A stretch of DNA of 64,000 bases. Source: Pseudovibrio sp. M1P-2-3 (lineage in GTDB: Bacteria > Pseudomonadota > Alphaproteobacteria > Rhizobiales > Stappiaceae). Within the stretch, counting starts at the first letter, position 1. Every line of letters begins with the position of its first letter. The position numbers and the translations under genes were made by a program. The stretch is taken from NCBI RefSeq assembly GCF_031501865.1, contig NZ_JARRCW010000001.1, forward strand, positions 1,249,001 to 1,313,000, written 5' to 3'. Under the pieces are notes generated by a model. It was not told the DNA's origin. It did no database searches and saw nothing but the letters and a program-made list of their open reading frames with translations. Below are positions 1 through 64,000 of the stretch, in pieces.

Positions 1-1
1 A

Positions 2-1564
2 TTTGCTGGTGTTGTCGATCTTCTGAAGATGAAGGCATTGGTTTGGAATGGCGAGAGCCTCGGCGCAAGCTGGGATGAGCTCGATATTCCTGCAGAACTT
101 GCTGATAAAGCAGCTGAATTCCGCGATAAACTTATCGAGGGTGCAGTTGAAGTCGATGAAGCAGCAATGGAAGCTTATCTTGAAGGTGAAGAGCCTTCCA
201 ATGAGAAGCTTCAAGAGCTTATTCGTAAGGGTACGATCGCAGGGGACTTTGTTCCTGTTCTGTGTGGTACGGCGTTTAAGAACAAAGGTGTTCAACCTCT
301 TCTTGATGCTGTTGTCGATTACCTGCCAAGCCCAGTCGAAGTTCCTGCCATTAAAGGCATCGACGCTAAGACTGAAGAAGAAACTGTACGCGAGTCTTCT
401 GATGAAGAGCCGCTCGGTATGCTTGCATTTAAGATCATGAACGATCCGTTCGTTGGTTCTTTGACATTCGCACGTATTTACTCTGGTGTACTTTCCAAGG
501 GTTCTTCTGTGCTGAACACTGTTAAAGGCAAGCGCGAACGCGTTGGTCGCATGATGCAGATGCACTCAAATTCCCGCGATGACATCGATGTAGCCTATGC
601 AGGTGATATTGTTGCTATCGCAGGCCTGAAGGACACCACTACTGGTGATACTCTTTGTGATCCTCTCAAGCCAGTTATCTTGGAACGTATGGAGTTCCCG
701 GATCCGGTTATCGAGATCGCTGTAGAGCCTAAAACCAAAGGTGACCAAGAGAAGATGGGTCTTGCCCTGAATCGCTTGGCTGCTGAGGATCCGTCCTTCC
801 GCGTAAAGACAGATGAAGAATCCGGCCAGACTATTATTGCTGGTATGGGTGAACTTCACCTGGATATCCTTGTTGATCGCATGAAGCGTGAATTCAAGGT
901 TGAAGCAAACATCGGTGCGCCTCAGGTTGCTTACCGTGAAACCATCACCCGTCCTGCGGATGTTGATTACACGCATAAAAAGCAGTCCGGTGGTACTGGT
1001 CAGTTTGCTCGCATTAAACTCTCTATCCTGCCTAACGAAGTTGGTGCTGGATTTGAGTTTGATAACACGATTGTTGGCGGTAACGTGCCTAAGGAATACA
1101 TCCCTGGTGTATCCAAAGGTATCCAAAGCGTCATGTCTTCCGGTCCACTTGCTGGGTTCCCGATGGTTGATATCAAGGCTGTTCTTACGGACGGTGCCTA
1201 TCATGATGTTGACTCCTCGGTTCTAGCGTTTGAGATCGCCGGTCGTGCTGGTTTCCGTGAAGCTATTTCCAAAGCTGGACCTAAACTTCTGGAACCAATT
1301 ATGAAGGTTGAGGTTGTTACCCCTGAAGATTACATGGGTGACGTGATTGGTGATCTGAATTCCCGTCGTGGACAGATTGCTGGTACCGAAAACCGCGGTG
1401 TCGTGACCGTTATCACTGCTATGGTTCCGCTGGCCAACATGTTTGGTTACGTCAACAACTTGCGCTCTATGTCGCAAGGACGTGCGCAGTATTCCATGGT
1501 GTTCGATCATTACGATCAAGTCCCTCAGGCTGTTGCTGATGAGGTTATGGCGAAGTACGCCTAA
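2..1564 (+). CDS. fusA: Elongation factor G, 3' part (5' end outside window)
   Basis: Ribosomal translocase, a GTPase that moves tRNA and mRNA after peptide bond formation. The reading frame is already open at base 2 ([15 protein letters not shown]), which is the end of the G domain, so the P-loop and switch regions lie upstream. What remains is the rest of the G domain and domains II to V, including the domain IV region around [10 protein letters not shown] and the C-terminal domain V ending [10 protein letters not shown]. The internal ATG at 29 is not the true start. tuf follows 45 bp downstream, the usual str operon order. Confidence 0.97.
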
Positions 1565-1609
1565 ACCTAATCGCAGTCAAAAGGATTACAGAGAGAACGG
1601 AGAAATCCG

Positions 1610-2785
1610 ATGGCTAAAGAAAAATTTGAACGTACAAAGCCACACGTCAACATCGGCACAATCGGCCACGTTGACCACGGCAAAACAACTTTGACAGCTG
1701 CGATCACCAAATCTTTCGGTGATTTCAAGGCTTACGACGAAATCGATGGCGCTCCTGAAGAGCGTGCTCGCGGTATCACCATTTCAACAGCACACGTTGA
1801 ATATGAAACCGAAGCTCGTCACTACGCACACGTTGACTGTCCAGGCCACGCCGATTATGTGAAAAACATGATCACCGGTGCGGCTCAGATGGATGGCGCG
1901 ATCCTCGTTGTTAACGCTGCAGATGGCCCAATGCCTCAGACACGTGAGCACATTCTGCTCGCACGTCAGGTTGGTGTTCCTGCTCTGGTTGTCTTCATGA
2001 ACAAAGTTGACCAGGTTGATGATGAAGAGCTTCTTGAACTCGTAGAAATGGAAGTTCGTGAACTTCTGTCTTCCTACGAATTCCCAGGCGATGATATTCC
2101 TATCATTGCAGGTTCAGCTCTTGCTGCTCTTGAAGACCGCGACGACGCGATCGGCAAAGACAAGATCGTTGAACTGATGGCTGCTGTTGATGATTACATT
2201 CCTACTCCGGAACGTCCTCGCGACCTGCCATTCCTGATGCCAATCGAAGATGTGTTCTCTATCTCTGGCCGTGGTACTGTTGTAACCGGTCGTGTAGAGC
2301 GCGGTATCATCAACGTTGGTGAAGAAGTCGAAATCGTTGGTATCAAAGATACGACTAAGACCACTGTTACTGGTGTTGAAATGTTCCGCAAGCTGCTTGA
2401 TCGCGGTGAAGCAGGCGACAACATCGGCGCACTTATTCGCGGCGTAGCTCGTGAAGAAGTTGAGCGTGGTCAGGTTCTTTGTAAGCCGGGTTCCGTTACT
2501 CCGCACACAAAGTTCAAGGCAGAGGCATACATCCTCACCAAGGAAGAGGGTGGTCGTCATACACCATTCTTCACCAACTACCGTCCACAGTTCTACTTCC
2601 GTACAACTGACGTGACTGGTGTTGTTTCTCTGCCAGAAGGCACAGAAATGGTAATGCCTGGCGATAACATCTCAGTTTCAGTTGAACTGATCGTGCCTAT
2701 CGCTATGGAAGACGGTCTGCGCTTCGCTATTCGCGAAGGTGGTCGTACCGTTGGTGCCGGCGTTGTAGCTGAAATCATCGAATAA
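1610..2785 (+). CDS. tuf: Elongation factor Tu
   Basis: GTPase that delivers aminoacyl-tRNA to the ribosome A site. The 391-aa protein is full length for bacterial EF-Tu. It has the P-loop GHVDHGKT at residues 19-26, the switch II motif DCPGH near 81-85 and the NKVD specificity motif near 136-139, followed by beta-barrel domains 2 and 3. A GGAG ribosome-binding site precedes the ATG. It sits between fusA and rpsJ; many alphaproteobacteria carry a second tuf copy, which is not in this window. Confidence 0.98.
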
Positions 2786-2798
2786 GAATTGGGTTTGG

Positions 2799-2829
2799 AG
2801 GCGGTGCTCCTTTCTAGGAGCTATCGCCT
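2799..2829 (+). promoter_or_regulatory. Imperfect stem-loop in the rpsJ leader
   Basis: The arms AGGCG and CGCCT enclose a second arm pair GCTCCT/AGGAGC with loop TTCT. The structure lies in the tuf-rpsJ spacer, ending 24 nt before the rpsJ ATG. No T-run follows, so it is not a plain terminator. A processing or translational control role is possible but unproven. Confidence 0.4.
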
Positions 2830-2853
2830 GACCTTACCCAGTAGGGATAAGTC

Positions 2854-3162
2854 ATGAACGGTCAGAATATTCGGATCCGCCTGAAGGCGTTTGATCACCG
2901 TGTTCTCGACGCCTCCACAAAGGAGATCGTTAACACGGCGAAACGGACAGGCGCACAAGTGCGCGGACCCGTACCGTTGCCGACGCGTATCGAAAAGTAC
3001 ACAGTACTTCGCGGTCCGCACATCGACAAGAAAAGCCGTGATCAGTTTGAGATGCGCACTCATAAGCGCCTCCTCGACATCGTCGATCCAACACCACAGA
3101 CAGTAGATGCTCTTATGAAGCTCGACCTGGCTGCCGGTGTGGACGTCGAGATCAAGCTTTAA
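2854..3162 (+). CDS. rpsJ: 30S ribosomal protein S10
   Basis: First gene of the S10 operon, 102 aa. The family sequence is evident from the start ([15 protein letters not shown]) and in the loop GPVPLPTR that reaches into the 30S head. S10 also acts as NusE in transcription antitermination. rplC follows after 20 bp. Confidence 0.98.
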
Positions 3163-3182
3163 GGCGGACCAAGGGGATGCCG

Positions 3183-3899
3183 ATGCGTTCTGGAGTGATC
3201 GCACGAAAAGTGGGTATGACACGTGTATACAGCGAAGCTGGTGAACACGTGCCTGTTACAGTTCTATGTCTCGACAAGTGTCAAGTCGTAGCCCACCGGA
3301 CGGAAGATAAAAACGGCTACACAGCACTACAGCTTGGTGTTGGTGCAGCTAAAGTTAAAAACACAAACCGTGCAATGCGCGGCCACTTTGCAGCAGCAAA
3401 AGTTGAGCCTAAGCGCAAGCTTGCCGAGTTCCGTGTTGACGAAGACAAACTGATCGAAGTGGGTGCAGAAATTACTGCTGATCACTATGTAACAGGTCAG
3501 TTCGTGGACGTTACCGGTACATCTATCGGTAAGGGCTTTGCAGGTGCTATGAAACGTCACAATTTCGGGGGCGGTCGCGCTTCCCACGGTGTGTCGATTT
3601 CTCACCGCGCACACGGTTCAACGGGTCAGTGTCAGGATCCCGGTAAAGTGTTCAAAGGCAAGAAAATGGCCGGTCACCTAGGTGATGAACGCGTTACCAC
3701 TCAGAACCTGAAGATCGTACGTACCGACGTTGAACGCGGTTTGATCATGGTTGAAGGTTCCGTGCCTGGTTCTAAGGGCGGCTGGATCCTCGTTCGTGAT
3801 GCAATCAAGAAGGCTTTGCCGGAAAACGTTCCAGTTCCTGGTTCTTTCCGTCAGCTGGACACGGTTGCTACGAGCGAAACCGGGAAGGAAGGTGAGTGA
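3183..3899 (+). CDS. rplC: 50S ribosomal protein L3
   Basis: Early-assembling 23S rRNA-binding protein near the peptidyl transferase centre, 238 aa. It contains the L3 signature region around [14 protein letters not shown] and [15 protein letters not shown]. Two in-frame ATGs exist (3177 and 3183). I chose 3183 because AAGGGG abuts the first ATG, while the second has normal spacing and yields the usual [13 protein letters not shown] start. It overlaps rplD by one base. Confidence 0.97.
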
Positions 3900-4516
3900 T
3901 GGAACTCGAGGTTAAGACCCTCGGCGGCGGTGCAGCCGGTTCGATCACCGTATCTGACGAGATCTTTGGTCTCGAGCCGCGCGCGGATCTGATCCAGCGC
4001 GTAGTTCGCTGGCAGCTTGCAAAGCGTCAGGCTGGTACACATAAAACTTTGGGTCGTTCCGAAGTAAATGGTACCACAAAGAAATTCGTTAAGCAGAAGG
4101 GTTCTGGCGGCGCTCGTCACGGTAACCGTAAAGCGCCTCAGTTCCGCGGCGGTGGTAAAGCGTTCGGACCTGTTGTCCGCAGTCACGCAATCGATCTTCC
4201 TAAGAAGGTTCGTGCGCTTGGTCTGAAACACGCGCTTTCCGCAAAAGCTGCGGCTGGTCACTTGATCATTGTTGAAGATGCGAAAGCAGCTGAAGCAAAG
4301 ACAAAGTCAGTTAAAGGCCAGCTGGAAACTTTGGGCTTGAACAACGTATTGATCATCGATGGTAAAGAAGTGGATGCAAACTTCGGTATTGCTTCCCGCA
4401 ACATTCCATTGGTTGACGTGCTTCCGGTTCAAGGCATCAACGTTTACGACATTCTTCGTCGTGACACATTGGTGTTGACCAAAGCTGCTGTTACTGCACT
4501 AGAGGAGCGTTTCTAA
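3899..4516 (+). CDS. rplD: 50S ribosomal protein L4
   Basis: 23S rRNA-binding protein lining the exit tunnel, 205 aa. The conserved extended loop [19 protein letters not shown] is present. In Enterobacteria L4 represses its own operon; nothing here shows that directly. The ATG overlaps the rplC stop (TGATG), and the stop overlaps the rplW ATG, so translation is probably coupled. Confidence 0.97.
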
Positions 4517-4806
4517 TGAACATTAATCATTACGATACAATCGTTTCTCCGGTTATCACTGAAAAGGCAACTTTTGCTTCTGAAGAGAACAAAGTTGTAT
4601 TCAAAGTAGCGATTACGGCCACTAAGCCGCAAATCAAAGCTGCTGTTGAAGGCCTGTTCGGTGTGAAGGTAAAGGCTGTCAATACTCTTATTCGTAAGGG
4701 TAAGACAAAGCGTTTCCGCGGAATCCTCGGTCGTCAGACTGACTTCAAAAAAGCAGTGGTCACACTCGAGGACGGTCAGTCCATCGATGTGACGACAGGT
4801 CTTTAA
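4516..4806 (+). CDS. rplW: 50S ribosomal protein L23
   Basis: Protein at the exit-tunnel rim that serves as docking site for trigger factor and SRP, 96 aa. The family features [14 protein letters not shown] at the start and [15 protein letters not shown] further on are visible. The start codon overlaps the rplD stop by one base. Confidence 0.97.
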
Positions 4807-4823
4807 GGGCGAGGTAGGAACAA

Positions 4824-5657
4824 ATGGCACTTAAGACATTTAATCCAACATCTCCTGGCCGTCGTCAGCTGGTGCAGGTGGACCGTTCTGGTCTTTGGAA
4901 GGGTAAACCAGTCAAGAAATTGACTGAAGGTCTTTCCAAGTCTGGTGGTCGTAACAACATGGGTCGCAAGACCGCCAACAACATTGGTGGTGGTCACAAG
5001 CGCACATACCGTTTAATCGACTTCAAGCGTCGTAAATTCGACGTTGTCGGTACAGTAGAGCGCCTTGAGTACGATCCTAACCGTACTGCTTTTATCGCGT
5101 TGGTTACCTACGAAGACGGTGAGCAGGCATACATCTTGGCACCTCAGCGCCTAGCTGCTGGTGATAAGGTTATTGCTGGTCAATCCGTTGATGTGAAGCC
5201 GGGCAATGCTATGCCTCTCGCTTCCATTCCAGTTGGTACCATTGTGCACAACATCGAGATGAAGCCAGGTAAAGGCGCGCAGATTGCTCGCTCAGCCGGT
5301 GCTTACGCTCAGATTGTTGGCCGCGATGCTGGCTACACTGTAATCCGTCTCCTGTCTGGTGAGCAGCGCCGAGTTCTCGGTACCTGCATGGCTTCGATCG
5401 GTGCGGTTTCCAACCCTGATCACGCCAATATCAATTATGGTAAGGCTGGTCGTTCACGTTGGCTTGGTCGTCGTCCACATGTTCGTGGTGTTGCAATGAA
5501 CCCTGTAGATCACCCACATGGTGGTGGTGAGGGTCGCACATCTGGTGGACGTCATCCGGTTACTCCTTGGGGTAAGCCAACTAAAGGCAAGCGCACGCGA
5601 CGTAATAAGTCGAGCGATAAGTTTATCGTTCGTTCACGTCACTCGCGGAAGAAATAA
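4824..5657 (+). CDS. rplB: 50S ribosomal protein L2
   Basis: Core 23S rRNA-binding protein needed for subunit joining and peptidyl transfer, 277 aa and full length. The near-invariant C-terminal motif [13 protein letters not shown] is present, followed by the basic tail [18 protein letters not shown]. Confidence 0.98.
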
Positions 5658-5669
5658 GAGGGACGGATC

Positions 5670-5948
5670 GTGACACGTTCGATCTGGAAAGGCCCGTTTG
5701 TTGACGGTTACCTCCTGAAAAAAGCGGAAAAGGTTCGTGAGTCCGGCCGCAACGAGGTCATTAAGACCTGGAGCCGCCGTTCCACTATCCTTCCGCAATT
5801 CGTGGGGTTGACCTTTGGCGTTTATAACGGCCAGAAGCACATTCCTGTTTTGATCAGCGAAGACATGGTAGGTCAGAAGCTGGGTGAATATTCCCCAACT
5901 CGCACTTACTACGGTCACGGAGCTGACAAAAAGGCGAAGAGGAAATAA
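5670..5948 (+). CDS. rpsS: 30S ribosomal protein S19
   Basis: 30S head protein that contacts S13, 92 aa. It starts at GTG (5670), giving the standard [16 protein letters not shown]-terminus after the initiator, with AGAGGGACGG upstream as ribosome-binding site. The motif GHKLGE-like region appears as [13 protein letters not shown]. Only 2 bp separate it from rplV. Confidence 0.97.
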
Positions 5949-5950
5949 CG

Positions 5951-6331
5951 ATGGGCAAGCAGAAGCAGGAGCGGACGCTCGCCGACAACGAGGCAAAGGC
6001 AGTATGCCGCATGCTGCGGGTTTCCCCGCAGAAGCTAAACCTTGTTGCTGCATCGATCCGCGGTAAGAAAGTTAGCTCAGCTCTTGCTGACCTGACATTC
6101 TCCCGCAAGCGCATCGCTGGTGATGTCAAGAAAACCTTGATGTCTGCTATTGCAAACGCGGAAAACAATCATGATCTCGACGTCGACAATCTTGTCGTCG
6201 CCGAGGCATTCGTCGGCAAAGCGCTCGTAATGAAGCGCTTCCAGCCACGTGCCCGTGGTCGTGTAGGACGGATCCAAAAGCCGTTCGCTAACCTGACCAT
6301 CGTGGTTCGCGAAGTTGAGGAGACTGCCTGA
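5951..6331 (+). CDS. rplV: 50S ribosomal protein L22
   Basis: Exit-tunnel protein, 126 aa, whose beta-hairpin is a known site of macrolide resistance mutations. Visible family features include [15 protein letters not shown] and the hairpin stretch [14 protein letters not shown]. Its stop overlaps the rpsC start by one base (TGATG). Confidence 0.97.
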
Positions 6332-7047
6332 TGGGACAGAAGATTAATCCGATCGGTTTTCGCCTCGGCATTAACCGGACTTGGGACTCCCGCTGGTTTG
6401 CTGGCAAGAACGAATATGGCGATCTTCTTCATGAAGATTTCCGCATTCGTGAGTACCTGCTTAAAGAACTTAAGCAGGCTGCTGTATCTAAAGTGGTTAT
6501 CGAGCGTCCACACCGTAAGTGCCGCGTAACAATCCACTCTGGTCGTCCAGGTGTTGTTATTGGTAAAAAAGGTGCGGACATCGAGCGTCTTCGCAAGAAG
6601 CTCTCCGAGATGACCAATTCGGAAGTACACCTCAACATTGTTGAAGTGCGCAAGCCGGAAACAGACGCAGCTCTTGTTGCAGCATCTATTGCTCAACAGC
6701 TGGAACGTCGTGTTGCATTCCGCCGTGCCATGAAGCGTGCAGTTCAGTCTGCAATGCGTCTTGGCGCTCAGGGCATCCGCATTAACTGTGGTGGCCGTCT
6801 GGGTGGCGCGGAAATCGCGCGTATCGAATGGTACCGTGAAGGTCGCGTGCCTCTGCACACTCTTCGTGCAGACATCGACTATGGTACTGCTACTGCGCAT
6901 ACTGCTTATGGCGCGTGTGGCGTTAAAGTCTGGATCTTCAAAGGAGAAATCCTTGAGCATGATCCAATGGCTTCTGAACGTCGTGCGACCGAAGGTGGTG
7001 GCAAAAACGAACGCCAGGGCGGCGGTCGACGCGAGCGTGCTGCTTAA
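6331..7047 (+). CDS. rpsC: 30S ribosomal protein S3
   Basis: Protein at the mRNA entry channel, 238 aa. It starts [13 protein letters not shown] and has the KH-type RNA-binding core with [13 protein letters not shown], then the C-terminal domain with [14 protein letters not shown]. The basic, glycine-rich tail ([17 protein letters not shown]) is usual in alphaproteobacteria. Confidence 0.98.
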
Positions 7048-7092
7048 TTGCAGCACCTCTTTTCGACAGACTAGATAAGCGAGAGAAAAGCG

Positions 7093-7506
7093 ATGCTGCA
7101 ACCTAAGCGAACTAAGTTCCGCAAGCAGCACAAGGGCCGTATCCATGGCGATGCCAAGGGCGGTACAGACCTCAACTTCGGTGCCTTCGGAATGAAGGCA
7201 TTGGAGCCTGAGCGGATCACCGCTCGTCAGATCGAGGCGGCCCGTCGTGCCATGACCCGTCACATGAAACGTGCAGGTCGTGTGTGGATCCGAATTTTCC
7301 CGGATGTACCGGTTTCTTCGAAACCAGCAGAAGTACGTATGGGTAAAGGTAAGGGTAGTCCTGAATACTGGGCATGTAAGGTCAAACCAGGCCGTATCAT
7401 GTTTGAGGTTGATGGTGTGTCAGAAGAGATTGCTCGTGAAGCATTCCGTCTGGCTGCTGCCAAACTCCCGATCAAGTGCCGGTTTGTCCAGCGCATCGGC
7501 GAGTGA
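7093..7506 (+). CDS. rplP: 50S ribosomal protein L16
   Basis: Protein near the A-site tRNA elbow, 137 aa. It begins [16 protein letters not shown] and carries the conserved segment [13 protein letters not shown]. It is separated from rpsC by 45 bp with no obvious terminator. Confidence 0.98.
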
Positions 7507-7530
7507 TCGGACAGTTGAGAGGTTAAGGCC

Positions 7531-7731
7531 ATGAAGGCTAGCGACGTAAGAGCAAAGACTGAAGATCAGTTGAAAGACGATCTTTCAGCTCTGAAGAAAG
7601 AGCAGTTCAACTTGCGCTTTCAGAAGGCAACAGGTCAGCTCGAAAATACTGCACGTGTCCGCGAAGTTCGTCGTGACATTGCGCAGATCCAAACCATCAT
7701 GCGCGAAAAGCGCACGTCTATTAACGCATAA
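7531..7731 (+). CDS. rpmC: 50S ribosomal protein L29
   Basis: Small helical exit-site protein, 66 aa. The family pattern of two antiparallel helices is visible, with [16 protein letters not shown] and [15 protein letters not shown]. rpsQ begins 10 bp downstream. Confidence 0.96.
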
Positions 7732-7741
7732 GGAGTCGAGG

Positions 7742-7984
7742 ATGCCAAAGCGTATATTGCAGGGTATCGTCGTGAGCGATGCGAATGATAAGACGGTAAC
7801 GGTTAAGGTAGAGCGTCGCTTTACCCACCCGTTGCTGAAGAAAACTGTGCGCCGTACGAAAAAGTATCGTGCACATGATGAAAACAATTCTTACAAGGTT
7901 GGTGACACTGTCTCTATCGAAGAGTGTGCACCAATTTCTAAGAATAAGAATTGGACTGTTGTTTCTAACGAAGCAACAAGCTAA
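7742..7984 (+). CDS. rpsQ: 30S ribosomal protein S17
   Basis: Primary 16S rRNA-binding protein with an OB fold, 80 aa. The frame is open further upstream (from 7655), but the ATG at 7742 after AAGGAG gives the family start [13 protein letters not shown]. The S17 signature [16 protein letters not shown] is present. Confidence 0.96.
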
Positions 7985-8042
7985 TGAACGCATCCGGTGC
8001 TTTTAATTTAGAGGCGCTGAGAAAAGAACAAGGCGACGAGTC

Positions 8043-8411
8043 ATGATTCAGATGCAAACAAACCTCGACGTGGCGGATAACTCCGGTGCGCGTCGTGTAA
8101 TGTGCATCAAGGTGCTCGGCGGTTCCAAGCGGAAGTATGCTGGCGTTGGAGACATCATTGTGGTGTCTGTAAAAGAAGCTATCCCACGGGGCCGTGTGAA
8201 AAAGGGCGACGTGATGAAAGCAGTCGTCGTGCGCACGGCAAAAGATGTCCGCCGCGCCGATGGCAGTGTGATCCGTTTCGACCGCAATGCGGCCGTACTG
8301 ATCAACAATAACAAAGAACCGATCGGAACACGTATTTTTGGCCCAGTTCCTCGCGAACTGCGTGCTAAGAATCACATGAAGATCATTTCGCTTGCGCCGG
8401 AGGTGCTCTGA
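8043..8411 (+). CDS. rplN: 50S ribosomal protein L14
   Basis: First gene of the spc operon, 122 aa, at the 50S intersubunit face. It starts [19 protein letters not shown] and ends with the usual [12 protein letters not shown]. The 58-bp spacer before it holds no clear terminator. Its stop overlaps the rplX ATG (TGATG). Confidence 0.98.
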
Positions 8412-8728
8412 TGCCCGCGAAGATCAAAAAGGGCGACAAAGTCGTCGTAATTGCCGGTCGTGACAAAGGGAAGACTGGGGAAGTGATCCAGATGCTTCCG
8501 TCCGAGAATCGCGCTGTCGTGCGTGGCGTTAACTTGGTGCGCAAGCACCAGCGCCAGACCCAGCAGAGCGAGGGCGGTATCATCACAAAGGAAGCTCCTA
8601 TTCAGCTTTCCAATATTGCCATTGCTGATCCTAAGGATGGCAAGCCGACCCGCGTCGGTTTCACGACCAACGAAGATGGCGTCACTCAGCGTGTCGCCAA
8701 ACGTTCGGGAGACGTGATTGATGGCTGA
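8411..8728 (+). CDS. rplX: 50S ribosomal protein L24
   Basis: Assembly-initiator 50S protein, 105 aa, with an N-terminal KOW motif ([18 protein letters not shown]). The start overlaps rplN by one base. The 3' end overlaps rplE by 8 bases, suggesting translational coupling. Confidence 0.97.
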
Positions 8729-9278
8729 CGCTACTTACACTCCCAAGCTGAAAGCGCACTACGATGAAGTAGTGCGTGCCCAGCTGCAGGAGAAATTCAA
8801 CTACGCAAACCCTATGGAAATTCCTTCGATAGAGAAGGTAGTTTTGAACATGGGTGTTGGTGAAGCTGTCGGCGACAGCAAGAAAGCTCGGATCGCTTCT
8901 GAAGATCTTAGCTTGATTGCTGGTCAAAAGGCGGTTATTACCCGTGCTAAGAAATCTATCGCGACCTTTAAGGTTCGTGAAGACATGCCGCTGGGTGCGA
9001 AAGTTACCCTCCGTCGTGCGAAAATGTTTGAGTTCTTGGACCGTTTGGTTACAATCGCGCTTCCGCGTGTTCGTGACTTCCGTGGTCTGAACCCAAAAAG
9101 TTTCGACGGGCGTGGTAATTATGCAATGGGTCTTAAAGAACACATCGTTTTCCCTGAAATTGACTACGATAAAGTAGATCAAATGTGGGGTATGGATGTT
9201 GTGGTCTGCACCACTGCGAAAACCGATGACGAAGCGCGTGAATTACTGCGCGCGTTCAACTTCCCGTTCCGCAAATAA
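8721..9278 (+). CDS. rplE: 50S ribosomal protein L5
   Basis: 5S rRNA-binding protein of the central protuberance, 185 aa. An in-frame TTG precedes the ATG at 8721; the ATG gives the usual [17 protein letters not shown] start. Conserved segments include [15 protein letters not shown] and [17 protein letters not shown]. Confidence 0.97.
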
Positions 9279-9311
9279 AAGCGGTATACGGGAAAGGAAC
9301 GAGGACAGACG

Positions 9312-9617
9312 ATGGCGAAGAAAAGCGCGGTCGAAAAAAATAAGCGGCGTGAGCGTCTTGTAAGCAAGTACGCTTCAAAGCGCGCTGCCCTGAAGGCGAT
9401 GGCCAAGGACGAGAGCCTGTCCCTGGAGGAGCGGTTTAATGCCCGGCTTAAGCTTGCAAAGCTGCCGCGCAATTCCGCGCCTACACGGGTACGCAACCGG
9501 TGTGAAGTCACAGGTCGCCCACGCGGTTATTATCGCAAACTTAAGATGTCGCGTATTGCGCTTCGTGAGTTGGGTTCCCTGGGCAAGATCCCGGGTCTCG
9601 TGAAGTCGAGCTGGTAA
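9312..9617 (+). CDS. rpsN: 30S ribosomal protein S14 (zinc-free type)
   Basis: 30S head protein, 101 aa. The longer, C-minus paralogue type: the conserved region [16 protein letters not shown] has only a single cysteine and lacks the paired CxxC zinc ligands of the short form. It ends in the usual LVKSSW. Confidence 0.97.
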
Positions 9618-9629
9618 GGAGTTACTGCT

Positions 9630-10028
9630 ATGTCGATTTCCGATCCAGTCGGGGATATGATCACGCGCATTCGTAATGCGCACTTGCGTGGCAAAGCACG
9701 GGTATCCACCCCTGCGTCAAAATTGCGCGCAAACATCTTGGACGTTTTAGCTGCGGAAGGTTATATCCGTGGCTACTCTACTACCGCATTTGACGGTGGT
9801 AAGTCCGAGCTCGAAATTGAGCTGAAGTATTTTGACAATGAGCCAGTGATTCGCACGATTGAGCGCGTATCTAAGCCTGGCCGTCGTGTTTATTCTTCAG
9901 TGAAAAACATTCCACATGTGGCCAATGGCCTGGGCATTTCTATTCTGTCCACACCTCAAGGTGTGATGGCAGATCATGAAGCCCGCGAAAAAAATGTGGG
10001 TGGTGAGGTTCTTTGCCGCGTCTTCTGA
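9630..10028 (+). CDS. rpsH: 30S ribosomal protein S8
   Basis: Primary 16S rRNA-binding protein, 132 aa. It begins [17 protein letters not shown] and has the C-terminal motif [14 protein letters not shown]. In Enterobacteria S8 represses the spc operon. Confidence 0.97.
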
Positions 10029-10069
10029 TGCGGCAATGTTCTACTAATACAAACTGACAGGTTGATCCT

Positions 10070-10603
10070 ATGTCTCGTATTGGCAAAAAGCCAGTCCCCG
10101 TGCTTAGCGGGGTAACGGCATCGATCAACGGCCAGAACGTAGAAGTCAAGGGCCCGAAGGGAACGCTTTCCTTCGTGGCTCATGACCTCGTTCTCGTCGA
10201 GATGACAGATGCAGGTATTCAGGTAACTCCTCGCAACGAGAGCAAAACTGCTCGTTCAATGTGGGGTATGTGCCGTACTATGGTCGCTAACCTTATTACT
10301 GGTGTATCCGAAGGCTTCCAAAAGAAGCTCGCGATTACTGGTGTTGGTTACCGTGCGCAAGTTCAGGGTAAAACTCTGAATCTAGCCCTTGGTTTTTCCC
10401 ATGATGTCAAATTTGACATCCCTGAAGGTGTGGAAATCAAGTGCCCGAAGCCGACTGAAATTGAAATCAGCGGCATCGATAAGCAGCTCATTGGACAGGT
10501 TGCAGCGAATATTCGCGAATTCCGTCCACCTGAGCCTTATAAAGGCAAAGGCGTGCGGTATGCGGACGAATTTATCGTTCGTAAGGAAGGCAAGAAGAAG
10601 TAA
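10070..10603 (+). CDS. rplF: 50S ribosomal protein L6
   Basis: Two-domain protein near the GTPase-associated centre, 177 aa. It begins MSRIGKKPV and shows the C-terminal signature [11 protein letters not shown]. The next gene, rplR, starts after 11 bp. Confidence 0.97.
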
Positions 10604-10614
10604 CGGATACGACC

Positions 10615-10974
10615 ATGGCGAATGGAAATTCTTTCGAACGTCGTCGCGCTCGCGTACGTCGCTCGGTAAAAAAAGTAGCGAATGGACGTCTACGGTTGTC
10701 TGTTTTCCGCTCTTCCAAGCAAATCTATGCTCAGATTATCGATGACACTAAGGGTGTAACCCTTGTTGCAGCATCTTCAATCGAAGCGGATGTAAAGAGC
10801 ACTCTCAAGACTGGCGCTGACAAAGCCGCTGCCGAAGTAATCGGTAAGCTGGTTGCAGAACGCGCTCTGGCTGCTGGTGTTAAGCAAGTTGTGTTTGATC
10901 GTGGTGGATACCTGTTCCATGGCCGTGTTAAGGCTTTGGCAGATGCTGCTCGTGAAGGCGGACTGGAATTCTGA
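10615..10974 (+). CDS. rplR: 50S ribosomal protein L18
   Basis: 5S rRNA-binding protein, 119 aa. It has the basic N-terminus [12 protein letters not shown] and the characteristic C-terminal segment [25 protein letters not shown]. Confidence 0.97.
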
Positions 10975-11015
10975 TCGGCGCCTTTGGGTGCTTTTAGAAA
11001 ACGGAAGACGAAAAT

Positions 11016-11579
11016 ATGGCGAGACAGGATAACCGGGATCGTGATGAGCGCGACAGTGAATTTGTCGATAAGCTCGTTCACATCAACCGCGTCGCAAAAG
11101 TAGTAAAAGGCGGTCGTCGCTTTGGCTTTGCTGCACTTGTTGTAGTTGGTGACCAGAAAGGCCGCGTTGGTTTTGGTCATGGTAAAGCCCGCGAAGTGCC
11201 TGAAGCAATTCGTAAGGCAACTGAAGCTGCAAAGCGCACGATGATTCGTGTGCCATTGCGCGAAGGCCGTACACTTCATCACGATGTAGAAGGCCGTCAC
11301 GGCGCAGGCAAGGTAATCTTGCGTGCAGCTCCTGCCGGTACTGGTATCATCGCTGGTGGTCCTATGCGTGCAGTGTTCGAAACACTTGGCGTACAGGATG
11401 TTGTTTCTAAATCTCTCGGTACATCTAACCCGTACAACATGGTTCGTGCGACGTTTGATGCTCTGAAAAAAGAAGATAGCCCACGTTCAGTTGCTGCACG
11501 TCGTGGCCTCAAGGTTTCTACTTTGCAGGCTCGTCGTCGTGACAAGGATGATGCGGCAGTAGCACAAGCTGAAGCGTAA
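11016..11579 (+). CDS. rpsE: 30S ribosomal protein S5
   Basis: Decoding-fidelity and mRNA-helicase protein of the 30S body, 187 aa. The double-stranded RNA-binding motif region [19 protein letters not shown] and the [13 protein letters not shown] segment are clear. The short acidic N-terminus ([15 protein letters not shown]) is typical of alphaproteobacteria. Confidence 0.97.
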
Positions 11580-11620
11580 GCTTCGGTTTTTGCTTACTAG
11601 ATTGAACAAGGGTTAGTGTC

Positions 11621-11815
11621 ATGGCGACTACTGAAAAGACCGTAACGGTCGAACAGATCGGCAGCCCACTGCGTCGTCCAGCAGATCAGCGTGCAACACT
11701 GATCGGCCTGGGCTTGAACAAGATGCATCGTACCCGCACTTTGAAGGATACTCCTGAAGTGCGCGGCATGATCCGTAAGGTCAAGCATCTGGTTCGCGTC
11801 GTGGAAGAAGCGTAA
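11621..11815 (+). CDS. rpmD: 50S ribosomal protein L30
   Basis: Small 50S protein of 64 aa. The signature region [22 protein letters not shown] is present, with the second conserved block [10 protein letters not shown]. Confidence 0.96.
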
Positions 11816-11836
11816 CGAGAGCCGGGAGATTAGACA

Positions 11837-12307
11837 ATGAAACTCAATGAACTCCAGGACAATCCTGGTGCTTCACCGAGCCGTACTCGCGTTGGTCGCG
11901 GTATTGGTTCGGGTAAGGGTAAGACCGGTGGCCGTGGTGTCAAAGGTCAGAAGTCCCGTTCTGGTGTAGCCATTAAGGGTTTTGAAGGCGGTCAGATGCC
12001 ATTGCATCGTCGTCTGCCAAAGCGCGGCTTCACAAACATCTTTGCTAAAGACCTGAATATTGTGTCTTTGGGCCGTATTCAAACTGCAATTGACGCTGGT
12101 AAGCTTGATGCTTCTGCGCCTGTTACAGTTGAATCATTGAAGGCAGCTGGTATTGTAAAGCGTGTGAGAGACGGCGTTCGTCTTCTTTCAGACGGTGAGC
12201 TTAAAGTAGCTGTAACTTTCGAAATTGCTGGTGCTTCTAAAACTGCTGTTGAAGCAGTTGAAAAAGCTGGCGGCAAAGTCGTTATCAAGGGAGCTAAGGC
12301 CGAATAG
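11837..12307 (+). CDS. rplO: 50S ribosomal protein L15
   Basis: Late-assembly 50S protein, 156 aa. It begins [12 protein letters not shown] and has the glycine/arginine-rich N-terminal tail that penetrates 23S rRNA ([19 protein letters not shown]). Its TAG stop codon lies inside a terminator-like hairpin (see 12291-12324). Confidence 0.97.
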
Positions 12308-12324
12308 GCCTAGCTCTTTTTTTT
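12291..12324 (+). terminator. Intrinsic terminator-like hairpin at the end of rplO
   Basis: The arms GAGCTAAGGCC (12291-12301) and GGCCTAGCTC (12307-12316) pair with one bulged base around a 5-nt loop, followed directly by eight T. The hairpin covers the rplO stop codon and lies before secY. By sequence it should give at least partial termination, which would lower secY-adk relative to the ribosomal genes. Confidence 0.7.
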
Positions 12325-12352
12325 GGTGTTTTCATACTGACCGGAGCGCGGA

Positions 12353-13696
12353 ATGGCTTCTGCTGCCGAGCAACTTGCATCAAATCTAAATTTTTCCGCC
12401 TTCGCGAAGGCAGATGAACTCAAAAAGCGGATCTGGTTTACACTGGGTGCGCTTTTGGTGTATCGGTTCGGTACATACATTCCTCTGCCAGGCATTAATG
12501 CCGACGCGTTGGCTCAAGCATTTGGAAGTGCCCAGTCCGGCATTGTCGGACTCTTTAATATGTTCTCCGGCGGCGCCGTGGAACGTATGGCAATTTTCGC
12601 CCTGGGCATTATGCCCTACATCTCCGCATCGATTATCATTCAGTTGATGACTTCTGTTGTTCCATCCTTGGAGCAATTAAAGAAGGAAGGAGAGCAGGGG
12701 CGAAAGAAAATCAACCAATATACGCGGTATGGTACGGTGATATTGGCAATGTTTCAGGCCTACGGTATTGCTGTCGGGCTGGAATCTGCCGGTAATATCG
12801 TAGAAGATCCGGGTATGTTCTTCCGCGTTGCGACTGTTATCACGTTGGTCGGCGGTACTATGTTCTTGATGTGGCTTGGTGAGCAGATCACCTCTCGCGG
12901 TATCGGGAACGGTATTTCTCTGATTATCTTCGCGGGTATCGTTGCGGGGCTACCGTCAGCGGTGGTTTCAACACTTGAATTGGGTCGGCAGGGTGCACTG
13001 GCAACTCCGATCATCTTGATGTTGATTCTTCTGTCTGTTGCTGTCATTGCCGTCATTGTATTTATGGAGCGTGCGCAGCGTCGTTTGCTCATTAAATACC
13101 CGCGTCGGCAACAGGGAAATCGCATGTTCGAAGGTAATACTTCGTTCCTGCCTTTGAAACTGAACACAGCAGGTGTTATCCCACCAATCTTTGCATCCTC
13201 TTTGCTCTTGGTTCCAGCCACCATTTCCAGTTTTCAAACTGGTGAGGCAACAGGAACAGGCACAGAATGGCTGACAACCATCACTGCATGGTTAGGTCAT
13301 GGTCAGCCTGCATATATGCTTATTTATGCAGCCCTGATTGTGTTCTTCTGCTTTTTCTACACAGCGATTGTTTTCAATCCTGCAGATACAGCAGATAACC
13401 TGAAGAAGCAGGGTGGGTTCATTCCAGGTATTCGTCCTGGTGAGCGAACTGCTCAATATATTGATCATGTCCTGACGAGAATTACAGTCGTAGGCGCGAT
13501 TTACATCACGTTAATCTGTCTACTACCTGAATTCCTCATTTCTGCAACAGGCGTACCCTTCTACTTTGGCGGTACTTCCCTGTTGATCGTTGTTAGTGTC
13601 ACAATGGATACTGTGTCCCAGATCCAAGGACACCTGCTGGCCCATCAATACGAAGGGCTGGTTAAGAAAACGAAACTGAGGGGGAAGCGTAAATGA
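12353..13696 (+). CDS. secY: Preprotein translocase subunit SecY
   Basis: Channel-forming subunit of the Sec translocon in the inner membrane. The 447-aa protein has about ten hydrophobic segments. Conserved features include the first transmembrane region with YIPLPGIN, the segment GIMPYISASIIIQL in TM2, and the cytoplasmic loop PGIRPGERTAQYID between TM8 and TM9. A GGAGCG site precedes the ATG. It overlaps adk by four bases (ATGA). Confidence 0.98.
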   Translation: MASAAEQLASNLNFSAFAKADELKKRIWFTLGALLVYRFGTYIPLPGINADALAQAFGSAQSGIVGLFNMFSGGAVERMAIFALGIMPYISASIIIQLMTSVVPSLEQLKKEGEQGRKKINQYTRYGTVILAMFQAYGIAVGLESAGNIVEDPGMFFRVATVITLVGGTMFLMWLGEQITSRGIGNGISLIIFAGIVAGLPSAVVSTLELGRQGALATPIILMLILLSVAVIAVIVFMERAQRRLLIKYPRRQQGNRMFEGNTSFLPLKLNTAGVIPPIFASSLLLVPATISSFQTGEATGTGTEWLTTITAWLGHGQPAYMLIYAALIVFFCFFYTAIVFNPADTADNLKKQGGFIPGIRPGERTAQYIDHVLTRITVVGAIYITLICLLPEFLISATGVPFYFGGTSLLIVVSVTMDTVSQIQGHLLAHQYEGLVKKTKLRGKRK

Positions 13697-14274
13697 GACT
13701 GATACTTCTCGGACCTCCGGGGGCCGGTAAAGGCACACAGGCAAGTCTGCTGGTTGAAAACTATGGCATTAAACAGCTATCAACCGGTGAAATGCTTCGT
13801 GCGGCTGTAGCTGCGGAAACTGAGGTGGGGCTTCAGGTCAAGTCTGTACTTGAGAATGGCGAGCTCGTCTCTGACGAGTTGATTGTTTCACTCATTGCAG
13901 ACCGTATTGAGCAACCAGACTGCGCAAATGGGTTTATTCTGGATGGATTTCCAAGAACCATTGCACAAGCTGATTCTTTAGAGGCGCTTCTTTTTTCCAA
14001 GAACATGAAGTTGGATGCAGTAATCCAGCTTGATGTGGATGAAGGCAAACTTCTCGATCGTATCGAGAAGCGGGCACGCGAAAGCTCTGAAGTTCGTTCT
14101 GATGACAACGCTGAGGCGCTCAAGAAGCGTTTGGCGGTGTATAACGAGCAGACAGCACCACTTATTCACTATTATAGTGAGAAGGGTGCCTTGAAGGCGG
14201 TTGACGGAATGGCTTCCGTTGAAAAAGTTGCATCTAGTATTGATGCAGTTCTAAAGGCTGGAAGCTTGGCATAA
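13693..14274 (+). CDS. adk: Adenylate kinase (short form)
   Basis: Converts ATP + AMP to 2 ADP in the cytoplasm. The 193-aa protein has the P-loop GPPGAGKGT at residues 7-15, the AMP-binding STGEMLR near 30-36 and DGFPRT near 84-89. It is the short type: the LID insertion is missing and RARESSEVRSDD follows directly. It is translationally coupled to secY and ends the spc operon. Confidence 0.97.
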   Translation: MRLILLGPPGAGKGTQASLLVENYGIKQLSTGEMLRAAVAAETEVGLQVKSVLENGELVSDELIVSLIADRIEQPDCANGFILDGFPRTIAQADSLEALLFSKNMKLDAVIQLDVDEGKLLDRIEKRARESSEVRSDDNAEALKKRLAVYNEQTAPLIHYYSEKGALKAVDGMASVEKVASSIDAVLKAGSLA

Positions 14275-14316
14275 ACGTGCCACAAGTCTTGCACCTTTAG
14301 GCAAAATAAAGTATAT

Positions 14317-14359
14317 GCCGGCGCATATCGACACCATTTTCGATTAGCGCCGGTTTTTC
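14317..14359 (+). terminator. Terminator-like hairpin between adk and rpsM
   Basis: The arms CCGGCGC (14318-14324) and GCGCCGG (14347-14353) enclose a smaller inner pairing, and the right arm is followed by TTTTT. It lies in the 186-bp adk-rpsM spacer, the largest within this ribosomal block. It probably separates the spc from the alpha operon, partly or fully. Confidence 0.65.
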
Positions 14360-14460
14360 CTTGGGAAACCGAGGCTAGTCTTTTTGCTGTTTATGCCTAT
14401 AAAAGCATAACAGAAATGGGAGAGGGCATGGTGTTGTGCCCTCGATTAAGGAGAAACAAA

Positions 14461-14829
14461 GTGGCCCGTATTGCTGGCGTCAATATTCCGACGAACAAGC
14501 GCGTAGTCATCGCGCTGCAGTACATTCACGGTATCGGCCCTAAGTTTGCTAAGCAAATCACTGAAAAAGTGGGTATTGCTGAGCAGCGCCGGGTTAACGA
14601 ACTGTCTGATCAGGAAGTTCTGCAGATCCGTGAAGCAATCGATGCTGATCACCTCGTTGAAGGTGACCTGCGCCGTGAAACTGCAATGAACATTAAACGT
14701 CTCATGGACCTTGGTTGCTACCGTGGCCTGCGCCACCGTCGTGGTCTGCCGGTTCGTGGTCAACGTACGCATACCAACGCACGCACCCGTAAGGGTCCTG
14801 CGAAGGCTATTGCCGGTAAGAAGAAATAA
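14461..14829 (+). CDS. rpsM: 30S ribosomal protein S13
   Basis: 30S head protein forming the intersubunit bridge with L5, 122 aa. An in-frame ATG lies upstream at 14416, but the GTG at 14461 follows AAGGAG at good spacing and yields the standard [15 protein letters not shown]-terminus. The C-terminal [16 protein letters not shown] motif is present. First gene of the alpha operon. Confidence 0.97.
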
Positions 14830-14854
14830 TCCTTCTGGCAATTGCTGGGTGGAG

Positions 14855-14873
14855 CCGCCGGGAATTACGGCGG
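14855..14873 (+). promoter_or_regulatory. Stem-loop in the rpsM-rpsK spacer
   Basis: A perfect 6-bp stem, CCGCCG/CGGCGG, encloses loop GGAATTA. There is no T-run after it, so a stabilising, processing or translation-control role is more likely than termination. Confidence 0.4.
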
Positions 14874-14899
14874 TGTGGATATCATAGATAGGACATACT

Positions 14900-15289
14900 A
14901 TGGCTAAAGAATCGACGCGTGTGCGTCGTCGCGAACGGAAGAATATTTCTTCTGGTATTGCGCATGTGAACTCTACGTTCAACAACACCATGATCACCAT
15001 TACCGATGCTCAGGGCAACGCCATTTCTTGGTCGTCTGCCGGCGCGCTCGGCTTTAAAGGGTCACGTAAGTCTACCCCTTATGCCGCACAGGTCGCAGCC
15101 GAAGACGCTGGTCGTAAAGCTGCTGAGCACGGCATGCGCACACTGGAAGTAGAAGTTCGTGGTCCAGGTTCTGGACGTGAATCTGCTCTTCGCGCACTGC
15201 AGGCAACTGGTTTCGTTATCACATCTATTCGTGACGTGACTCCGATTCCACATAACGGTTGCCGTCCGCGCAAGCGTCGCCGCGTCTGA
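14900..15289 (+). CDS. rpsK: 30S ribosomal protein S11
   Basis: 30S platform protein, 129 aa. Conserved segments include [16 protein letters not shown], and the C-terminus [12 protein letters not shown], which is characteristic for S11 (PHNGCRPPKRRRV). Confidence 0.98.
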
Positions 15290-15327
15290 TTATTCGTCGG
15301 GCAGTTTTTAACCCGTGGCAAAGGATG

Positions 15328-15352
15328 GTTGGCCGAGTTTAGCCCGGCCAAC
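15328..15352 (+). promoter_or_regulatory. Stem-loop in the rpsK-rpoA spacer
   Basis: A 7-bp perfect stem GTTGGCC/GGCCAAC with an 11-nt loop ends 23 nt before the rpoA GTG. It is not followed by T residues. It may tune the lower expression of rpoA within a ribosomal operon; this is inference. Confidence 0.4.
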
Positions 15353-15375
15353 GAGAAAGCCGAAGGGAATATAAC

Positions 15376-16398
15376 GTGACAATTCAAAAAAACTGGCAAG
15401 AACTTATCAAGCCAACAAAACTCGATATCCGTTCAGGTGACGATGCCCGTTTTAAGGGTACCGTTGTTGCTGAGCCCTTGGAGCGTGGCTACGGCCTGAC
15501 TTTGGGCAATGCTCTGCGCCGTGTTCTGCTTAGCTCCTTGCAAGGTGCGGCTGTAACAGGTGTGCAGATTGACGGTGTATTGCATGAGTTCTCCTCCATT
15601 CCAGGCGTACGTGAAGATGTGACGGACATTGTTCTGAACATCAAAGAAATCGCGCTTCGCATGGAAAGTGAAGGACCTAAGCGTATGGTTCTGCGTAAGC
15701 AAGGACCTGGTGCTGTTTATGCGGGCGACATCGAAACCGTTGGTGATGTTGAAGTCCTTAACCCGGATCTTTTACTTTGTAACCTTGATGATGGTGCGGA
15801 AGTGCGCTTCGAGTTTACAGTAAACACCGGCAAGGGCTATGTTCCAGCAGCTGTTAACCGTCCAGAAGATGCTCCAATCGGTCTTATTCCGGTTGATAGC
15901 CTGTACTCGCCGGTTAAGAAAGTTTCCTATAAAGTTGAGAACACCCGTGAGGGACAGGTTCTTGATTACGATAAGTTGATCCTTAACGTGGAAACTGATG
16001 GCTCTGTCGTTCCTGAAGATGCTGTTGCTTATGCAGCTCGTATTCTTCAAGACCAATTGTCGATCTTTGTTAACTTCGAAGAACCTCAGCGTGAGGTACA
16101 AGAAGATGCTGTTGCTGAACTTGCGTTCAACCCAGCGCTTCTTAAGAAAGTTGATGAACTTGAACTGTCTGTTCGTTCAGCTAACTGCCTGAAGAATGAC
16201 AATATCGTTTACATTGGGGATCTGATCCAGAAGACTGAAGCCGAAATGCTTCGCACACCGAACTTCGGTCGTAAGTCTCTGAATGAGATCAAAGAAGTTC
16301 TGGCGCAAATGGGACTGCATCTCGGTATGGAAGTGGCTAACTGGCCGCCTGAGAATATCGACGATCTGGCCAAGCGCTACGAAGACCACCAATATTGA
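15376..16398 (+). CDS. rpoA: RNA polymerase alpha subunit
   Basis: Assembles the RNA polymerase core and contacts UP elements and activators. The protein has 340 aa. The N-terminal dimerisation domain shows [17 protein letters not shown], and the C-terminal domain shows the helix-hairpin-helix region [16 protein letters not shown]. Translation starts at GTG (15376) after AAGGGAA, giving [13 protein letters not shown]. It lies in the usual place between rpsK and rplQ. Confidence 0.98.
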
Positions 16399-16406
16399 TA
16401 GAACCA

Positions 16407-16440
16407 GGCTCCATTTTAATGGAGCCCTCAGCGGCTCCAT
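16407..16440 (+). promoter_or_regulatory. Three-arm pairing element in the rpoA-rplQ spacer
   Basis: GGCTCCAT occurs at 16407-16414 and again at 16433-16440. ATGGAGCC at 16419-16426 lies between them and can pair with either copy. Two exclusive 8-bp hairpins are therefore possible just before the rplQ ribosome-binding site. Confidence 0.45.
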
Positions 16441-16476
16441 AGTTAGACGCCGCATCATACTATAAAGGAGAGGGCC

Positions 16477-16902
16477 ATGCGCCACGGAAAATCCGGCCGC
16501 AAGCTCAATCGGACGTCCAGCCATCGTAAAGCAATGTTTGCAAACATGGCAGCATCGCTCATCAAGCATGAGCAAATTGTAACGACGCTTCCGAAAGCAA
16601 AAGAGCTTCGTCCAATCGCAGACAAGCTCATCACTCTGGCAAAGCGTGGTGACTTGCACGCACGTCGTCAGGCAATTTCTCAGATCCGCGATGTTGATAT
16701 GGTTCGTAAACTGTTCGACACTCTGGGAGAGCGTTACAAAGAGCGTGAAGGTGGTTACACCCGCGTTCTGAAGGCGGGCTTCCGTCATGGTGACAACGCT
16801 GACATGGCTGTTATCGAGTTTGTTGATCGTGATGTTGCCGCTAAAGGCGCAGAAGATCGCGCTCGCGCTGAAGCTGAAGAAGCTGCTGCAGAGGCTGCAT
16901 AA
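16477..16902 (+). CDS. rplQ: 50S ribosomal protein L17
   Basis: Exit-tunnel neighbourhood protein, 141 aa. It begins [20 protein letters not shown], the family signature. The tail is alanine- and glutamate-rich ([11 protein letters not shown]), a common alphaproteobacterial extension. Last gene of the alpha operon. Confidence 0.98.
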
Positions 16903-16955
16903 GGTACACGCCTTATCGGCGGTACTGAAGGTTTTTTAAAACCGTTTCAAAAATT

Positions 16956-16986
16956 AAAAACCCCGCCAGATTTGGCGGGGTTTTTG
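16956..16986 (+). terminator. Strong intrinsic terminator after rplQ
   Basis: A perfect 8-bp stem CCCCGCCA/TGGCGGGG with loop GATT is preceded by AAAAA and followed by TTTTT. It could also work for transcription from the minus strand and so separate the ribosomal block from the convergent ATP12 gene. Confidence 0.92.
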
Positions 16987-17049
16987 TTTGTATGAGCTCT
17001 TATCACCGGAAACTGGCTGCCATTTTGGGGGAGGCTGTAGCCCTAGCTG

Positions 17050-17859
17050 TCAGCTTGCGTCCGCTGGAATCTCAGGGGCAGGCTCTGCGAGAACCATGCA
17101 GGCAGCATCGAATTCCTCTCGCTTATACTGGCGTACTCTCGCCCCTTCGCTGTCTTCGCCCCATTGTTCAATGTTCCAGTCCTCGTCAACATGGGCGGCG
17201 ATCCACGCAGCTTCAGGTTCAATGGTACCCTCTGCAATTGCGAGCGCCAGAAGTGCGGAGCCGGTAATGCTGGTAAGTGAATGGATGGCGGACAGTTCAA
17301 GTGCTGTATAGGCGTTTAGGGCTTCGCGAAATGTGGTAAGCAGTGCTTCGTCCTGTGGCCTATGGATAATGCCACAGATAAGCTGAAACTTTCCCGAAAG
17401 CCGCTGATTGGCCCAATTTACAACAGGGTCCCAGTGCTTTGTTTGTCTTTCAACAAGCTCTTGCGGGGTGTCGGCTCTATAGCAAAGGTGATCATTGCCA
17501 GCAAAGCGTGTGACTTCCTGCGCAACTTCGTCAAAGCGAAGGGATACGGCATCAATTGCGGAGTGAGCCAGACGGGTTAAAGGCATGGTTGCAGGGTCAA
17601 TTTCCTTGTCCTGCAATGCCCATTCTGCAGCAACCGCCTCCGCAATGTGCTCTTTTTTGAACGAAAGAGTATTCTTAGCTGGAGTTTTTACAGCCTTGCC
17701 GTCAAGAAGGATCGCGTAGTCGCCACCAATCTCTTGAAAACTAACCATTTCATAGAAGCGCTTTGGAAGCTCTTTTCTGGAAAGTTCCTTAGCTCTTTCA
17801 ACCGGGTTGACTGGATCTTTTTCCAAGTCTTCGGCCAGTTGTTCGAAGATTTCACGCAT
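17050..17859 (-). CDS. ATP12 family F1-ATPase assembly chaperone
   Basis: Predicted chaperone for the alpha subunit during F1-ATP synthase assembly, a family shared by alphaproteobacteria and mitochondria. The protein has 269 aa. Family features seen include KRFYEMVSFQE near the N-terminus, LLDGKAVKTPAKNTL, and the block MPLTRLAHSAIDAV. The frame is open a little further upstream, but the ATG at 17859 overlaps the stop of the upstream HAD gene (TAATG), which indicates coupling. Confidence 0.9.
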   Translation of the reverse strand: MREIFEQLAEDLEKDPVNPVERAKELSRKELPKRFYEMVSFQEIGGDYAILLDGKAVKTPAKNTLSFKKEHIAEAVAAEWALQDKEIDPATMPLTRLAHSAIDAVSLRFDEVAQEVTRFAGNDHLCYRADTPQELVERQTKHWDPVVNWANQRLSGKFQLICGIIHRPQDEALLTTFREALNAYTALELSAIHSLTSITGSALLALAIAEGTIEPEAAWIAAHVDEDWNIEQWGEDSEGARVRQYKREEFDAACMVLAEPAPEIPADAS

Positions 17860-18539
17860 TAACAGACGTCCTCTGTCCATTCTAGTTGATGTGCAAGGGA
17901 GGGAATGAGTGCCTCAAACCGGTCAATAACTTGGCACGCGCCGGTTCTCAGTAGCTCTTTCCTTTTATGATAGCCCCAATTCACACCTATACTGCGAACG
18001 CCCGCATTTTGAGCCATCATTGTGTCAAAGGTCGTATCGCCAATCATAATGGTGTTCTGTGGTGAGGTGCCAGCTTCAGACATTGCTTGGTAAAGCATTG
18101 TTGGATTTGGCTTTGACGGGGCTTTGTCCGCAGTTTGTATGGTAACGAATTTGCCGTGTAACTGATGTACATCCAGCATATGGTCCACGCCGCGGGAGTG
18201 CTTTCCTGTGGCAATACCAAGCAGCACATTATCCATTGCAGCAAGCTCTTCAAGTGTCTGTTTAACACCAGGGTACAAAGGATCATGATCCAGACCTTGA
18301 GAGCGGCGGTGGATTTTCTCTTTGTGGAAGGCTTCTATAAGCTGGGGAATTATCTCTCTATTCGGATCTCCTACAATGTGCAGCAGAGCCTGTTCTAGCG
18401 ATAGGCCAATTGTCGAGAGTATATCATTATGCGAAGGGAGAGGTAGGCCAACTTGTTTAAAGCTGGCCTCAAATCCTTGAAGAACGGAATGCTGGCCATC
18501 CACCAGCGTTCCATCGCAATCAAAAACGATCAGATACAT
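17859..18539 (-). CDS. HAD-superfamily hydrolase (phosphoglycolate phosphatase-like)
   Basis: Predicted cytoplasmic phosphatase of 226 aa. Motif I is FDCDGTLVDG with the nucleophile Asp at residue 8. Motif II lies in LLGIATGKHSRG and motif IV in MIGDTTFDTMMAQNAG. The alpha-helical cap suggests a Gph-like enzyme, but the substrate cannot be read from sequence. It lies upstream of and overlaps the ATP12 gene by one base; an RluC-type gene precedes it. Confidence 0.88.
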   Translation of the reverse strand: MYLIVFDCDGTLVDGQHSVLQGFEASFKQVGLPLPSHNDILSTIGLSLEQALLHIVGDPNREIIPQLIEAFHKEKIHRRSQGLDHDPLYPGVKQTLEELAAMDNVLLGIATGKHSRGVDHMLDVHQLHGKFVTIQTADKAPSKPNPTMLYQAMSEAGTSPQNTIMIGDTTFDTMMAQNAGVRSIGVNWGYHKRKELLRTGACQVIDRFEALIPSLAHQLEWTEDVC

Positions 18540-18591
18540 TCAGTAGGTCCTAGCCATTAATATGTCTATCGAAGTTATCTGAAACAGGTGC

Positions 18592-19593
18592 TTACTCAGG
18601 CTCGTTAATGTCAGGATCATAATCCTTCACATCCATACCCAGTAGATTCCACGTCTGCTGCATATGCGGGGGAAGGGGGGCGGAAACGTCGATTTCACCT
18701 TGCCCTGAAGGATGGGGAATGATGATACGGCGAGCCAGAAGGTGGAGCTTGTTTTGAATGCCCCCCGGAAGCTCCCAGTTATCGACATTGAAGTATTTGG
18801 AATCTCCAATAATGGGGTGCTTTAAATGAGCCGCATGGGCACGCAGCTGATGGGTGCGGCCCGTCACGGGTTTCATGGCGACCCATGCCAGCTTCTGGCC
18901 GGACTGTTCAACCACATTATAGTGGCTGACGGCATGCTGACCTTCATCCGCCCCGTGCTTGACGACTTTCATACGCTCTTCTGCTTCATTTCTTGCAAGA
19001 AATGTTGAAATCCGCCCCTGTTTCGGCTTGGGAACACCCGCCAGCATTGCCCAATAAATTTTACGCGTATTGCGGTGACGGAATGCTTTTGTAAGCTCCT
19101 GAGCCGCTCGTCTTGTCTTGGCAACGAGAATAATACCCGAAGTTTCCCGGTCCAGACGGTGTACGAGGCGTGGTTTGTTGCCAGAGCGGTCCGTGAACGC
19201 ATCAAGCATGCCATCTAGATGGCGCGTGAGGCCAGAACCACCTTGTACTGCCAAACCTGCAGGCTTGTTAAGAACCATGACCTCTTTGTCTTCAAAGAGC
19301 ATCATTTGCTCTATGGCTTCACGGTCATTGTCAATCAGCTTGCGTGAGACAGGCTTGGCATTCTTCTTGTCAACGGCCTGAACCTGAACGCCAAGGGGCG
19401 GAATGCGGACAATTTGCCCTTCAATAACGCGTGTTGAGGATTCTGCCCGCTTGCCATCCAAACGAACCTGACCCGTTCTTAGAAGTTTTTGCAGACGCCC
19501 GAACCCTAAGTCCGGGTAGTGGGATTTAAACCAGCGATCAAGACGCATACCGCCTTCATCACGTACAACTTTTATATTTGCAATGCCGCTCAT
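18592..19593 (-). CDS. rluC: 23S rRNA pseudouridine synthase, RluC/RluD type
   Basis: Isomerises specific uridines of 23S rRNA to pseudouridine. The 333-aa protein has an N-terminal S4 RNA-binding domain (about residues 17-60, RLDRWFKSHYPDLGFGRLQ). The catalytic domain contains HRLDRETSG at residues 145-153, where Asp148 is the expected nucleophile. RluC rather than RluD is judged from overall length and the S4 sequence; positions modified cannot be read from the sequence. Confidence 0.88.
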   Translation of the reverse strand: MSGIANIKVVRDEGGMRLDRWFKSHYPDLGFGRLQKLLRTGQVRLDGKRAESSTRVIEGQIVRIPPLGVQVQAVDKKNAKPVSRKLIDNDREAIEQMMLFEDKEVMVLNKPAGLAVQGGSGLTRHLDGMLDAFTDRSGNKPRLVHRLDRETSGIILVAKTRRAAQELTKAFRHRNTRKIYWAMLAGVPKPKQGRISTFLARNEAEERMKVVKHGADEGQHAVSHYNVVEQSGQKLAWVAMKPVTGRTHQLRAHAAHLKHPIIGDSKYFNVDNWELPGGIQNKLHLLARRIIIPHPSGQGEIDVSAPLPPHMQQTWNLLGMDVKDYDPDINEPE

Positions 19594-19768
19594 TAGCGGT
19601 TTCCTGCCTTTTTATTTTGCCGGTTCTGCTGTGATAAAAACCGGCGGACGGTTATATTAGAAACTCTGGGCATCATTTGGCAGGCATGTCTTGCATATGC
19701 AAGAGTATTCGTCGTCCTGCCATGAGTTCTTACTGTTGGAACCAATTGGATGCGATGGAAAGCGTCTA

Positions 19769-20149
19769 TCAGGCGAAGACCTGTCTTGTCAAAAACAGAG
19801 CGCCGAATAGCGCTGAAATGGATAATGTCACCGAGGCCAAAACATAAACGAAAGCGATGACTGGTTCCCCTCGCTCCCAAAGAACGATGACATCTAGTGA
19901 GAAAGAAGAAAAAGTGGTGAATCCCCCTAGAAAGCCGGTGGCGATCAAAAGGCGCAGTTCAGTGGAGCTTCCCAGACGGTGCAGCAATATTTCGATAAAC
20001 GCCCCCATGATAGCCGAACCGAGTATGTTCACTGTCAAGGTTCCCCATGGAAAAGAAGGGCCAAGTAGCTTGAAATAAGCCATAGATACCAGATGGCGAC
20101 ACGCAGCTCCCGCGCCCCCGCCAAGCGCTACAATCAAAAGATGTTTCAT
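19769..20149 (-). CDS. crcB: Fluoride exporter CrcB/Fluc
   Basis: Dimeric fluoride channel of the inner membrane, 126 aa with four hydrophobic segments. Family motifs are visible: GGGAGAACRHLVS at the N-terminus, GTLTVNILGSAIMG, and GFLGGFTTFSSFSLD. I looked upstream for a fluoride riboswitch and saw none. The 175 bp downstream, before rluC, hold no convincing gene. Confidence 0.93.
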   Translation of the reverse strand: MKHLLIVALGGGAGAACRHLVSMAYFKLLGPSFPWGTLTVNILGSAIMGAFIEILLHRLGSSTELRLLIATGFLGGFTTFSSFSLDVIVLWERGEPVIAFVYVLASVTLSISALFGALFLTRQVFA

Positions 20150-20246
20150 GGATATTATCTATATCGATATTTGGGATTCGGCTCCAGATGGGAAAGTAAT
20201 TTTGTCAGGCATTGGCAAAGAAGAAGTGAGCAAAACACACACCGCT

Positions 20247-21566
20247 CTATGAATTTGAGGTCTGTGCTTTTTCTTTTCTTAAGCGGTCCCAATAAGTCAA
20301 GCGTTTGCGGATTTCCCTTTCATAACCACGCTCGGGTGGATCATAATAGGTCTGTCGGTTCATTTTTTCCGGAAAATAGTCCTGCCCAGAAAAGGCTTCG
20401 GGGGTGTCGTGGTCGTACTGGTAACCTTGGTTATACCCCATCTGCTTCATTAGTTTTGTCGGTGCATTGAGAATGTGTTTGGGGGGCAGGAGAGAGCCAT
20501 TGGTCTGTGCATCGCGGCGCGCGGATTTTTGTGCCATATAAACTCCATTGGATTTTGGAGCTGTGGCCAGATAAACGCAGGCTTGGGCCAGTGCCAGTTC
20601 GCCCTCAGGGCTACCAAGAAGTTGAAAAGCCTCTTTCGCCGCATTGGCCTGTACCAGTGCTTGCGGGTCGGCAAGGCCGATGTCTTCCAGAGCCATTCTA
20701 ACAAAGCGGCGGATAATATACATAGGGTCTTCCCCACCATCCAGCATTCGGTTCATCCAGTAAAGGGCTGCGTCTGCATCAGATCCACGAATCGATTTGT
20801 GTAGAGCGGAAATGAGGTTGTAGTGACCATCCTTTCCCTTGTCATAGATGGGAGCCCGACGGTGGATGATTTCCAATAGCTGGTCAGCTGTGTAGCTTTC
20901 TCCCTCCCGCGCCGTACGCCAGACATCTTCGGCTAGTGTTAGGGCCGAGCGTCCGTCTCCATCTGCCAGCGTAGCAAGTAGCTCTTTGGCCTTTTCATCC
21001 AAAGGCAAAGGCTTCTCCATTATGGTTTCAGCGCGTGCCAGCAAATCCGACAGGGCATCTTCTTGCAGGCTTTCAAAAACCAGAACATGCGCGCGTGACA
21101 AAAGCGCAGCGTTCAGCTCAAAGCTCGGGTTTTCCGTTGTGGCCCCCACCAAGGTAATCGTTCCATCTTCCATGACGGGCAAAAAGCTGTCCAGTTGCGC
21201 CCGGTTGAACCGGTGAATCTCGTCCACAAACAACAGGGTTGAGCGTCCTGATATGCGACTGGCTCTGGCCTTTTCAAAAACTTTCTTCAAATCGGCTACA
21301 CCGGTGAAAATTGCTGAAACCTGCTCGAAATCATGGCCGGTTTCTCCAGCCAGTAAACGCGCAACAGTCGTTTTTCCGGTTCCAGGAGGCCCCCAAAATA
21401 TTAGGGATCCTAGTGAACCTGAGCTTAACATGCGTGAAAGGATACCATCCTCCCCCACCAGATGTTTCTGGCCAACGACCTCATTCAGGCAAGAGGGGCG
21501 CAGGCGGTCTGCCAATGGGCGGGAAGAGGACTTATCCAGTCCGGAGATTGAAAATAGATCACTCAT
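20247..21566 (-). CDS. rarA: Replication-associated recombination ATPase RarA/MgsA
   Basis: AAA+ ATPase acting at stalled replication forks, 439 aa. The Walker A motif GPPGTGKTT lies at residues 59-67, Walker B with FVDEIHRFN near 120, and sensor 1 in LVGATTENPSFE. The C-terminal part has the MgsA helical domain (HKSIRGSDADAALYW). The frame continues upstream to 21644, but the ATG at 21566 gives the family-like start MSDLFSISG. Confidence 0.93.
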   Translation of the reverse strand: MSDLFSISGLDKSSSRPLADRLRPSCLNEVVGQKHLVGEDGILSRMLSSGSLGSLIFWGPPGTGKTTVARLLAGETGHDFEQVSAIFTGVADLKKVFEKARASRISGRSTLLFVDEIHRFNRAQLDSFLPVMEDGTITLVGATTENPSFELNAALLSRAHVLVFESLQEDALSDLLARAETIMEKPLPLDEKAKELLATLADGDGRSALTLAEDVWRTAREGESYTADQLLEIIHRRAPIYDKGKDGHYNLISALHKSIRGSDADAALYWMNRMLDGGEDPMYIIRRFVRMALEDIGLADPQALVQANAAKEAFQLLGSPEGELALAQACVYLATAPKSNGVYMAQKSARRDAQTNGSLLPPKHILNAPTKLMKQMGYNQGYQYDHDTPEAFSGQDYFPEKMNRQTYYDPPERGYEREIRKRLTYWDRLRKEKAQTSNS

Positions 21567-21905
21567 AAAGGGATGTGTTGCACACAATCCAACTGGCGGC
21601 AAGCCTTGGTGGAAACGGTGAAATTCATAGGCTGAAGCAAGCAAACTGCTATGGCCTGAAAGCCTCTTTTGGCCCGTTCGGATGAGTGGTTATCAAAGAG
21701 AAAGGTTTTGCCGCGGATTTTTATTCAAATTGTTTCTGCGAGTACATGGGAATCGGAAAACAATTTCCCGTTTTTTGCAGGTTGAGAATTATTTTCTACC
21801 ATAGAGTGTATTAGCGTCAATATTGTGTAATGAAACTTCAATATCCTAACAATAAATTAACCGTTTTACTTCTTGTTTATCCTGTAAAAAAATAGGGGAT
21901 TAAGG
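21567..21905. other. Intergenic region between rarA and the chemoreceptor gene
   Basis: This 339-bp divergent spacer should hold promoters for both flanking genes. It becomes AT-rich near the chemoreceptor start, which has AAGG before the ATG. A weak hairpin GGGAA/TTCCC followed by GTTTTTT lies near 21748-21776. I see no gene in it. Confidence 0.6.
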
Positions 21906-24038
21906 ATGAAATTGGGCAATTGGCGCCGGCTGCGGGTGATACTTCCTGTTTCCATAGTTGGCTTGGCTCTTATTGGTTCGATCACACTGAGCTTTATGGT
22001 TCTGAATAAAGCCAGAGATAGTCTATTTAGAGAAATTAACCTACAGCTTGAAATTGTTGCCGACGGGCGGCATTCGCATCTGGCGGATGCACAAGATCGG
22101 GCACGTAAAGAACTTATTACAATGGCGGTAAGTTCAAACATCAAACTGCTGTCCTCGGATCTGTTACTTGCACTGGATTTGATGGACGGCAACTTGAAGG
22201 CCATTACCGAATACTTTCAAAAGCCGGGACTTTCTCTGGATCAGCGTGCTGCGCTGGAAGGGGATTCCAGTTCCATTTATGGCAGTAAACACAAGAGTAT
22301 TCATGGCGATTTTTATCGCAGTTGGAATAATGCCAGTTACTCCGATATTTATGTTTTGGATGAAACTGGTCGGGTCGTTTATTCGGTTACGAAATCAGCT
22401 GAGTTCCTTAATTCTGTAAAAGACGGAGTTTTGGCAAATACCGCTCTGGCAGACGTCTATAAGAAAGCAGAGAACGCGAAGCAGGGCGAGATCGTCGCAA
22501 CACAGTTTGCGCCCTATGCCCTTGCCGATGGTGAGAATAGCCTGTTTGCCGCGGCTCCTATTTATTTGGAGTCTTTTGGGTCCAGCGAGTTCAAAGGGGC
22601 CCTTGTCTTCCGGTTTGGCAGCGACTTTCTTGATCCTATCATGACGGCATTGTCGCCAATTGGAAAAAGCAATCAAAGTTACCTGATCAATGCGCAGGGC
22701 AAGTTACTGTCTTCATTGCCCCTTCGCCCCGAGTTTGAAATCAATCAGGTTATCTTCCCTGAAGTTTCTCAGTTCTCCCTTTCCAACCAATCGGTTGATA
22801 CCGCGTTTTTCCGGGAAAAAAGCTTCAAGGTTATGGGAGCCGATTTCTTTGGACAGATGGTGGCAGTCATTTCTGAAAAGGAAATGGCGGATACGCTGGC
22901 AACAGTTAACAGCCTTCGCGACGCCGCGCTTTGGGTGACCTTGCCGTTCCTTTTGGTCGTTTTCGTTGTTGGGCTTGTGATTGCACGGTTTATCTCCGTT
23001 CCAATGCAAAGGCTGTCTCAGGCCATCGCGCGTATTTCGGGTGGAAACTTGAAAGAAGAGATTCCTTACACGTCGCGAAAAGATGAAATCGGTGACATTG
23101 CAGCGGCTGTGAAGACTTTTCAGGTTGCCTTGATCAATGAAGCCAAGTTGCAAGAACAGCAGGTTGCAGAACGGGAGAGGCAAGATCTGCGCTCCAAGCG
23201 CGTGTCCGAGCTTAATCAAGGGTTTGATGAAGGTGTTCGCCATGTGCTGCATGCTGTGGATGATGCCTACCAGACCTTGCGCCGGAATGCCGAGAGTATG
23301 GCGAGAATCTCTGAGCAGACAAACTCTGAAGCGCAAACAGTGTCTTCCGCGTCTGAGCAGTCCTTGGTGAACCTACAGGCAGTGGCAGGTGCTACGGAAG
23401 AGTTGACGGCGACAGTAGGAGAAATTGAAAGAGAAGTGCGCCATTCCGCTGACATCTCTCAAGAAGCCTCGCAGATGGCCTTGAGCGCGGAAACAACGGT
23501 TCATGGTCTGCAAGAGGCGGCCAGCCGAATTGGCGAAGTTGTCTCTCTTATCAATGATATTGCGGAGCAAACCAACCTTCTCGCCCTGAATGCCACTATT
23601 GAGGCCGCCCGCGCTGGTGAAGCGGGCAAAGGCTTTGCGGTTGTCGCCTCGGAAGTGAAGGAACTTGCCAACCAGACTGGCCGTGCAACAGGCGAGATTT
23701 CCTCTCAAATTCAAGCTGTACAGCAGGAAACTCAAAACGCTGTTGCTGCGATTCAGCAGGTGGCAAAAGTCATTAAAAAGATCAATGAGGTATCTGTGAC
23801 CGTTGCGGGAGCTGTGGAAGAGCAGACCGTAACAACTACAGATATTTCCAGCAGCATCCAGCAGGTGGCTGCGGGGTCTTCCGAAGTGGCAACCTCCATT
23901 GGGCGCGTTTCAGAAATTGCCGGTGATGCCGGTCAGGAAGCCGACAGTGTTCTGGCGGCTTCTGACCAGCTTTCAGCGCAAGCTGAGGCGCTGTCCCAGC
24001 TGGTAGAGACGTATCTGGAAAACCTTAGGGCTGCTTAA
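21906..24038 (+). CDS. Methyl-accepting chemotaxis protein
   Basis: Membrane chemoreceptor signalling to CheA/CheW, 710 aa. A first transmembrane helix lies near residues 12-32, followed by a long periplasmic sensor region of about 310 residues. A second helix lies near 343-363, followed by HAMP ([16 protein letters not shown]) and the methyl-accepting coiled coil. The hairpin tip is present ([21 protein letters not shown]). No chemotaxis genes lie nearby, so it is probably a stand-alone receptor; the ligand is unknown. Confidence 0.93.
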
Positions 24039-24060
24039 GCCTTTGAGCAGATGTGAAAGG

Positions 24061-24116
24061 AAAGGCTGGTTTTTTGACGGGTATGAAACGATATCCAAAA
24101 GATCAGCCTTTTCATT
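24061..24116 (+). terminator. Possible weak terminator after the chemoreceptor gene
   Basis: AAAGGCTG (24061-24068) can pair with CAGCCTTT (24104-24111), with further pairing of a T-run and CAAAA inside. The sequence TTCATTTT follows. The long loop makes it a weak candidate. Confidence 0.35.
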
Positions 24117-24195
24117 TTGGAGTTACAGTCTTATTTGTGATGAAGCCGTTGAGGGCAGCGGCATGAAACAATGTTCAAATTAAGGTAGCTCTGAC

Positions 24196-25632
24196 ATGGC
24201 ACATTCTGCCTCACCTGTGCATAGGTTGATTTTGACATCAGCTCTTGTTGCTTTTCTTGGGTCTGGTCTTTCGCCCTCGTTGGCTCAAGAGCGCTCCGTT
24301 CCTGGATCTGGTACGGAAATAAAACTCTCGTTTGCTCCGATTGTGAAGGATGTGGCTCCGGCAGTTGTGAATGTGTATGCCAGCCGCACGGTAACGCAGC
24401 GCAGGCGCTCTCCTTTTTTCAACGACCCTTTTTTTCGCCGTTTCTTTGGTGATCAAGCAATGCCGGGAGCACCGGCGCGCAAACGCGTTCAGAATTCTCT
24501 GGGTTCTGGAGTTATCACCTCGGCAGATGGAACGGTGATTACCAATCATCATGTTGTCGCTGGTGCCGATCAGGTCCGCGTCGCCCTTTCTGATCGCCGG
24601 GAGTTTGATGCAAAGGTTATTTTGAAGGATGAGAAGACCGATTTGGCTATCCTCAAAATAGACGGAGGAGAGGAGAGCTTCCCCACAGTCCCGTTTGCAA
24701 ATTCTGATGAGCTTGAAGTCGGGGACTTGGTTCTGGCGATCGGTAATCCTTTTGGTGTGGGGCAGACTGTCACCCAAGGCATCGTGTCTGCGGTTGCACG
24801 TACACAGGTAGGGGTCAGCGACTATCAGTTCTTCATCCAGACGGATGCGGCGATTAACCCCGGAAACTCCGGTGGCGCCCTCGTCGATATCAAGGGCAAC
24901 TTGATCGGAATCAATACAGCCATTTTCTCCCGCTCTGGGGGCTCCAATGGAATCGGCTTTGCCATACCGGCAAATATGGTTGAGGTCGTCGCAGCCGCCG
25001 CGGGTACTGGCAATTATGTCCGCAGGCCATGGGTTGGAACTAGCTTGCAAACCGTTTCCTCGGATATCGCGGAAAGCTTAGGCATGGACCGGCCCTATGG
25101 GGTGATGGTCACTGAAATTTATCCAGACAGTCCGGCGGAAAATGCCGGTTTGAGGGTAGGGGACGTTATCTTGAGTGTTGGCGGGGCTGAAGTGCTTGAC
25201 CCAGATTCATTTGGCTACCGTCTTGCAACCAAGAAACTGGGTAGCACCACAAGTTTCAAAATTTCTCGCAATGGAGAAATTGAAGAGTTCGAAGTCTTTC
25301 TTGAAGCTGCTCCCGAAACTGTTCCGCGCGATAAACGCGAGATATCAGGTCGCAACCCATTTGGCGGCATGACGGTTATGAACCTGTCTCCTGCCGTTAT
25401 TGAAGAGCTGCGCTTGAGCGGCCAGAATAACGGAGTTGTGGTTACTGAAGTTGAAGCTGGATCATCCGCTCAATATGTAGGGTTTAAGAGGGGGGATATT
25501 TTCGTCTCGGTAAATAGGATTGAGGTTGAAGACACTGCGCAGCTGGAAAAGGTCTCAAAGAAGAGGCCCAATGTCTGGCGCATCGAGATCCTTCGAAATG
25601 GGCGACTGAGAAAAATGTCGTTGAGAGGGTAA
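24196..25632 (+). CDS. DegP/DegQ-type periplasmic serine protease
   Basis: HtrA-family protease/chaperone handling misfolded envelope proteins, 478 aa. A signal peptide ends near residue 30 (SLAQERS). The catalytic triad is His119 (TNHHV), Asp149 (KTDLAIL) and Ser225 (GNSGGAL). Two PDZ domains follow, near residues 280-375 and 395-475, with NAGLRVGDVILSVGG in the first. The stretch around residues 66-95 (RRRSPFFNDPFFRRFFG) is the long LA-loop type. DegP and DegQ cannot be separated by sequence reading. Confidence 0.94.
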   Translation: MAHSASPVHRLILTSALVAFLGSGLSPSLAQERSVPGSGTEIKLSFAPIVKDVAPAVVNVYASRTVTQRRRSPFFNDPFFRRFFGDQAMPGAPARKRVQNSLGSGVITSADGTVITNHHVVAGADQVRVALSDRREFDAKVILKDEKTDLAILKIDGGEESFPTVPFANSDELEVGDLVLAIGNPFGVGQTVTQGIVSAVARTQVGVSDYQFFIQTDAAINPGNSGGALVDIKGNLIGINTAIFSRSGGSNGIGFAIPANMVEVVAAAAGTGNYVRRPWVGTSLQTVSSDIAESLGMDRPYGVMVTEIYPDSPAENAGLRVGDVILSVGGAEVLDPDSFGYRLATKKLGSTTSFKISRNGEIEEFEVFLEAAPETVPRDKREISGRNPFGGMTVMNLSPAVIEELRLSGQNNGVVVTEVEAGSSAQYVGFKRGDIFVSVNRIEVEDTAQLEKVSKKRPNVWRIEILRNGRLRKMSLRG

Positions 25633-25795
25633 TATCAACCTGTTTTATGTAAACTCTTGAGGCGACTGTTTCTTGTCAGGGTTGAAATTGGCGAGCATAC
25701 CCAATCTTAGATTAAATGGGAGTCTTTGAGGTATATCGTATCTTGAGCTCCTTCACACTGTTAGACTTTAACCGAGACGAGTTTAGCAGCTTGGG

Positions 25796-25814
25796 AGCGT
25801 GTCAATGACACGCT
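25796..25814. promoter_or_regulatory. Perfect 9+1+9 palindrome
   Basis: AGCGTGTCA and TGACACGCT are separated by a single A. A one-base spacer cannot form a normal RNA loop, so this looks like a dimeric protein-binding site rather than a terminator. It lies about 155 bp before the bfr start. Confidence 0.5.
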
Positions 25815-25891
25815 AAAGGCTTGACCGCTACTCTAGACTCTTTCAAAGTGTAGACTGGTAGAAATGAAGTTTCTGATTCAACGGTAAACTG

Positions 25892-25907
25892 ATGAGTATT
25901 CACTCAT
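25892..25907. promoter_or_regulatory. Perfect dyad near the bfr promoter
   Basis: ATGAGT and ACTCAT flank ATTC, 62 bp upstream of the bfr ATG. The position fits an operator. Alphaproteobacterial bfr genes are commonly under Irr, RirA or Fur control; the dyad does not clearly match an ICE or Fur box, so the regulator is left open. Confidence 0.45.
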
Positions 25908-25969
25908 TTTTCGACTGAGACCATGGCAATCGGTCGCTCGTAATCAGCGAATAGCATCTTGGAGTTACA

Positions 25970-26455
25970 ATGAAAAATAATAGCAAAGTTATCGATCGCT
26001 TGAATGAGGCACTGCATTTGGAATTAGGTGCAGTGAATCAGTACTGGTTACATTACCGTCTTTTGGAAGACTGGGGCTATGGGAACCTGGCGAAGAAAGA
26101 GAAGGAAGAGTCAATCGAGGAGATGCACCACGCCGATAAAATTATCGAGCGCATTCTTTTCCTCGGCGGGCACCCGAATATGCAAACCGTTGCACCGTTG
26201 AAAATCGGTACCAACATTAAAGAGGTACTGGAAGGTGATCTGGCGGGTGAACAAGATGCGCGCTCTTCCTATAAAAAATCTCGGGAAGTTTGCCATGAAG
26301 AAGGCGACTATGTTTCCATGAAACTTTTTGACGAACTTCTAGCGGACGAGGAAGGTCACATTGACTTCCTTGAAACACAGCTGGAGCTTCTTGCAAAAAT
26401 TGGTGAGCAGAATTACGGCCTTTTGAACGCCGCGGCGGCAGACGCCAGCGAATAG
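25970..26455 (+). CDS. bfr: Bacterioferritin
   Basis: Haem-containing iron-storage protein that oxidises Fe(II) and stores it in a 24-mer shell. The 161-aa protein is full length. Ferroxidase ligands follow the family pattern: Glu18 ([10 protein letters not shown]), Glu51 and His54 around IEEMHHAD, Glu94 and the EEGHIDFLE motif near 127-135. Met52, the axial haem ligand, is present (EEM). A strong terminator follows, so it is likely monocistronic. Confidence 0.95.
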
Positions 26456-26480
26456 GCCCAGGTTTTTCGTCGGTTTAGAA

Positions 26481-26513
26481 AGGCAGCTTCCTTTTTGGGG
26501 GCTGCCTTTTTTT
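26481..26513 (+). terminator. Intrinsic terminator after bfr
   Basis: AGGCAGC (26481-26487) pairs with GCTGCCT (26501-26507); the right arm is followed by a run of T to 26513. Confidence 0.85.
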
Positions 26514-26624
26514 ATCAGTTAAGTTCATGGTATCGAACACTCTATTCAAACCAAGGGATTACTGGCGCCCTGTGGATTGTACGTGCTAGAACGTATTTAC
26601 GTTTTATGGGAGCTCACGATTAAG

Positions 26625-28157
26625 ATGAAAGAAGTCATTGCAGAACTGGAAAATCGGCGTATTCAGGCGCAATTGGGTGGAGGACAAAGGCGCATTGATG
26701 CGCAGCACAAACGTGGTAAGCTGACTGCAAGAGAAAGAATTGAAATTCTTCTGGATGAAGGCTCATTCGAAGAATACGATATGTTTAAGGTCCATCGCTG
26801 CTCTGATTTTGGAATGGAGGAAAACCATATCCCCGGTGATGGGGTTGTTACCGGTTGGGGCACAATCAATGGACGCACTGTTTATGTCTTTTCGAAAGAC
26901 TTTACCGTTTTAGGCGGATCTCTTTCGGAGACGCATGCAGAAAAAATCACTAAAATTCAAGATATGGCTCTTCAGAATAGAGCGCCTATTATTGGTATCT
27001 TTGATGCCGGTGGCGCTCGTATTCAAGAAGGCGTTGCAGCCTTGGGCGGATATGGGGAAGTCTTCTGGCGTAACGTACAGGCCTCAGGTGTGATTCCGCA
27101 GATTTCAGTGATCATGGGGCCGTGTGCGGGTGGTGATGTGTACTCACCTGCAATGACCGACTTCATCTTTATGGTTCGTGACACATCCTATATGTTTGTC
27201 ACAGGGCCGGATGTTGTTAAAACCGTTACCAACGAAACAGTCACGGCTGAAGAGCTCGGCGGCGCGTCCGTTCATACAATGAAGTCCTCCATTGCCGACG
27301 GTGCCTATGACAATGACGTAGATGCGCTCCTTCAAATACGGAGGCTGGTGGATTATCTGCCGATGAACAATCAGGCAGAGATTCCCGAGCTTGCTGTCTA
27401 TGATGATCAGGCGCGCATAGATAATAGTCTGGACACTTTGATTCCTGATAACCCCAATAAGCCCTACGATATGCGTGAGCTCATCGTGAAGACGCTTGAT
27501 GAAGGGGATTTCTTTGAAATTCAGGAAAGCTTTGCGGGCAATATTCTAACAGGCTTTGGACGCATTGAAGGGCGGACAGTCGGCGTTATTGCAAACCAGC
27601 CCATGGTACTTGCCGGGGTGCTGGACAGTGATGCGAGCCGTAAGGCTGCCCGTTTTGTGCGTTTTTGTGATTGTTTTGGCATTCCCCTTGTCACGTTCGT
27701 TGATGTCCCTGGCTTCCTTCCAGGAACTGCGCAGGAATATGGCGGGCTTATCAAACACGGTGCCAAGCTGCTGTTCGCGTATGCAGAGGCAACTGTTCCC
27801 AAGATTACGGTCATTACACGTAAAGCATATGGTGGAGCCTATGATGTTATGAGTTCCAAACATATTCGCGGCGATGTGAACTATGCGTGGCCGTCGGCGG
27901 AAATTGCGGTGATGGGAGCGAAAGGTGCCACGGAGATTATCTATCGCTCCGAGCTGGATGACCCTGAAAAAATCGCAATGCGCACGAAGGATTACGAAGA
28001 CCGTTTCGCGAACCCATTTGTTGCGGCAGAACGTGGGTATATAGACGATGTTATCAGACCTCACTCAACACGCAGGCGGATCTCTGGTGCTTTGGCTATG
28101 TTGCGTAACAAACAGCAGGAACTTCCTTGGAAAAAGCATAATAACATCCCGCTTTAG
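26625..28157 (+). CDS. pccB: Propionyl-CoA carboxylase beta (carboxyltransferase) subunit
   Basis: Transfers carboxyl from carboxybiotin to propionyl-CoA, giving methylmalonyl-CoA. The 510-aa protein has the family length. Visible features are [21 protein letters not shown] at the N-terminus (acyl-CoA carboxylase beta family), the oxyanion segment around [12 protein letters not shown], and [23 protein letters not shown] in the C-terminal half. A TTG-started extension to 26577 is possible, but ATG 26625 matches the family. The biotin subunit pccA lies 1.1 kb downstream with folB and a small gene on the other strand between them. Confidence 0.95.
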
Positions 28158-28208
28158 AGCACGTTTCGTTTGATTGGGTTCAATCAAACGACAAAAATTT
28201 GCTCTAAA
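28153..28208. repeat. Nested palindromic intergenic repeat
   Basis: Outer arms TTTAGAGCA/TGCTCTAAA enclose perfect inner arms CGTTTGATTG/CAATCAAACG with loop GGTT. The repeat overlaps the pccB stop codon. Palindromes of this sequence type are, as I recall, dispersed in many copies in Hyphomicrobiales genomes. Confidence 0.7.
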
Positions 28209-28220
28209 ATCTGATGGGGA

Positions 28221-28255
28221 GAAGGGCTGCCATTTTGGGTGGCCCTTCTTTTTTT
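28221..28255 (+). terminator. Intrinsic terminator after pccB
   Basis: GAAGGGCTGCC pairs with GGTGGCCCTTC (two G-T pairs) around a short loop, followed by a run of seven T. Confidence 0.8.
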
Positions 28256-28289
28256 CTGAAAAACGATATCCACTTATCGAAGATATGCT

Positions 28290-28592
28290 CTAGTCATCAA
28301 GGAAGTATTGGTCTGTGGGCGCACAGATATAGCCAATGTGGCATTTTTCGGTGTCTTTTGTTGGCACCCAGCGAGACCTTAAGGATTCCCGATACTCGCA
28401 AAAATGGATGTTGGCGACAAAACGGTCATAGGTCCGTTGCCCTGTTGTCAATACGACGGTCCCACGTTTTTGAACCAGCTGTTTGGCCTGAGTGCAGGTC
28501 ATCTTTCGTGTATCCAACCGCTGGGCAGCTAGGGGCGAGGCCAGCAAGCAGCAGATTGCTGCAATCATAATAGTCTTAGGGGAACGGGGCAT
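28290..28592 (-). CDS. Small secreted cysteine-containing protein of unknown function
   Basis: A 100-aa product with a clear signal peptide (about 24 residues, hydrophobic core MIAAICCLLASPLAAQ). The mature part has four cysteines, in MTCTQAK, HFCEY and EKCHIGYIC, which suggests two disulfides in the periplasm. The pattern (MTC-QA-LV..RG-VVLTTG..TYDRFV) resembles a conserved hypothetical family I have seen in Hyphomicrobiales. No function is assigned. The ATG at 28592 was chosen over the upstream extension because it starts the signal peptide. Confidence 0.75.
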   Translation of the reverse strand: MPRSPKTIMIAAICCLLASPLAAQRLDTRKMTCTQAKQLVQKRGTVVLTTGQRTYDRFVANIHFCEYRESLRSRWVPTKDTEKCHIGYICAPTDQYFLDD

Positions 28593-28690
28593 TTTGTATT
28601 CCCGTTTTATTTCCTGTTGTATCTGGTTTTGTGCCAAGAAGATTGCACAAATCACCTTATAAAAAGGTGAAAAAAGACCAGAGCCAAAAA

Positions 28691-29053
28691 CTAACTACGA
28701 CTTCGGTTAATCTCCACACTGAAGGCCCCACACGCCACTGGAACGGGAGCACCGGGCTTGTGAACGCGCACTTTCACAGACTGGATACGGCTATCTTGCT
28801 GCAAGATGCCCTCGCATATAGCTCCCCCCAAACGTTCGATCAGGTTGAAACGCTGTGTTGTTACAATCTTTTCCACTGTCTTTGAGAGCGCGCCATAACA
28901 GATAGTATCTTCGTAGGCGTCTGTTTGAGAGGCTTTTTCAAGGTCTACCCAGCATGTGAGATCTACAATGAAGCGCTGACCAAGCTGCGCTTCTTCCTCA
29001 TAAAGCCCATGGTATGCAAAAAAAGAAAGGTTTTCCAGATGGATAGCATCCAT
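28691..29053 (-). CDS. folB: Dihydroneopterin aldolase
   Basis: Converts dihydroneopterin to hydroxymethyl-dihydropterin and glycolaldehyde in folate synthesis. The 120-aa protein starts MDAIHLENLSFFAYHGLYEEE, with the YHG motif and EE pair typical of the active site, and has the conserved lysine in VRVHKPGAPV. An upstream in-frame extension to 29098 lacks family similarity. No other folate gene is adjacent. Confidence 0.92.
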   Translation of the reverse strand: MDAIHLENLSFFAYHGLYEEEAQLGQRFIVDLTCWVDLEKASQTDAYEDTICYGALSKTVEKIVTTQRFNLIERLGGAICEGILQQDSRIQSVKVRVHKPGAPVPVACGAFSVEINRSRS

Positions 29054-29267
29054 AGTTAGAGCCCTATTACTTGTAGGAATCGGTTGTCGTTCCGGCACGA
29101 CGTAGTATTGTGAGATCCTATTATAACAAAAGGTTGCCGGTCCGTTGCGTTCTTTGTGCTGAGTTTCCAGTGTTTTGGCAGGATAAGACCTTCGCCCTTT
29201 TGCGAGGTTGAAGAACCGCTTTGGGATGCTTACAACGCCTTTAAGATTGCACTAAGGGAAAATGCTC

Positions 29268-31280
29268 ATGTTCTCAAAGATTCTGATTGCCAATAGGGGG
29301 GAGATTGCGTGCCGCGTTATCAAAAGCGCGCAATCCATGGGGATCAAAACCGTTGCTGTTTACTCGGATGCTGACAGGCATGCACTCCATGTGGAAATGG
29401 CAGATGAGGCTGTGCATGTGGGAGCTGCTGCGGCCGCGGAATCGTATCTGGTTATTGATAGGATTATCGCCGCCTGTAAGCAGACAGGAGCCGAAGCCGT
29501 TCATCCTGGCTATGGCTTCTTGTCGGAGCGTGCAGCCTTTGCGGAAGCGCTCAAGGCTGAAGGGATCGCTTTTATAGGGCCCAATGTCAAAGCCATTGAA
29601 GCTATGGGTGATAAAATCACCTCCAAAAAGTTCGCGGCAGAAGCAGGTGTTTCAACCGTGCCCGGATATATGGGGCTTATTGAAAGCCCAGAAGAGGCTG
29701 TTCGCATCTCCGGAGAGATCGGTTATCCGGTCATGATTAAGGCGTCGGCAGGCGGCGGCGGAAAAGGTATGCGTATTGCCTGGAGCGCAGAGGAAGCCGG
29801 GGAGGGCTACACTCGTGCCAAGTCAGAGGCTGCCAGTTCCTTCGGGGATGACCGTATTTTTATCGAAAAATTCATCGAGAACCCACGCCACATTGAAATT
29901 CAGGTGTTGGGTGACAAGCACGGAAACGTCATTTATTTGGGCGAACGTGAATGCTCGATCCAGCGCCGTAACCAGAAAGTTATCGAAGAGGCCCCAAGTT
30001 CGTTCGTTGATGAAGAAATGCGGCGGCAGATGGGTGAACAAGCAGTCGCTCTTTCCAAGGCCGTAGATTACGACAGTGCCGGTACTGTGGAGTTTGTCGT
30101 TGGTCAGGATAAAAGCTTCTTCTTCTTGGAAATGAATACGCGCTTGCAGGTGGAGCACCCGGTAACTGAGCTGGTAACGAGTGTCGACCTCGTGGAACAA
30201 ATGATCCGCGTTGCAGCAGGTGAAACCCTGTCTATCAGCCAAAGTGATGTGACTTTAAAAGGCTGGGCAGTCGAAAGCCGCATTTACGCCGAGGATCCTT
30301 TCCGGAACTTTTTGCCTTCCATTGGACGTTTGACCCGTTACCGCCCTCCCGCAGAAGGGGACAAAGGGGAGTATCTGGTTCGCAATGATACAGGGGTTGT
30401 TGAAGGCTCCGAAATCTCCATGTTCTACGACCCCATGATTGCCAAGCTGGTGACGTATGCCTCAACCAGAGCCAAGGCAGTTGAGGGCATGAGTGATGCG
30501 CTTGATGAATTTGTCGTTGATGGCATCCAGCACAACGTCCCGTTCCTGTCATCATTGATGAAGCATGAGCGTTGGAAGTCCGGTAATATATCGACGAACT
30601 TCATTGCCGAGGAATACCCCGATGGCTTTGAACCCTCTGAGCCAGATGTTGAGGCAAAAGAGGTCCTTGCCTGTGTTGCGCTGTCCATGGCTTTGATTGA
30701 GCGTGAGCGTTTGGATCACCTTCCCGGGCGACTACGTCCGCACTCTGGGTACACAAGGGCTGAATGGGCTGTGAAGGTGGGAGATGAGACCCTTTGTGTG
30801 GAGTTACAGGAAGGGTTCCCGGCAACTCCAATTGAAATGGACATGAAAGTCTCCGGCAAGGACAGCTTGACTGTGCATTCAAACTGGTCTCCTGGTGATG
30901 TACTTTGGCACGGAAAAGTGGGTGGTCAGACTGTAGCTGTACAAGTCCGGCCAATCAAAAATGGCTACCATCTGGACTGGCAAGGGTGCTCACTGCCGGC
31001 AAAAGTGATGACACCGCGCATTGCTGAGCTGGAGGCTTTAATGCCGGAGAAAGTTGCGCCAGATACCTCCAATTTGCTACTGTGCCCAATGCCGGGCCTC
31101 GTTGTATCCCTTAGTGTGTCAGAGGGGCAGGAAGTGAAAGCCGGTGAGCAACTCGCAATTGTTGAAGCCATGAAGATGGAAAATGTGCTTCGGGCGGAAC
31201 GCGATTGTGTGGTGAAAACAATCAAGGCGGCACCAGGGGACAGCTTGTCCGTTGATGCGGTTATAATGGAATTTGAATAG
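29268..31280 (+). CDS. pccA: Propionyl-CoA carboxylase alpha (biotin carboxylase) subunit
   Basis: ATP-dependent carboxylation of biotin, partner of PccB. The 670-aa protein has a biotin carboxylase N domain (MFSKILIANRGEIACRV), an ATP-grasp domain with the glycine-rich loop KASAGGGGKGMR, the catalytic region EMNTRLQVEHPVTE, a PCC-type middle domain and a C-terminal biotinyl domain with EAMKMEN (biotinyl Lys near 636). ATG 29262 is also in frame, but AAGGGA has better spacing to 29268. Confidence 0.95.
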   Translation: MFSKILIANRGEIACRVIKSAQSMGIKTVAVYSDADRHALHVEMADEAVHVGAAAAAESYLVIDRIIAACKQTGAEAVHPGYGFLSERAAFAEALKAEGIAFIGPNVKAIEAMGDKITSKKFAAEAGVSTVPGYMGLIESPEEAVRISGEIGYPVMIKASAGGGGKGMRIAWSAEEAGEGYTRAKSEAASSFGDDRIFIEKFIENPRHIEIQVLGDKHGNVIYLGERECSIQRRNQKVIEEAPSSFVDEEMRRQMGEQAVALSKAVDYDSAGTVEFVVGQDKSFFFLEMNTRLQVEHPVTELVTSVDLVEQMIRVAAGETLSISQSDVTLKGWAVESRIYAEDPFRNFLPSIGRLTRYRPPAEGDKGEYLVRNDTGVVEGSEISMFYDPMIAKLVTYASTRAKAVEGMSDALDEFVVDGIQHNVPFLSSLMKHERWKSGNISTNFIAEEYPDGFEPSEPDVEAKEVLACVALSMALIERERLDHLPGRLRPHSGYTRAEWAVKVGDETLCVELQEGFPATPIEMDMKVSGKDSLTVHSNWSPGDVLWHGKVGGQTVAVQVRPIKNGYHLDWQGCSLPAKVMTPRIAELEALMPEKVAPDTSNLLLCPMPGLVVSLSVSEGQEVKAGEQLAIVEAMKMENVLRAERDCVVKTIKAAPGDSLSVDAVIMEFE

Positions 31281-31287
31281 GGGAGAG

Positions 31288-31980
31288 ATGCCCCTTATTT
31301 CAAAAGGGGCATTTTTGAAAAGTCTTCTATTTGATCTGGATGGTACGCTAACCAATCCATTTACCGGAATTACGAGTAGTATTCAGTATGCAATGAATAA
31401 GCTCGGGCACCCTCACGTGGATGCCCGGGACCTGCACTTTACCATTGGCCCCCCTTTATCTGAAAGTTTCTCCATCCTTCTGGATAGTCAGGACGAGAAA
31501 CGCATCCAGAAAGCAATCACGCTGTACCGCGAACGATATGCAAACATTGGCCTTTACGAAAATGAGGTCTATGAGGGTATTCCCGAGCTGCTACAGGGCT
31601 TGAAGAGCGAGGGCTATAGAATGCTCCTGTGCACTTCAAAACCACGAGTTTTTGCGGAAAAAATCCTCAAGTACTTCACACTCACGCAGTACTTCACCCG
31701 CATTTATGGGTGCGAGCTTGATGGAACCTTTGGCCATAAGCCGGATTTGTTGCGCCACATTATTGAACAGGAAGCATTAATCCCCCAGAATGCAGTGATG
31801 ATCGGTGATCGAAAGCATGACCTTTTGGCTGCCCGGGAGAACAATGTTGCAGCAATCGGGGTTTCATGGGGTTTTGGTTCTGTTGAGGAGCTACGCTATC
31901 ATAAAGCTGAGGTGATCGTAGACAGCCCCAAGACACTTGGGGAAGTTATAGGGCAGCCATTCAGCGCAGCACCAGCGTAA
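31288..31980 (+). CDS. HAD hydrolase, phosphoglycolate phosphatase-like
   Basis: Predicted phosphatase of 230 aa. Motif I FDLDGTLTNPFTG, motif II LLCTSKPRVFAEK and motif IV MIGDRKHDLLAARENN are all present, with a helical cap between motifs I and II. It begins 7 bp after pccA with GGGGAGA before the ATG and is probably cotranscribed with it. The substrate cannot be determined; Gph-type HAD enzymes include phosphoglycolate and pyrophosphate phosphatases. Confidence 0.88.
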   Translation: MPLISKGAFLKSLLFDLDGTLTNPFTGITSSIQYAMNKLGHPHVDARDLHFTIGPPLSESFSILLDSQDEKRIQKAITLYRERYANIGLYENEVYEGIPELLQGLKSEGYRMLLCTSKPRVFAEKILKYFTLTQYFTRIYGCELDGTFGHKPDLLRHIIEQEALIPQNAVMIGDRKHDLLAARENNVAAIGVSWGFGSVEELRYHKAEVIVDSPKTLGEVIGQPFSAAPA

Positions 31981-31993
31981 CGGAAAGGCGTGA

Positions 31994-32443
31994 ATGGTAC
32001 ATCGTGGTTTCCAAGTAAGGTCTTTGGGTGAGGTTGTCATCAGAACCAACCGTATTGTACCCATGCTCAGTTTTTACCGGGACATTCTTGGCCTTGTTTT
32101 ATGGACGGAAAAAACGCAAAGGGGAACCTATGTCTTCTCCCTTGGTGAGAGTGGATCGGCCCACGGAACAACTTTGGTCTTACACGATGCCAAGCTGCAT
32201 TCGCAAAATTTTTTGGGAAATAGAAATAGATCTTTCTCATCTTCACTACACCATATAGCGTTAAACTTGCCTGCGGACGAAATCGTTGCGGCCAGAAGAT
32301 GGCTTGAGGTGAACGGACTTGATTATCGGGTCAAGGAACTTCCCTTGAAGGGCGCGAATGGTATTTTTGTAAACGATCCTGATGGCAATACTGTTGAATT
32401 GGTTTCTCAAGGACCAGCGTTGCAACCATTGGAAAACTCTTAG
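31994..32443 (+). CDS. VOC (glyoxalase/bleomycin resistance) superfamily protein
   Basis: A 149-aa protein with a paired beta-alpha-beta-beta-beta fold. Indicators are MLSFYRDILGLVLW in the first module and HHIALNLP, then GIFVNDPDGNTVELV in the second, the last giving a typical metal-ligand Glu. Enzymes of the family include dioxygenases, glyoxalases and antibiotic-binding proteins; the role here is unknown. It follows the HAD gene by 13 bp. Confidence 0.85.
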   Translation: MVHRGFQVRSLGEVVIRTNRIVPMLSFYRDILGLVLWTEKTQRGTYVFSLGESGSAHGTTLVLHDAKLHSQNFLGNRNRSFSSSLHHIALNLPADEIVAARRWLEVNGLDYRVKELPLKGANGIFVNDPDGNTVELVSQGPALQPLENS

Positions 32444-32453
32444 GACATTATTC

Positions 32454-32873
32454 ATGCCACTTTACTTCGCTTACGGGCGACTCATGAATGTTGATGAAAT
32501 GAAAAAACGCTGCGTCTCGGCAAAACCGCTGGGGACTGCAACTCTCGAAGGGTTCCAGTTTATAGTCACAAAAGAGGGGGCACCGTCTGTTTTGAAACAA
32601 CCCGGTGCCGTGACCCATGGTGTTTTGTGGGACTGCCGAATTGGCGAAATAGGCATCATAGATGGCAATGAAGCCCTATTCCGGCGGGGGCAGGATAAAG
32701 TGCTCCTGAATGTCCGGTGTGATGGTATGAGCCGTAAAGCTCTGGTTTATATCAGTTTAAACCGGCAAAAAGGTAGGGCACAGGCCAAAGCATTTGATCC
32801 TGTACTCCCTGCAGCCGAGCACTGGAACTTTCCGGCAATTTACAGGGCTCACCTTGAAAGCTTCACGAAATAA
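32454..32873 (+). CDS. Gamma-glutamylcyclotransferase-like (AIG2/GGCT fold) protein
   Basis: 139 aa, starting MPLYFAYGRLMNVDEMKKRC, where YFAYGRLMN matches the substrate-binding loop of the GGCT fold. GVLWDC follows in the barrel. Some family members release 5-oxoproline from gamma-glutamyl compounds; the activity here is unproven. It begins 10 bp after the VOC gene and ends the small operon before the FMN riboswitch. Confidence 0.75.
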   Translation: MPLYFAYGRLMNVDEMKKRCVSAKPLGTATLEGFQFIVTKEGAPSVLKQPGAVTHGVLWDCRIGEIGIIDGNEALFRRGQDKVLLNVRCDGMSRKALVYISLNRQKGRAQAKAFDPVLPAAEHWNFPAIYRAHLESFTK

Positions 32874-32990
32874 ATCGCCTGAAGAGCCGGTCCTTTCTTC
32901 GCTCTTTTGTTGCAGTTTTATAAAATCTGCTCGCAAACAGGTCTCTGGACTGGTAAATGTAGATCGCTCCCGATATAAGGCGGGAGCGAA

Positions 32991-33142
32991 TTCTCAGGGC
33001 GGGGTGAAAGTCCCCACCGGCGGTAATTGGGCAATAGATTAGGTTGCCCATCAGCCCGCGAGCGCTTTTTCATATTTTGAAAAAGGTCAGCAGATCTGGT
33101 GCAAACCCGGAGCCGACGGTTATAGTCCGGATGAAAGAGAGA
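32991..33142 (+). promoter_or_regulatory. FMN riboswitch (RFN element)
   Basis: The sequence follows the RFN consensus in order: TCTCAGGGCGGGGTGAAAGT, CCCCACCGGCGGTAA, AGCCCGCGAGCG, a variable hairpin, GTCAGCAGATCTGGTG, AGCCGACGGTTATAGTCCGG and ATGAAAGAGA closing P1. It precedes the RibN-like transporter gene, so flavin shortage should raise transporter expression. A hairpin CGTACC-GTAT-GGTACG at 33225-33240 lies between aptamer and gene; without a T-run it may belong to a translational expression platform. Confidence 0.96.
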
Positions 33143-33301
33143 ATGCAGGGGCAATCGGCTGGCAAATCTACTGTATTTGCGCAAGCATATCCGTGTCCTT
33201 GTGCGTCCTGATTCAAATTGGCAACGTACCGTATGGTACGCATTGGATCAGAGAGTCATTATGATTTTATCTGCAATTTTTATCGGGGTAGGGGGGCATG
33301 C

Positions 33302-34189
33302 ATGAGTGAACTTTCTATTTCAACCCGACTTTCACGGCCACTGACAGGAGCTTTGTGGATGGTTGTCGCTGGTGGTGCATTCGCATTTGCCAATGTGGCC
33401 ATGCAGTGGGTGACCATGAACCTCCAAATGTCTTCTCCCAGCGCCACATTCTGGCAATACTTTATATCACTTATTTTCATGGTTCCGGTCATCTGGCGCC
33501 TTGGCCTTAGATCGTTAAAAACCGAACGCCCCGGATTGCATCTTTTCCGTGTGGTACTGGCAGCGCTGGGAGTTCAATTTTGGGTTGCCGGTTTAGCGAA
33601 CTCGGTTCCAATCTGGCAAGCCATTGCCTTGGTTATGACTTCGCCATTTTTCGTCACCATCGGCGCGGCCCTGCTACTGGGGGAAAAGGCCAATGCTGCC
33701 CGCTGGGGAGCAACAGTTATCGGGTTTGTTGGAGGAATGGTTATCCTCTCCCCGTGGGATGAAGGGTTTCGCGCTGCCGCACTTTTACCTGTGATTGCAG
33801 CCGTCCTATGGGGTGCATCCATTCTTTGCATGAAGAAGCTGGAAGAAGACGAAACTCCTCAGTCAGTCACACTGTATCTTCTTTTGTTTATGGCACCTAT
33901 CAATTTGGTTCTAGCTGCTGGAAGCGGCTTTGAGGTTCCATCTTCCTTCGATATGTGGTGGATGCTTGTTGTTGCAGGGCTCTTGGGAGCACTGGCCAAT
34001 ATCTCGCTTGCTATGGCCTATGAACGCGCTGACGCTGCATTCCTTCAGCCTTTTGACCACCTAAAGCTCTTGCTGAATGTTTTTTGCGGCTTTGTGTTCT
34101 TTGCATGGGTTCCCCCTGGAAATCTCTGGATTGGTGCACTCTTAATTGTTGGTGCTTCCATGTTTATCCTGCGTGACGAAACGCGATAG
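33302..34189 (+). CDS. ribN: Riboflavin transporter, EamA/DMT family (RibN-like)
   Basis: Predicted inner-membrane importer of riboflavin, 295 aa with about ten hydrophobic segments in two EamA repeats (residues about 15-145 and 155-290). The family alone does not give the substrate. The assignment to riboflavin rests on the FMN riboswitch directly upstream and on the known alphaproteobacterial RibN transporters in the same context. ATG 33302 follows a G-rich site at good spacing. Confidence 0.85.
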   Translation: MSELSISTRLSRPLTGALWMVVAGGAFAFANVAMQWVTMNLQMSSPSATFWQYFISLIFMVPVIWRLGLRSLKTERPGLHLFRVVLAALGVQFWVAGLANSVPIWQAIALVMTSPFFVTIGAALLLGEKANAARWGATVIGFVGGMVILSPWDEGFRAAALLPVIAAVLWGASILCMKKLEEDETPQSVTLYLLLFMAPINLVLAAGSGFEVPSSFDMWWMLVVAGLLGALANISLAMAYERADAAFLQPFDHLKLLLNVFCGFVFFAWVPPGNLWIGALLIVGASMFILRDETR

Positions 34190-34264
34190 ATTTTGATAGT
34201 GTTTTATTTGCCTCGGTAAGCTACTCTTGGCCGAGGCAATTTTCTACGATTGTGGAGTTTTTTA

Positions 34265-34570
34265 ATGTCAGATGAGCCAATGGACTGGGAGAGTGATGAG
34301 CCAAAACAGCACCTGTACCTGTCCATATCTGGCACAGTGCAGGGTGTTGGGTACCGCCTCTGGTTTCAGTCAAAGGCCAAGTCTTTGGGTATATCTGGCT
34401 GGGTCAAGAACTGTGACGACGGCAGGGTGGAAGCTTTGGTCAGCGGTCCTTTTGATAAAGTGGAGGCTTTGCTGGTCGCAGCTCTTGTTGGGCCCTCTTT
34501 TGCCAAGGTGGATAGTCTGCGCAGGGTAGGCGAGGCTCCAGAACACACCGGAGCCTTTGAAGTTCATTAG
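34265..34570 (+). CDS. acyP: Acylphosphatase
   Basis: Hydrolyses carboxyl-phosphate bonds. The 101-aa protein has the family signature GTVQGVGYRLWFQSKAKSLG, with the active-site Arg in YR, and GWVKNCDDGRVEAL with the catalytic Asn. The ATG at 34265 follows GGAG; the N-terminus is acidic and longer than in the shortest family members. Confidence 0.93.
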   Translation: MSDEPMDWESDEPKQHLYLSISGTVQGVGYRLWFQSKAKSLGISGWVKNCDDGRVEALVSGPFDKVEALLVAALVGPSFAKVDSLRRVGEAPEHTGAFEVH

Positions 34571-34584
34571 GGAACACACTCTAA

Positions 34585-34650
34585 TGCAGTGACCGGAAAC
34601 CGGTATCCACTTTTCTGCGATACCTTCCAGAAAAGCTGGTTGCAAGATCA
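34585..34650. repeat. RIME-like intergenic repeat
   Basis: The segment AGTGACCGGAAACCGGTATCC followed by ACTTTTC resembles intergenic repeats I know from rhizobial and related genomes. A partial relative, ATATCCACTTATCG, occurs near 28266-28280. The ACCGG/CCGGT arms form a small dyad around AAA. Confidence 0.5.
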
Positions 34651-34725
34651 TCCCGACTACCGAGCCGGGACCTGGAAATAATCCTATAGCTTCCTCTTAT
34701 TACCGACCGGTCGTATGTGTCCCAC

Positions 34726-35469
34726 CTACAAAGTTTCATGGGAAAGTGGCAGAGCAAGGCCACTTGGGCCCATGAGTTGAACGGGACCAAAAATTTGCTC
34801 AAACTTTTCCTGCATGACAATGTCAACATCTTCCATGGTGACAGGCAAGCCAAGATCAACAAAACTGGTTACACCGTGTTTTTGTATTCCGCATGGAACA
34901 ATCCCGCTGAAATGTTCAAGCTCCGGCTCAATATTCAAGCTGATGCCGTGGAACGTGACCCACTTGCGTAGCCGAATACCAATTGCAGCAATTTTATCTT
35001 CTACATCCGCACCTTTTTCCGGACGTCGAACCCAAACACCAACGCGGTCCTCACGCCTTTCTCCGCGGATATGATGTCCCCATAGGGTGTCGATAAGCCA
35101 TTGCTCAAGGGCAGAGACAAAGGCGCGGACATCTTGCCGGCGCCTCTTCAGATCCAGCATCACATAGGCGACGCGCTGGCCAGGTCCATGGTAGGTGTAC
35201 TGGCCGCCCCGCCCGGTCTCGAAAACCGGGAACCGGTTCTTGGCTATCAGGTCCTGCGGGTCAGCGCTTGTACCCGCCGTATAAAGAGGGGGGTGCTCCA
35301 GCAGCCACACGCGTTCTCGTGCTTCTCCTCGCGCAATAGCCCCCACTCGCTGTTCCATTTCAGAAATGGCAAGTTCATAGGGAACCAGTCCATCATCTAT
35401 GACCCATTCAACAGGAGGGGAGCCTGCCAAGGCTTGAAAGTCAGTAGTAAGGAATTCACGCTCTGCCAT
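34726..35469 (-). CDS. lipB: Octanoyl-[acyl carrier protein]:protein N-octanoyltransferase
   Basis: Transfers octanoate from ACP to lipoyl domains. The 247-aa protein has [16 protein letters not shown], the signature [16 protein letters not shown], the active-site lysine in [18 protein letters not shown], and the catalytic Cys in [14 protein letters not shown]. The frame extends to 35499, but ATG 35469 (MAEREFLT) looks the more usual start. It is transcribed towards the acylphosphatase gene. Confidence 0.94.
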
Positions 35470-36038
35470 AGGTATCTTTATATGCTTTGTAATTGGCACA
35501 AAGAATCTTTTATCGATGTGTGCCAGACCAAGTTTATTAATGTCTCTACCATCTCTTTAATGCCAAGAGGACGAGATGCCAATTTGGATTTTAATTTACC
35601 CCTTGCATAGGGCGAGACTGCACGTGTTGCCATAACGGCATGTTCCCTCCATTTTATATGGTGCGGCAATCCGTTCATCATAGGCACGACTAGAGATCCG
35701 TGAAAGGAAGCGCCCGAGTTTTGAAATAAGGGCGCGTAAGGGTATCGGGTTAATGGCTGGCTTTTAAAATATATCTTTGACAAGTAGATGCCGGTTTTTG
35801 GATAAATATATGCGAAAGTAATATTTTATAGCCGTAACGCGTCCTTGCAAAATATCCGGAGGCTATAAAAGGGGAGGGAAAGGGCCGTCTTTTGAGGCTT
35901 AATGTTGATAAGTTATTTTTTTTATCAGATATTGTGAATATCCGATTGATAGGGTCTTGCGCAGTTGGGAGGTGTTGGCTATACCACCGCTCACCAACCG
36001 AGGGGGCGAGACACTCACTCACTCGGAGCAACGACCGT
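35470..36038. other. Intergenic region between lipB and tRNA-Leu
   Basis: About 570 bp. It should hold the lipB promoter and, near 35930-36030, the tRNA promoter. A minus-strand frame ends 9 bp before the lipB start (35478; possible ATGs at 35633, 35678 and 35783); its predicted product ends [20 protein letters not shown] cannot tell whether it is a real small gene. Nothing else is evident. Confidence 0.5.
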
Positions 36039-36125
36039 GCGGCCGTGGCGGAATTGGTAGACGCGCAGCGTTGAGGTCGCTGTGGGGTAACACCCGTGGA
36101 AGTTCGAGTCTTCTCGGCCGCACCA
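36039..36125 (+). tRNA. tRNA-Leu (anticodon GAG)
   Basis: The acceptor arms GCGGCCG (36039-36045) and CGGCCGC (36115-36121) pair perfectly, followed by ACCA with encoded CCA. The anticodon stem-loop is CAGCG-TTGAGGT-CGCTG, giving GAG. The long variable arm (class II) and GTTCGAGTC T-loop fit tRNA-Leu. The accessory region starts directly downstream, so the 3' end is a plausible integration site. Confidence 0.96.
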
Positions 36126-36179
36126 TCTCTCCTTGATATCATTATGTTTTCCTGATTTATCAATGAATTAGGGTAAAAA

Positions 36180-36240
36180 CTAGGGAACAAAGTAGGGAAC
36201 ATTTTCCAACTTTTCCCTGTCTGACCCCGCCTTGTCGGGG
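36180..36240. repeat. Putative integrase arm-site repeats and hairpin after tRNA-Leu
   Basis: TAGGGAACA occurs twice in direct orientation at 36181 and 36193, with a 3-nt spacer, and an inverted TTCCCT follows near 36213. A CCCCG/CGGGG hairpin lies at 36226-36240. Such repeats next to a tRNA are typical of integrase arm-binding sites; binding is not shown. Confidence 0.45.
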
Positions 36241-36339
36241 CTTCTCCCAAAGTGCTATTCTACTGCCATCGAGATAGAACCTCTCTACACCACACCTAAA
36301 AATTACTTAGCGAAAGGTTGTGGTTTATACCAACGGCAC

Positions 36340-36879
36340 TTATAATTGACCTGTATGCGCCCAATTTCGTCTACCGATTGATGTGATTGTGTGGGGTTGT
36401 TGAATAAGCTTATTCCAAGCGGAACAGGCGGCATCGACAATTTCCTGGTAGTCTTGAAAGGTTCGGTTAGAGAGCCAGTTTTGCCGTAAGTACTGCCAAA
36501 CATTTTCAACCGGGTTGAGCTCCGGAGAACGGGGTGGGAGCAGCAAGATGGTTATATTATCAGGCAACTTCAGTTTTGCCGTTGTATGCCAACCCGCTTG
36601 ATCCATCAGGACCACTGCGTGCGCCCCTTTGGCGACGGTTCGGCTGATTTCTTTAAGGTGAAGCTGCATGGAATTGGTATTGGCTTTGGGCAAAACAAGT
36701 GCTGCCCCTTTGCCGTGGGCGGGGCAGATGGCCCCGAATACATAAGTTGATTGATAGCGCCCGTCGCTGGGAGCCCGTGGTCTCGTTCCTTTTTTTGCCC
36801 ACCTTCTGGTGAGCCCATTTTTTTGACCAATGCGGGCTTCGTCCTGCCACCAGATTTCCATGGATGTTTGTGAGGGCAA
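36340..36879 (-). CDS. IS630 transposase, C-terminal catalytic part (orfB)
   Basis: DDE catalytic domain, 179 aa in the open frame. The triad is complete: Asp in WWQDEARIGQK, Asp in LMDQAGWH, and Glu in SPELNPVENVW. It is read most likely as a fusion with orfA after a -1 shift at the seven-A run (minus strand; 36914-36920), which restores the family sequence YKKNFHAQLKEIKARLP. The stop codon lies against the left inverted repeat. Confidence 0.88.
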   Translation of the reverse strand: MPSQTSMEIWWQDEARIGQKNGLTRRWAKKGTRPRAPSDGRYQSTYVFGAICPAHGKGAALVLPKANTNSMQLHLKEISRTVAKGAHAVVLMDQAGWHTTAKLKLPDNITILLLPPRSPELNPVENVWQYLRQNWLSNRTFQDYQEIVDAACSAWNKLIQQPHTITSIGRRNWAHTGQL

Positions 36880-36887
36880 GCGCGCTT

Positions 36888-37403
36888 TTATTTCTTTAAG
36901 CTGGGCATGGAAGTTTTTTTATATGTCTCCATAACTTGCTCGTCCTGTGCCGGGTGCTGTGGCCGAACGCTGACCCGAGAAAATCCCAGAACTCTGAGGA
37001 GGCTTGAAATAGCCCTTTCGCTATAGCTGACCCCAAACTTCTGCTCGATCACACCTTGCAGATCCCGCCGACGCCAGCGAATTACGCCGTGTTGTTGTAA
37101 ATCAGGCCCAGCCTCAACCAGATCTGCAAATTCAGCCATTTGCTCTTTATTTAACCACCGGACACGGCCCGGGCTCTTACGATTGTACAGGCCGTGCGGC
37201 CCTTCTGCGTTAAACCGATGCACCCAGTCTCGCAGTGTTTGGCGGTCCATGCCGCCCATGCGTGCCGCCTCCAAGCGCGACAACCCATCATAAACAGCAG
37301 CAAGAGCAAGAAGGCGGCGGCTCTGCCTGACATCCTTACTTTGACAAGCAAGAGTTCGTAACGAAGAAGCATCATAGTCTCGGCGCAATGGGATCGCTGA
37401 CAT
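36888..37403 (-). CDS. IS630 transposase, N-terminal DNA-binding part (orfA)
   Basis: 171 aa with helix-turn-helix content: the region RRLLALAAVYDGLSRLEAARMGG and DRQTLRDWVHRFN is the typical IS630 N-terminus. It ends METYKKTSMPSLKK in its own frame shortly after the slippery A7 run. The start MSAIPLRRDYDAS at 37403 fits the family. Confidence 0.88.
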   Translation of the reverse strand: MSAIPLRRDYDASSLRTLACQSKDVRQSRRLLALAAVYDGLSRLEAARMGGMDRQTLRDWVHRFNAEGPHGLYNRKSPGRVRWLNKEQMAEFADLVEAGPDLQQHGVIRWRRRDLQGVIEQKFGVSYSERAISSLLRVLGFSRVSVRPQHPAQDEQVMETYKKTSMPSLKK

Positions 37404-37536
37404 TGGGAATCTCCTTTCCCAATGTTGAATCACAATTCAAGTGATTTGGGAATCCTCATCCCGAGTCAAAAACAGGTGCCGTTGGTATTATACTTACCTA
37501 TCAGAGTTGGGGAGGGCATTCTAAGAGCTGTAAGAC

Positions 37537-38889
37537 ATGCGCGTAAAGCCCTCACACTTGGAAAAGCGAGGCGGAGTTTGGCAATTTCTCCGCCGGGTTC
37601 CCACCCAATTTTCCGAGATTGAGCTGAGACGGCGCGTTCGGATTACCACCAAAGTGCGGGTGGATGACGACCCTTTAGGGGCCAAAGCCATGTTGGTCGC
37701 CGCGCAGTTGAATAAAGAGCTGGAAACCTATTGGTCCAGCCAACTCGCGCAGCACCAACCCATCTTGGCGACTGAAGATACAGCGCAGGAAGCCTATGAC
37801 GCAGCGGTTGCCCAGTGCAAACGATTTGGCTTTGCCCCGCTTAGTCTGAACCACCTGTCTTTGGGACCAGTGGAAGAAATCGTCAAGCGCGTGGAAACCC
37901 TCATCGACCAACGGGAGAAAGCCAAAGACCTGGCGCCTGCCTTGCTGGGGGTGACGACCCAGAAGCCGCCGCTGCTTCTGTCACAGCTTTATAAGACCTA
38001 TATCGACCTGGAGCCTGAGAAGCTCACCGGAAAGTCTCCTGAGCAAATCCGCCTGTTTCAAGGCTCGCATCTACGCGCTCAAAATGCGTTTCTCAAGTTG
38101 GTGGGAGATATGGACCTGCAAGACATCACCCGTGAGCATACTTTTGAGTTTCGCGAACATTGGTTGCAGCAGATCGCCGCCACCGGGAAAAAGAAGGCGA
38201 CTGCCCATCGTCAGTTTTCTGATCTTGCAGCCATGCATTGGGCGGTGAACAAAAGACGGCAACTGCAGATGGAGGATGCCTTTGCCGATCTGGCACTGGG
38301 CTAGGATGATACCAATGTCCGCCGTTCTTGGATGGTAGAAGATATTTTAAAAAACCTATTGGCCTCAGAGACACTGCGGGGGCTGACCCACTCCCTGCGG
38401 GCGCTGGTCTATATTATGATCGAGACAGGGCTGCGCCCCTCTGAGATTTGTGGGTTAACCGGAAACAATATCCACCTTGACTGTGAGATCCCGTTTGTCT
38501 CCATCAAACCGGAACTGCGCCATTTGAAAACCGATCCATCATCACGGGAGATACCTCTGGTGGGGGTAGCTTTGGAAGCGATCAAATTGTTTCCAAAGGG
38601 TCTGGAGCGCTACTATGATAAAAACAACACGGCGACCACTCAAATTAATCGGTACCTGCGGACCCGGAACTTATGTCCCGATGGTGTTTCATTATATGGT
38701 TTGCGCCATTCCTTTAAGGATCGCTTGCGAGCGCAAAAAGTGAGTGAAGAAATGTGTCGCTGGCTTATGGGGCATGCAACGGATGGCTCTCTTTACGGCG
38801 AGGGGCCACCGTTGTCGTTGTAGCGAGAAGCGATTGAAAGCATTGTCCTGCCAGTTCCCGAGAACTTTCATGAGTTTTTGCTGTCATAG
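37537..38889 (+). pseudogene. Tyrosine-type site-specific integrase with two in-frame amber codons
   Basis: Phage/island integrase of the type with a DUF6538-like N-terminus (HLEKRGGVWQFLRRVP). The frame is interrupted by TAG at 38302-38304 and again at 38821-38823, and otherwise continues unbroken to 38889. The catalytic part shows GLRPSEICGL (first Arg), YGLRHSFKDR (second Arg), LMGH and a Tyr in SLYGEGP. Both stops can arise from CAG or GAG by one change. It lies near tRNA-Leu, its probable former target. Suppression of the two TAGs is possible in principle but not supported. Confidence 0.85.
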
Positions 38890-39173
38890 CCGAGCAACCG
38901 CACCGGGTAAGCACTTTGTCCCTGTCGTTCTTGCAAAAACGCAGCCGCCTCTTCTTTGATGCTTTCTCGGAGCTTAAGCTCTGTTTTCAGTTTTCGAAAC
39001 AGCGGCGCATAGACTTCACTGTCATTGATCACCAGCCACGCCAACAGCGCCACCGCTCGTTCAAGTCGTTCAGTGGTAACAGGCTCCCCCAAGAAACTCT
39101 CGGGCGTACGGCGAGGAGCCTCTAAGCGGCTGCGTGCTCGCTTACCAGTGTTGTTGGGGTCAGACCTGTTCAT
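38868..39173 (-). CDS. Small protein of the recombinase module, unknown function
   Basis: 101 aa, helical and charged, no signal peptide: TTERLERAVALLAWLVIND and APLFRKLKTELKLRES form two probable helices. It begins 21 bp after the stop of the frameshifted recombinase on the same strand. I recall similar short proteins downstream of related recombinases, so it is probably an accessory factor. Its 3' end overlaps the last codons of the amber-interrupted integrase on the other strand. Confidence 0.6.
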   Translation of the reverse strand: MNRSDPNNTGKRARSRLEAPRRTPESFLGEPVTTERLERAVALLAWLVINDSEVYAPLFRKLKTELKLRESIKEEAAAFLQERQGQSAYPVRLLGYDSKNS

Positions 39174-39194
39174 GAAACTGGGATCAATAGAGCC

Positions 39195-40071
39195 TCATCG
39201 CAAATAGGTGAGGGTGATGTCGGGGCGAAAGTGCCCCATTTCCTGCGATACCGTCTCTAAGGCCAGCGACCACTCCAGAAAAAGCTCCACCTGCAATTCG
39301 ATCATCCGTTCCTGAGCGTAGCTGTGCCGCAGGCCATGGCCGCCCTTGGACCAGCCTAGCGCCCGCTTGGAAGCCTCGGTAAAGCTGGAACTCCAGGCAT
39401 TGCCTCCGCCGATGTCATAGTGTTGCCAGTACCTGATTTTGCGGTCACAGACCCGTTTGGGCTGTGCCAGACGCCGGGCTTCCAGCTCCTGGACCAAGTG
39501 GGGCGGAATAAGGACAACCCGCCTAAGCCCGCCTTTTCCTTTGACGGTGTAAAGCGTTCCGAGGCGTCCCCTGAACTTGGAGGGGAGTTCGGGGCGCTCA
39601 TCAGGTGGGCACTCGTTGAACGGCAGCAGGGTCAGTAGTTCGGCCGCCGAAATAGGCGAGCCATGTAGCCAGTCGGTTGCGAATACGCTGCGCCTGAGTG
39701 AGGAGGAGGACTTGCTTATAAGAGTAGCTGCGGGAGGGTTGACGGGTGGGCACCCGTGACAGGATCACCTGTAATTTACCCTTCTTCCCCAATGTATGGC
39801 TCACATGACGCATCATCAGCTGCAGCGCTAACCGCTCCTGATTGAGGGTCGCCTGCCGGACTTCTTGGGCGCGCCACTTCAGGTAGGCTTCCGCACCTTC
39901 TACAGTAAAGCTGCGCAGCGATACCTTGGCTTTTTGAACAAAGCTGGAGCTGGCAACTTGGGTCAGGGCGCTTTCATAGGTGCGCACTGTCCCTAAGGAC
40001 TTGATGTGGGTGTGTTGCAGTTGTTTCATCACGCTTCTGGCCTGCGTGCTGGCACGGGCAAATTTAGCCAT
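39195..40071 (-). pseudogene. Second tyrosine recombinase, frameshifted
   Basis: N-terminal part from ATG 40071 (MAKFARASTQ) reads to about 39640. There the frame is lost at a GGCGGCCG stretch, and the family sequence continues in another frame (ELLTLLPFNE, then KGKGGLRRVVLIP) to the stop at 39195. The C-terminal half has WQHYDIGGGNAW, ASKRALGW, GHGLRHSYAQERM, MGHFRPDITLTYLR, so the HxxR-like box and nucleophilic Tyr remain. A single-base indel explains it; a sequencing error is possible. The start overlaps the HTH gene by 8 bases. Confidence 0.8.
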
Positions 40072-40270
40072 GGTGTTTAATCCAGTGTGAGAGGGTGGAT
40101 GGGCAAACCGCAAGTTTATGGGCTTTCAGCCAGGCTTGAATGTCCTTCTGGCTATTCCCCTGAGCCACCATCATCAGGATCTGGCTTTGGTAGCGGGTCA
40201 GCTTGGAGCGGACGTGAAGACACCGATGCTGCGACTTTTGCGGGTCCTTATTCAAAGTAGAGTGAGCCAT
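40064..40270 (-). CDS. Small helix-turn-helix protein of the recombinase module
   Basis: 68 aa from ATG 40270 (MAHSTLNKDPQKSQ). The core LTRYQSQILMMVAQGNSQKDIQAWLKAHKLAVCPSTLSHWIK resembles a resolvase/Mor-type helix-turn-helix. It overlaps the recombinase start by 8 bases, which suggests translational coupling. A role as excisionase or regulator of the recombinase is inference from context. Confidence 0.65.
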   Translation of the reverse strand: MAHSTLNKDPQKSQHRCLHVRSKLTRYQSQILMMVAQGNSQKDIQAWLKAHKLAVCPSTLSHWIKHHG

Positions 40271-40518
40271 AATCTTTCCTTTCTCTGGCACATGCCTCAT
40301 CTTTTGTAAGAACAACTGGCCTGCCGTTCGGCTCAGCGACGCCCGTCTCCAGACGCCTGTTCGCCCCACGCATTTCCAGATGCAATGGGACTACCTCCTG
40401 ACCGGAGGTGATTATTCGGCTGGGATCTCCGCTGGAGCGGACGTGCAAGCAAGCAAAGCTCTGGCGCAGGGCCAAACCCAACAGCTTGCTCTGCTATCAT
40501 TGGTTTCTTGGGAAAGGT

Positions 40519-41110
40519 GAGGGATCTAGGCCCTCTTGACATGGGCATGCACCGACAGCCCGTGAAGGGGCGAGAAAAGCATGTTTTGGCTTGCTGTACC
40601 TGAGTTACAAGTGGCAGCATCTACACGCATTCATGGCGCGGTAAAATTGCTTCATCAAAAGAGCAGGCAGATAGCGTCAACCCGCTATCCTTGGAGAGGA
40701 GAAAGGCTGGCAGCCTTCAAATCCAAGTGTGTTTCATGGATACAGCACAAGGCTTGAGCACGCTTCACGTGCGTACCCAGATCTGGGCATTGTAGCCAGC
40801 TTGGGAAGCCGGAGGGATCTAAGCCCTCTTGGCATATGCAGGCATCAACAGCGCCTTTAGGGCTGAACAATAGCATGCAATCGTTTGTAGCACCGGATGG
40901 CGCACTGGCCACAGGCGGCAGCTTCTACACGCATTAAGGCGTGGGAGTACGCTCATCTGAAATTAAAGTCAGACGGCATCCGCCAAGCTATCCTTGGAAA
41001 GGCTAGACGCATAGCAATCTCAAAGTCCTAGTGTACTTCAGTGAAATAACATAGGCCCGAGCATGGTCCACGTGCCACTTTTGATCTGGCCATTACGACC
41101 AGCGTCGAAA
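40519..41110. repeat. Two tandem, diverged copies of a 300-bp element
   Basis: Copy 1 starts near 40519 and copy 2 near 40812. Shared landmarks keep order and spacing (offset 293 at the start, 303-304 afterwards): GGATCTARGCCCTCTTG, CTACACGCATT, GCTATCCTTGGA, TCCWAGTGT, CACGTGC, GATCTGG and CCAGC. Both keep the stem GAGGG/CCCTC and a CTGG/CCAG hairpin near the end. A shorter third relative may precede copy 1. Confidence 0.75.
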
Positions 41111-41479
41111 GTTAGCAGTGTGTCAAAATAGCACCGTCTGTGCGATGCGGTCATTCTATGTGCAACCTGTGTTACACAAGGTGATTAAATTGAGTTAGGG
41201 GTTTCCCCCTCTCGCCGCTTTTTATATGGTCGGCTGCCACACTGGGCCACAAAGTGGCCGATAGCCAAAACTACAACTTACCCTATGTGAAAAGTCAAGG
41301 GTGTAATGAGAGTTTTTTCTCGCCTCTGTTTAGAAAGATCACGGGAAGTGAAAGTGCTGAATTCGAAAGAGTTGATGGGGCTTTCAACCTAAGTCGCTGT
41401 TCAGAAAGAAAGTTCCATGGAACTAAAATCCTAACACAGCATGAGACAGGGCTGTGAAAAGGGGATAGACTTTGCCCGT

Positions 41480-41505
41480 GCGCGGCTGCCGGTCAGGAGC
41501 CGCGC
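41480..41505. repeat. Stem-loop with loop GCCGGTCAGG (copy 1)
   Basis: Perfect arms GCGCGGCT and AGCCGCGC flank exactly the ten bases GCCGGTCAGG. Confidence 0.65.
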
Positions 41506-41531
41506 CGCCGCTGAGCTGGCCACACGGGACC

Positions 41532-41569
41532 CGTCGCGCGCAGCCGGTCAGGCGGAGCGCGGCGGCGGC
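41532..41569. repeat. Stem-loop with loop containing GCCGGTCAGG (copy 2)
   Basis: The arms CCGTCGCGC and GCGCGGCGG pair with one G-T pair; GCCGGTCAGG (41543-41552) lies in the loop. Confidence 0.6.
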
Positions 41570-41687
41570 CTCTCCTCCGCACGAAATTAGGTTGATGGCA
41601 CCCGGCCTTAACCAAGATGAGATAAGGAGCGGTCCAGCGCGCTTCGGTTAGAAGGGCGCTGTCACCCCAAATTCACCACACACTCCC

Positions 41688-41722
41688 TCGCTCCGGGGCG
41701 CCGGTCAGGCAACCCGGAGCGA
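41688..41722. repeat. Stem-loop with loop containing GCCGGTCAGG (copy 3)
   Basis: Perfect 10-bp arms TCGCTCCGGG and CCCGGAGCGA enclose GCCGGTCAGG (41700-41709). Another hairpin, CAGCGCGCTT/AAGGGCGCTG with one mismatch, lies just upstream at about 41636-41662. Confidence 0.65.
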
Positions 41723-41835
41723 CTGCCGGGGTTGGTGAGATGCTGACAAATGACCTGCCAGGAAAACGGTAAGAGGCTGGCAGTACCCCCTAAGGGTCTG
41801 ATCCAATTGAACGCTGCTCTACTCTCGCAACCAAT

Positions 41836-44800
41836 TTAACTGGTCTGGTGTAGCGGCTTCCCATGCTTTAATAAATCGAAGATGAGATGAGCAAATTCAG
41901 CCCTCTTTGCCTCACTCCCTAGGAATAGTTGTGCGTTGCCCCGGTGAATGTCGCTGCTTTCGATGATTGCGTCGATGAGGGCGTCGGGGAGATCTCCAAT
42001 CAGTGCCTGTTCACGGGAGTTGTTGCTGACCTGTGCCATAACTCTAGTATTCTCGCGCAGTTTGTCTTTCACGGTGATGGCGTAGTTTAGGCGGTCCGTA
42101 TCACTTAAGCCTTCTGTGTCGATCAACTCATTCAGGCGGGAGATGATTTGAGAGAGGAACTCTTCCTTTTTGTCTTTCGACTTGCCACTTCCCAGATCAC
42201 TTGCGGGTGACAGTCCCTCGCTGCCATCACTTTCAAGGATGAGGTTTTGCTGGCACAGTTTGGACAGGCGGTAGTGGCTGAGCTCCACATTCCCTAGGTC
42301 AATCGGTCCATCTTTATCGGTATGTTCGTTTAGTAATGGCCTGAGGTTGCGGGCGAACAGACTGAGCTTTTCCAGTTCCTCGCTGTCATATTCGATGATT
42401 TGCGAGATGAACTCATAAAAGCGCACGAAAGACCCCAGATCTTTCTTGAAGATCTCCAGACCATCCTTTTCCCGTCTGCACTCCTTAAAGGTCTTTTCCG
42501 CATTGGCAATGAGAACTGCATCACCGGTACTTTTTGTACGTTCAAACAGGCTTTGCGCGTCCTGGTATGCGCTGCTTGCCGATTGATAACGACTGGTCCA
42601 CCGCTGCACTGCCGGTTTGCAGATGTTGGAAAGGGCGGCAGTGCTTTTGTTTTTCTGGTAAAAGGCCTGCGCGAATTGCTCCACCTCGGTCCATAGGAAA
42701 ATGCCGGAGCTGCGTAGTTTCTCAAAGATATCAAAGACCAGATCAGGATCAGAGACGCCCGTTAGCGCGGCTGTTTGATAAAACTCTTGAAAAGCGCTTA
42801 ACACCTCATCGGGCTCATTGAAGAAGTCGAGGACAAAGGTGCCGCATTCGGCCTTGCCGGGATAGGTGCGATTGAGCCGCGATAGGGTTTGAACGCATTC
42901 AACGCCCGCCAGTTTTTTGTCCACATACATGGCGCAGAGTTTGGGTTGATCGAAGCCGGTCTGGAATTTGTTGGCAACGATCATCACCTGATAGTCATCG
43001 GTCGCAAAGGCCTTGCGCATGTCGCGGCCCTTCAGTCCGGGGTTCATATTTTTTTCAGTGAACTTCTCGCCCAAGAGTCCTTCGCTGTTGGGGTCGTTTT
43101 GAGAAAACTGGACGTCCCCAGAGAACGCCACCATCGCCTGAATTTTGTTGTAGGCCTTTTCCTTGATGTATTTATCAAAGGCCGTCTTATAGCGCACGGC
43201 TTCTTTGCGTGAGTTGGTAACCACCATGGCTTTTGCCTGACCGCCCAGCAAGCCCATGACATTGGCCTTGAAGTGCTCAACGATGACCTGCACCTTCTGC
43301 GAGATGTTGTAGTCGTGCAGGCGCACCCACTGGTCCAACATGACCTTAGCTTTTTTGCTCTCCACTTCGCGGTCTTTTTCGCGTGCTTTGAGGGCCAGTT
43401 GATAGGCGGCCTGATAGCTAGTGTAGTTTTTCAGCACATCCAGAATGAAGCCTTCTTCAATGGCCTGACGCATGGAGTAGACGTGATAGGCAAGGGGCTT
43501 GTTGGTTTTGGAGGGCAGTTCCTCTGGGTTTGGAGGACGGCCAAATAGTTCTAGTGTTTTGGCTTTTGGTGTTGCGGTAAAGGCAAAGTAGCTGAGGTTT
43601 GCGGAAGCGCGCCGCGCGGCGATTGTTGCCTCCAGCATGTCCTCGGGAGAAAGAGTCTCGCCGTCGTCATTGGCTTCTTTCATCAAGACTTCGCGCATTT
43701 GGCGGGCGGTGCTGCCCGATTGCGAGGAGTGGGCTTCATCGGCAATGATGGCGTAGCGCCGCTCTTGCAGGCTGGTGTTGTTCTCAATGGCGTCAAGAAC
43801 ATGGTTGAAGGTTTGCAGGGTGACAATGATGATGGGCTGGGAAGTTTCCAGCGCTTTTGCCAGTTTTTCGGACTTGGAGCCTTCGCCTTCAGCGCGGTTG
43901 ATGCGGCCCACCACGCCGTCCACATGCTCGAACTGGTAGATGGTGTCTTGCAGCTGGGCGTCGAGCACCGTTCTGTCGGTGACGATGATCACCGAGTGAA
44001 ACTGCTTGTCTCCGCTTTCGGTGTAGAGAGAGGAAAGCTGGTGTGCGGTCCACGCGATGGAGTTGGATTTGCCGGAGCCGGCACTGTGCTGGATCAGGTA
44101 TTTGTGCCCAGCGCCTTCAAGCTTTGCCGCTCCAATGAGTTTGCCCACCACATCCCATTGATGGTAGCGGGGGAAGATCATGGTTTCTTTTTTGCTTTTC
44201 TTGCCCTGCCAGTCTTCTTTGTCTTCAATTTGCAGATGCATGAAGCGGGCGAGAATGTTCAAAAGATTATCGGGAGCCAGAACCTCGCGCCACAGGTATG
44301 CGGTGGCGTATTCATCCTTGTTTTCTGGCACATCATTGCCCGCACCGCCGCCGATGCTGCCTTTGTTGAAGGGCAGGAAGAAAGTGTCGGCGCCTGCCAG
44401 TTTGGTGGTCATGTAGACCTCATACTGGCTTACCGCAAAATGGACCAGCGCGCCGCGCTTGAAAGTAAGCAGCGGCTCGGCTTTTTTGGTGGCTGGGTCT
44501 ACGGGCAGGCGGTCCCGTTTGTATTGGGTGACGGCGTTTTGTACCGCTTGCTTGAACTCGGATTTCAGCTCCAGCGTTGCCACGGGCAGGCCGTTGACGA
44601 ACAGCGCCAGATCAATGCGCCAGCGTTTGGCCTTGGCTCCGGTCTGTGCTTTGTGCTCATCAGAGGCATAGGGGCTGTAGACCAGTTCGGGCACCACGCG
44701 CAGGCGGTTTTTGTGGTAGCGTGCCAGTGTTTGCGGGTTCAGGTCATGCTCGGGTTTGAACTGGACAAGGGAAAAGCGGGCATTGCGGTCTTTAATGCCG

Positions 44801-45108
44801 TGGCGCAACACGCCAAGGGTGCCAAAGGAGCGCAGTTGTTTGTCGGCGGCGCGTGGGTCGGCCTTGGCAAGCTGGCTGGCGACCCGTTCCAGAAATTTTT
44901 GCTCCGTATCATGAGGATGGTTTTTGGCAAATTTCTGCCAGTCCGCGTCCTGTGTCTCTTTCACAAAATCCAGCAGGTCTTCTTCATAGAGCGCAAGGGC
45001 GCGGTTGTAGCCTTTGGGAGCACCCAGCAGCCAGCCGCCCTCTTGCAGTTGGGCAATAATATCGTCTTGAAAAATACGTTCTTTGGTTTTGTCTGCAGAA
45101 AGGCTCAT
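41836..45108 (-). CDS. hsdR: Type I restriction endonuclease subunit R
   Basis: Motor and nuclease subunit that translocates and cuts DNA lacking host methylation, 1090 aa. A PD-(D/E)xK nuclease region lies at residues 166-182 (RIDLALF... LELK). Helicase motifs follow: Walker A HSAGSGKS at 341-348, DEAH at 457-460, then FAFTATPK, and a RecA-like second domain with FQTGFDQPKLCAMYVDK. The ATG at 45108 (MSLSADKTKE) starts the conserved sequence. It is last in the hsdM-hsdS-GIY-YIG-hsdR order. Confidence 0.95.
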   Translation of the reverse strand: MSLSADKTKERIFQDDIIAQLQEGGWLLGAPKGYNRALALYEEDLLDFVKETQDADWQKFAKNHPHDTEQKFLERVASQLAKADPRAADKQLRSFGTLGVLRHGIKDRNARFSLVQFKPEHDLNPQTLARYHKNRLRVVPELVYSPYASDEHKAQTGAKAKRWRIDLALFVNGLPVATLELKSEFKQAVQNAVTQYKRDRLPVDPATKKAEPLLTFKRGALVHFAVSQYEVYMTTKLAGADTFFLPFNKGSIGGGAGNDVPENKDEYATAYLWREVLAPDNLLNILARFMHLQIEDKEDWQGKKSKKETMIFPRYHQWDVVGKLIGAAKLEGAGHKYLIQHSAGSGKSNSIAWTAHQLSSLYTESGDKQFHSVIIVTDRTVLDAQLQDTIYQFEHVDGVVGRINRAEGEGSKSEKLAKALETSQPIIIVTLQTFNHVLDAIENNTSLQERRYAIIADEAHSSQSGSTARQMREVLMKEANDDGETLSPEDMLEATIAARRASANLSYFAFTATPKAKTLELFGRPPNPEELPSKTNKPLAYHVYSMRQAIEEGFILDVLKNYTSYQAAYQLALKAREKDREVESKKAKVMLDQWVRLHDYNISQKVQVIVEHFKANVMGLLGGQAKAMVVTNSRKEAVRYKTAFDKYIKEKAYNKIQAMVAFSGDVQFSQNDPNSEGLLGEKFTEKNMNPGLKGRDMRKAFATDDYQVMIVANKFQTGFDQPKLCAMYVDKKLAGVECVQTLSRLNRTYPGKAECGTFVLDFFNEPDEVLSAFQEFYQTAALTGVSDPDLVFDIFEKLRSSGIFLWTEVEQFAQAFYQKNKSTAALSNICKPAVQRWTSRYQSASSAYQDAQSLFERTKSTGDAVLIANAEKTFKECRREKDGLEIFKKDLGSFVRFYEFISQIIEYDSEELEKLSLFARNLRPLLNEHTDKDGPIDLGNVELSHYRLSKLCQQNLILESDGSEGLSPASDLGSGKSKDKKEEFLSQIISRLNELIDTEGLSDTDRLNYAITVKDKLRENTRVMAQVSNNSREQALIGDLPDALIDAIIESSDIHRGNAQLFLGSEAKRAEFAHLIFDLLKHGKPLHQTS

Positions 45109-45142
45109 AAAATAAAATTCCGATAATCTATAATTCAGCGGG

Positions 45143-46054
45143 TCAGGCGGGTTCAGGCTCGGCAAAATCTTCCAATTGCTGAGCTTCCCATTGCTTGTAG
45201 GATTTTTTAGTGCCCACAAGTTTCCACTTTTCTAGGCCGTTGACGGAATAACCTAAGGCAACGCTTGCAGCCATGCTTGGGCTATTGAACGTATAGTCTT
45301 CCAGCAATGTGAGGTTTTCACCATTTGCTTGCACAAGATTATTTGCTTCAAGTTCTTGTCGTATGGCAAGTGCGCCCGGCCTGCGGCCTGAAACGCCTTC
45401 CCACACTCGCCTTAGCGTTGATCCTTTTTCAACGATAAACTCTCCATCTACGACTTGGGCAAATGCTTGGACGTTTGCTTTCGTACTAACCAGCTCGAAA
45501 CGTGCATTTCCTGTAGAGCGATCATTTGCCGTCGAAGTTGCTAGGCGACGTTTGCTTTCCACAAACAGGTCAATGCCCAGCGCTGGCAGGATCATGGTGA
45601 GGTTCTCGAGGAAACCTTCCATGTTGGCGCTGGTGGCTTCAGAAATCTGAGGCATTTGGGGAGTGACGGCGTTTTCCAAAGTGATGCGGCCAACTGAGGT
45701 GGCAAGGGCGTAGCAGCGGGCCTCTAAATAACGCACGTGGGCTTTGTTGAGCTTGTTGTCGGCGGTGGTGATGAACACGGCCTTCGTCCACCAGTCGCGC
45801 TGGCTGTCATGGGAGCGGATGCGCTGGCCGATGTCCTCGGTCTCGCCGATATAGGCAAGGGGCTCGCCGTCTTTCTCGCCCAGCAGAATATAAATGCCCG
45901 TGTAGCTGGCCTCGGTGCGCTGCAGCGCCTGTTTCAGCTGGGTGCGGGGGACAAGGAGCACGTGGCCGGTCCAGTTGAACAGCTCTGCCACCAGCAGGCC
46001 GTCGGGGCGGCCATCGACAAAAAACAGCTCCAGTGATCGACCCTTGGACGCCAT
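45143..46054 (-). CDS. GIY-YIG nuclease-family protein with DUF4357-type C-terminus
   Basis: 303 aa. The nuclease-like domain shows GIYILLGE, then AYIGETEDIGQRIRSH with the expected Arg, near residues 52-81. The C-terminal half (residues about 200-290) looks like DUF4357 (RRVWEGVSGRRPGALAIRQEL, then FNSPSMAASVALG), which often mediates protein or DNA contacts in restriction loci. It sits between hsdS and hsdR, 22 bp after hsdS and with a GGGGGAG site. It is probably an accessory or extra nuclease of the system. Confidence 0.85.
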   Translation of the reverse strand: MASKGRSLELFFVDGRPDGLLVAELFNWTGHVLLVPRTQLKQALQRTEASYTGIYILLGEKDGEPLAYIGETEDIGQRIRSHDSQRDWWTKAVFITTADNKLNKAHVRYLEARCYALATSVGRITLENAVTPQMPQISEATSANMEGFLENLTMILPALGIDLFVESKRRLATSTANDRSTGNARFELVSTKANVQAFAQVVDGEFIVEKGSTLRRVWEGVSGRRPGALAIRQELEANNLVQANGENLTLLEDYTFNSPSMAASVALGYSVNGLEKWKLVGTKKSYKQWEAQQLEDFAEPEPA

Positions 46055-46076
46055 GCGTGCTTCTCCCCCGTAAGTT

Positions 46077-47486
46077 TTAGATGGATGCTGCTGTCAAACT
46101 TGCAGATTCTTGCGCAGGTTGAAAGTCGTCTTTTGGCTCTACCCAGTCCCGCACATCAATCTTGCCGGTGACAGCGGCGGAGATCAAAGCAGTACGGCGT
46201 TCTTTGAGGAGGTCGATTGCGGCTTGGGCCTTTATATTGACAACTGCATAGCGCTCAAGCATTGCGTCGAGCATTCGCACAATCGCTTTTTGTTCTTCAA
46301 GCGGCGGAAATGTAGCAGGTACTGCGCCAATCCGGTCAATATTTAGGTTGGCTTGCGTACTTTGAGTTGACGTTTGTTCTAAAGCAGGAAGCGCTGCGAT
46401 AAAGCTATAACGCAAGAATTCAAGATCAATATTTCTTGTAGGTTTGAACCCTACCACACTATCTGGCGCGTAGGCTTCGAAGTCCAGTATTGCAGTGTCT
46501 CCGATGTTGGCAGCAATTGCCATAACAAGCGTACCAGCTGGGAATAGTTGGCTAATTAAACATCCTTTGTCATTGAGGGTTTGCTTAAATTCAGAAATCT
46601 TTCTACTTGCTCTAGCTATATCTCCAGTCTGAATAAAAGGCTTTGTCCCTCCATCATATAATGATGGATCATTTCGTGGGCGATGCCCAAATTTCCCTCT
46701 GTATATCTGCGTGGCGTAACGATAATTCTTAACCTCCCAATGCTCCGGAATATCGCCGAGCCAGTCGATGCCGGAGGGGCGGAGGGGGGCGTTTGGGTTC
46801 AGGCCTTTGGTGACCGCGTGAGAAATCACCGCCTGCCGCTTTTCTTCCAAAAGGACAATGAGCCGCTCCTGCCGCTCGATCAACCGGTCAATCTTTGCGG
46901 TTTCAAAATCGAGAAACTTGGCGATCTGTTGTTGTTCCGGGAGTGGGGGATATGGAAGTTTTAGTTTCTTGAGTTCACTCAAGCTGATCCGTATACGTGT
47001 GGTACCCGTTGATACAAGCTCTGCATTACGACGAACAGGGTCTGAGTTTACCGCCCAAATGAGAAATGCAAGGTCAACCAGCTTTGTGTCTGCTGTCATT
47101 TTAACACAGTCAGCTACGATAACATATTCGCTATAACGCTGATCAACTAGGGCAGCTCTTGCAACCGGGTCGGCCATTTTTGCGAACACTATATCTTCAG
47201 GCGTCGCAACATGCCTTGCAAGTTGTTCTTTTTTGTTATTCGAAATGAATTTCATGTTTCTAAGAACATGTTTTCCGTCTCGAATATTATTGAGCTGGAC
47301 TAGAGGAACTCCTTCATCTTGGTACTCATTGCTTTTTAAATCGGAACCAAAAGGGCCATCAACAAAAGCGTTAAGTTCTCGACTTGCTAAGAGATTAAGG
47401 CTCTTAGCTTCCCAATGTGATGGTAGTTCTAGATCAAAATAATTTGAGTAAGAGTATTCGCTATATACCTTTGAAAGCCCAGCCAT
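46077..47486 (-). CDS. hsdS: Type I restriction-modification specificity subunit S
   Basis: Determines the bipartite DNA target for both methylation and restriction, 469 aa. It has two target-recognition domains (about residues 20-180 and 245-405), each followed by a conserved helical spacer: PLPEQQQIAKFLDFETAKID and PPLEEQKAIVRMLDAM. The start overlaps the hsdM stop by one base. Base composition is mosaic: the recognition domains are AT-rich while the central spacer is GC-rich. Confidence 0.95.
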   Translation of the reverse strand: MAGLSKVYSEYSYSNYFDLELPSHWEAKSLNLLASRELNAFVDGPFGSDLKSNEYQDEGVPLVQLNNIRDGKHVLRNMKFISNNKKEQLARHVATPEDIVFAKMADPVARAALVDQRYSEYVIVADCVKMTADTKLVDLAFLIWAVNSDPVRRNAELVSTGTTRIRISLSELKKLKLPYPPLPEQQQIAKFLDFETAKIDRLIERQERLIVLLEEKRQAVISHAVTKGLNPNAPLRPSGIDWLGDIPEHWEVKNYRYATQIYRGKFGHRPRNDPSLYDGGTKPFIQTGDIARASRKISEFKQTLNDKGCLISQLFPAGTLVMAIAANIGDTAILDFEAYAPDSVVGFKPTRNIDLEFLRYSFIAALPALEQTSTQSTQANLNIDRIGAVPATFPPLEEQKAIVRMLDAMLERYAVVNIKAQAAIDLLKERRTALISAAVTGKIDVRDWVEPKDDFQPAQESASLTAASI

Positions 47487-49807
47487 CAGGAGTGGACCTC
47501 CTGCAGCAGCTGCATAATCTCTGCGCTCACGGCGTCCAGCTCGGCGTCGATTTCTGCCAAGTCCCGTGGGGGCTGGTAGACATAAAAATGGCGGTTAAAG
47601 GGGATTTCATAGCCGACGATGCCGATCTCTTCGTCGCGCTCATCTTTCTTGCTGGCATCAATCCACGCCTCGGGCACATGGGGCGCGACTTCGCGGGCAA
47701 AGTAGACCTCATTGGCCTCATTGACGGTGCGGGTTGGGTCCAGCGGCACGTTTTCATTGTCGCGCAGGTCCCCATCCGGTTTGTATTCCAACGTTTGCCC
47801 GTGGACTGAAAACAGGCCGTAGGTGGGGTTCGCCTCCACGCCCTTGTGCACCTTCTTGACCACCGGCGCGGCTTGCGGGTTCTTCCAGCTCACGGCAGCG
47901 GTGATCTGCTTCTTTGCGCCTGTCTCCAGCTTGAGGCCGGTTTGCTTTTGCGCTGTTTTCAGCAGGCCGTCAAAGGTGTTCATGTCGTCAAACTGGTCTG
48001 TCCCGATGACCTTTTGCAAGGCCTTGGCGGCAAGCAGAATGGCCTTTTGATTTGCCCATGTCTCAAGCTTCAGAACATCCTTAATGTGCTTTTCCTTCAG
48101 CTCCGCAAAACTCGCTTTGATGTGGGCGCGGATTTCCGCAGTCAACTGGGACAGCTCGCCATAGTGCGGGCAATCCGGCGCGTCGGACCAGTTCTCGCCA
48201 TAGGTCTCATAGATCCACTGCATAACAGCGCCCAGCGGCTTGGGGGCAAAGCGCAGGGCGGCAATTCGTTCATCAGAAAACTGGAAACTTTCGCGCAACG
48301 GACGCTCGATGGTGAGGCGGCGATAGCCGAACTCATGGGTCTGGAAGATTTTCGCAGCAAAGGTTTTGGGCGTGTCCTTCTTGCCGTTTGCCGATTTGCG
48401 CCCACGGGTGCTGGCAGGCTCCTCCGGCTTGTCCAGCGTGCGGGCGTCCACCACCTCGAACGCGCCAAAACAGCGGGTGATGGTGGCAATGTCCCCCTCA
48501 TTCATCTGGTTGCGCTTGGAGCCGAGGGATTTGCGCATTTTGGAAGAAAGGTTCGCCCCGTTGATGAGCTGCACCTTGCCTCGCCGCTCCGCGCTTTTCT
48601 TATTGGAAAGCACCCAAACATAAGTGGCAATGCCGGTGTTGTAGAACATATCCGTTGGCAGAGCGATGATGGCTTCCAGCAGGTCGGCCTCCAGAATATA
48701 GCGGCGGATTTCACTCTCGCCCGAGCCTGCGCCGCCGGTAAACAGCGGCGAGCCGTTCAAAATAATGCCAATGCGCCCGCCGCCCTCATCCGCGCCGCGC
48801 ATTTTGGAAATGAGATGCATAAGGAACAACAGGGAGCCGTCTGAAACACGCGGCAGGCCGGGGCCAAAGCGCCCGTCATGACCCTTGCCGGAGTGCTCCT
48901 TCTTGATGTCACCTTCAATCTTCTTCCAGTCCACACCAAAGGGCGGGTTGGAGAGCATATAGTCAAACTTGTCGGCATAAAGCTGGTCTTGGGAGAGGGT
49001 GTTGCCCAGCTTGATATTCTTGACCTCCTGCCCCTTGATCATCATATCCGCTTTACAGATGGCATAGCTTTCCGGATTCAGCTCCTGCCCAAAGGCGCGC
49101 ATGGTTGTTTGAGGGTTCAGCTCGTGCACATACTCCATGCCGGAAGAGAGAAAGCCGCCGGTTCCTGCGGTGGGGTCGTAAATGGTGCGGATGATGCCGG
49201 GCTTGGTCAGGGCGTCGTCATCTTCCATAAACACCAGCGAGGTGGTGAGGCGCACAATATCGCGCGGGGTGAAGTGCTCCCCCGCCGTCTCGTTGGAGCC
49301 TTCCGCAAAACGGCGGATCAGCTCTTCAAACACCAGACCCATTTCATGGTTGGAAACTTTGGCGGGGCTGAGGTCCGCTTCGCGCACTCTCTTCACCACT
49401 TTGAAAAGCAGGTTGGCTTCACTCAGCTGGGCGATGAACTCGGCAAACTTGAAGTGCTCGAAAATCTCCCGTGCATCCTTGGAAAAGCCCAGAATGTAGC
49501 TCTCCAGATTATCCTTAATGCCAGCTTCCCCCAGCTTGGAAAGGTCCATTCTGGACGTATTAAAAAAGCTCAGGCCAGCGGCGCGGGTAAGCAGCGTTTC
49601 CTTTGCCGTCTCGGCCATGCCAAGCGCCTCGATTTCCTTCGCTTTTTTCAAAACCTCCGCCTTGGTTGGCTCCAGCACACATTCCAGACGGCGCAGCAAG
49701 GTGAACGGCAAAATGATGCGGCCATACTGGCTTTGCTTAAAATCCCCCCGCAAAAGGTCGGCCAAAGACCAAATGAACGAGGCAAGATTATCGGAGGTAT
49801 GAGACAT
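47486..49807 (-). CDS. hsdM: Type I DNA methyltransferase subunit M
   Basis: N6-adenine methyltransferase of the type I system, 773 aa. The N-terminal helical domain (residues 1-150) is followed by the SAM-binding motif [11 protein letters not shown] at 211-220 and the catalytic motif IV NPPF at 287-290. It is longer than typical HsdM (about 500 aa) through a C-terminal extension of roughly 250 residues ending in a coiled helix ([19 protein letters not shown]). First gene of the operon. Confidence 0.95.
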
Positions 49808-49955
49808 GGGCGCGGAGGAACCTTCTACAGATACTGCGTAAACTAACTGAGTAAATCAACACCGCTGTATTTAAATGAAATCCCGCGCATTAGAAAGGAG
49901 GAGAATTCATTAGGCAGTGTATAGGGGAGGAGGGGAGATCATCTAAGCATGAAGT

Positions 49956-49980
49956 ACATAGCGGCCCAATACCGCTATGT
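49956..49980. terminator. Stem-loop between hsdM and the seven-gene operon
   Basis: Perfect 9-bp arms ACATAGCGG/CCGCTATGT enclose loop CCCAATA. It lies just beyond the 3' end of the inactive M16 gene on the minus strand. There is no T-run on either side, so termination is only one possibility. The rest of the 229-bp spacer shows no gene. Confidence 0.4.
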
Positions 49981-50036
49981 CATTCACTATAAAAAGTATA
50001 TGCCTAGCCGTTTCGAAGTGACAACAGCCAGAACTC

Positions 50037-51416
50037 TTAGCTTGAAACATTCGATAATTTATCGAGACAAAAACTAAGGGGAGTGTTCTTTGGTAACGCG
50101 CAGTAGCCTTTTGACCTTAGTGTTTCTTCTGGAACGAGACCACCACCGATTAAAATTAGAAGGTAGTTGTCCAAGGGGGGCAAATGTTCCTCTGAATTTG
50201 CAACTATCTGATTGATAGGCGCAGTCTCCTGCGCATTTAAAAGCGGCAAAGTTATCGCGCCTTCCGCTCCTTTAGGGTATTCATTGAGATAATGCTTTAC
50301 GCCCCAGACAGGGCTATTGAAGAAAAGGTTATAATAATTCGTATTGAATCGATCTTTCTGTATTTTCAACCCTGCCAACTCTACTTTCCCAGTACGTGTA
50401 TCTGCATAAATCTCCTTCATTACACCATAAATCTCAGGCCATCTTTCCGCTTCAACAGTCGCACTTAATGAAAGAATAGACTTGTTTTTGTCCACTACAA
50501 TAAAGTCGGTACGTGGATCGTAAGCTGCTCGCAATTTCTGTCGAATTATGCGGAACATCTCGGAACCAGAGTTGCCTCCGATATAGTCCAGTAACAGATT
50601 TGCGCCGATCTGATCGTCCGCATCCTCAAACTCTTCGGCTTTAATAAACAGGATCAACATCTCGGAAGTTTCGGGATCTGCGAAATGTATTGTTCCAGTT
50701 GGTAAAGCAAAGGGTCGCTCGGCAGAGCCAGTCAGCGCAGCGGCCCATTCAGTGAAACTAAACTGACGGCGTGTTTGGGGAAGCTTCATGAGCAGTTGTT
50801 CGACATGGTGCTCTACGTCTTTATTTCCAGACCTCAAAATAACCTGATATGGCTGGCCGAAACGGATGTCACTATCACTCTCATCGACAACCACATTATC
50901 GGGTTCGAAATTAAGGTAATGAAAGACTTCGTCTATAACATCAGAGGATCTTCCGGTCTTACTAGAATTTATAAGACGGATTTTTTGAAGCTCCCTCTCA
51001 TACCAGCTTTGTGAGTAGTTCGCTTCAATTAAGAGGCTCTCAAGATAGTCAAGTGTTTCTGGAAAAACTTCGTCTGGCGCAGACACCGTAAGCAACAGAT
51101 TTTGACCATTTGTACTGATGTTGTACTCGATCCCCTTTGTGCGACGGTAAGTGGACCCTTCAGAGGAGGAGTGGGACATTGTCCCGCCTGACATTACACT
51201 TGAGAGGCCGGCCATTAAAACCTTTGCGCGATTTTGCGTCGGAGGATTTACCTGCCAAACAAGGGTTATTGCCGAAAGTCCGTTGTGAAGTGGAGAAAGA
51301 TAAGAGAACTTTGCTATATCGTTTGCTGCAATGAGTTCGGCCCGCACCTGATGTGCGGATATTAAATACAAAAGCGCCAACAAGGAGGAGGTCAATGTGT
51401 GTTTGAATACGTGCAT
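50037..51416 (-). CDS. M16-family peptidase homologue lacking the zinc motif
   Basis: 459 aa with an N-terminal signal peptide ending near residue 26 (SAHQVRA), so periplasmic. The M16 fold is suggested by GLSSVMSGGT and the C-terminal-domain segment RIIRQKLRAAYDPR (Arg/Tyr pair). The HxxEH zinc motif is absent. In M16B proteases an inactive subunit pairs with an active one and supplies the substrate-binding Arg/Tyr; the neighbour at 51418-52707 has the zinc motif, and only 1 bp separates the genes. Last gene of the operon. Confidence 0.82.
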   Translation of the reverse strand: MHVFKHTLTSSLLALLYLISAHQVRAELIAANDIAKFSYLSPLHNGLSAITLVWQVNPPTQNRAKVLMAGLSSVMSGGTMSHSSSEGSTYRRTKGIEYNISTNGQNLLLTVSAPDEVFPETLDYLESLLIEANYSQSWYERELQKIRLINSSKTGRSSDVIDEVFHYLNFEPDNVVVDESDSDIRFGQPYQVILRSGNKDVEHHVEQLLMKLPQTRRQFSFTEWAAALTGSAERPFALPTGTIHFADPETSEMLILFIKAEEFEDADDQIGANLLLDYIGGNSGSEMFRIIRQKLRAAYDPRTDFIVVDKNKSILSLSATVEAERWPEIYGVMKEIYADTRTGKVELAGLKIQKDRFNTNYYNLFFNSPVWGVKHYLNEYPKGAEGAITLPLLNAQETAPINQIVANSEEHLPPLDNYLLILIGGGLVPEETLRSKGYCALPKNTPLSFCLDKLSNVSS

Positions 51417-51417
51417 T

Positions 51418-52707
51418 TTAATCTACTCTTTTGGCTAAAATGACTGACGTTGCAGAAGGTTTCATGACTGTTTCGATGAAATCAATAACTTCCTGATCTG
51501 TTGTACGGGTTAACAAGTTAGCGAAAACTGAGGGGCTAACAGGAGGAAAGCCATCCGCAGCTACATTTTTCAGGAAGGCAAGAAAATCCGTAGGTCGCCG
51601 TTTGGCGTGCAAGGCAGATGTCACTTCCTTCTGGCGGGCCTGATCAATCTCATGACTGCTGATTGGCTCATTCAACAAATTGGAGACGGTGTTAATTAGG
51701 GTGTTATGCGCTGCGTCTAAGCTGAAATCGGGCATTAGCTGTACATCTATGCTGAGTTCAAGATCAGCGTTCTTTACGAAGTGCAAGCCTATTTCATCGA
51801 TGAGAAACCTCTGGTCTTCAAAGTGGAAAGCATTTTCCAATCTACTCATCAAAATATTGGTCGCGATAAAAAATGCACCCTGCATGTCGATGCTAGATGA
51901 TCGATCTGCAAAATCCACGAATTTTATATATTGTACCGTATCCCGTGTTAACCTGTCCGTTTCTATGTATTCGACAGATCTAAGCTCAGGGTCAGGTTTC
52001 TGATCCAGCCAGTTTTTTTCAGGAACGGCTGAAGGTTCTGTGTCTCCAAATACACGCGCAACCAATTCGGCGGCGTTATCCGGCTGAATTTTTCCAGATA
52101 CAATCAATGTAACATTTGAAGGAGCATAGTGCTTTTTGTGAAACTGATAGGCCTTTTCAACACTGAGTTTTGAAAGGTCTTCAACTGCATTATTTGCACG
52201 GCCACGTAAAGTTCCATACAGGTTTTGAAGAGCCATTCTCTTCAGCCAACGCCCTGAAAACTGTCTTTCACGAAGCAATGTTTCGCGCCGAATAATGTCG
52301 ATTTCACTCTCCGCAAAATCTTTTGGCACATTTGGCGTGTCAAGAACAGCTCGTGATAGCCGTAGCAACAATTCAGCATCAGAGGGCGCACCAGAATTTG
52401 TATAAACCGTGGATACAGAGTCGGTTGTCGCATTGATATCGCGTTCTCTTGGATTGCTAAGTACTGTGGCATCTGAGGAGAAAGCGGTTAGGTGCTCTGT
52501 AAGATGGGCTGTGCCAGATGGTTCCGGATCGTCAAACATTCCAGAAAGTACGATCAATTGCACGTCGACGCGATTGAAGTCATCTGTTGGAACAACATAG
52601 GCAGCGTGTAACCCACCTCTATCTGTAAGCTCAATGACGCTTTGAGCCTGAACTGCCACCGCAAAGATTAAGAAGTAAAATGATAGAAACAAACGGACAA
52701 GGTGCAT
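51418..52707 (-). CDS. M16-family zinc metallopeptidase, secreted
   Basis: 429 aa with a signal peptide (FLIFAVAVQAQ). The inverted zinc motif HLTEH is present in GTAHLTEHL, with a third ligand Glu likely in ESEIDIIRRE about 70-80 residues later. It probably forms a periplasmic heterodimer with the next gene and degrades or processes a peptide. Several starts are in frame (52749, 52713, 52707); AAAGG spacing favours 52707. It follows the nitroreductase-like gene after 161 bp. Confidence 0.88.
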   Translation of the reverse strand: MHLVRLFLSFYFLIFAVAVQAQSVIELTDRGGLHAAYVVPTDDFNRVDVQLIVLSGMFDDPEPSGTAHLTEHLTAFSSDATVLSNPRERDINATTDSVSTVYTNSGAPSDAELLLRLSRAVLDTPNVPKDFAESEIDIIRRETLLRERQFSGRWLKRMALQNLYGTLRGRANNAVEDLSKLSVEKAYQFHKKHYAPSNVTLIVSGKIQPDNAAELVARVFGDTEPSAVPEKNWLDQKPDPELRSVEYIETDRLTRDTVQYIKFVDFADRSSSIDMQGAFFIATNILMSRLENAFHFEDQRFLIDEIGLHFVKNADLELSIDVQLMPDFSLDAAHNTLINTVSNLLNEPISSHEIDQARQKEVTSALHAKRRPTDFLAFLKNVAADGFPPVSPSVFANLLTRTTDQEVIDFIETVMKPSATSVILAKRVD

Positions 52708-52868
52708 TATCATGAGCCTTTGAAAAGGTAATTTGATCAAAACTAACATCGTGATTTTTGAGGGTGCTTTGTTTTGCTAAACACCTGAATGATTGCAGCT
52801 GCTTCGAAAGTAGTCCTTCGTGAATATTTCAAAACGTGTTCTGCTGGAGAATAAGCCACCCTTCTATG

Positions 52869-53885
52869 TTACTCTTCACAGATGAGTTCAGTAACTGGAA
52901 CTCGAGCACGCGCTGATGGCTGATCTGGTGCTTTGCCTAATCTTAGTGCGTTAATGAAACGGTGATCATCAGGGACACCATATGATTTGCAGCACACCGC
53001 GTTGGTACTCTTATTGTCTGCCAGTGCAGCCATGGGCCAACAGATGAAGCCAAATTTTGTAAGTAGTAACCAAAAACGATAAAAAGCACGGCCCGAGGCT
53101 ACGCAACTTTCGTCTGCAGGTCTATGAAAGAGCGCTATCGCACTGGCGCTGGTTGTCTGTTTTTTCTCACTAAGAAGAATTTTGGTTAGCCCGAGAAAAT
53201 GCAACAGCGGAAACACAGTTGCTCCCAAAACAATGCTTGCGCCAAAGCCCTCAAATCGGGTCATGTTCATGGCTTCAAGGTTCATCCCATCTAGGCTGTA
53301 GCGAGAGTGCTTACGGCATAACCGCATCCAGCTTACCAGTTCTGCTCGATAAGCTACCTCACTCATAAACCGAAGGCTGGATTCATCATTCAGCGCTGAT
53401 AACTGAGCTATATCATTAGCATCGCTTACAATGATTGTATCTAACGTAGTTGCAGCCCATGTGTGCAGCTCCTCAAGCTTTTCCTTTTGGCAAGGAAGGA
53501 ATTTGCTGCGCCATGTATAACGTTTAGCAGTATAGGGATACAATGGGTCTTGTCCTCTCCCCTTTTCGGAGATTTTGATGACTGCAACCAACTGGTTTTT
53601 GTCCTGTTCCCAAGACGAAGGATCAACCATCTGTTCCACGTCCGCCATATAACCCATCCCGGACAGTGCGATGAGCATTCCTTCGATAGTACACCCACAA
53701 GATAGTGCAATATCCATGAAGTGAGGATCGGCAGCAGGTAATGTGCGAGATAAGTCAACTAGCACCTCGATGCTTTTCGTTGAAAAGCGTCTCCACCGTG
53801 CCGGTTGAACATTATGGACAGTAGGAGCCAAGTTTGCTTGAGTAACCAGTTCTTTGAATTGACTGTCGGAAAGCACATGAACCAT
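52869..53885 (-). CDS. Nitroreductase-fold protein (Acg-like)
   Basis: 338 aa. The N-terminus LVTQANLAPTVHNVQPARWRR matches the FMN-phosphate-binding start of nitroreductases (AP-x-x-HN-x-QPW). The C-terminal part with ASAIALFHRPADES and SGRAFYRFWLLLTKFGF fits the second half of the fold. Overall it resembles the divergent Acg/Rv3131 type more than NfsB. It starts at the base next to the stop of the GNAT gene. FMN use is likely; the substrate is unknown. Confidence 0.72.
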   Translation of the reverse strand: MVHVLSDSQFKELVTQANLAPTVHNVQPARWRRFSTKSIEVLVDLSRTLPAADPHFMDIALSCGCTIEGMLIALSGMGYMADVEQMVDPSSWEQDKNQLVAVIKISEKGRGQDPLYPYTAKRYTWRSKFLPCQKEKLEELHTWAATTLDTIIVSDANDIAQLSALNDESSLRFMSEVAYRAELVSWMRLCRKHSRYSLDGMNLEAMNMTRFEGFGASIVLGATVFPLLHFLGLTKILLSEKKQTTSASAIALFHRPADESCVASGRAFYRFWLLLTKFGFICWPMAALADNKSTNAVCCKSYGVPDDHRFINALRLGKAPDQPSARARVPVTELICEE

Positions 53886-54995
53886 TTATGCGAGTGCTTT
53901 GCAAAAAAGATGGAGCTGATGTAGTGGTTGACCACCTGCCTTTTTAACCTGTTTCATGCTGGCATGGTTGCTATCAGAAATCCAAGTACCTCCGGTACTC
54001 TTATATCCTGCTTGTTTCATCTGTCTCATGACGTGTGCCAGCATCGTTGGGTTTACTCCCATATTTTGAAAACGAGGTAGCACTCCTTGCAAGATGATAA
54101 TTGCCCGTTTTCGATTCATATGATGTTTTAAAAAATACCAAGGTGTCGACCAACGTAAACGTGATTTTGTTGCTTTAAGGAACGGATTCAAATCCGGTAT
54201 TGCAATCACAACGCCAGCAGGTTCGCCCTTATAGTGCATAAGACATGATATTCTCGGATCTATAATCCATTTCATCTCTTTAGCTTGAAACTGAAATTCT
54301 TCTGAGGTTACAGGTACGAACATCGGATTATCGGCAAAGCTTGCATTCAGTATTTGACGTGCTTCCTCCAGCCTTTGGTGAAGGTTGTTTCGGGAAATTG
54401 GAGCGAAGCTAAATCCTTGCTTTAATAATGTTTGCTGCTTCTGTGTACTCGACATTCTGGAAGTATCTAGTGCAGTTAGGTCAATCTCGATTGTCTGCAT
54501 TGGAAAGAAGCGTTCATATCCGTTTTGCTCAAGTATCGCTGGCAGGTAATCAGGACCATAGACCATGTCCGTGTAAGGCTGATGATTGAAACCTCCTGTT
54601 TGTATGCCAATCTGTTGCATTGCCGTCAGATTGAAATTTCCTGAAATGCGCCGCATACCTTTCTGTCGCGCGAAGTCTTCGGCTTTTGAGAGTAAAAGGC
54701 GTGCAACGTCCTTATCATTTACACAATCAAAAAAGCCAAAATATGCTAGGTCCGGATCGTGCAGAATCTGCGAGGCTCGGTGAATATGTGCTGTTATCCT
54801 TCCTACCGGAAACCCGTTCTTGATAGCTGTGAAAAAAGTAAAGTCACCGTCATTTTCAAACAGCGGATTCGTCTTAGCAGACAGAAAGCGACTGATATCG
54901 CTTTTCATTGGTGAAACATAGAGAGACTGGGCAGGGTAAGCGTGAAAAGGAACTTTAAAAAATGAGTGTATGTCTCTTTCAACTATTGTAATCAT
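53886..54995 (-). CDS. GNAT-superfamily acyltransferase-like protein (YghO-like)
   Basis: 369 aa. The N-terminal half (FFKVPFHAYPAQSLYVSPM, NPLFENDGDFTFFTAIKNG) and the second half with GVLPRFQNMGVNPTMLAHVM resemble the large GNAT proteins of the YghO type; the last stretch is the expected acyl-CoA binding region. The ATG at 54995 overlaps the upstream stop (TGATG). The acyl donor and acceptor are unknown. Confidence 0.7.
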   Translation of the reverse strand: MITIVERDIHSFFKVPFHAYPAQSLYVSPMKSDISRFLSAKTNPLFENDGDFTFFTAIKNGFPVGRITAHIHRASQILHDPDLAYFGFFDCVNDKDVARLLLSKAEDFARQKGMRRISGNFNLTAMQQIGIQTGGFNHQPYTDMVYGPDYLPAILEQNGYERFFPMQTIEIDLTALDTSRMSSTQKQQTLLKQGFSFAPISRNNLHQRLEEARQILNASFADNPMFVPVTSEEFQFQAKEMKWIIDPRISCLMHYKGEPAGVVIAIPDLNPFLKATKSRLRWSTPWYFLKHHMNRKRAIIILQGVLPRFQNMGVNPTMLAHVMRQMKQAGYKSTGGTWISDSNHASMKQVKKAGGQPLHQLHLFCKALA

Positions 54996-56200
54996 CAAAC
55001 GAATTCACTTTTAGCAATTAGATAGGCGATACGCTGAAATACTACAAATTCCAAATCTCCAGTCGGAGAACTGGAGATATCTGGTAAATTAACTGCAAGG
55101 ATCCGAAGGGGAGCCTGTCCAATCAACAGAATATGAGTTGCATCATACTTGGTAAATAGCCAGTCTATCTGGTCTTTATCTGGGTCCGACACTTCTCCCT
55201 TTGTCAACGCTTGTGGTTTGCGCAGGACGACCTTATCGGAAAAGACTTTTTGCAATATTCCAAGATTAAATTCTTCAAGGTCCTTCTGATCAAGAATAAC
55301 TGAGGCGCTAAAGGGAGAACCGGGCTGCTCAAATCGAAGGAAGCATTCTAAACTGTCCATTGACCCGCCAACAGCATGGCGCAGTAAACCCAAATTGCGT
55401 TTGCTAGTCCAGTTCCAATGAGCTTCAAGCAACAATGAGAAAACCATCAGCAATGCAAGTATCATACTTGCGATTTGTAATTGACTTTCTGTTGCGAGCG
55501 GCACGAACACGTTGAGGCTCCAGGTCGCTATGACCGTAATCACGGCCATAAAACTCAAGGAAATAAATGCATCCTTATGGCTTAAGTGCGCTCGACTTAA
55601 CGTAACGGTCAACCAACATGTGAACAGCACCGCAATACCTGAGAGGCGAGCGGGAAAGAGGGTGTTTAATTTGGCAAAGTCGGAAATGAGAAGTGGCAGT
55701 ATAAAAATAAGCGCTAAGGCGAGGCGTGAAATTGCTTGATTTTCCTCTGCCCTTAACGAGTTTTTGTCACGCATGACAACCCAATATGCCGCGAATACAA
55801 AGGAAAACGCTTGGAGTAAAAAAAGGAAATGAGTTCTAATAGAAGCGGTAAACGTGCCTGGTATTAGGGCGAAAAAAAGCAATATCACTGTGCCCACTGA
55901 CATAAACCATTTACTCCATAAAGGAGCATGTCGGCGCAATAATGCCTCGGTGAGTAACAAGACGCTTAAGGGAATGAGGCTCGCAATTACCACCGTGACA
56001 ACTGCAAAACTTGCAACCCCTGTGTGCCATTCAATCGTTCGGGTAAGCATAACCCCTGAAATCAAATAGAGCACCCATAAGAAACGCCTGATGAGATAGT
56101 CATTGTGGCTACGCTGTTTTAGTGTCGAGATCAACACAAGTGCACCAGTAAACGCGGAAAGCGAAATTACGCTATCTACTAAAAGATTAGTGCCGTCCAT
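54995..56200 (-). CDS. Polytopic membrane protein with soluble C-terminal domain, unknown function
   Basis: 401 aa with eight or nine hydrophobic segments in residues 1-270, then a soluble part of about 130 residues beginning near LLRHAVGGSMDSLE. No HAMP, kinase, GGDEF or transporter motif is visible. The layout suggests a membrane sensor or scaffold for the cytoplasmic enzymes of the operon. It lies 1 bp after the ThiF-like gene and overlaps the GNAT gene by one base. Confidence 0.65.
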   Translation of the reverse strand: MDGTNLLVDSVISLSAFTGALVLISTLKQRSHNDYLIRRFLWVLYLISGVMLTRTIEWHTGVASFAVVTVVIASLIPLSVLLLTEALLRRHAPLWSKWFMSVGTVILLFFALIPGTFTASIRTHFLFLLQAFSFVFAAYWVVMRDKNSLRAEENQAISRLALALIFILPLLISDFAKLNTLFPARLSGIAVLFTCWLTVTLSRAHLSHKDAFISLSFMAVITVIATWSLNVFVPLATESQLQIASMILALLMVFSLLLEAHWNWTSKRNLGLLRHAVGGSMDSLECFLRFEQPGSPFSASVILDQKDLEEFNLGILQKVFSDKVVLRKPQALTKGEVSDPDKDQIDWLFTKYDATHILLIGQAPLRILAVNLPDISSSPTGDLEFVVFQRIAYLIAKSEFV

Positions 56201-56201
56201 C

Positions 56202-57086
56202 TCACGCTCCCAGCACTTTATTCAAAAAACGCCTCACCAGTGGGCGCAATAGAATTGCAAGCCAATCAGGTTTAGGACGTTCTATGCATGCCTTATAGGG
56301 GTTGAAGAAATAACCTTTGCAGTCCACTGCGCTGGGTTGAGCTAAAATAACTGCGAAGGCTTCATAGCTCATCAACATGCCTGTGGTGATCACCATTGGG
56401 GCGAATGACATGCGACTTCGCGTCCCTGTAGCAACTTCTCCAGCCATCTGAAGATCAACATAATGCCGTGAGGAGGAATGTAGGACAATATGCTCTGCTT
56501 CCCGCAAGAATGACTGCGTACGCTGTTCTTCACTTAAGGCATTCCATTCCGTCGTAAGTGTCGGGTAACCCAACCGTTCTTCGGGTGTCTGATCACCGGG
56601 GGCTGTGACATAAACGGATGGCAACGGCGAGGCATAAGCATCAATAATCGTTTTGCCGTGTATCCTTGCTTTCCGGTAAAGCAACAGCGAACCGCTCAAG
56701 TCATCACAACCATTGATAATCACATCACTTTTTTGCAAGATTAGATCAATGTGCTCAGGCCAATCTCTATGATAAACTTCCACGTTAATACGCGGATTGA
56801 TTTTCAAGCATGCTTCTTTGGTCGCCTCAGCCTTATGCTGATCAATGGTTTCGAGCGTGGCAAACAGCTGCCTGTTCAAATTGGAAACTTCAAAGCCATC
56901 TAGATCCGCAATAATCAGGTTTCCCACACCAGCACGCGCTAACGACATGATACAGGCCCCCCCCATGCCGCCAGCCCCACAGATAAATACAGTTGCGCCT
57001 GCCAGCTTTTTTTGCTGATCAGCCGTAAGAAATCCAAGATTACGTTTCGTAAACTCATCATATTCAAAGGGGGGGGGCATTTTCAT
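56202..57086 (-). CDS. E1-like (ThiF/MoeB superfamily) adenylyltransferase
   Basis: 294 aa from ATG 57086. The Rossmann ATP-binding motif GAGGMGG lies at residues 37-43, followed by DLDGFEVSNLNRQ (61-73, with the ATP-contacting Arg) and the conserved Lys in HKAEATKE. CDD lies near 127. The CxxC zinc pairs of ThiF/MoeB are missing. Such enzymes adenylate a carboxyl end or a small acid. The start overlaps the upstream stop as ATGA. Nine consecutive C occur in codons 3-6. Confidence 0.85.
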   Translation of the reverse strand: MKMPPPFEYDEFTKRNLGFLTADQQKKLAGATVFICGAGGMGGACIMSLARAGVGNLIIADLDGFEVSNLNRQLFATLETIDQHKAEATKEACLKINPRINVEVYHRDWPEHIDLILQKSDVIINGCDDLSGSLLLYRKARIHGKTIIDAYASPLPSVYVTAPGDQTPEERLGYPTLTTEWNALSEEQRTQSFLREAEHIVLHSSSRHYVDLQMAGEVATGTRSRMSFAPMVITTGMLMSYEAFAVILAQPSAVDCKGYFFNPYKACIERPKPDWLAILLRPLVRRFLNKVLGA

Positions 57087-58027
57087 TGCGGCCTTAGTGT
57101 TTTCCAATTGCGAGAACTGTCAAACCAGTGGAGCACTGGCAGTAATAGGCGCTGTAAAAGCACAAAACAGGCCGCTGTCAACAATGAACGTAGAGATTTA
57201 CGTGGGACTTGGTCACGTATATACCGTTGGGCTGCAGCGAGGTCGATCTTGCCTATCTGCAAAACATCGTCACCGCGCTCATAGTCCAATACTTCTTTGC
57301 AATAGGCATTGAACACCGGATCCCGATGGGACGTAGCGTCTACAAATCTTTTTTTAAGGCTGTCAGATCCCCCTGTGTATGCATCCGTTATGACAGATTC
57401 GTGCTCCTTGAAGCCCGCTGTTTCATCAACACCAAATGCAGAGCGGTGATTCATCATAATAGATCGACTGAGTAGAAGGTGCATCAAGCTTTGCCGGGTG
57501 CCTTCCCCAGGATTGGGATAGACCTGAGAAAACGTGTTGGAGACCATGCCAACAACGGCAGGCACTTGCGTTACATTGGAAACCCAAAGCGGGCGGAACT
57601 GGTTTCGCAGGAATAATAGGAAACATGTTAACCCGTAGAGCACCCAAGAAAGGCCATGACGCTGCTCCTCGGGGTCTACCATCACTAATCCAAGGTGTAA
57701 AACTTCATGCTTTACCCCACCCAAGTCACAAGGCATAAACCTCAGGGCATTAAAGGCGATAGGGTGATTATCTGCCCTTCTGTAAATCACTGTTATGACT
57801 ACGTGTTCTAAGATCTCGATGTCTTTTGAAAACACACCATACTCAAGATCTTTTGCATCAAGCGTTTTACCCGCGATTAAATGCAAATCTTCACGCAAAC
57901 GATCTAACTCGGTCGAAGTCATCCAAAGGCCGGGGCGCTCAACAATACGTGTCTTCAGGTGAGGTGAATTGTTTATCTTAATATCAATGTGCTTTTGTGC
58001 AAGCAATCGAAGCCACTTTAGACGCAA
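57083..58027 (-). CDS. GNAT-like protein, first gene of the operon
   Basis: 314 aa. The segment HLGLVMVDPEEQRHGLSWVLYG resembles the GNAT acyl-CoA-binding strand and loop (Q/R-x-x-G). The following VSNVTQVPAVVGMVSNTFSQVYP is distinctive but I do not recognise its family. A hydrophobic, basic C-terminus (LLTAACFVLLQRLLLPVLHWF) could touch the membrane. Translation probably starts at TTG 58027, preceded by GGAGAG. The operon promoter should lie in 58028-58115. Confidence 0.6.
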   Translation of the reverse strand: MRLKWLRLLAQKHIDIKINNSPHLKTRIVERPGLWMTSTELDRLREDLHLIAGKTLDAKDLEYGVFSKDIEILEHVVITVIYRRADNHPIAFNALRFMPCDLGGVKHEVLHLGLVMVDPEEQRHGLSWVLYGLTCFLLFLRNQFRPLWVSNVTQVPAVVGMVSNTFSQVYPNPGEGTRQSLMHLLLSRSIMMNHRSAFGVDETAGFKEHESVITDAYTGGSDSLKKRFVDATSHRDPVFNAYCKEVLDYERGDDVLQIGKIDLAAAQRYIRDQVPRKSLRSLLTAACFVLLQRLLLPVLHWFDSSRNWKTLRPQ

Positions 58028-58199
58028 TCTACTCTCCGGAAATGAAACATAAAATTGAATTCTTAACGCAAGATAGGTTCTATTGTGAAGTGCTAACTTG
58101 GGTTTTATGCAAAGTTCAACCTAATGTCTTTACCACTTTCTTTAAAGCGGCCTTGAAAGGGCGTAAGCCACCCCAGTCACTTTCCGATGTTAGATTATA

Positions 58200-58392
58200 G
58201 CTCATGTCGATTTCCAAAAATCCATTATCCAGATAGGGCCGAACTTTCGGTAGACGGGTCAAGGCATACCGGATCGCTTTAGCAAGTGGAAACTTGTTGG
58301 AGATCTTTGGGAGTTGTGTTTGCAGCCAGACTTCCAGTTCATCTAGAACCGGTTTTGCATCTTGTTGGCGAACGACTTGCCGTTCCTCGGTA
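58200..58392 (-). pseudogene. IS66-family transposase (TnpC) fragment
   Basis: A stretch VLDELEVWLQTQLPKIS, then PLAKAIRYALTRLP and YLDNGFLEID matches the C-terminal region of IS66 TnpC. Both ends are missing: upstream it stops at the IS3 element, and downstream similarity ends near 58200. Confidence 0.8.
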
Positions 58393-58449
58393 TGAGCCTC
58401 CCCCAAAGAAGTGGTCCACGTTTATGATTAGGAAAACGGAGGACTCGAT

Positions 58450-58728
58450 ATGGGAATCAAGAGACCCAAACCAGAAGAGATTGTCGTTAAACTGCGGCAA
58501 GTTGAAGTCCTGACGGGGCAAGGAATGGCGCGCATGGATGCGATCCGCCAGATCGGCGTTACCGAGCAAACCTATTACCGTTGGAAGAAGCAGTATGGCG
58601 GAATGGGTACGGAGCAACTCAAGGAACTGAAGCGGCTGCAGAAAGAAAATGAACGTTTGCGCCGTGCGGTCTCGGATCTGACACTGGACAAGCTGATCCT
58701 TACGGAGGCTGCAAAGGGAAACTTCTGA
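58450..58728 (+). CDS. IS3-family transposase orfA
   Basis: 92 aa. N-terminal helix-turn-helix ([15 protein letters not shown], then [17 protein letters not shown]) and a leucine-rich coiled segment ([18 protein letters not shown]), typical of the IS407/IS51-like group. It ends KGNF, where AAAGGGAAAC at 58713-58722 looks like a -1 slip site into orfB. Confidence 0.92.
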
Positions 58729-58772
58729 GCCCTGCTCGTCGCAGAGCCTGCATTAACCATATACGCAGTCAG

Positions 58773-59576
58773 GTGAAGGTTTCCGAGCGGCGTGTTTGTC
58801 GTGTTCTTGGTCAGCATCGCTCCACACAGCGTCGCTTCCCCAAAGGGCGAGCGGATGAAGATCAGCTGGTTGCAGATATGATTGAGCTGGCACGCCAATA
58901 TGGCCGTTACGGTTACCGTCGCATTGCCGCTTTGCTCCGAGAGGCTGGATGGCAAGTGAACGATAAACGTGTTGAACGTCTGTGGCGACGAGAGGGGCTG
59001 AAAGTTCCCATGAAGCAACCAAAAAAGGGGCGGCTCTGGCTCAATGATGGGTCTTGCATACGTCTCCGGCCACAGTATCGCAATCACGTGTGGTCCTATG
59101 ACTTTGTCCATCATCGCACTGATGATGGCAGGGCATTCAGAACGTTGAATATTTTGGATGAGTATACGCGTGAATGCCTTGCTATTCGGGTGAAGCGAAA
59201 GCTGAATGCGAGCGAAGTCATCGATGCGCTGACGGACCTGTTTATCCTGCGCGGCATACCTGCCTATATTCGTTCAGATAACGGCCCGGAGTTCGTGGCG
59301 GAGGCGGTTCAAAAGTGGATCAAATCCGTCGGAGCCCAAACAGCCTACATTGAGCCAGGATCGCCTTGGGAAAACGGATATTGCGAAAGTTTCAATGGGC
59401 GAATGCGTGATGAATTATTGAATGGAGAAATCTTCTACTCGCTACATGAAGCTCAAATAATCATAGAACGCTGGAGGAAACACTACAATACCAAACGACC
59501 GCATAGTGCTCTGGGCTACCGCCCTCCAGTTCCGGAAGTCATTATTCCGATAGACCAAAGGCCAACCATGCACTAA
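58773..59576 (+). CDS. IS3-family transposase orfB (integrase core)
   Basis: 267 aa from GTG 58773; the frame is open back to the slip site near 58713, adding [12 protein letters not shown]. The rve catalytic triad is complete: Asp in [13 protein letters not shown], Asp in IRSDNGPEF, Glu in [19 protein letters not shown]_21-like region [17 protein letters not shown] precedes it. Confidence 0.92.
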
Positions 59577-59618
59577 CTTTCAAAGCGGACCACTCAAACG
59601 GGGCTGCTCAGGGGGATT

Positions 59619-59759
59619 GTGGGTTCAGAGATCGCGCTACGAGAAGATTTTATTGCAGGAGACCTGCGAAGCTTGGCTCGAACCAGCAAAGGCAGCCATC
59701 AATCACGAGGTTTACTGACACTTTCGCTCATTTGCGATGGAGGCTCTCGCGCTGATTGA
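59619..59759 (+). pseudogene. IS630-family transposase N-terminal fragment
   Basis: The frame from GTG 59619 reads REDFIAGDLRSLARTSKG, then LTLSLICDGGSRAD and a TGA stop. This matches the IS630 N-terminus (compare RRLLALAAVYDGLSRLEAA in the intact element at 36888-37403) but is degenerate. Directly behind it, AGTGGTCCGCTTTG at 59760-59773 equals the inner part of the IS3 right end in reverse orientation, a solo end. Confidence 0.75.
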
Positions 59760-59773
59760 AGTGGTCCGCTTTG

Positions 59774-59900
59774 TTTGGGCAGTTACCTTGATTTTAAGCG
59801 TATACGCTCCTTGCCACACCGCTGGCTCAAGGAACTGCGGTGTGTGGTTTAGTAAGCTTGATCCGGTCTCTTACCGTCAAGCGCAGAATGCGGCCTTGTC
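59774..59900. other. Spacer between IS remnants and the RND permease gene
   Basis: Contains a hairpin CACACCGC/GCGGTGTG (about 59815-59845) with a 14-nt loop, which may end the RND transcript on the minus strand although no T-run is present. No gene is evident. Confidence 0.4.
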
Positions 59901-62900
59901 TCATTCAAGTGCGTCACGCATTTCTTTGGCAAGGCGCTCTTCCTGTTTGTGTCTCAAACCGGAGAAACGGGTAAGTAACACATAGGTTGCGGGTGTCACG
60001 AATAAGGTGGATATAGTAGCAAATCCTAAGCCGCCAACAATGACCCAGCCAAGCTCAGAGCGAGCCTCGGCACCGGCACCAAATGCTATGATAAGCGGCA
60101 GGCCGCCCAGAACCGTTGAAACAACTGTCATAATGATAGGGCGCAGACGCAAAATACATGCATCATGTACTGCATCGTGGATAGACTTACCCTGTTCTCT
60201 GAGTTGATTGGCAAATTCTACAATTAAGATTCCATTTTTTGCCATAAGGCCAATAAGAAGAATAATACCTATCTGACTGTAAACATTTAACGATCCACCC
60301 GTTATTCCAATGGCGATTACGGCGGAGGCCAAACCGAAAGGAATTGTGACCAAAATTATTGCGGCACTCACAAAGCTTTCAAACTGTGCCGCAAGTACAA
60401 GGAATACAACAAGGACAGCGAAGCCGAACGTGAGAAGCATACTTTGAGATGTTTGCTCCAGAAGGGCCGCTTCACTGAGCAGTTTAATGTGCACACCCTC
60501 GGGCTGAATACTACTAGAAACTTGGTTCAGGTCTATAATTGCCTGAGCCAAATCATAGTCATCACTAAGACCAATGGAAACAGGTACGGCCCGCTGTTGG
60601 TGCTCTCGAGTGAGAGTTGGAGCCACGGCCTCCTCTTCAATTGTAATAATTGAAGACAAAGGTAACATAGTCCCGTTGCCTGAGCGCATAAAGATATTTT
60701 CCAAGTCCCGCGTTGAGCGAATGGGAAACCCGCCAGCTTCGATAACCATTGGTATACCGTCATCTTCAATGAAGAGGTCGGCAACCTCACTGCCATCTAA
60801 AAGTATGCGCAGATTATTGGCTACCAACTCCTCTGAGATACCGAGATCTTTAGCCCTCTCACGATCAACACTGACTATAAGTTGTGGTTGTGTTTGCTCA
60901 TAGGAAATACTGACGCGACTAATTTTATCCCCGAAGCGGCGTTCCATCTCAGCTGCTATTTCCTCTGCAGTTTTTGACAGAACGTCATAGTTGGTCCCTG
61001 TCACTGCAAAACTTAGGCCTGAACCTGCACCACGGATTCCCAGTGTATTGGGTTGAATGAGATAGACACTGACACCCGGAATCTTGTTCAGTTGCGAGGA
61101 CATTTCTGTAACAATTTGCCCTTGTGTCCTGTCACGTTCGGACCACTGAGCAAGCGGCATTACCATAAAACCACTGCTGGAACTGCCTCCCCTTCCAACG
61201 ATCGTTAATAGCGTGGCAGCTTCCCCACTCTCGATGTACTTATTCGCGACTTCTTCCACCTGTGAGATTTTTGAACGGGTATACTCCAGGCTGGAACCTT
61301 GCTCGGTTTCCACGCGCATCAGTATAACAGATCGATCTTCAGGCGGGGTCAGTTCACTTGGGAGCCTATTATATTGCGTATAACCGGCGAGGCAAAATGC
61401 CAATGTTAGGAGCAAAGCAGTCCATGGATGGTTCAAAGACATACGCAGGATCTTAGAATACACGAATGCCAAACTTTGCCCAATGCTTGAAATCGCCAGC
61501 CATAGGCTGGATACCTTTCTGGTTTCAAGAGGAGCCCGTTTCTTTAGTATACGAGAGGCCATCATAGGCACCAACGTTATGGCGACGAAAGACGACAACA
61601 TCACACATATGGCCAAGACGAAACCGAATTCGGAGAAAAGCCGCCCAACGGTGCCCGGCAGAAAAGAAATAGGAATAAAAACAGCGGCAAGTGTTGCGGT
61701 GGTGCTGATAACCGCAAAGAAAACCTCTCTAGTACCAAGTATGGCAGCAGCGCGTGGACCTTCACCTTTATCTACGCGTTTCGTAATGTTTTCCAAAACA
61801 ACAATGGCGTCGTCAACGACCATTCCTGTGGCCAGTAGCAGGGCAAGCAGCGTGAGAATATTGACTGAAAACCCGGCAAACCAGATACCAATGACGGCTC
61901 CGACAAGTGCGACCGGTACCGTGACAGCGGGAATAAGTGTGACCCTAAAAGAGCCAAGAAAAAGAAGAATAATTCCAATAACAATGAGCGTTGCCAGAGT
62001 TAAGCTGAAGAGGACCTCTTTGAGAGCACTGGCGATAAAGATGGCATCATTGCTTGTTACTTTGACATGGACATGACTTGGAAGTGTCTTCTGCATATCC
62101 GCAACGACTTTGTGGACCTCCTCAGCAATATCGATAGTATTTGAACTTGCGGAACGAACGATGCCAAGGCTAATTGCCTGCCGTCCCCCGACATAGGCTC
62201 GCGACGTTGCTGTTTCGGGCCCATAACTGACAAAAGCCACATCCTTTATCCGAGTGGTGCTGTCTATTTTCACCATTGATATGTCGGTGGCACTTTGGAT
62301 ATCGCTGTTTGCCCGCACATATATTTCGTTGTCGGCACTTTTGAGCGTACCGGCTGATGTATCGGCAGCAAGTTTAGAAATAACATCTTCCAAGTCGGTC
62401 AAAGACAGGCCACGGCTGGAAAGGGCTGTTAAGTCTACAGCTATTTTAAAGACGAGATCTTGAGCGCCATATGTGCTCACACTGGCTACACCAGGTATGG
62501 CAATAAACTGGTCTACTATTGTGTTATCGACCAGGTCACTAAGCTCACCAATATTCATAGAGTCAGAATAGACGACAGCGCGAATAACGGGCTGTGCGTC
62601 AGCATCCGCCTTGATAACAATGGGCGTATCCGACTCATCTGGTAGGTCTTTCTCCAGTCGTGCAACCACATCCCGAATGTCATTTGCAGCTTCTTGCAAG
62701 TCAACAGTATCGGCGAACTCGACATTAACTTGGCTGCTGCCTTGTTTGGAGTTCGAAGATATCGATTGAATTCCCGAAACACCTGCCACTGCTTTTTCGA
62801 CAATGCTCGTGACCTTCGCGTCGACGACTTCAGGCGGTGCACTGGAGTAGGTTGTCCTCACCGAAATGATAGGCCTATCAACATTTGGCATTTCGCGGAC

Positions 62901-63038
62901 TTCAACAGCAAGTAAGGCTGCGATACCGGCGACGACCAGAAGCAGGTTCAAAACTATTGCCAGAACGGGCCGTCGCACGCACAGTGCATAAATTCCACTG
63001 AGGTCAGTTGGAGACTTGGGGTGAGTTCTACTCGACAT
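59901..63038 (-). CDS. RND efflux permease (HAE1/AcrB superfamily)
   Basis: Proton-driven inner-membrane pump that exports drugs or lipophilic compounds through a tripartite complex, 1045 aa and full length. Twelve transmembrane segments with two large periplasmic loops are expected. TM4 carries the proton-relay pair Asp409-Asp410 (MVVDDAIVVLEN). The C-terminal half has QIGIILLIGLMAKNGILIVEFANQ, typical of TM10-11. It lies 37 bp after the adaptor gene. The substrate range is unknown; the sequence resembles MexK/multidrug-type more than metal pumps. Confidence 0.93.
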   Translation of the reverse strand: MSSRTHPKSPTDLSGIYALCVRRPVLAIVLNLLLVVAGIAALLAVEVREMPNVDRPIISVRTTYSSAPPEVVDAKVTSIVEKAVAGVSGIQSISSNSKQGSSQVNVEFADTVDLQEAANDIRDVVARLEKDLPDESDTPIVIKADADAQPVIRAVVYSDSMNIGELSDLVDNTIVDQFIAIPGVASVSTYGAQDLVFKIAVDLTALSSRGLSLTDLEDVISKLAADTSAGTLKSADNEIYVRANSDIQSATDISMVKIDSTTRIKDVAFVSYGPETATSRAYVGGRQAISLGIVRSASSNTIDIAEEVHKVVADMQKTLPSHVHVKVTSNDAIFIASALKEVLFSLTLATLIVIGIILLFLGSFRVTLIPAVTVPVALVGAVIGIWFAGFSVNILTLLALLLATGMVVDDAIVVLENITKRVDKGEGPRAAAILGTREVFFAVISTTATLAAVFIPISFLPGTVGRLFSEFGFVLAICVMLSSFVAITLVPMMASRILKKRAPLETRKVSSLWLAISSIGQSLAFVYSKILRMSLNHPWTALLLTLAFCLAGYTQYNRLPSELTPPEDRSVILMRVETEQGSSLEYTRSKISQVEEVANKYIESGEAATLLTIVGRGGSSSSGFMVMPLAQWSERDRTQGQIVTEMSSQLNKIPGVSVYLIQPNTLGIRGAGSGLSFAVTGTNYDVLSKTAEEIAAEMERRFGDKISRVSISYEQTQPQLIVSVDRERAKDLGISEELVANNLRILLDGSEVADLFIEDDGIPMVIEAGGFPIRSTRDLENIFMRSGNGTMLPLSSIITIEEEAVAPTLTREHQQRAVPVSIGLSDDYDLAQAIIDLNQVSSSIQPEGVHIKLLSEAALLEQTSQSMLLTFGFAVLVVFLVLAAQFESFVSAAIILVTIPFGLASAVIAIGITGGSLNVYSQIGIILLIGLMAKNGILIVEFANQLREQGKSIHDAVHDACILRLRPIIMTVVSTVLGGLPLIIAFGAGAEARSELGWVIVGGLGFATISTLFVTPATYVLLTRFSGLRHKQEERLAKEMRDALE

Positions 63039-63075
63039 TTTTACGGGTTCACTTAGCTGTTTTAATTTGAGACAC

Positions 63076-64000
63076 TCATCCAGCAGGGCGCTGTTGATCT
63101 AGGTTTACGTTCCCTATTGCCGTCGAGTTATCTAAACTGTCATTGTCAGGAACTGTCAGTTCCTGGCCCGCTTCAGTACTTAACGTGAGTGGAGTATTTT
63201 CGCGCATCCGCAGGATGGTTTCAGTTAGGACAATTTCACCGGGCGTAATATTGCCCTCTACCAGAACACTTTCCGGATTTCGTTGGATGATCCGTACATA
63301 TTCTCGGGTTGCCTTCCCTTGTCGCGAGAGCCAAATATAGGCACCGTTATTGTCCCAACGAAGAGCCTGGGACGGAACAGAGGGCCATTCCTCACCCTCA
63401 AGTAAGACACGCACATCGAATGAGAGACCCGCTACAAGTAGCCCATCCCCATTATCAACGCTTGCTTGTATTTTGAGGGTTCGCGAGAGTTCATCAACAC
63501 GGGCAGCTATTGCACTCGTTTCACCTGTGAAGACACGGTCAGGCACTGCTTCAGCTCTAAGTTCAACTTGCGAGCCCAGCTTTACTTTATTGGTAAAGCG
63601 CTCTGGAACAACAAACTCTATTAGCAGCTGGCTTCGGTCATCCAATGAGGCAATACGGGTGGATTGAGTAACATAGTCGCCAATTTCCACGTCGATAATA
63701 CCTAGAACGCCTCCAAAAGGCGCAACGACACTACGCCGTTCCAAGTTAAGACGGGCTCGGTCCCTTTCCACTTCGGCTTGAACTTGCGCCAAGAGTGCCT
63801 GATTCAACTGTACAGTCGTTATAGTTTTTGACTGTATCAAACTTTCAAATCGTTGAACCTGCTCTTTTGCCTCTTGCAAAATGGCCTCTGATTGACGCAG
63901 AGCCAATGTTTCCTCTTGGTTATCTAGCTCCAGAAGAATATCACCCTTTTCAACGTGTTGACCTGGCTTGGCGGTGATTTTCGAAATACGGCCTGAACTC
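63076..64000 (-). CDS. RND efflux periplasmic adaptor subunit (5' end outside window)
   Basis: Membrane-fusion protein linking the RND permease to an outer-membrane channel. At least 308 residues lie in the window; the frame is still open at 64000 (GRISKITAKPGQHVEKGDILLELDNQ), which is the first half of the lipoyl domain. A coiled-coil hairpin, VVAPFGGVLGIIDVEIGDYV (second lipoyl half), a beta-barrel and a C-terminal membrane-proximal region follow. Signal peptide and start are beyond the edge. Confidence 0.92.
   Translation of the reverse strand, partial: SSGRISKITAKPGQHVEKGDILLELDNQEETLALRQSEAILQEAKEQVQRFESLIQSKTITTVQLNQALLAQVQAEVERDRARLNLERRSVVAPFGGVLGIIDVEIGDYVTQSTRIASLDDRSQLLIEFVVPERFTNKVKLGSQVELRAEAVPDRVFTGETSAIAARVDELSRTLKIQASVDNGDGLLVAGLSFDVRVLLEGEEWPSVPSQALRWDNNGAYIWLSRQGKATREYVRIIQRNPESVLVEGNITPGEIVLTETILRMRENTPLTLSTEAGQELTVPDNDSLDNSTAIGNVNLDQQRPAG

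What the first reader, a model, noticed from the sequence alone, without database searches (positions are those of the whole stretch)
50037..58027. Seven-gene operon of E1-like, GNAT, nitroreductase, membrane and M16 protease proteins: candidate undescribed system
Seven genes on one strand are packed with overlaps or gaps of 0-1 bp, except 161 bp before the M16 pair. Encoded order: GNAT-like protein, E1-like adenylyltransferase, 8-9 TM protein with a soluble tail, YghO-like GNAT, Acg-like nitroreductase, active M16 peptidase (HLTEH) with signal peptide, inactive M16 partner with signal peptide. Carboxyl activation, acyl transfer, FMN redox and periplasmic peptide cleavage in one transcript suggest synthesis or modification of a peptide or amino-acid-derived compound and its processing across the membrane. 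I know of no described pathway with this set. No precursor peptide was found in the gaps, so the substrate may be a cellular protein or small molecule.
Basis: partly seen in the sequence, partly recalled or inferred. Interest (0 to 1): 0.8.

Follow-up and report, generated by a model that had tools for sequence, protein, structure and literature searches.

The report
Five-gene acyl-amino-acid lipid cassette
Five of the seven genes form an uncharacterised cassette, shared in the same order by many alphaproteobacteria, that most likely builds an unusual fatty-acid-plus-amino-acid molecule, whereas the two protease genes beside it look like chance neighbours.

Summary
The seven ORFs are real and correctly placed, but they are probably not one system. 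Genes 1-5 (GNAT1, E1/ThiF, 7-8-TM protein, GNAT2, Acg-type flavoprotein) form a conserved cassette: 55 of the 80 best loci found with GNAT2 carry 1-2-3-4-5 on one strand, mostly with 4-bp overlaps; 5 have part of it and 20 have GNAT2 alone. The M16 pair is in 0 of 80; its inactive partner was found only in the window's own genome among 199 (order) and 299 (phylum).

The composition (N-acyltransferase, ThiF, flavin oxidase) is that of the characterised acyl-oxazolone pathways (OxzAB, TyzACB, TrzAS). But GNAT2 is a relative of E. coli YghO, the presumed ceramide N-acyltransferase; the flavoprotein is nearer the Acg (FDO-B) side; and the cassette travels with a RoxA-like di-haem cytochrome (33 of 80) or TetR/PspA genes (19 of 55 full cassettes).

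Best reading: GNAT2 N-acylates an amino acid or amine, E1 adenylates and perhaps cyclises it, and the flavoprotein desaturates it, giving a membrane-associated oxazolone or dehydro-amino-acid lipid (confidence 0.45). It is an undescribed variant of a known kind; the M16 peptide-processing role is not supported.

The parts
57083..58027 (-). GNAT1: GNAT-fold protein with a C-terminal hydrophobic helix (residues ~281-299)
   Evidence: AlphaFold2 pLDDT 87, pTM 0.83; Foldseek finds GNAT folds, best NatD 2.6e-6; first gene in 55 of 80 loci
56202..57107 (-). E1/ThiF-type adenylating enzyme (probable start ATG at 57086)
   Evidence: Pfam ThiF 3.7e-35; GxGGxG, D68, D70, N76, R79, Q80, K92, D128, D135 shared with E. 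coli MoeB and three oxazolone-type ThiFs
54995..56200 (-). 7-8-TM membrane protein with a small C-terminal alpha/beta domain, no named family
   Evidence: no family for the window protein at E<=0.1 in Pfam or NCBIfam, only scattered weak hits in the other 49 members; no PDB fold match at E<=0.001
53886..54998 (-). GNAT2: relative of YghO, the presumed ceramide N-acyltransferase (probable start ATG at 54995)
   Evidence: Match to E. coli BL21 YghO, 24%, 9e-33, residues 4-369; 189 relatives in genome contigs
52869..53885 (-). Acg/FDO-type flavin oxidase of the nitroreductase superfamily
   Evidence: NF047509 3.7e-41, NF005901 (Rv1355c = TrzS family) 4.5e-16; profile matches to an Acg-family protein (99.2%, 1e-19) and to FDOs of three-gene acyltransferase/ThiF/FDO loci (97%, 7e-11)
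51418..52749 (-). Active-type M16 peptidase with hydrophobic leader; judged a neighbour, not part of the cassette
   Evidence: M16_C 3.8e-13; HLTEH at 82; 0 of 80 loci
50037..51416 (-). Inactive M16 partner, leader by eye only; judged a neighbour, not part of the cassette
   Evidence: M16_C 2.3e-6; no HxxEH; found only in the own genome among 199 order and 299 phylum genomes

Best explanation
Genes 1-5 are a horizontally spread biosynthetic cassette for an N-acyl-amino-acid-derived lipid. Proposed order: GNAT2 (YghO/ceramide-synthase-type) transfers a fatty acyl group to the amino group of an amino acid or other amine (inferred); E1 adenylates the carboxylate, which closes to an oxazolone or is otherwise activated (adenylation residues shown, reaction inferred); the Acg/FDO-type flavoprotein oxidises it, with O2, to an unsaturated product (family shown, reaction inferred from TyzC/TrzS). 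GNAT1, which has a C-terminal hydrophobic helix, and the 7-8-TM protein form a separable accessory module that modifies, holds or senses the product at the membrane (inferred). In many relatives a RoxA-like di-haem cytochrome gene abuts the cassette, its product presumably acting outside the cytoplasm; in others a TetR/PspA pair suggests envelope-stress control. The M16 pair is an unrelated two-gene unit next to it.
For: Order 1-2-3-4-5 in 55 of the 80 loci kept (of 189 relatives); gaps <=20 bp, overlaps included, at 55/56, 54/54, 55/56 and 55/56 measured junctions. Acyltransferase + ThiF + FDO adjacency is the signature the oxazolone authors use (PMC12856293 section 4). E1 and the flavoprotein match those of three-gene acyltransferase/ThiF/FDO loci (hhalign 99.7%/1e-25 and 97%/7e-11). 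In a like-for-like control E1 scores higher against one such ThiF (151.7, 168 columns, sharing an N-terminal FxY...RNxG..T..EQ stretch) than against E. coli MoeB (127.0, 127 columns). Adenylation residues intact. GNAT2 is homologous to YghO, which lies beside spt in BL21 and is the presumed dihydroceramide N-acyltransferase (PMC9386255 passages). Locus L085 keeps only E1-GNAT2-flavoprotein plus RoxA-like, an acyltransferase-ThiF-FDO triad. Three loci keep only GNAT1+TM with TetR+PspA, so that pair is separable.
Against: No acyltransferase of the FeeM/LuxI/exosortase type used by the known pathways: GNAT1 gives no profile match to it (hhalign 0.2%; the comparison alignment had only 2 sequences) and no FeeM or LuxI is in the 50 Foldseek rows shown. 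E1's best model PRK08223 (107 bits) is far below its cut-off of 266 and hardly ahead of ThiF (97.8 bits); the tree does not resolve it. The flavoprotein is clearly nearer an Acg-family protein (hhalign score 136.8) than the FDO of a three-gene locus (55.0), and matches NF047509 (141.7 bits) better than NF005901 (58.3); FDO-B enzymes are not known to make oxazolones (PMC10404671). No product, substrate or activity is known.
Confidence: 0.45

Rival explanations
1. The cassette makes a ceramide-like or other aminolipid in which E1 activates a carboxylate for coupling to a second amine or alcohol (amide or ester), not for ring closure, and the flavoprotein desaturates the lipid.
For: GNAT2 is YghO/ceramide-synthase-like; the flavoprotein is nearer the Acg/FDO-B side, whose members are proposed to desaturate other lipids (PMC10404671 discussion); two acyltransferases, a membrane protein and, in 13 of 55 full cassettes, a nearby Aas-type gene (in the Ensifer plasmid a fusion of MFS + acyltransferase + AMP-binding) suggest membrane lipids.
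Against: No sphingolipid genes beside the cassettes: an E. coli Spt homologue in 1 of 80 loci. ThiF-type enzymes beside FDOs are described so far, in the papers seen, as oxazolone cyclases or in dehydro-amino-acid lipid clusters.
Confidence: 0.3
2. Signal-receptor pair: the cassette makes a diffusible N-acyl signal and the 7-8-TM protein is its sensor.
For: Helix bundle with a small soluble tail; GPCR rows among weak, non-significant Foldseek hits (best receptor row E 0.066; the top row, E 0.023, is a designed helical barrel); 1 of 50 members matches 7TMR-DISM_7TM at 0.0012; oxazolones resemble acyl homoserine lactones (PMC12856293).
Against: No output domain recognised; no fold match at E<=0.001; 49 of 50 members do not match 7TMR-DISM at 0.1.
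Confidence: 0.1
3. One reading: all seven genes make or process a peptide, with the M16 pair cleaving it outside the cytoplasm.
For: Same strand, 119-161 bp gap only; GC of the M16 pair (0.44-0.45) is like that of the cassette (0.43-0.48); no terminator-like site listed in the gap on the - strand (such scans run near shuffle level).
Against: 0 of 80 loci (tblastn E<=0.01); M16b only in the own genome among 199 and 299; the best other M16a hit (L143) has a weakly matching partner (21% over 104 residues, E 0.002) and no cassette gene in the 3.9 kb held.
Confidence: 0.06
4. Anti-phage or ubiquitin-like conjugation system on a mobile island (E1 next to a type I restriction locus and insertion sequences).
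For: E1 matches PADLOC E1-E2 models (best 2.2e-15); IS and type I RM neighbours (named by eye).
Against: The match covers only the shared adenylation domain; no E2, JAB or Ubl partner among the seven proteins; the others match no PADLOC model at E<=1 except a 0.0016 Cas12c hit of the flavoprotein that looks spurious.
Confidence: 0.04

Closest known systems
TyzA-TyzC-TyzB and TrzA-TrzS acyl-oxazolone pathways (Mycobacteriales); OxzAB of Pseudoalteromonas rubra
   Same: Adjacent N-acyltransferase, ThiF-type ATP-dependent enzyme and nitroreductase-superfamily flavin oxidase; adenylation residues kept.
   Different: Acyltransferase is YghO-like plus a second unrelated GNAT, not FeeM/LuxI-like; flavoprotein nearer Acg/FDO-B; extra TM protein; RoxA-like or TetR/PspA companions; E1 not shown to lie in the oxazolone ThiF clade.
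Stieleriacine / thalassotalic acid / kyonggic acid clusters (NasY + ThiF + nitroreductase; PMC12479983, passages seen)
   Same: Same three-function composition in operon-like clusters in Pseudomonadota and Planctomycetota.
   Different: NasY-type synthase there; here YghO-like GNAT2, GNAT1, a TM protein and other companion genes.
E. coli BL21 YghO / Caulobacter CC_1154 (Aca, presumed ceramide N-acyltransferase)
   Same: GNAT2 aligns over nearly its full length with YghO (24%, 9e-33).
   Different: No spt and epimerase genes beside it as a rule (1 of 80 each); sits with E1 and flavin oxidase. CC_1154 itself was not compared.
RoxA rubber oxygenase (PDB 4b2n; the name is recalled, the PDB calls it '70 kDa protein')
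   Same: Companion protein in 33 of 80 loci has two CxxCH motifs; Pfam RoxA-like_Cyt-c 3.9e-17 and 1.6e-17 in the two scanned.
   Different: PDB match covers only 35 residues; no such gene found in the window's genome.

Membership tests
Acyl-oxazolone pathway (Tyz/Trz/Oxz) | ThiF-type enzyme with intact adenylation site | tested here: met
   GxGGxG, D68, D70, N76, R79, Q80, K92, D128, D135 identical in E1, E. coli MoeB and three oxazolone-type ThiFs; which of D128/D135 matches TrzS Asp217 was not determined
Acyl-oxazolone pathway (Tyz/Trz/Oxz) | Nitroreductase-superfamily flavin oxidase encoded next to it | tested here: met
   Acg family 3.7e-41; same operon in 55 of 80 loci
Acyl-oxazolone pathway (Tyz/Trz/Oxz) | That oxidase belongs to subgroup FDO-A | tested here: inconclusive
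   Leans against: nearer an Acg-family protein than an FDO of a three-gene locus (136.8 against 55.0); NF047509 141.7 against NF005901 58.3 bits. But two of the three FDOs of those loci also score best with NF047509
Acyl-oxazolone pathway (Tyz/Trz/Oxz) | FeeM/LuxI-like N-acyl amino acid synthase | tested here: not met
   GNAT1 against exosort_acyl: hhalign 0.2%; no FeeM or LuxI in the 50 Foldseek rows shown; a different, YghO-like acyltransferase is present
Acyl-oxazolone pathway (Tyz/Trz/Oxz) | ThiF in the oxazolone subclusters | tested here: inconclusive
   Leans for: 151.7 against L114 ThiF, 127.0 against MoeB. But PRK08223 107 bits against cut-off 266, ThiF 97.8 bits; tree unresolved
Acyl-oxazolone pathway (Tyz/Trz/Oxz) | Oxazolone product | not testable with these tools
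   Needs mass spectrometry
YghO / bacterial ceramide synthase | Full-length sequence homology | tested here: met
   24% identity, 9e-33, residues 4-369
YghO / bacterial ceramide synthase | Sphingolipid gene context (spt, epimerase) | tested here: not met
   Spt homologue in 1 of 80 loci, epimerase in 1 of 80 (ORFs of 100 aa or more, so the ACP was not looked for); own genome has 34%, 35% and 28% Spt matches, not resolved from other oxoamine synthases
YghO / bacterial ceramide synthase | Ceramide synthase activity | not testable with these tools
   Needs assay
Heterodimeric exported M16 pair | Active HxxEH subunit beside an inactive one, both exported | tested here: inconclusive
   HLTEH at 82 and E156/E161 in M16a, none in M16b; leader in M16a by hydropathy, in M16b by eye only
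E1-based conjugation / anti-phage systems | E2, JAB or Ubl partner | tested here: not met
   No such domain among the seven proteins
ThiF-type RiPP pathway | Precursor peptide gene | tested here: inconclusive
   Genes 1-5 leave 0-1 bp or overlap, so none lies between them; flanks were not searched for ORFs under 60 aa

The most novel reading that the evidence does not exclude
A new class of reactive bacterial lipid: a ceramide-synthase-like enzyme makes an N-acyl amino compound that E1 and the flavin oxidase turn into an unsaturated azlactone-type headgroup in the membrane. GNAT1 and the 7-8-TM protein handle or sense it; in many lineages a RoxA-like di-haem enzyme cleaves or oxidises it outside the cytoplasm, while in others the PspA/TetR pair answers to it: an envelope signalling or defence lipid.
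Probability: 0.15. Interest if true: 0.85.

Novelty: new variant of a known kind. Interest (0 to 1): 0.55.

Why it matters
The physiological role of oxazolones is called a major unresolved question by the authors of PMC12856293 (discussion). A cassette of related logic, conserved in culturable marine and soil alphaproteobacteria and in Bdellovibrionota, with a different acyltransferase, a membrane protein, and stress-regulator or extracytoplasmic oxidase companions, gives a genetically tractable place to ask what such molecules do. It also gives an unexpected second setting for the YghO/ceramide-synthase family.

Tried and rejected
Seven-gene system: rejected after 0 of 80 loci held an M16 gene and two genome searches found the inactive partner only in the window's own genome. 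Limits: only the best 80 of 189 relatives were kept; of the 55 full cassettes 53, 50 and 47 hold at least 2, 3 and 5 kb past gene 5; the genome tool uses a loose first look that could miss diverged partners.

GNAT1 as a TyzA/FeeM homologue: not supported, with only two sequences in the comparison alignment. GNAT1 and GNAT2 show no relation to each other by profile. E1 inside the oxazolone ThiF clade: tree inconclusive, with very long branches and a misplaced JAB-E1 row of the own genome; pairwise controls lean towards it. Flavoprotein as FDO-A: controls lean away from it.

TM protein as PrsK/7TMR sensor: no named family, no significant fold.

RoxA-like and TetR/PspA excluding each other: striking in counts (24 and 19 of 55, overlap 0; hypergeometric 5e-7) but not independent of ancestry, since only 2 of 6 independent pairs were informative.

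A Rv1355c-family (TrzS) protein above its cut-off was found in none of 398 phylum genomes, so TrzS, TyzB and OxzB themselves were compared only through NCBIfam models and the three-gene loci L113-L115, whose own product is unknown. A RoxA-like homologue was not found in the own genome (one query, no positive control in that search). Promoter-like and terminator-like counts were close to shuffles. Plasmid searches placed E1 and GNAT1 relatives on Ensifer, Rhizobium and Shinella plasmids; in the one such region opened, an Ensifer plasmid, the five genes are named 'hypothetical protein', 'ThiF family adenylyltransferase', 'hypothetical protein', 'GNAT family N-acetyltransferase', 'hypothetical protein'.

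Two of the eight wide loci appear again among the 80: L013 with L048 and L020 with L094, judged by equal contig lengths; they were not added to the 80.
Full report
WHAT IS THERE. The seven ORFs lie on the - strand at 50037-58027 as stated. Read from the DNA, genes 1-5 are translationally tight: GNAT1/E1 overlap by ATGA (E1 ATG at 57086), E1/TM 1 bp, TM/GNAT2 TGATG, GNAT2/flavoprotein 0 bp. The M16 pair follows after 119 bp (first ATG, 52749) or 161 bp (ATG at 52707), with 1 bp between its two genes. Family searches give ThiF (3.7e-35), GNAT, Acg-type nitroreductase (NF047509 3.7e-41) and two M16 proteins; GNAT1 has only a sub-threshold GNAT hit and the membrane protein no credible one. M16a carries HLTEH at residue 82; M16b has no HxxEH.

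HOW MUCH OF IT IS A UNIT. A profile of GNAT2 found 189 relatives in the genome collection, of which the best 80 were kept. In these 80 loci the pattern, judged by blastp to the window proteins at 1e-5, is 1-2-3-4-5 in 55; GNAT2 alone in 20; 2-3-4-5 in 2 (L024, L065, where gene 2 starts at the edge of the stretch held); 1-2-4-5 in 2 and 2-4-5 in 1. All matched genes are on one strand. In four full loci (L023, L025, L077, L088) a gene is split into two or three ORFs and was counted once. Gaps of at most 20 bp, overlaps included, were seen at 55 of 56, 54 of 54, 55 of 56 and 55 of 56 measured junctions, median -4 bp; starts were set at the Met nearest to the aligned start. M16 genes were found in 0 of 80 loci, also with tblastn at E<=0.01, including the nearest relative, L021 (Pseudovibrio sp. 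Alg231-02; 77% identity in GNAT1 and E1, 57% in the TM protein). M16b was found only in the window's own genome among 199 of the order and 299 of the phylum. M16a matches 146 of 199 order genomes (own included) at E<=0.001 as an ordinary M16 relative, the best other hit at 28% and 4e-19; that hit (L143) is followed by a second gene with a weak match to M16b and has no cassette gene in the 3.9 kb held. The M16 pair is therefore best taken as a neighbour. Base composition does not set it apart (GC 0.44-0.45 against 0.43-0.48).

SPREAD. With the TM protein as query, 9 of 297 order genomes matched, the own included; the eleven other same-family genomes listed did not. With GNAT1, 8 of 398 phylum genomes matched, the own included. 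Among the 80 loci the full cassette occurs in Hyphomicrobiales, Rhodobacterales, Sphingomonadales, Rhodospirillales, Caulobacterales, Hyphomonadales, one Lysobacter and a few unplaced metagenome bins, and the variant with the TM gene moved occurs in two Bdellovibrionota. E1 and GNAT1 relatives also lie on Ensifer, Rhizobium and Shinella plasmids. The Lysobacter E1 falls among alphaproteobacterial ones, on unstarred branches. In L021 an ORF that reads like a tyrosine integrase lies directly upstream (by eye), and in the window an IS3-type element and an IS66-like fragment lie upstream (by eye). Sporadic, mobile distribution is the simplest reading.

SEPARABLE PARTS. Three order genomes (L014, L018, L019) have only GNAT1 + TM, and all three have a TetR and a PspA gene close by, with no E1, GNAT2, flavoprotein or RoxA-like match in 15.6-19 kb. 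L085 has E1-GNAT2-flavoprotein plus the RoxA-like gene and no GNAT1 or TM match. The two Bdellovibrionota loci first appeared to lack the TM gene, but a related one lies upstream of GNAT1 (hhalign 97.3%, 2e-11); there the RoxA-like gene follows the flavoprotein on the same strand with a 4-bp overlap, giving a six-gene run. The RoxA-like family (two CxxCH motifs in all 33; Pfam RoxA-like_Cyt-c in both members scanned) is present in 33 of 80 loci: 24 of 55 full, 5 of 20 GNAT2-only, 4 of 5 others. Of the 28 that also have gene 5, 27 lie within -14 to +7 bp of its end, 25 of them convergent, and one (L050) 5 kb away. All five full cassettes of the first genome search also have it (two of these five are repeats of loci among the 80). 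TetR/PspA genes are at 19 of 55 full cassettes and an Aas-type gene at 13 of 55. RoxA-like and TetR/PspA never occur together in the 55, but this follows ancestry: only 2 of 6 independent pairs are informative.

WHAT THE ENZYMES ARE. E1: residues shared by ThiF-type adenylation sites, among them two aspartates, are present; the paper on TrzS shows by an Asp-to-Ala variant that one such aspartate is needed for activity, though I did not determine which of the two it is. E1 aligns over most of its length with the ThiF of three loci in non-alphaproteobacterial Pseudomonadota (L113-L115) that hold acyltransferase, PRK08223-type ThiF and FDO side by side. Against single sequences it scores 151.7 with one of these and 127.0 with MoeB. 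It is, however, nearly as close to the ThiF model as to PRK08223, and a tree did not decide. Flavoprotein: a full-length profile match to the FDOs of the same loci, but a stronger one to an Acg-family protein (136.8 against 55.0), so it leans to the FDO-B side. GNAT2: homologue of E. coli YghO (24%, 9e-33); in BL21 yghO lies beside the acyl-AMP ligase, epimerase, acyl carrier protein and spt genes, and PMC9386255 (passages seen) names it as the presumed N-acyltransferase for dihydroceramide. GNAT1: confident model (pLDDT 87, pTM 0.83), GNAT fold with NatD as best Foldseek match (2.6e-6, query TM-score 0.32), and a C-terminal hydrophobic helix; no link found to the FeeM/LuxI/exosortase acyltransferases. 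TM protein: confident model (pLDDT 90), helix bundle plus small C-terminal domain, no significant fold match.

HOW IT MOST LIKELY WORKS. The reduced locus L085 shows the core: an acyltransferase, an adenylating E1 and a flavin oxidase. That is the composition of the characterised acyl-oxazolone pathways, in which an N-acylated amino acid is cyclised with ATP by the ThiF homologue and desaturated with O2 by the FDO (PMC10404671 abstract and sections 4, 5, 11; PMC12856293 abstract and sections 4, 7, 8), and of clusters for N-acyl dehydrotyrosines (PMC12479983, passages). I therefore propose that GNAT2 is the N-acyltransferase, E1 the activating/cyclising enzyme and gene 5 the desaturase, with GNAT1 and the TM protein as a membrane module. 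Shown: gene order, homologies, adenylation residues. Inferred: every reaction, the substrate, the role of GNAT1, the TM protein and the companions. The Acg-side flavoprotein makes a non-oxazolone aminolipid a serious rival (0.3).

KNOWN OR NEW. As a member of the oxazolone pathway family it fails one tested feature (FeeM-like acyltransferase) and leaves two open (ThiF subcluster, FDO subgroup), so I do not file it as a member; it may well work like one. As a YghO-family system it lacks the sphingolipid context. I found no paper describing this gene set in the searches and 122 of the held library, which lacks most subscription papers; the original OxzAB paper was not among the results and is known to me only through the papers cited. 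Hence: new variant of a known kind.

Noticed in passing
window 45143-49807: Type I restriction-modification genes (hsdM-like 773 aa, hsdS-like 469 aa and a 303-aa protein with a GIY-YIG-like look) downstream of the M16 pair on the same strand; the hsdM-like gene has clearly higher GC (0.565). Names judged by eye.
   Followed up: no
window 58116-59576: IS3-type element (two ORFs, + strand) that seems to have inserted into an IS66-type transposase remnant, whose ORF ends 88 bp upstream of the cassette. Names by eye.
   Followed up: no
L095:6905-13712 and L097:2815-9813: In Bdellovibrionota the cassette is a six-gene run TM-GNAT1-E1-GNAT2-flavoprotein-RoxA-like, the last with a lipoprotein-like leader (by eye) and a 4-bp overlap.
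   Followed up: partly
L113, L114, L115: Three-gene acyltransferase/ThiF/FDO loci in unnamed Pseudomonadota genomes; two have PEP-CTERM/exosortase-associated acyltransferases (TIGR03694) and a nearby exported-looking protein of unknown function.
   Followed up: partly
L003 (own genome, contig C2, 250156-250500): A 462-aa ORF that reads as a JAB (HSHPGG) domain fused to an E1 domain, on the second contig of the own genome.
   Followed up: no
L049, L052, L060 and other GNAT2-only loci: GNAT2 alone often sits in a conserved Rhodobacterales neighbourhood beside a trimethylamine-methyltransferase-like and a HAD-like gene (names by eye); 5 of 20 such loci also have the RoxA-like gene.
   Followed up: partly
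window 32986-33146: FMN riboswitch (RF00050, 105 bits) on the + strand.
   Followed up: no
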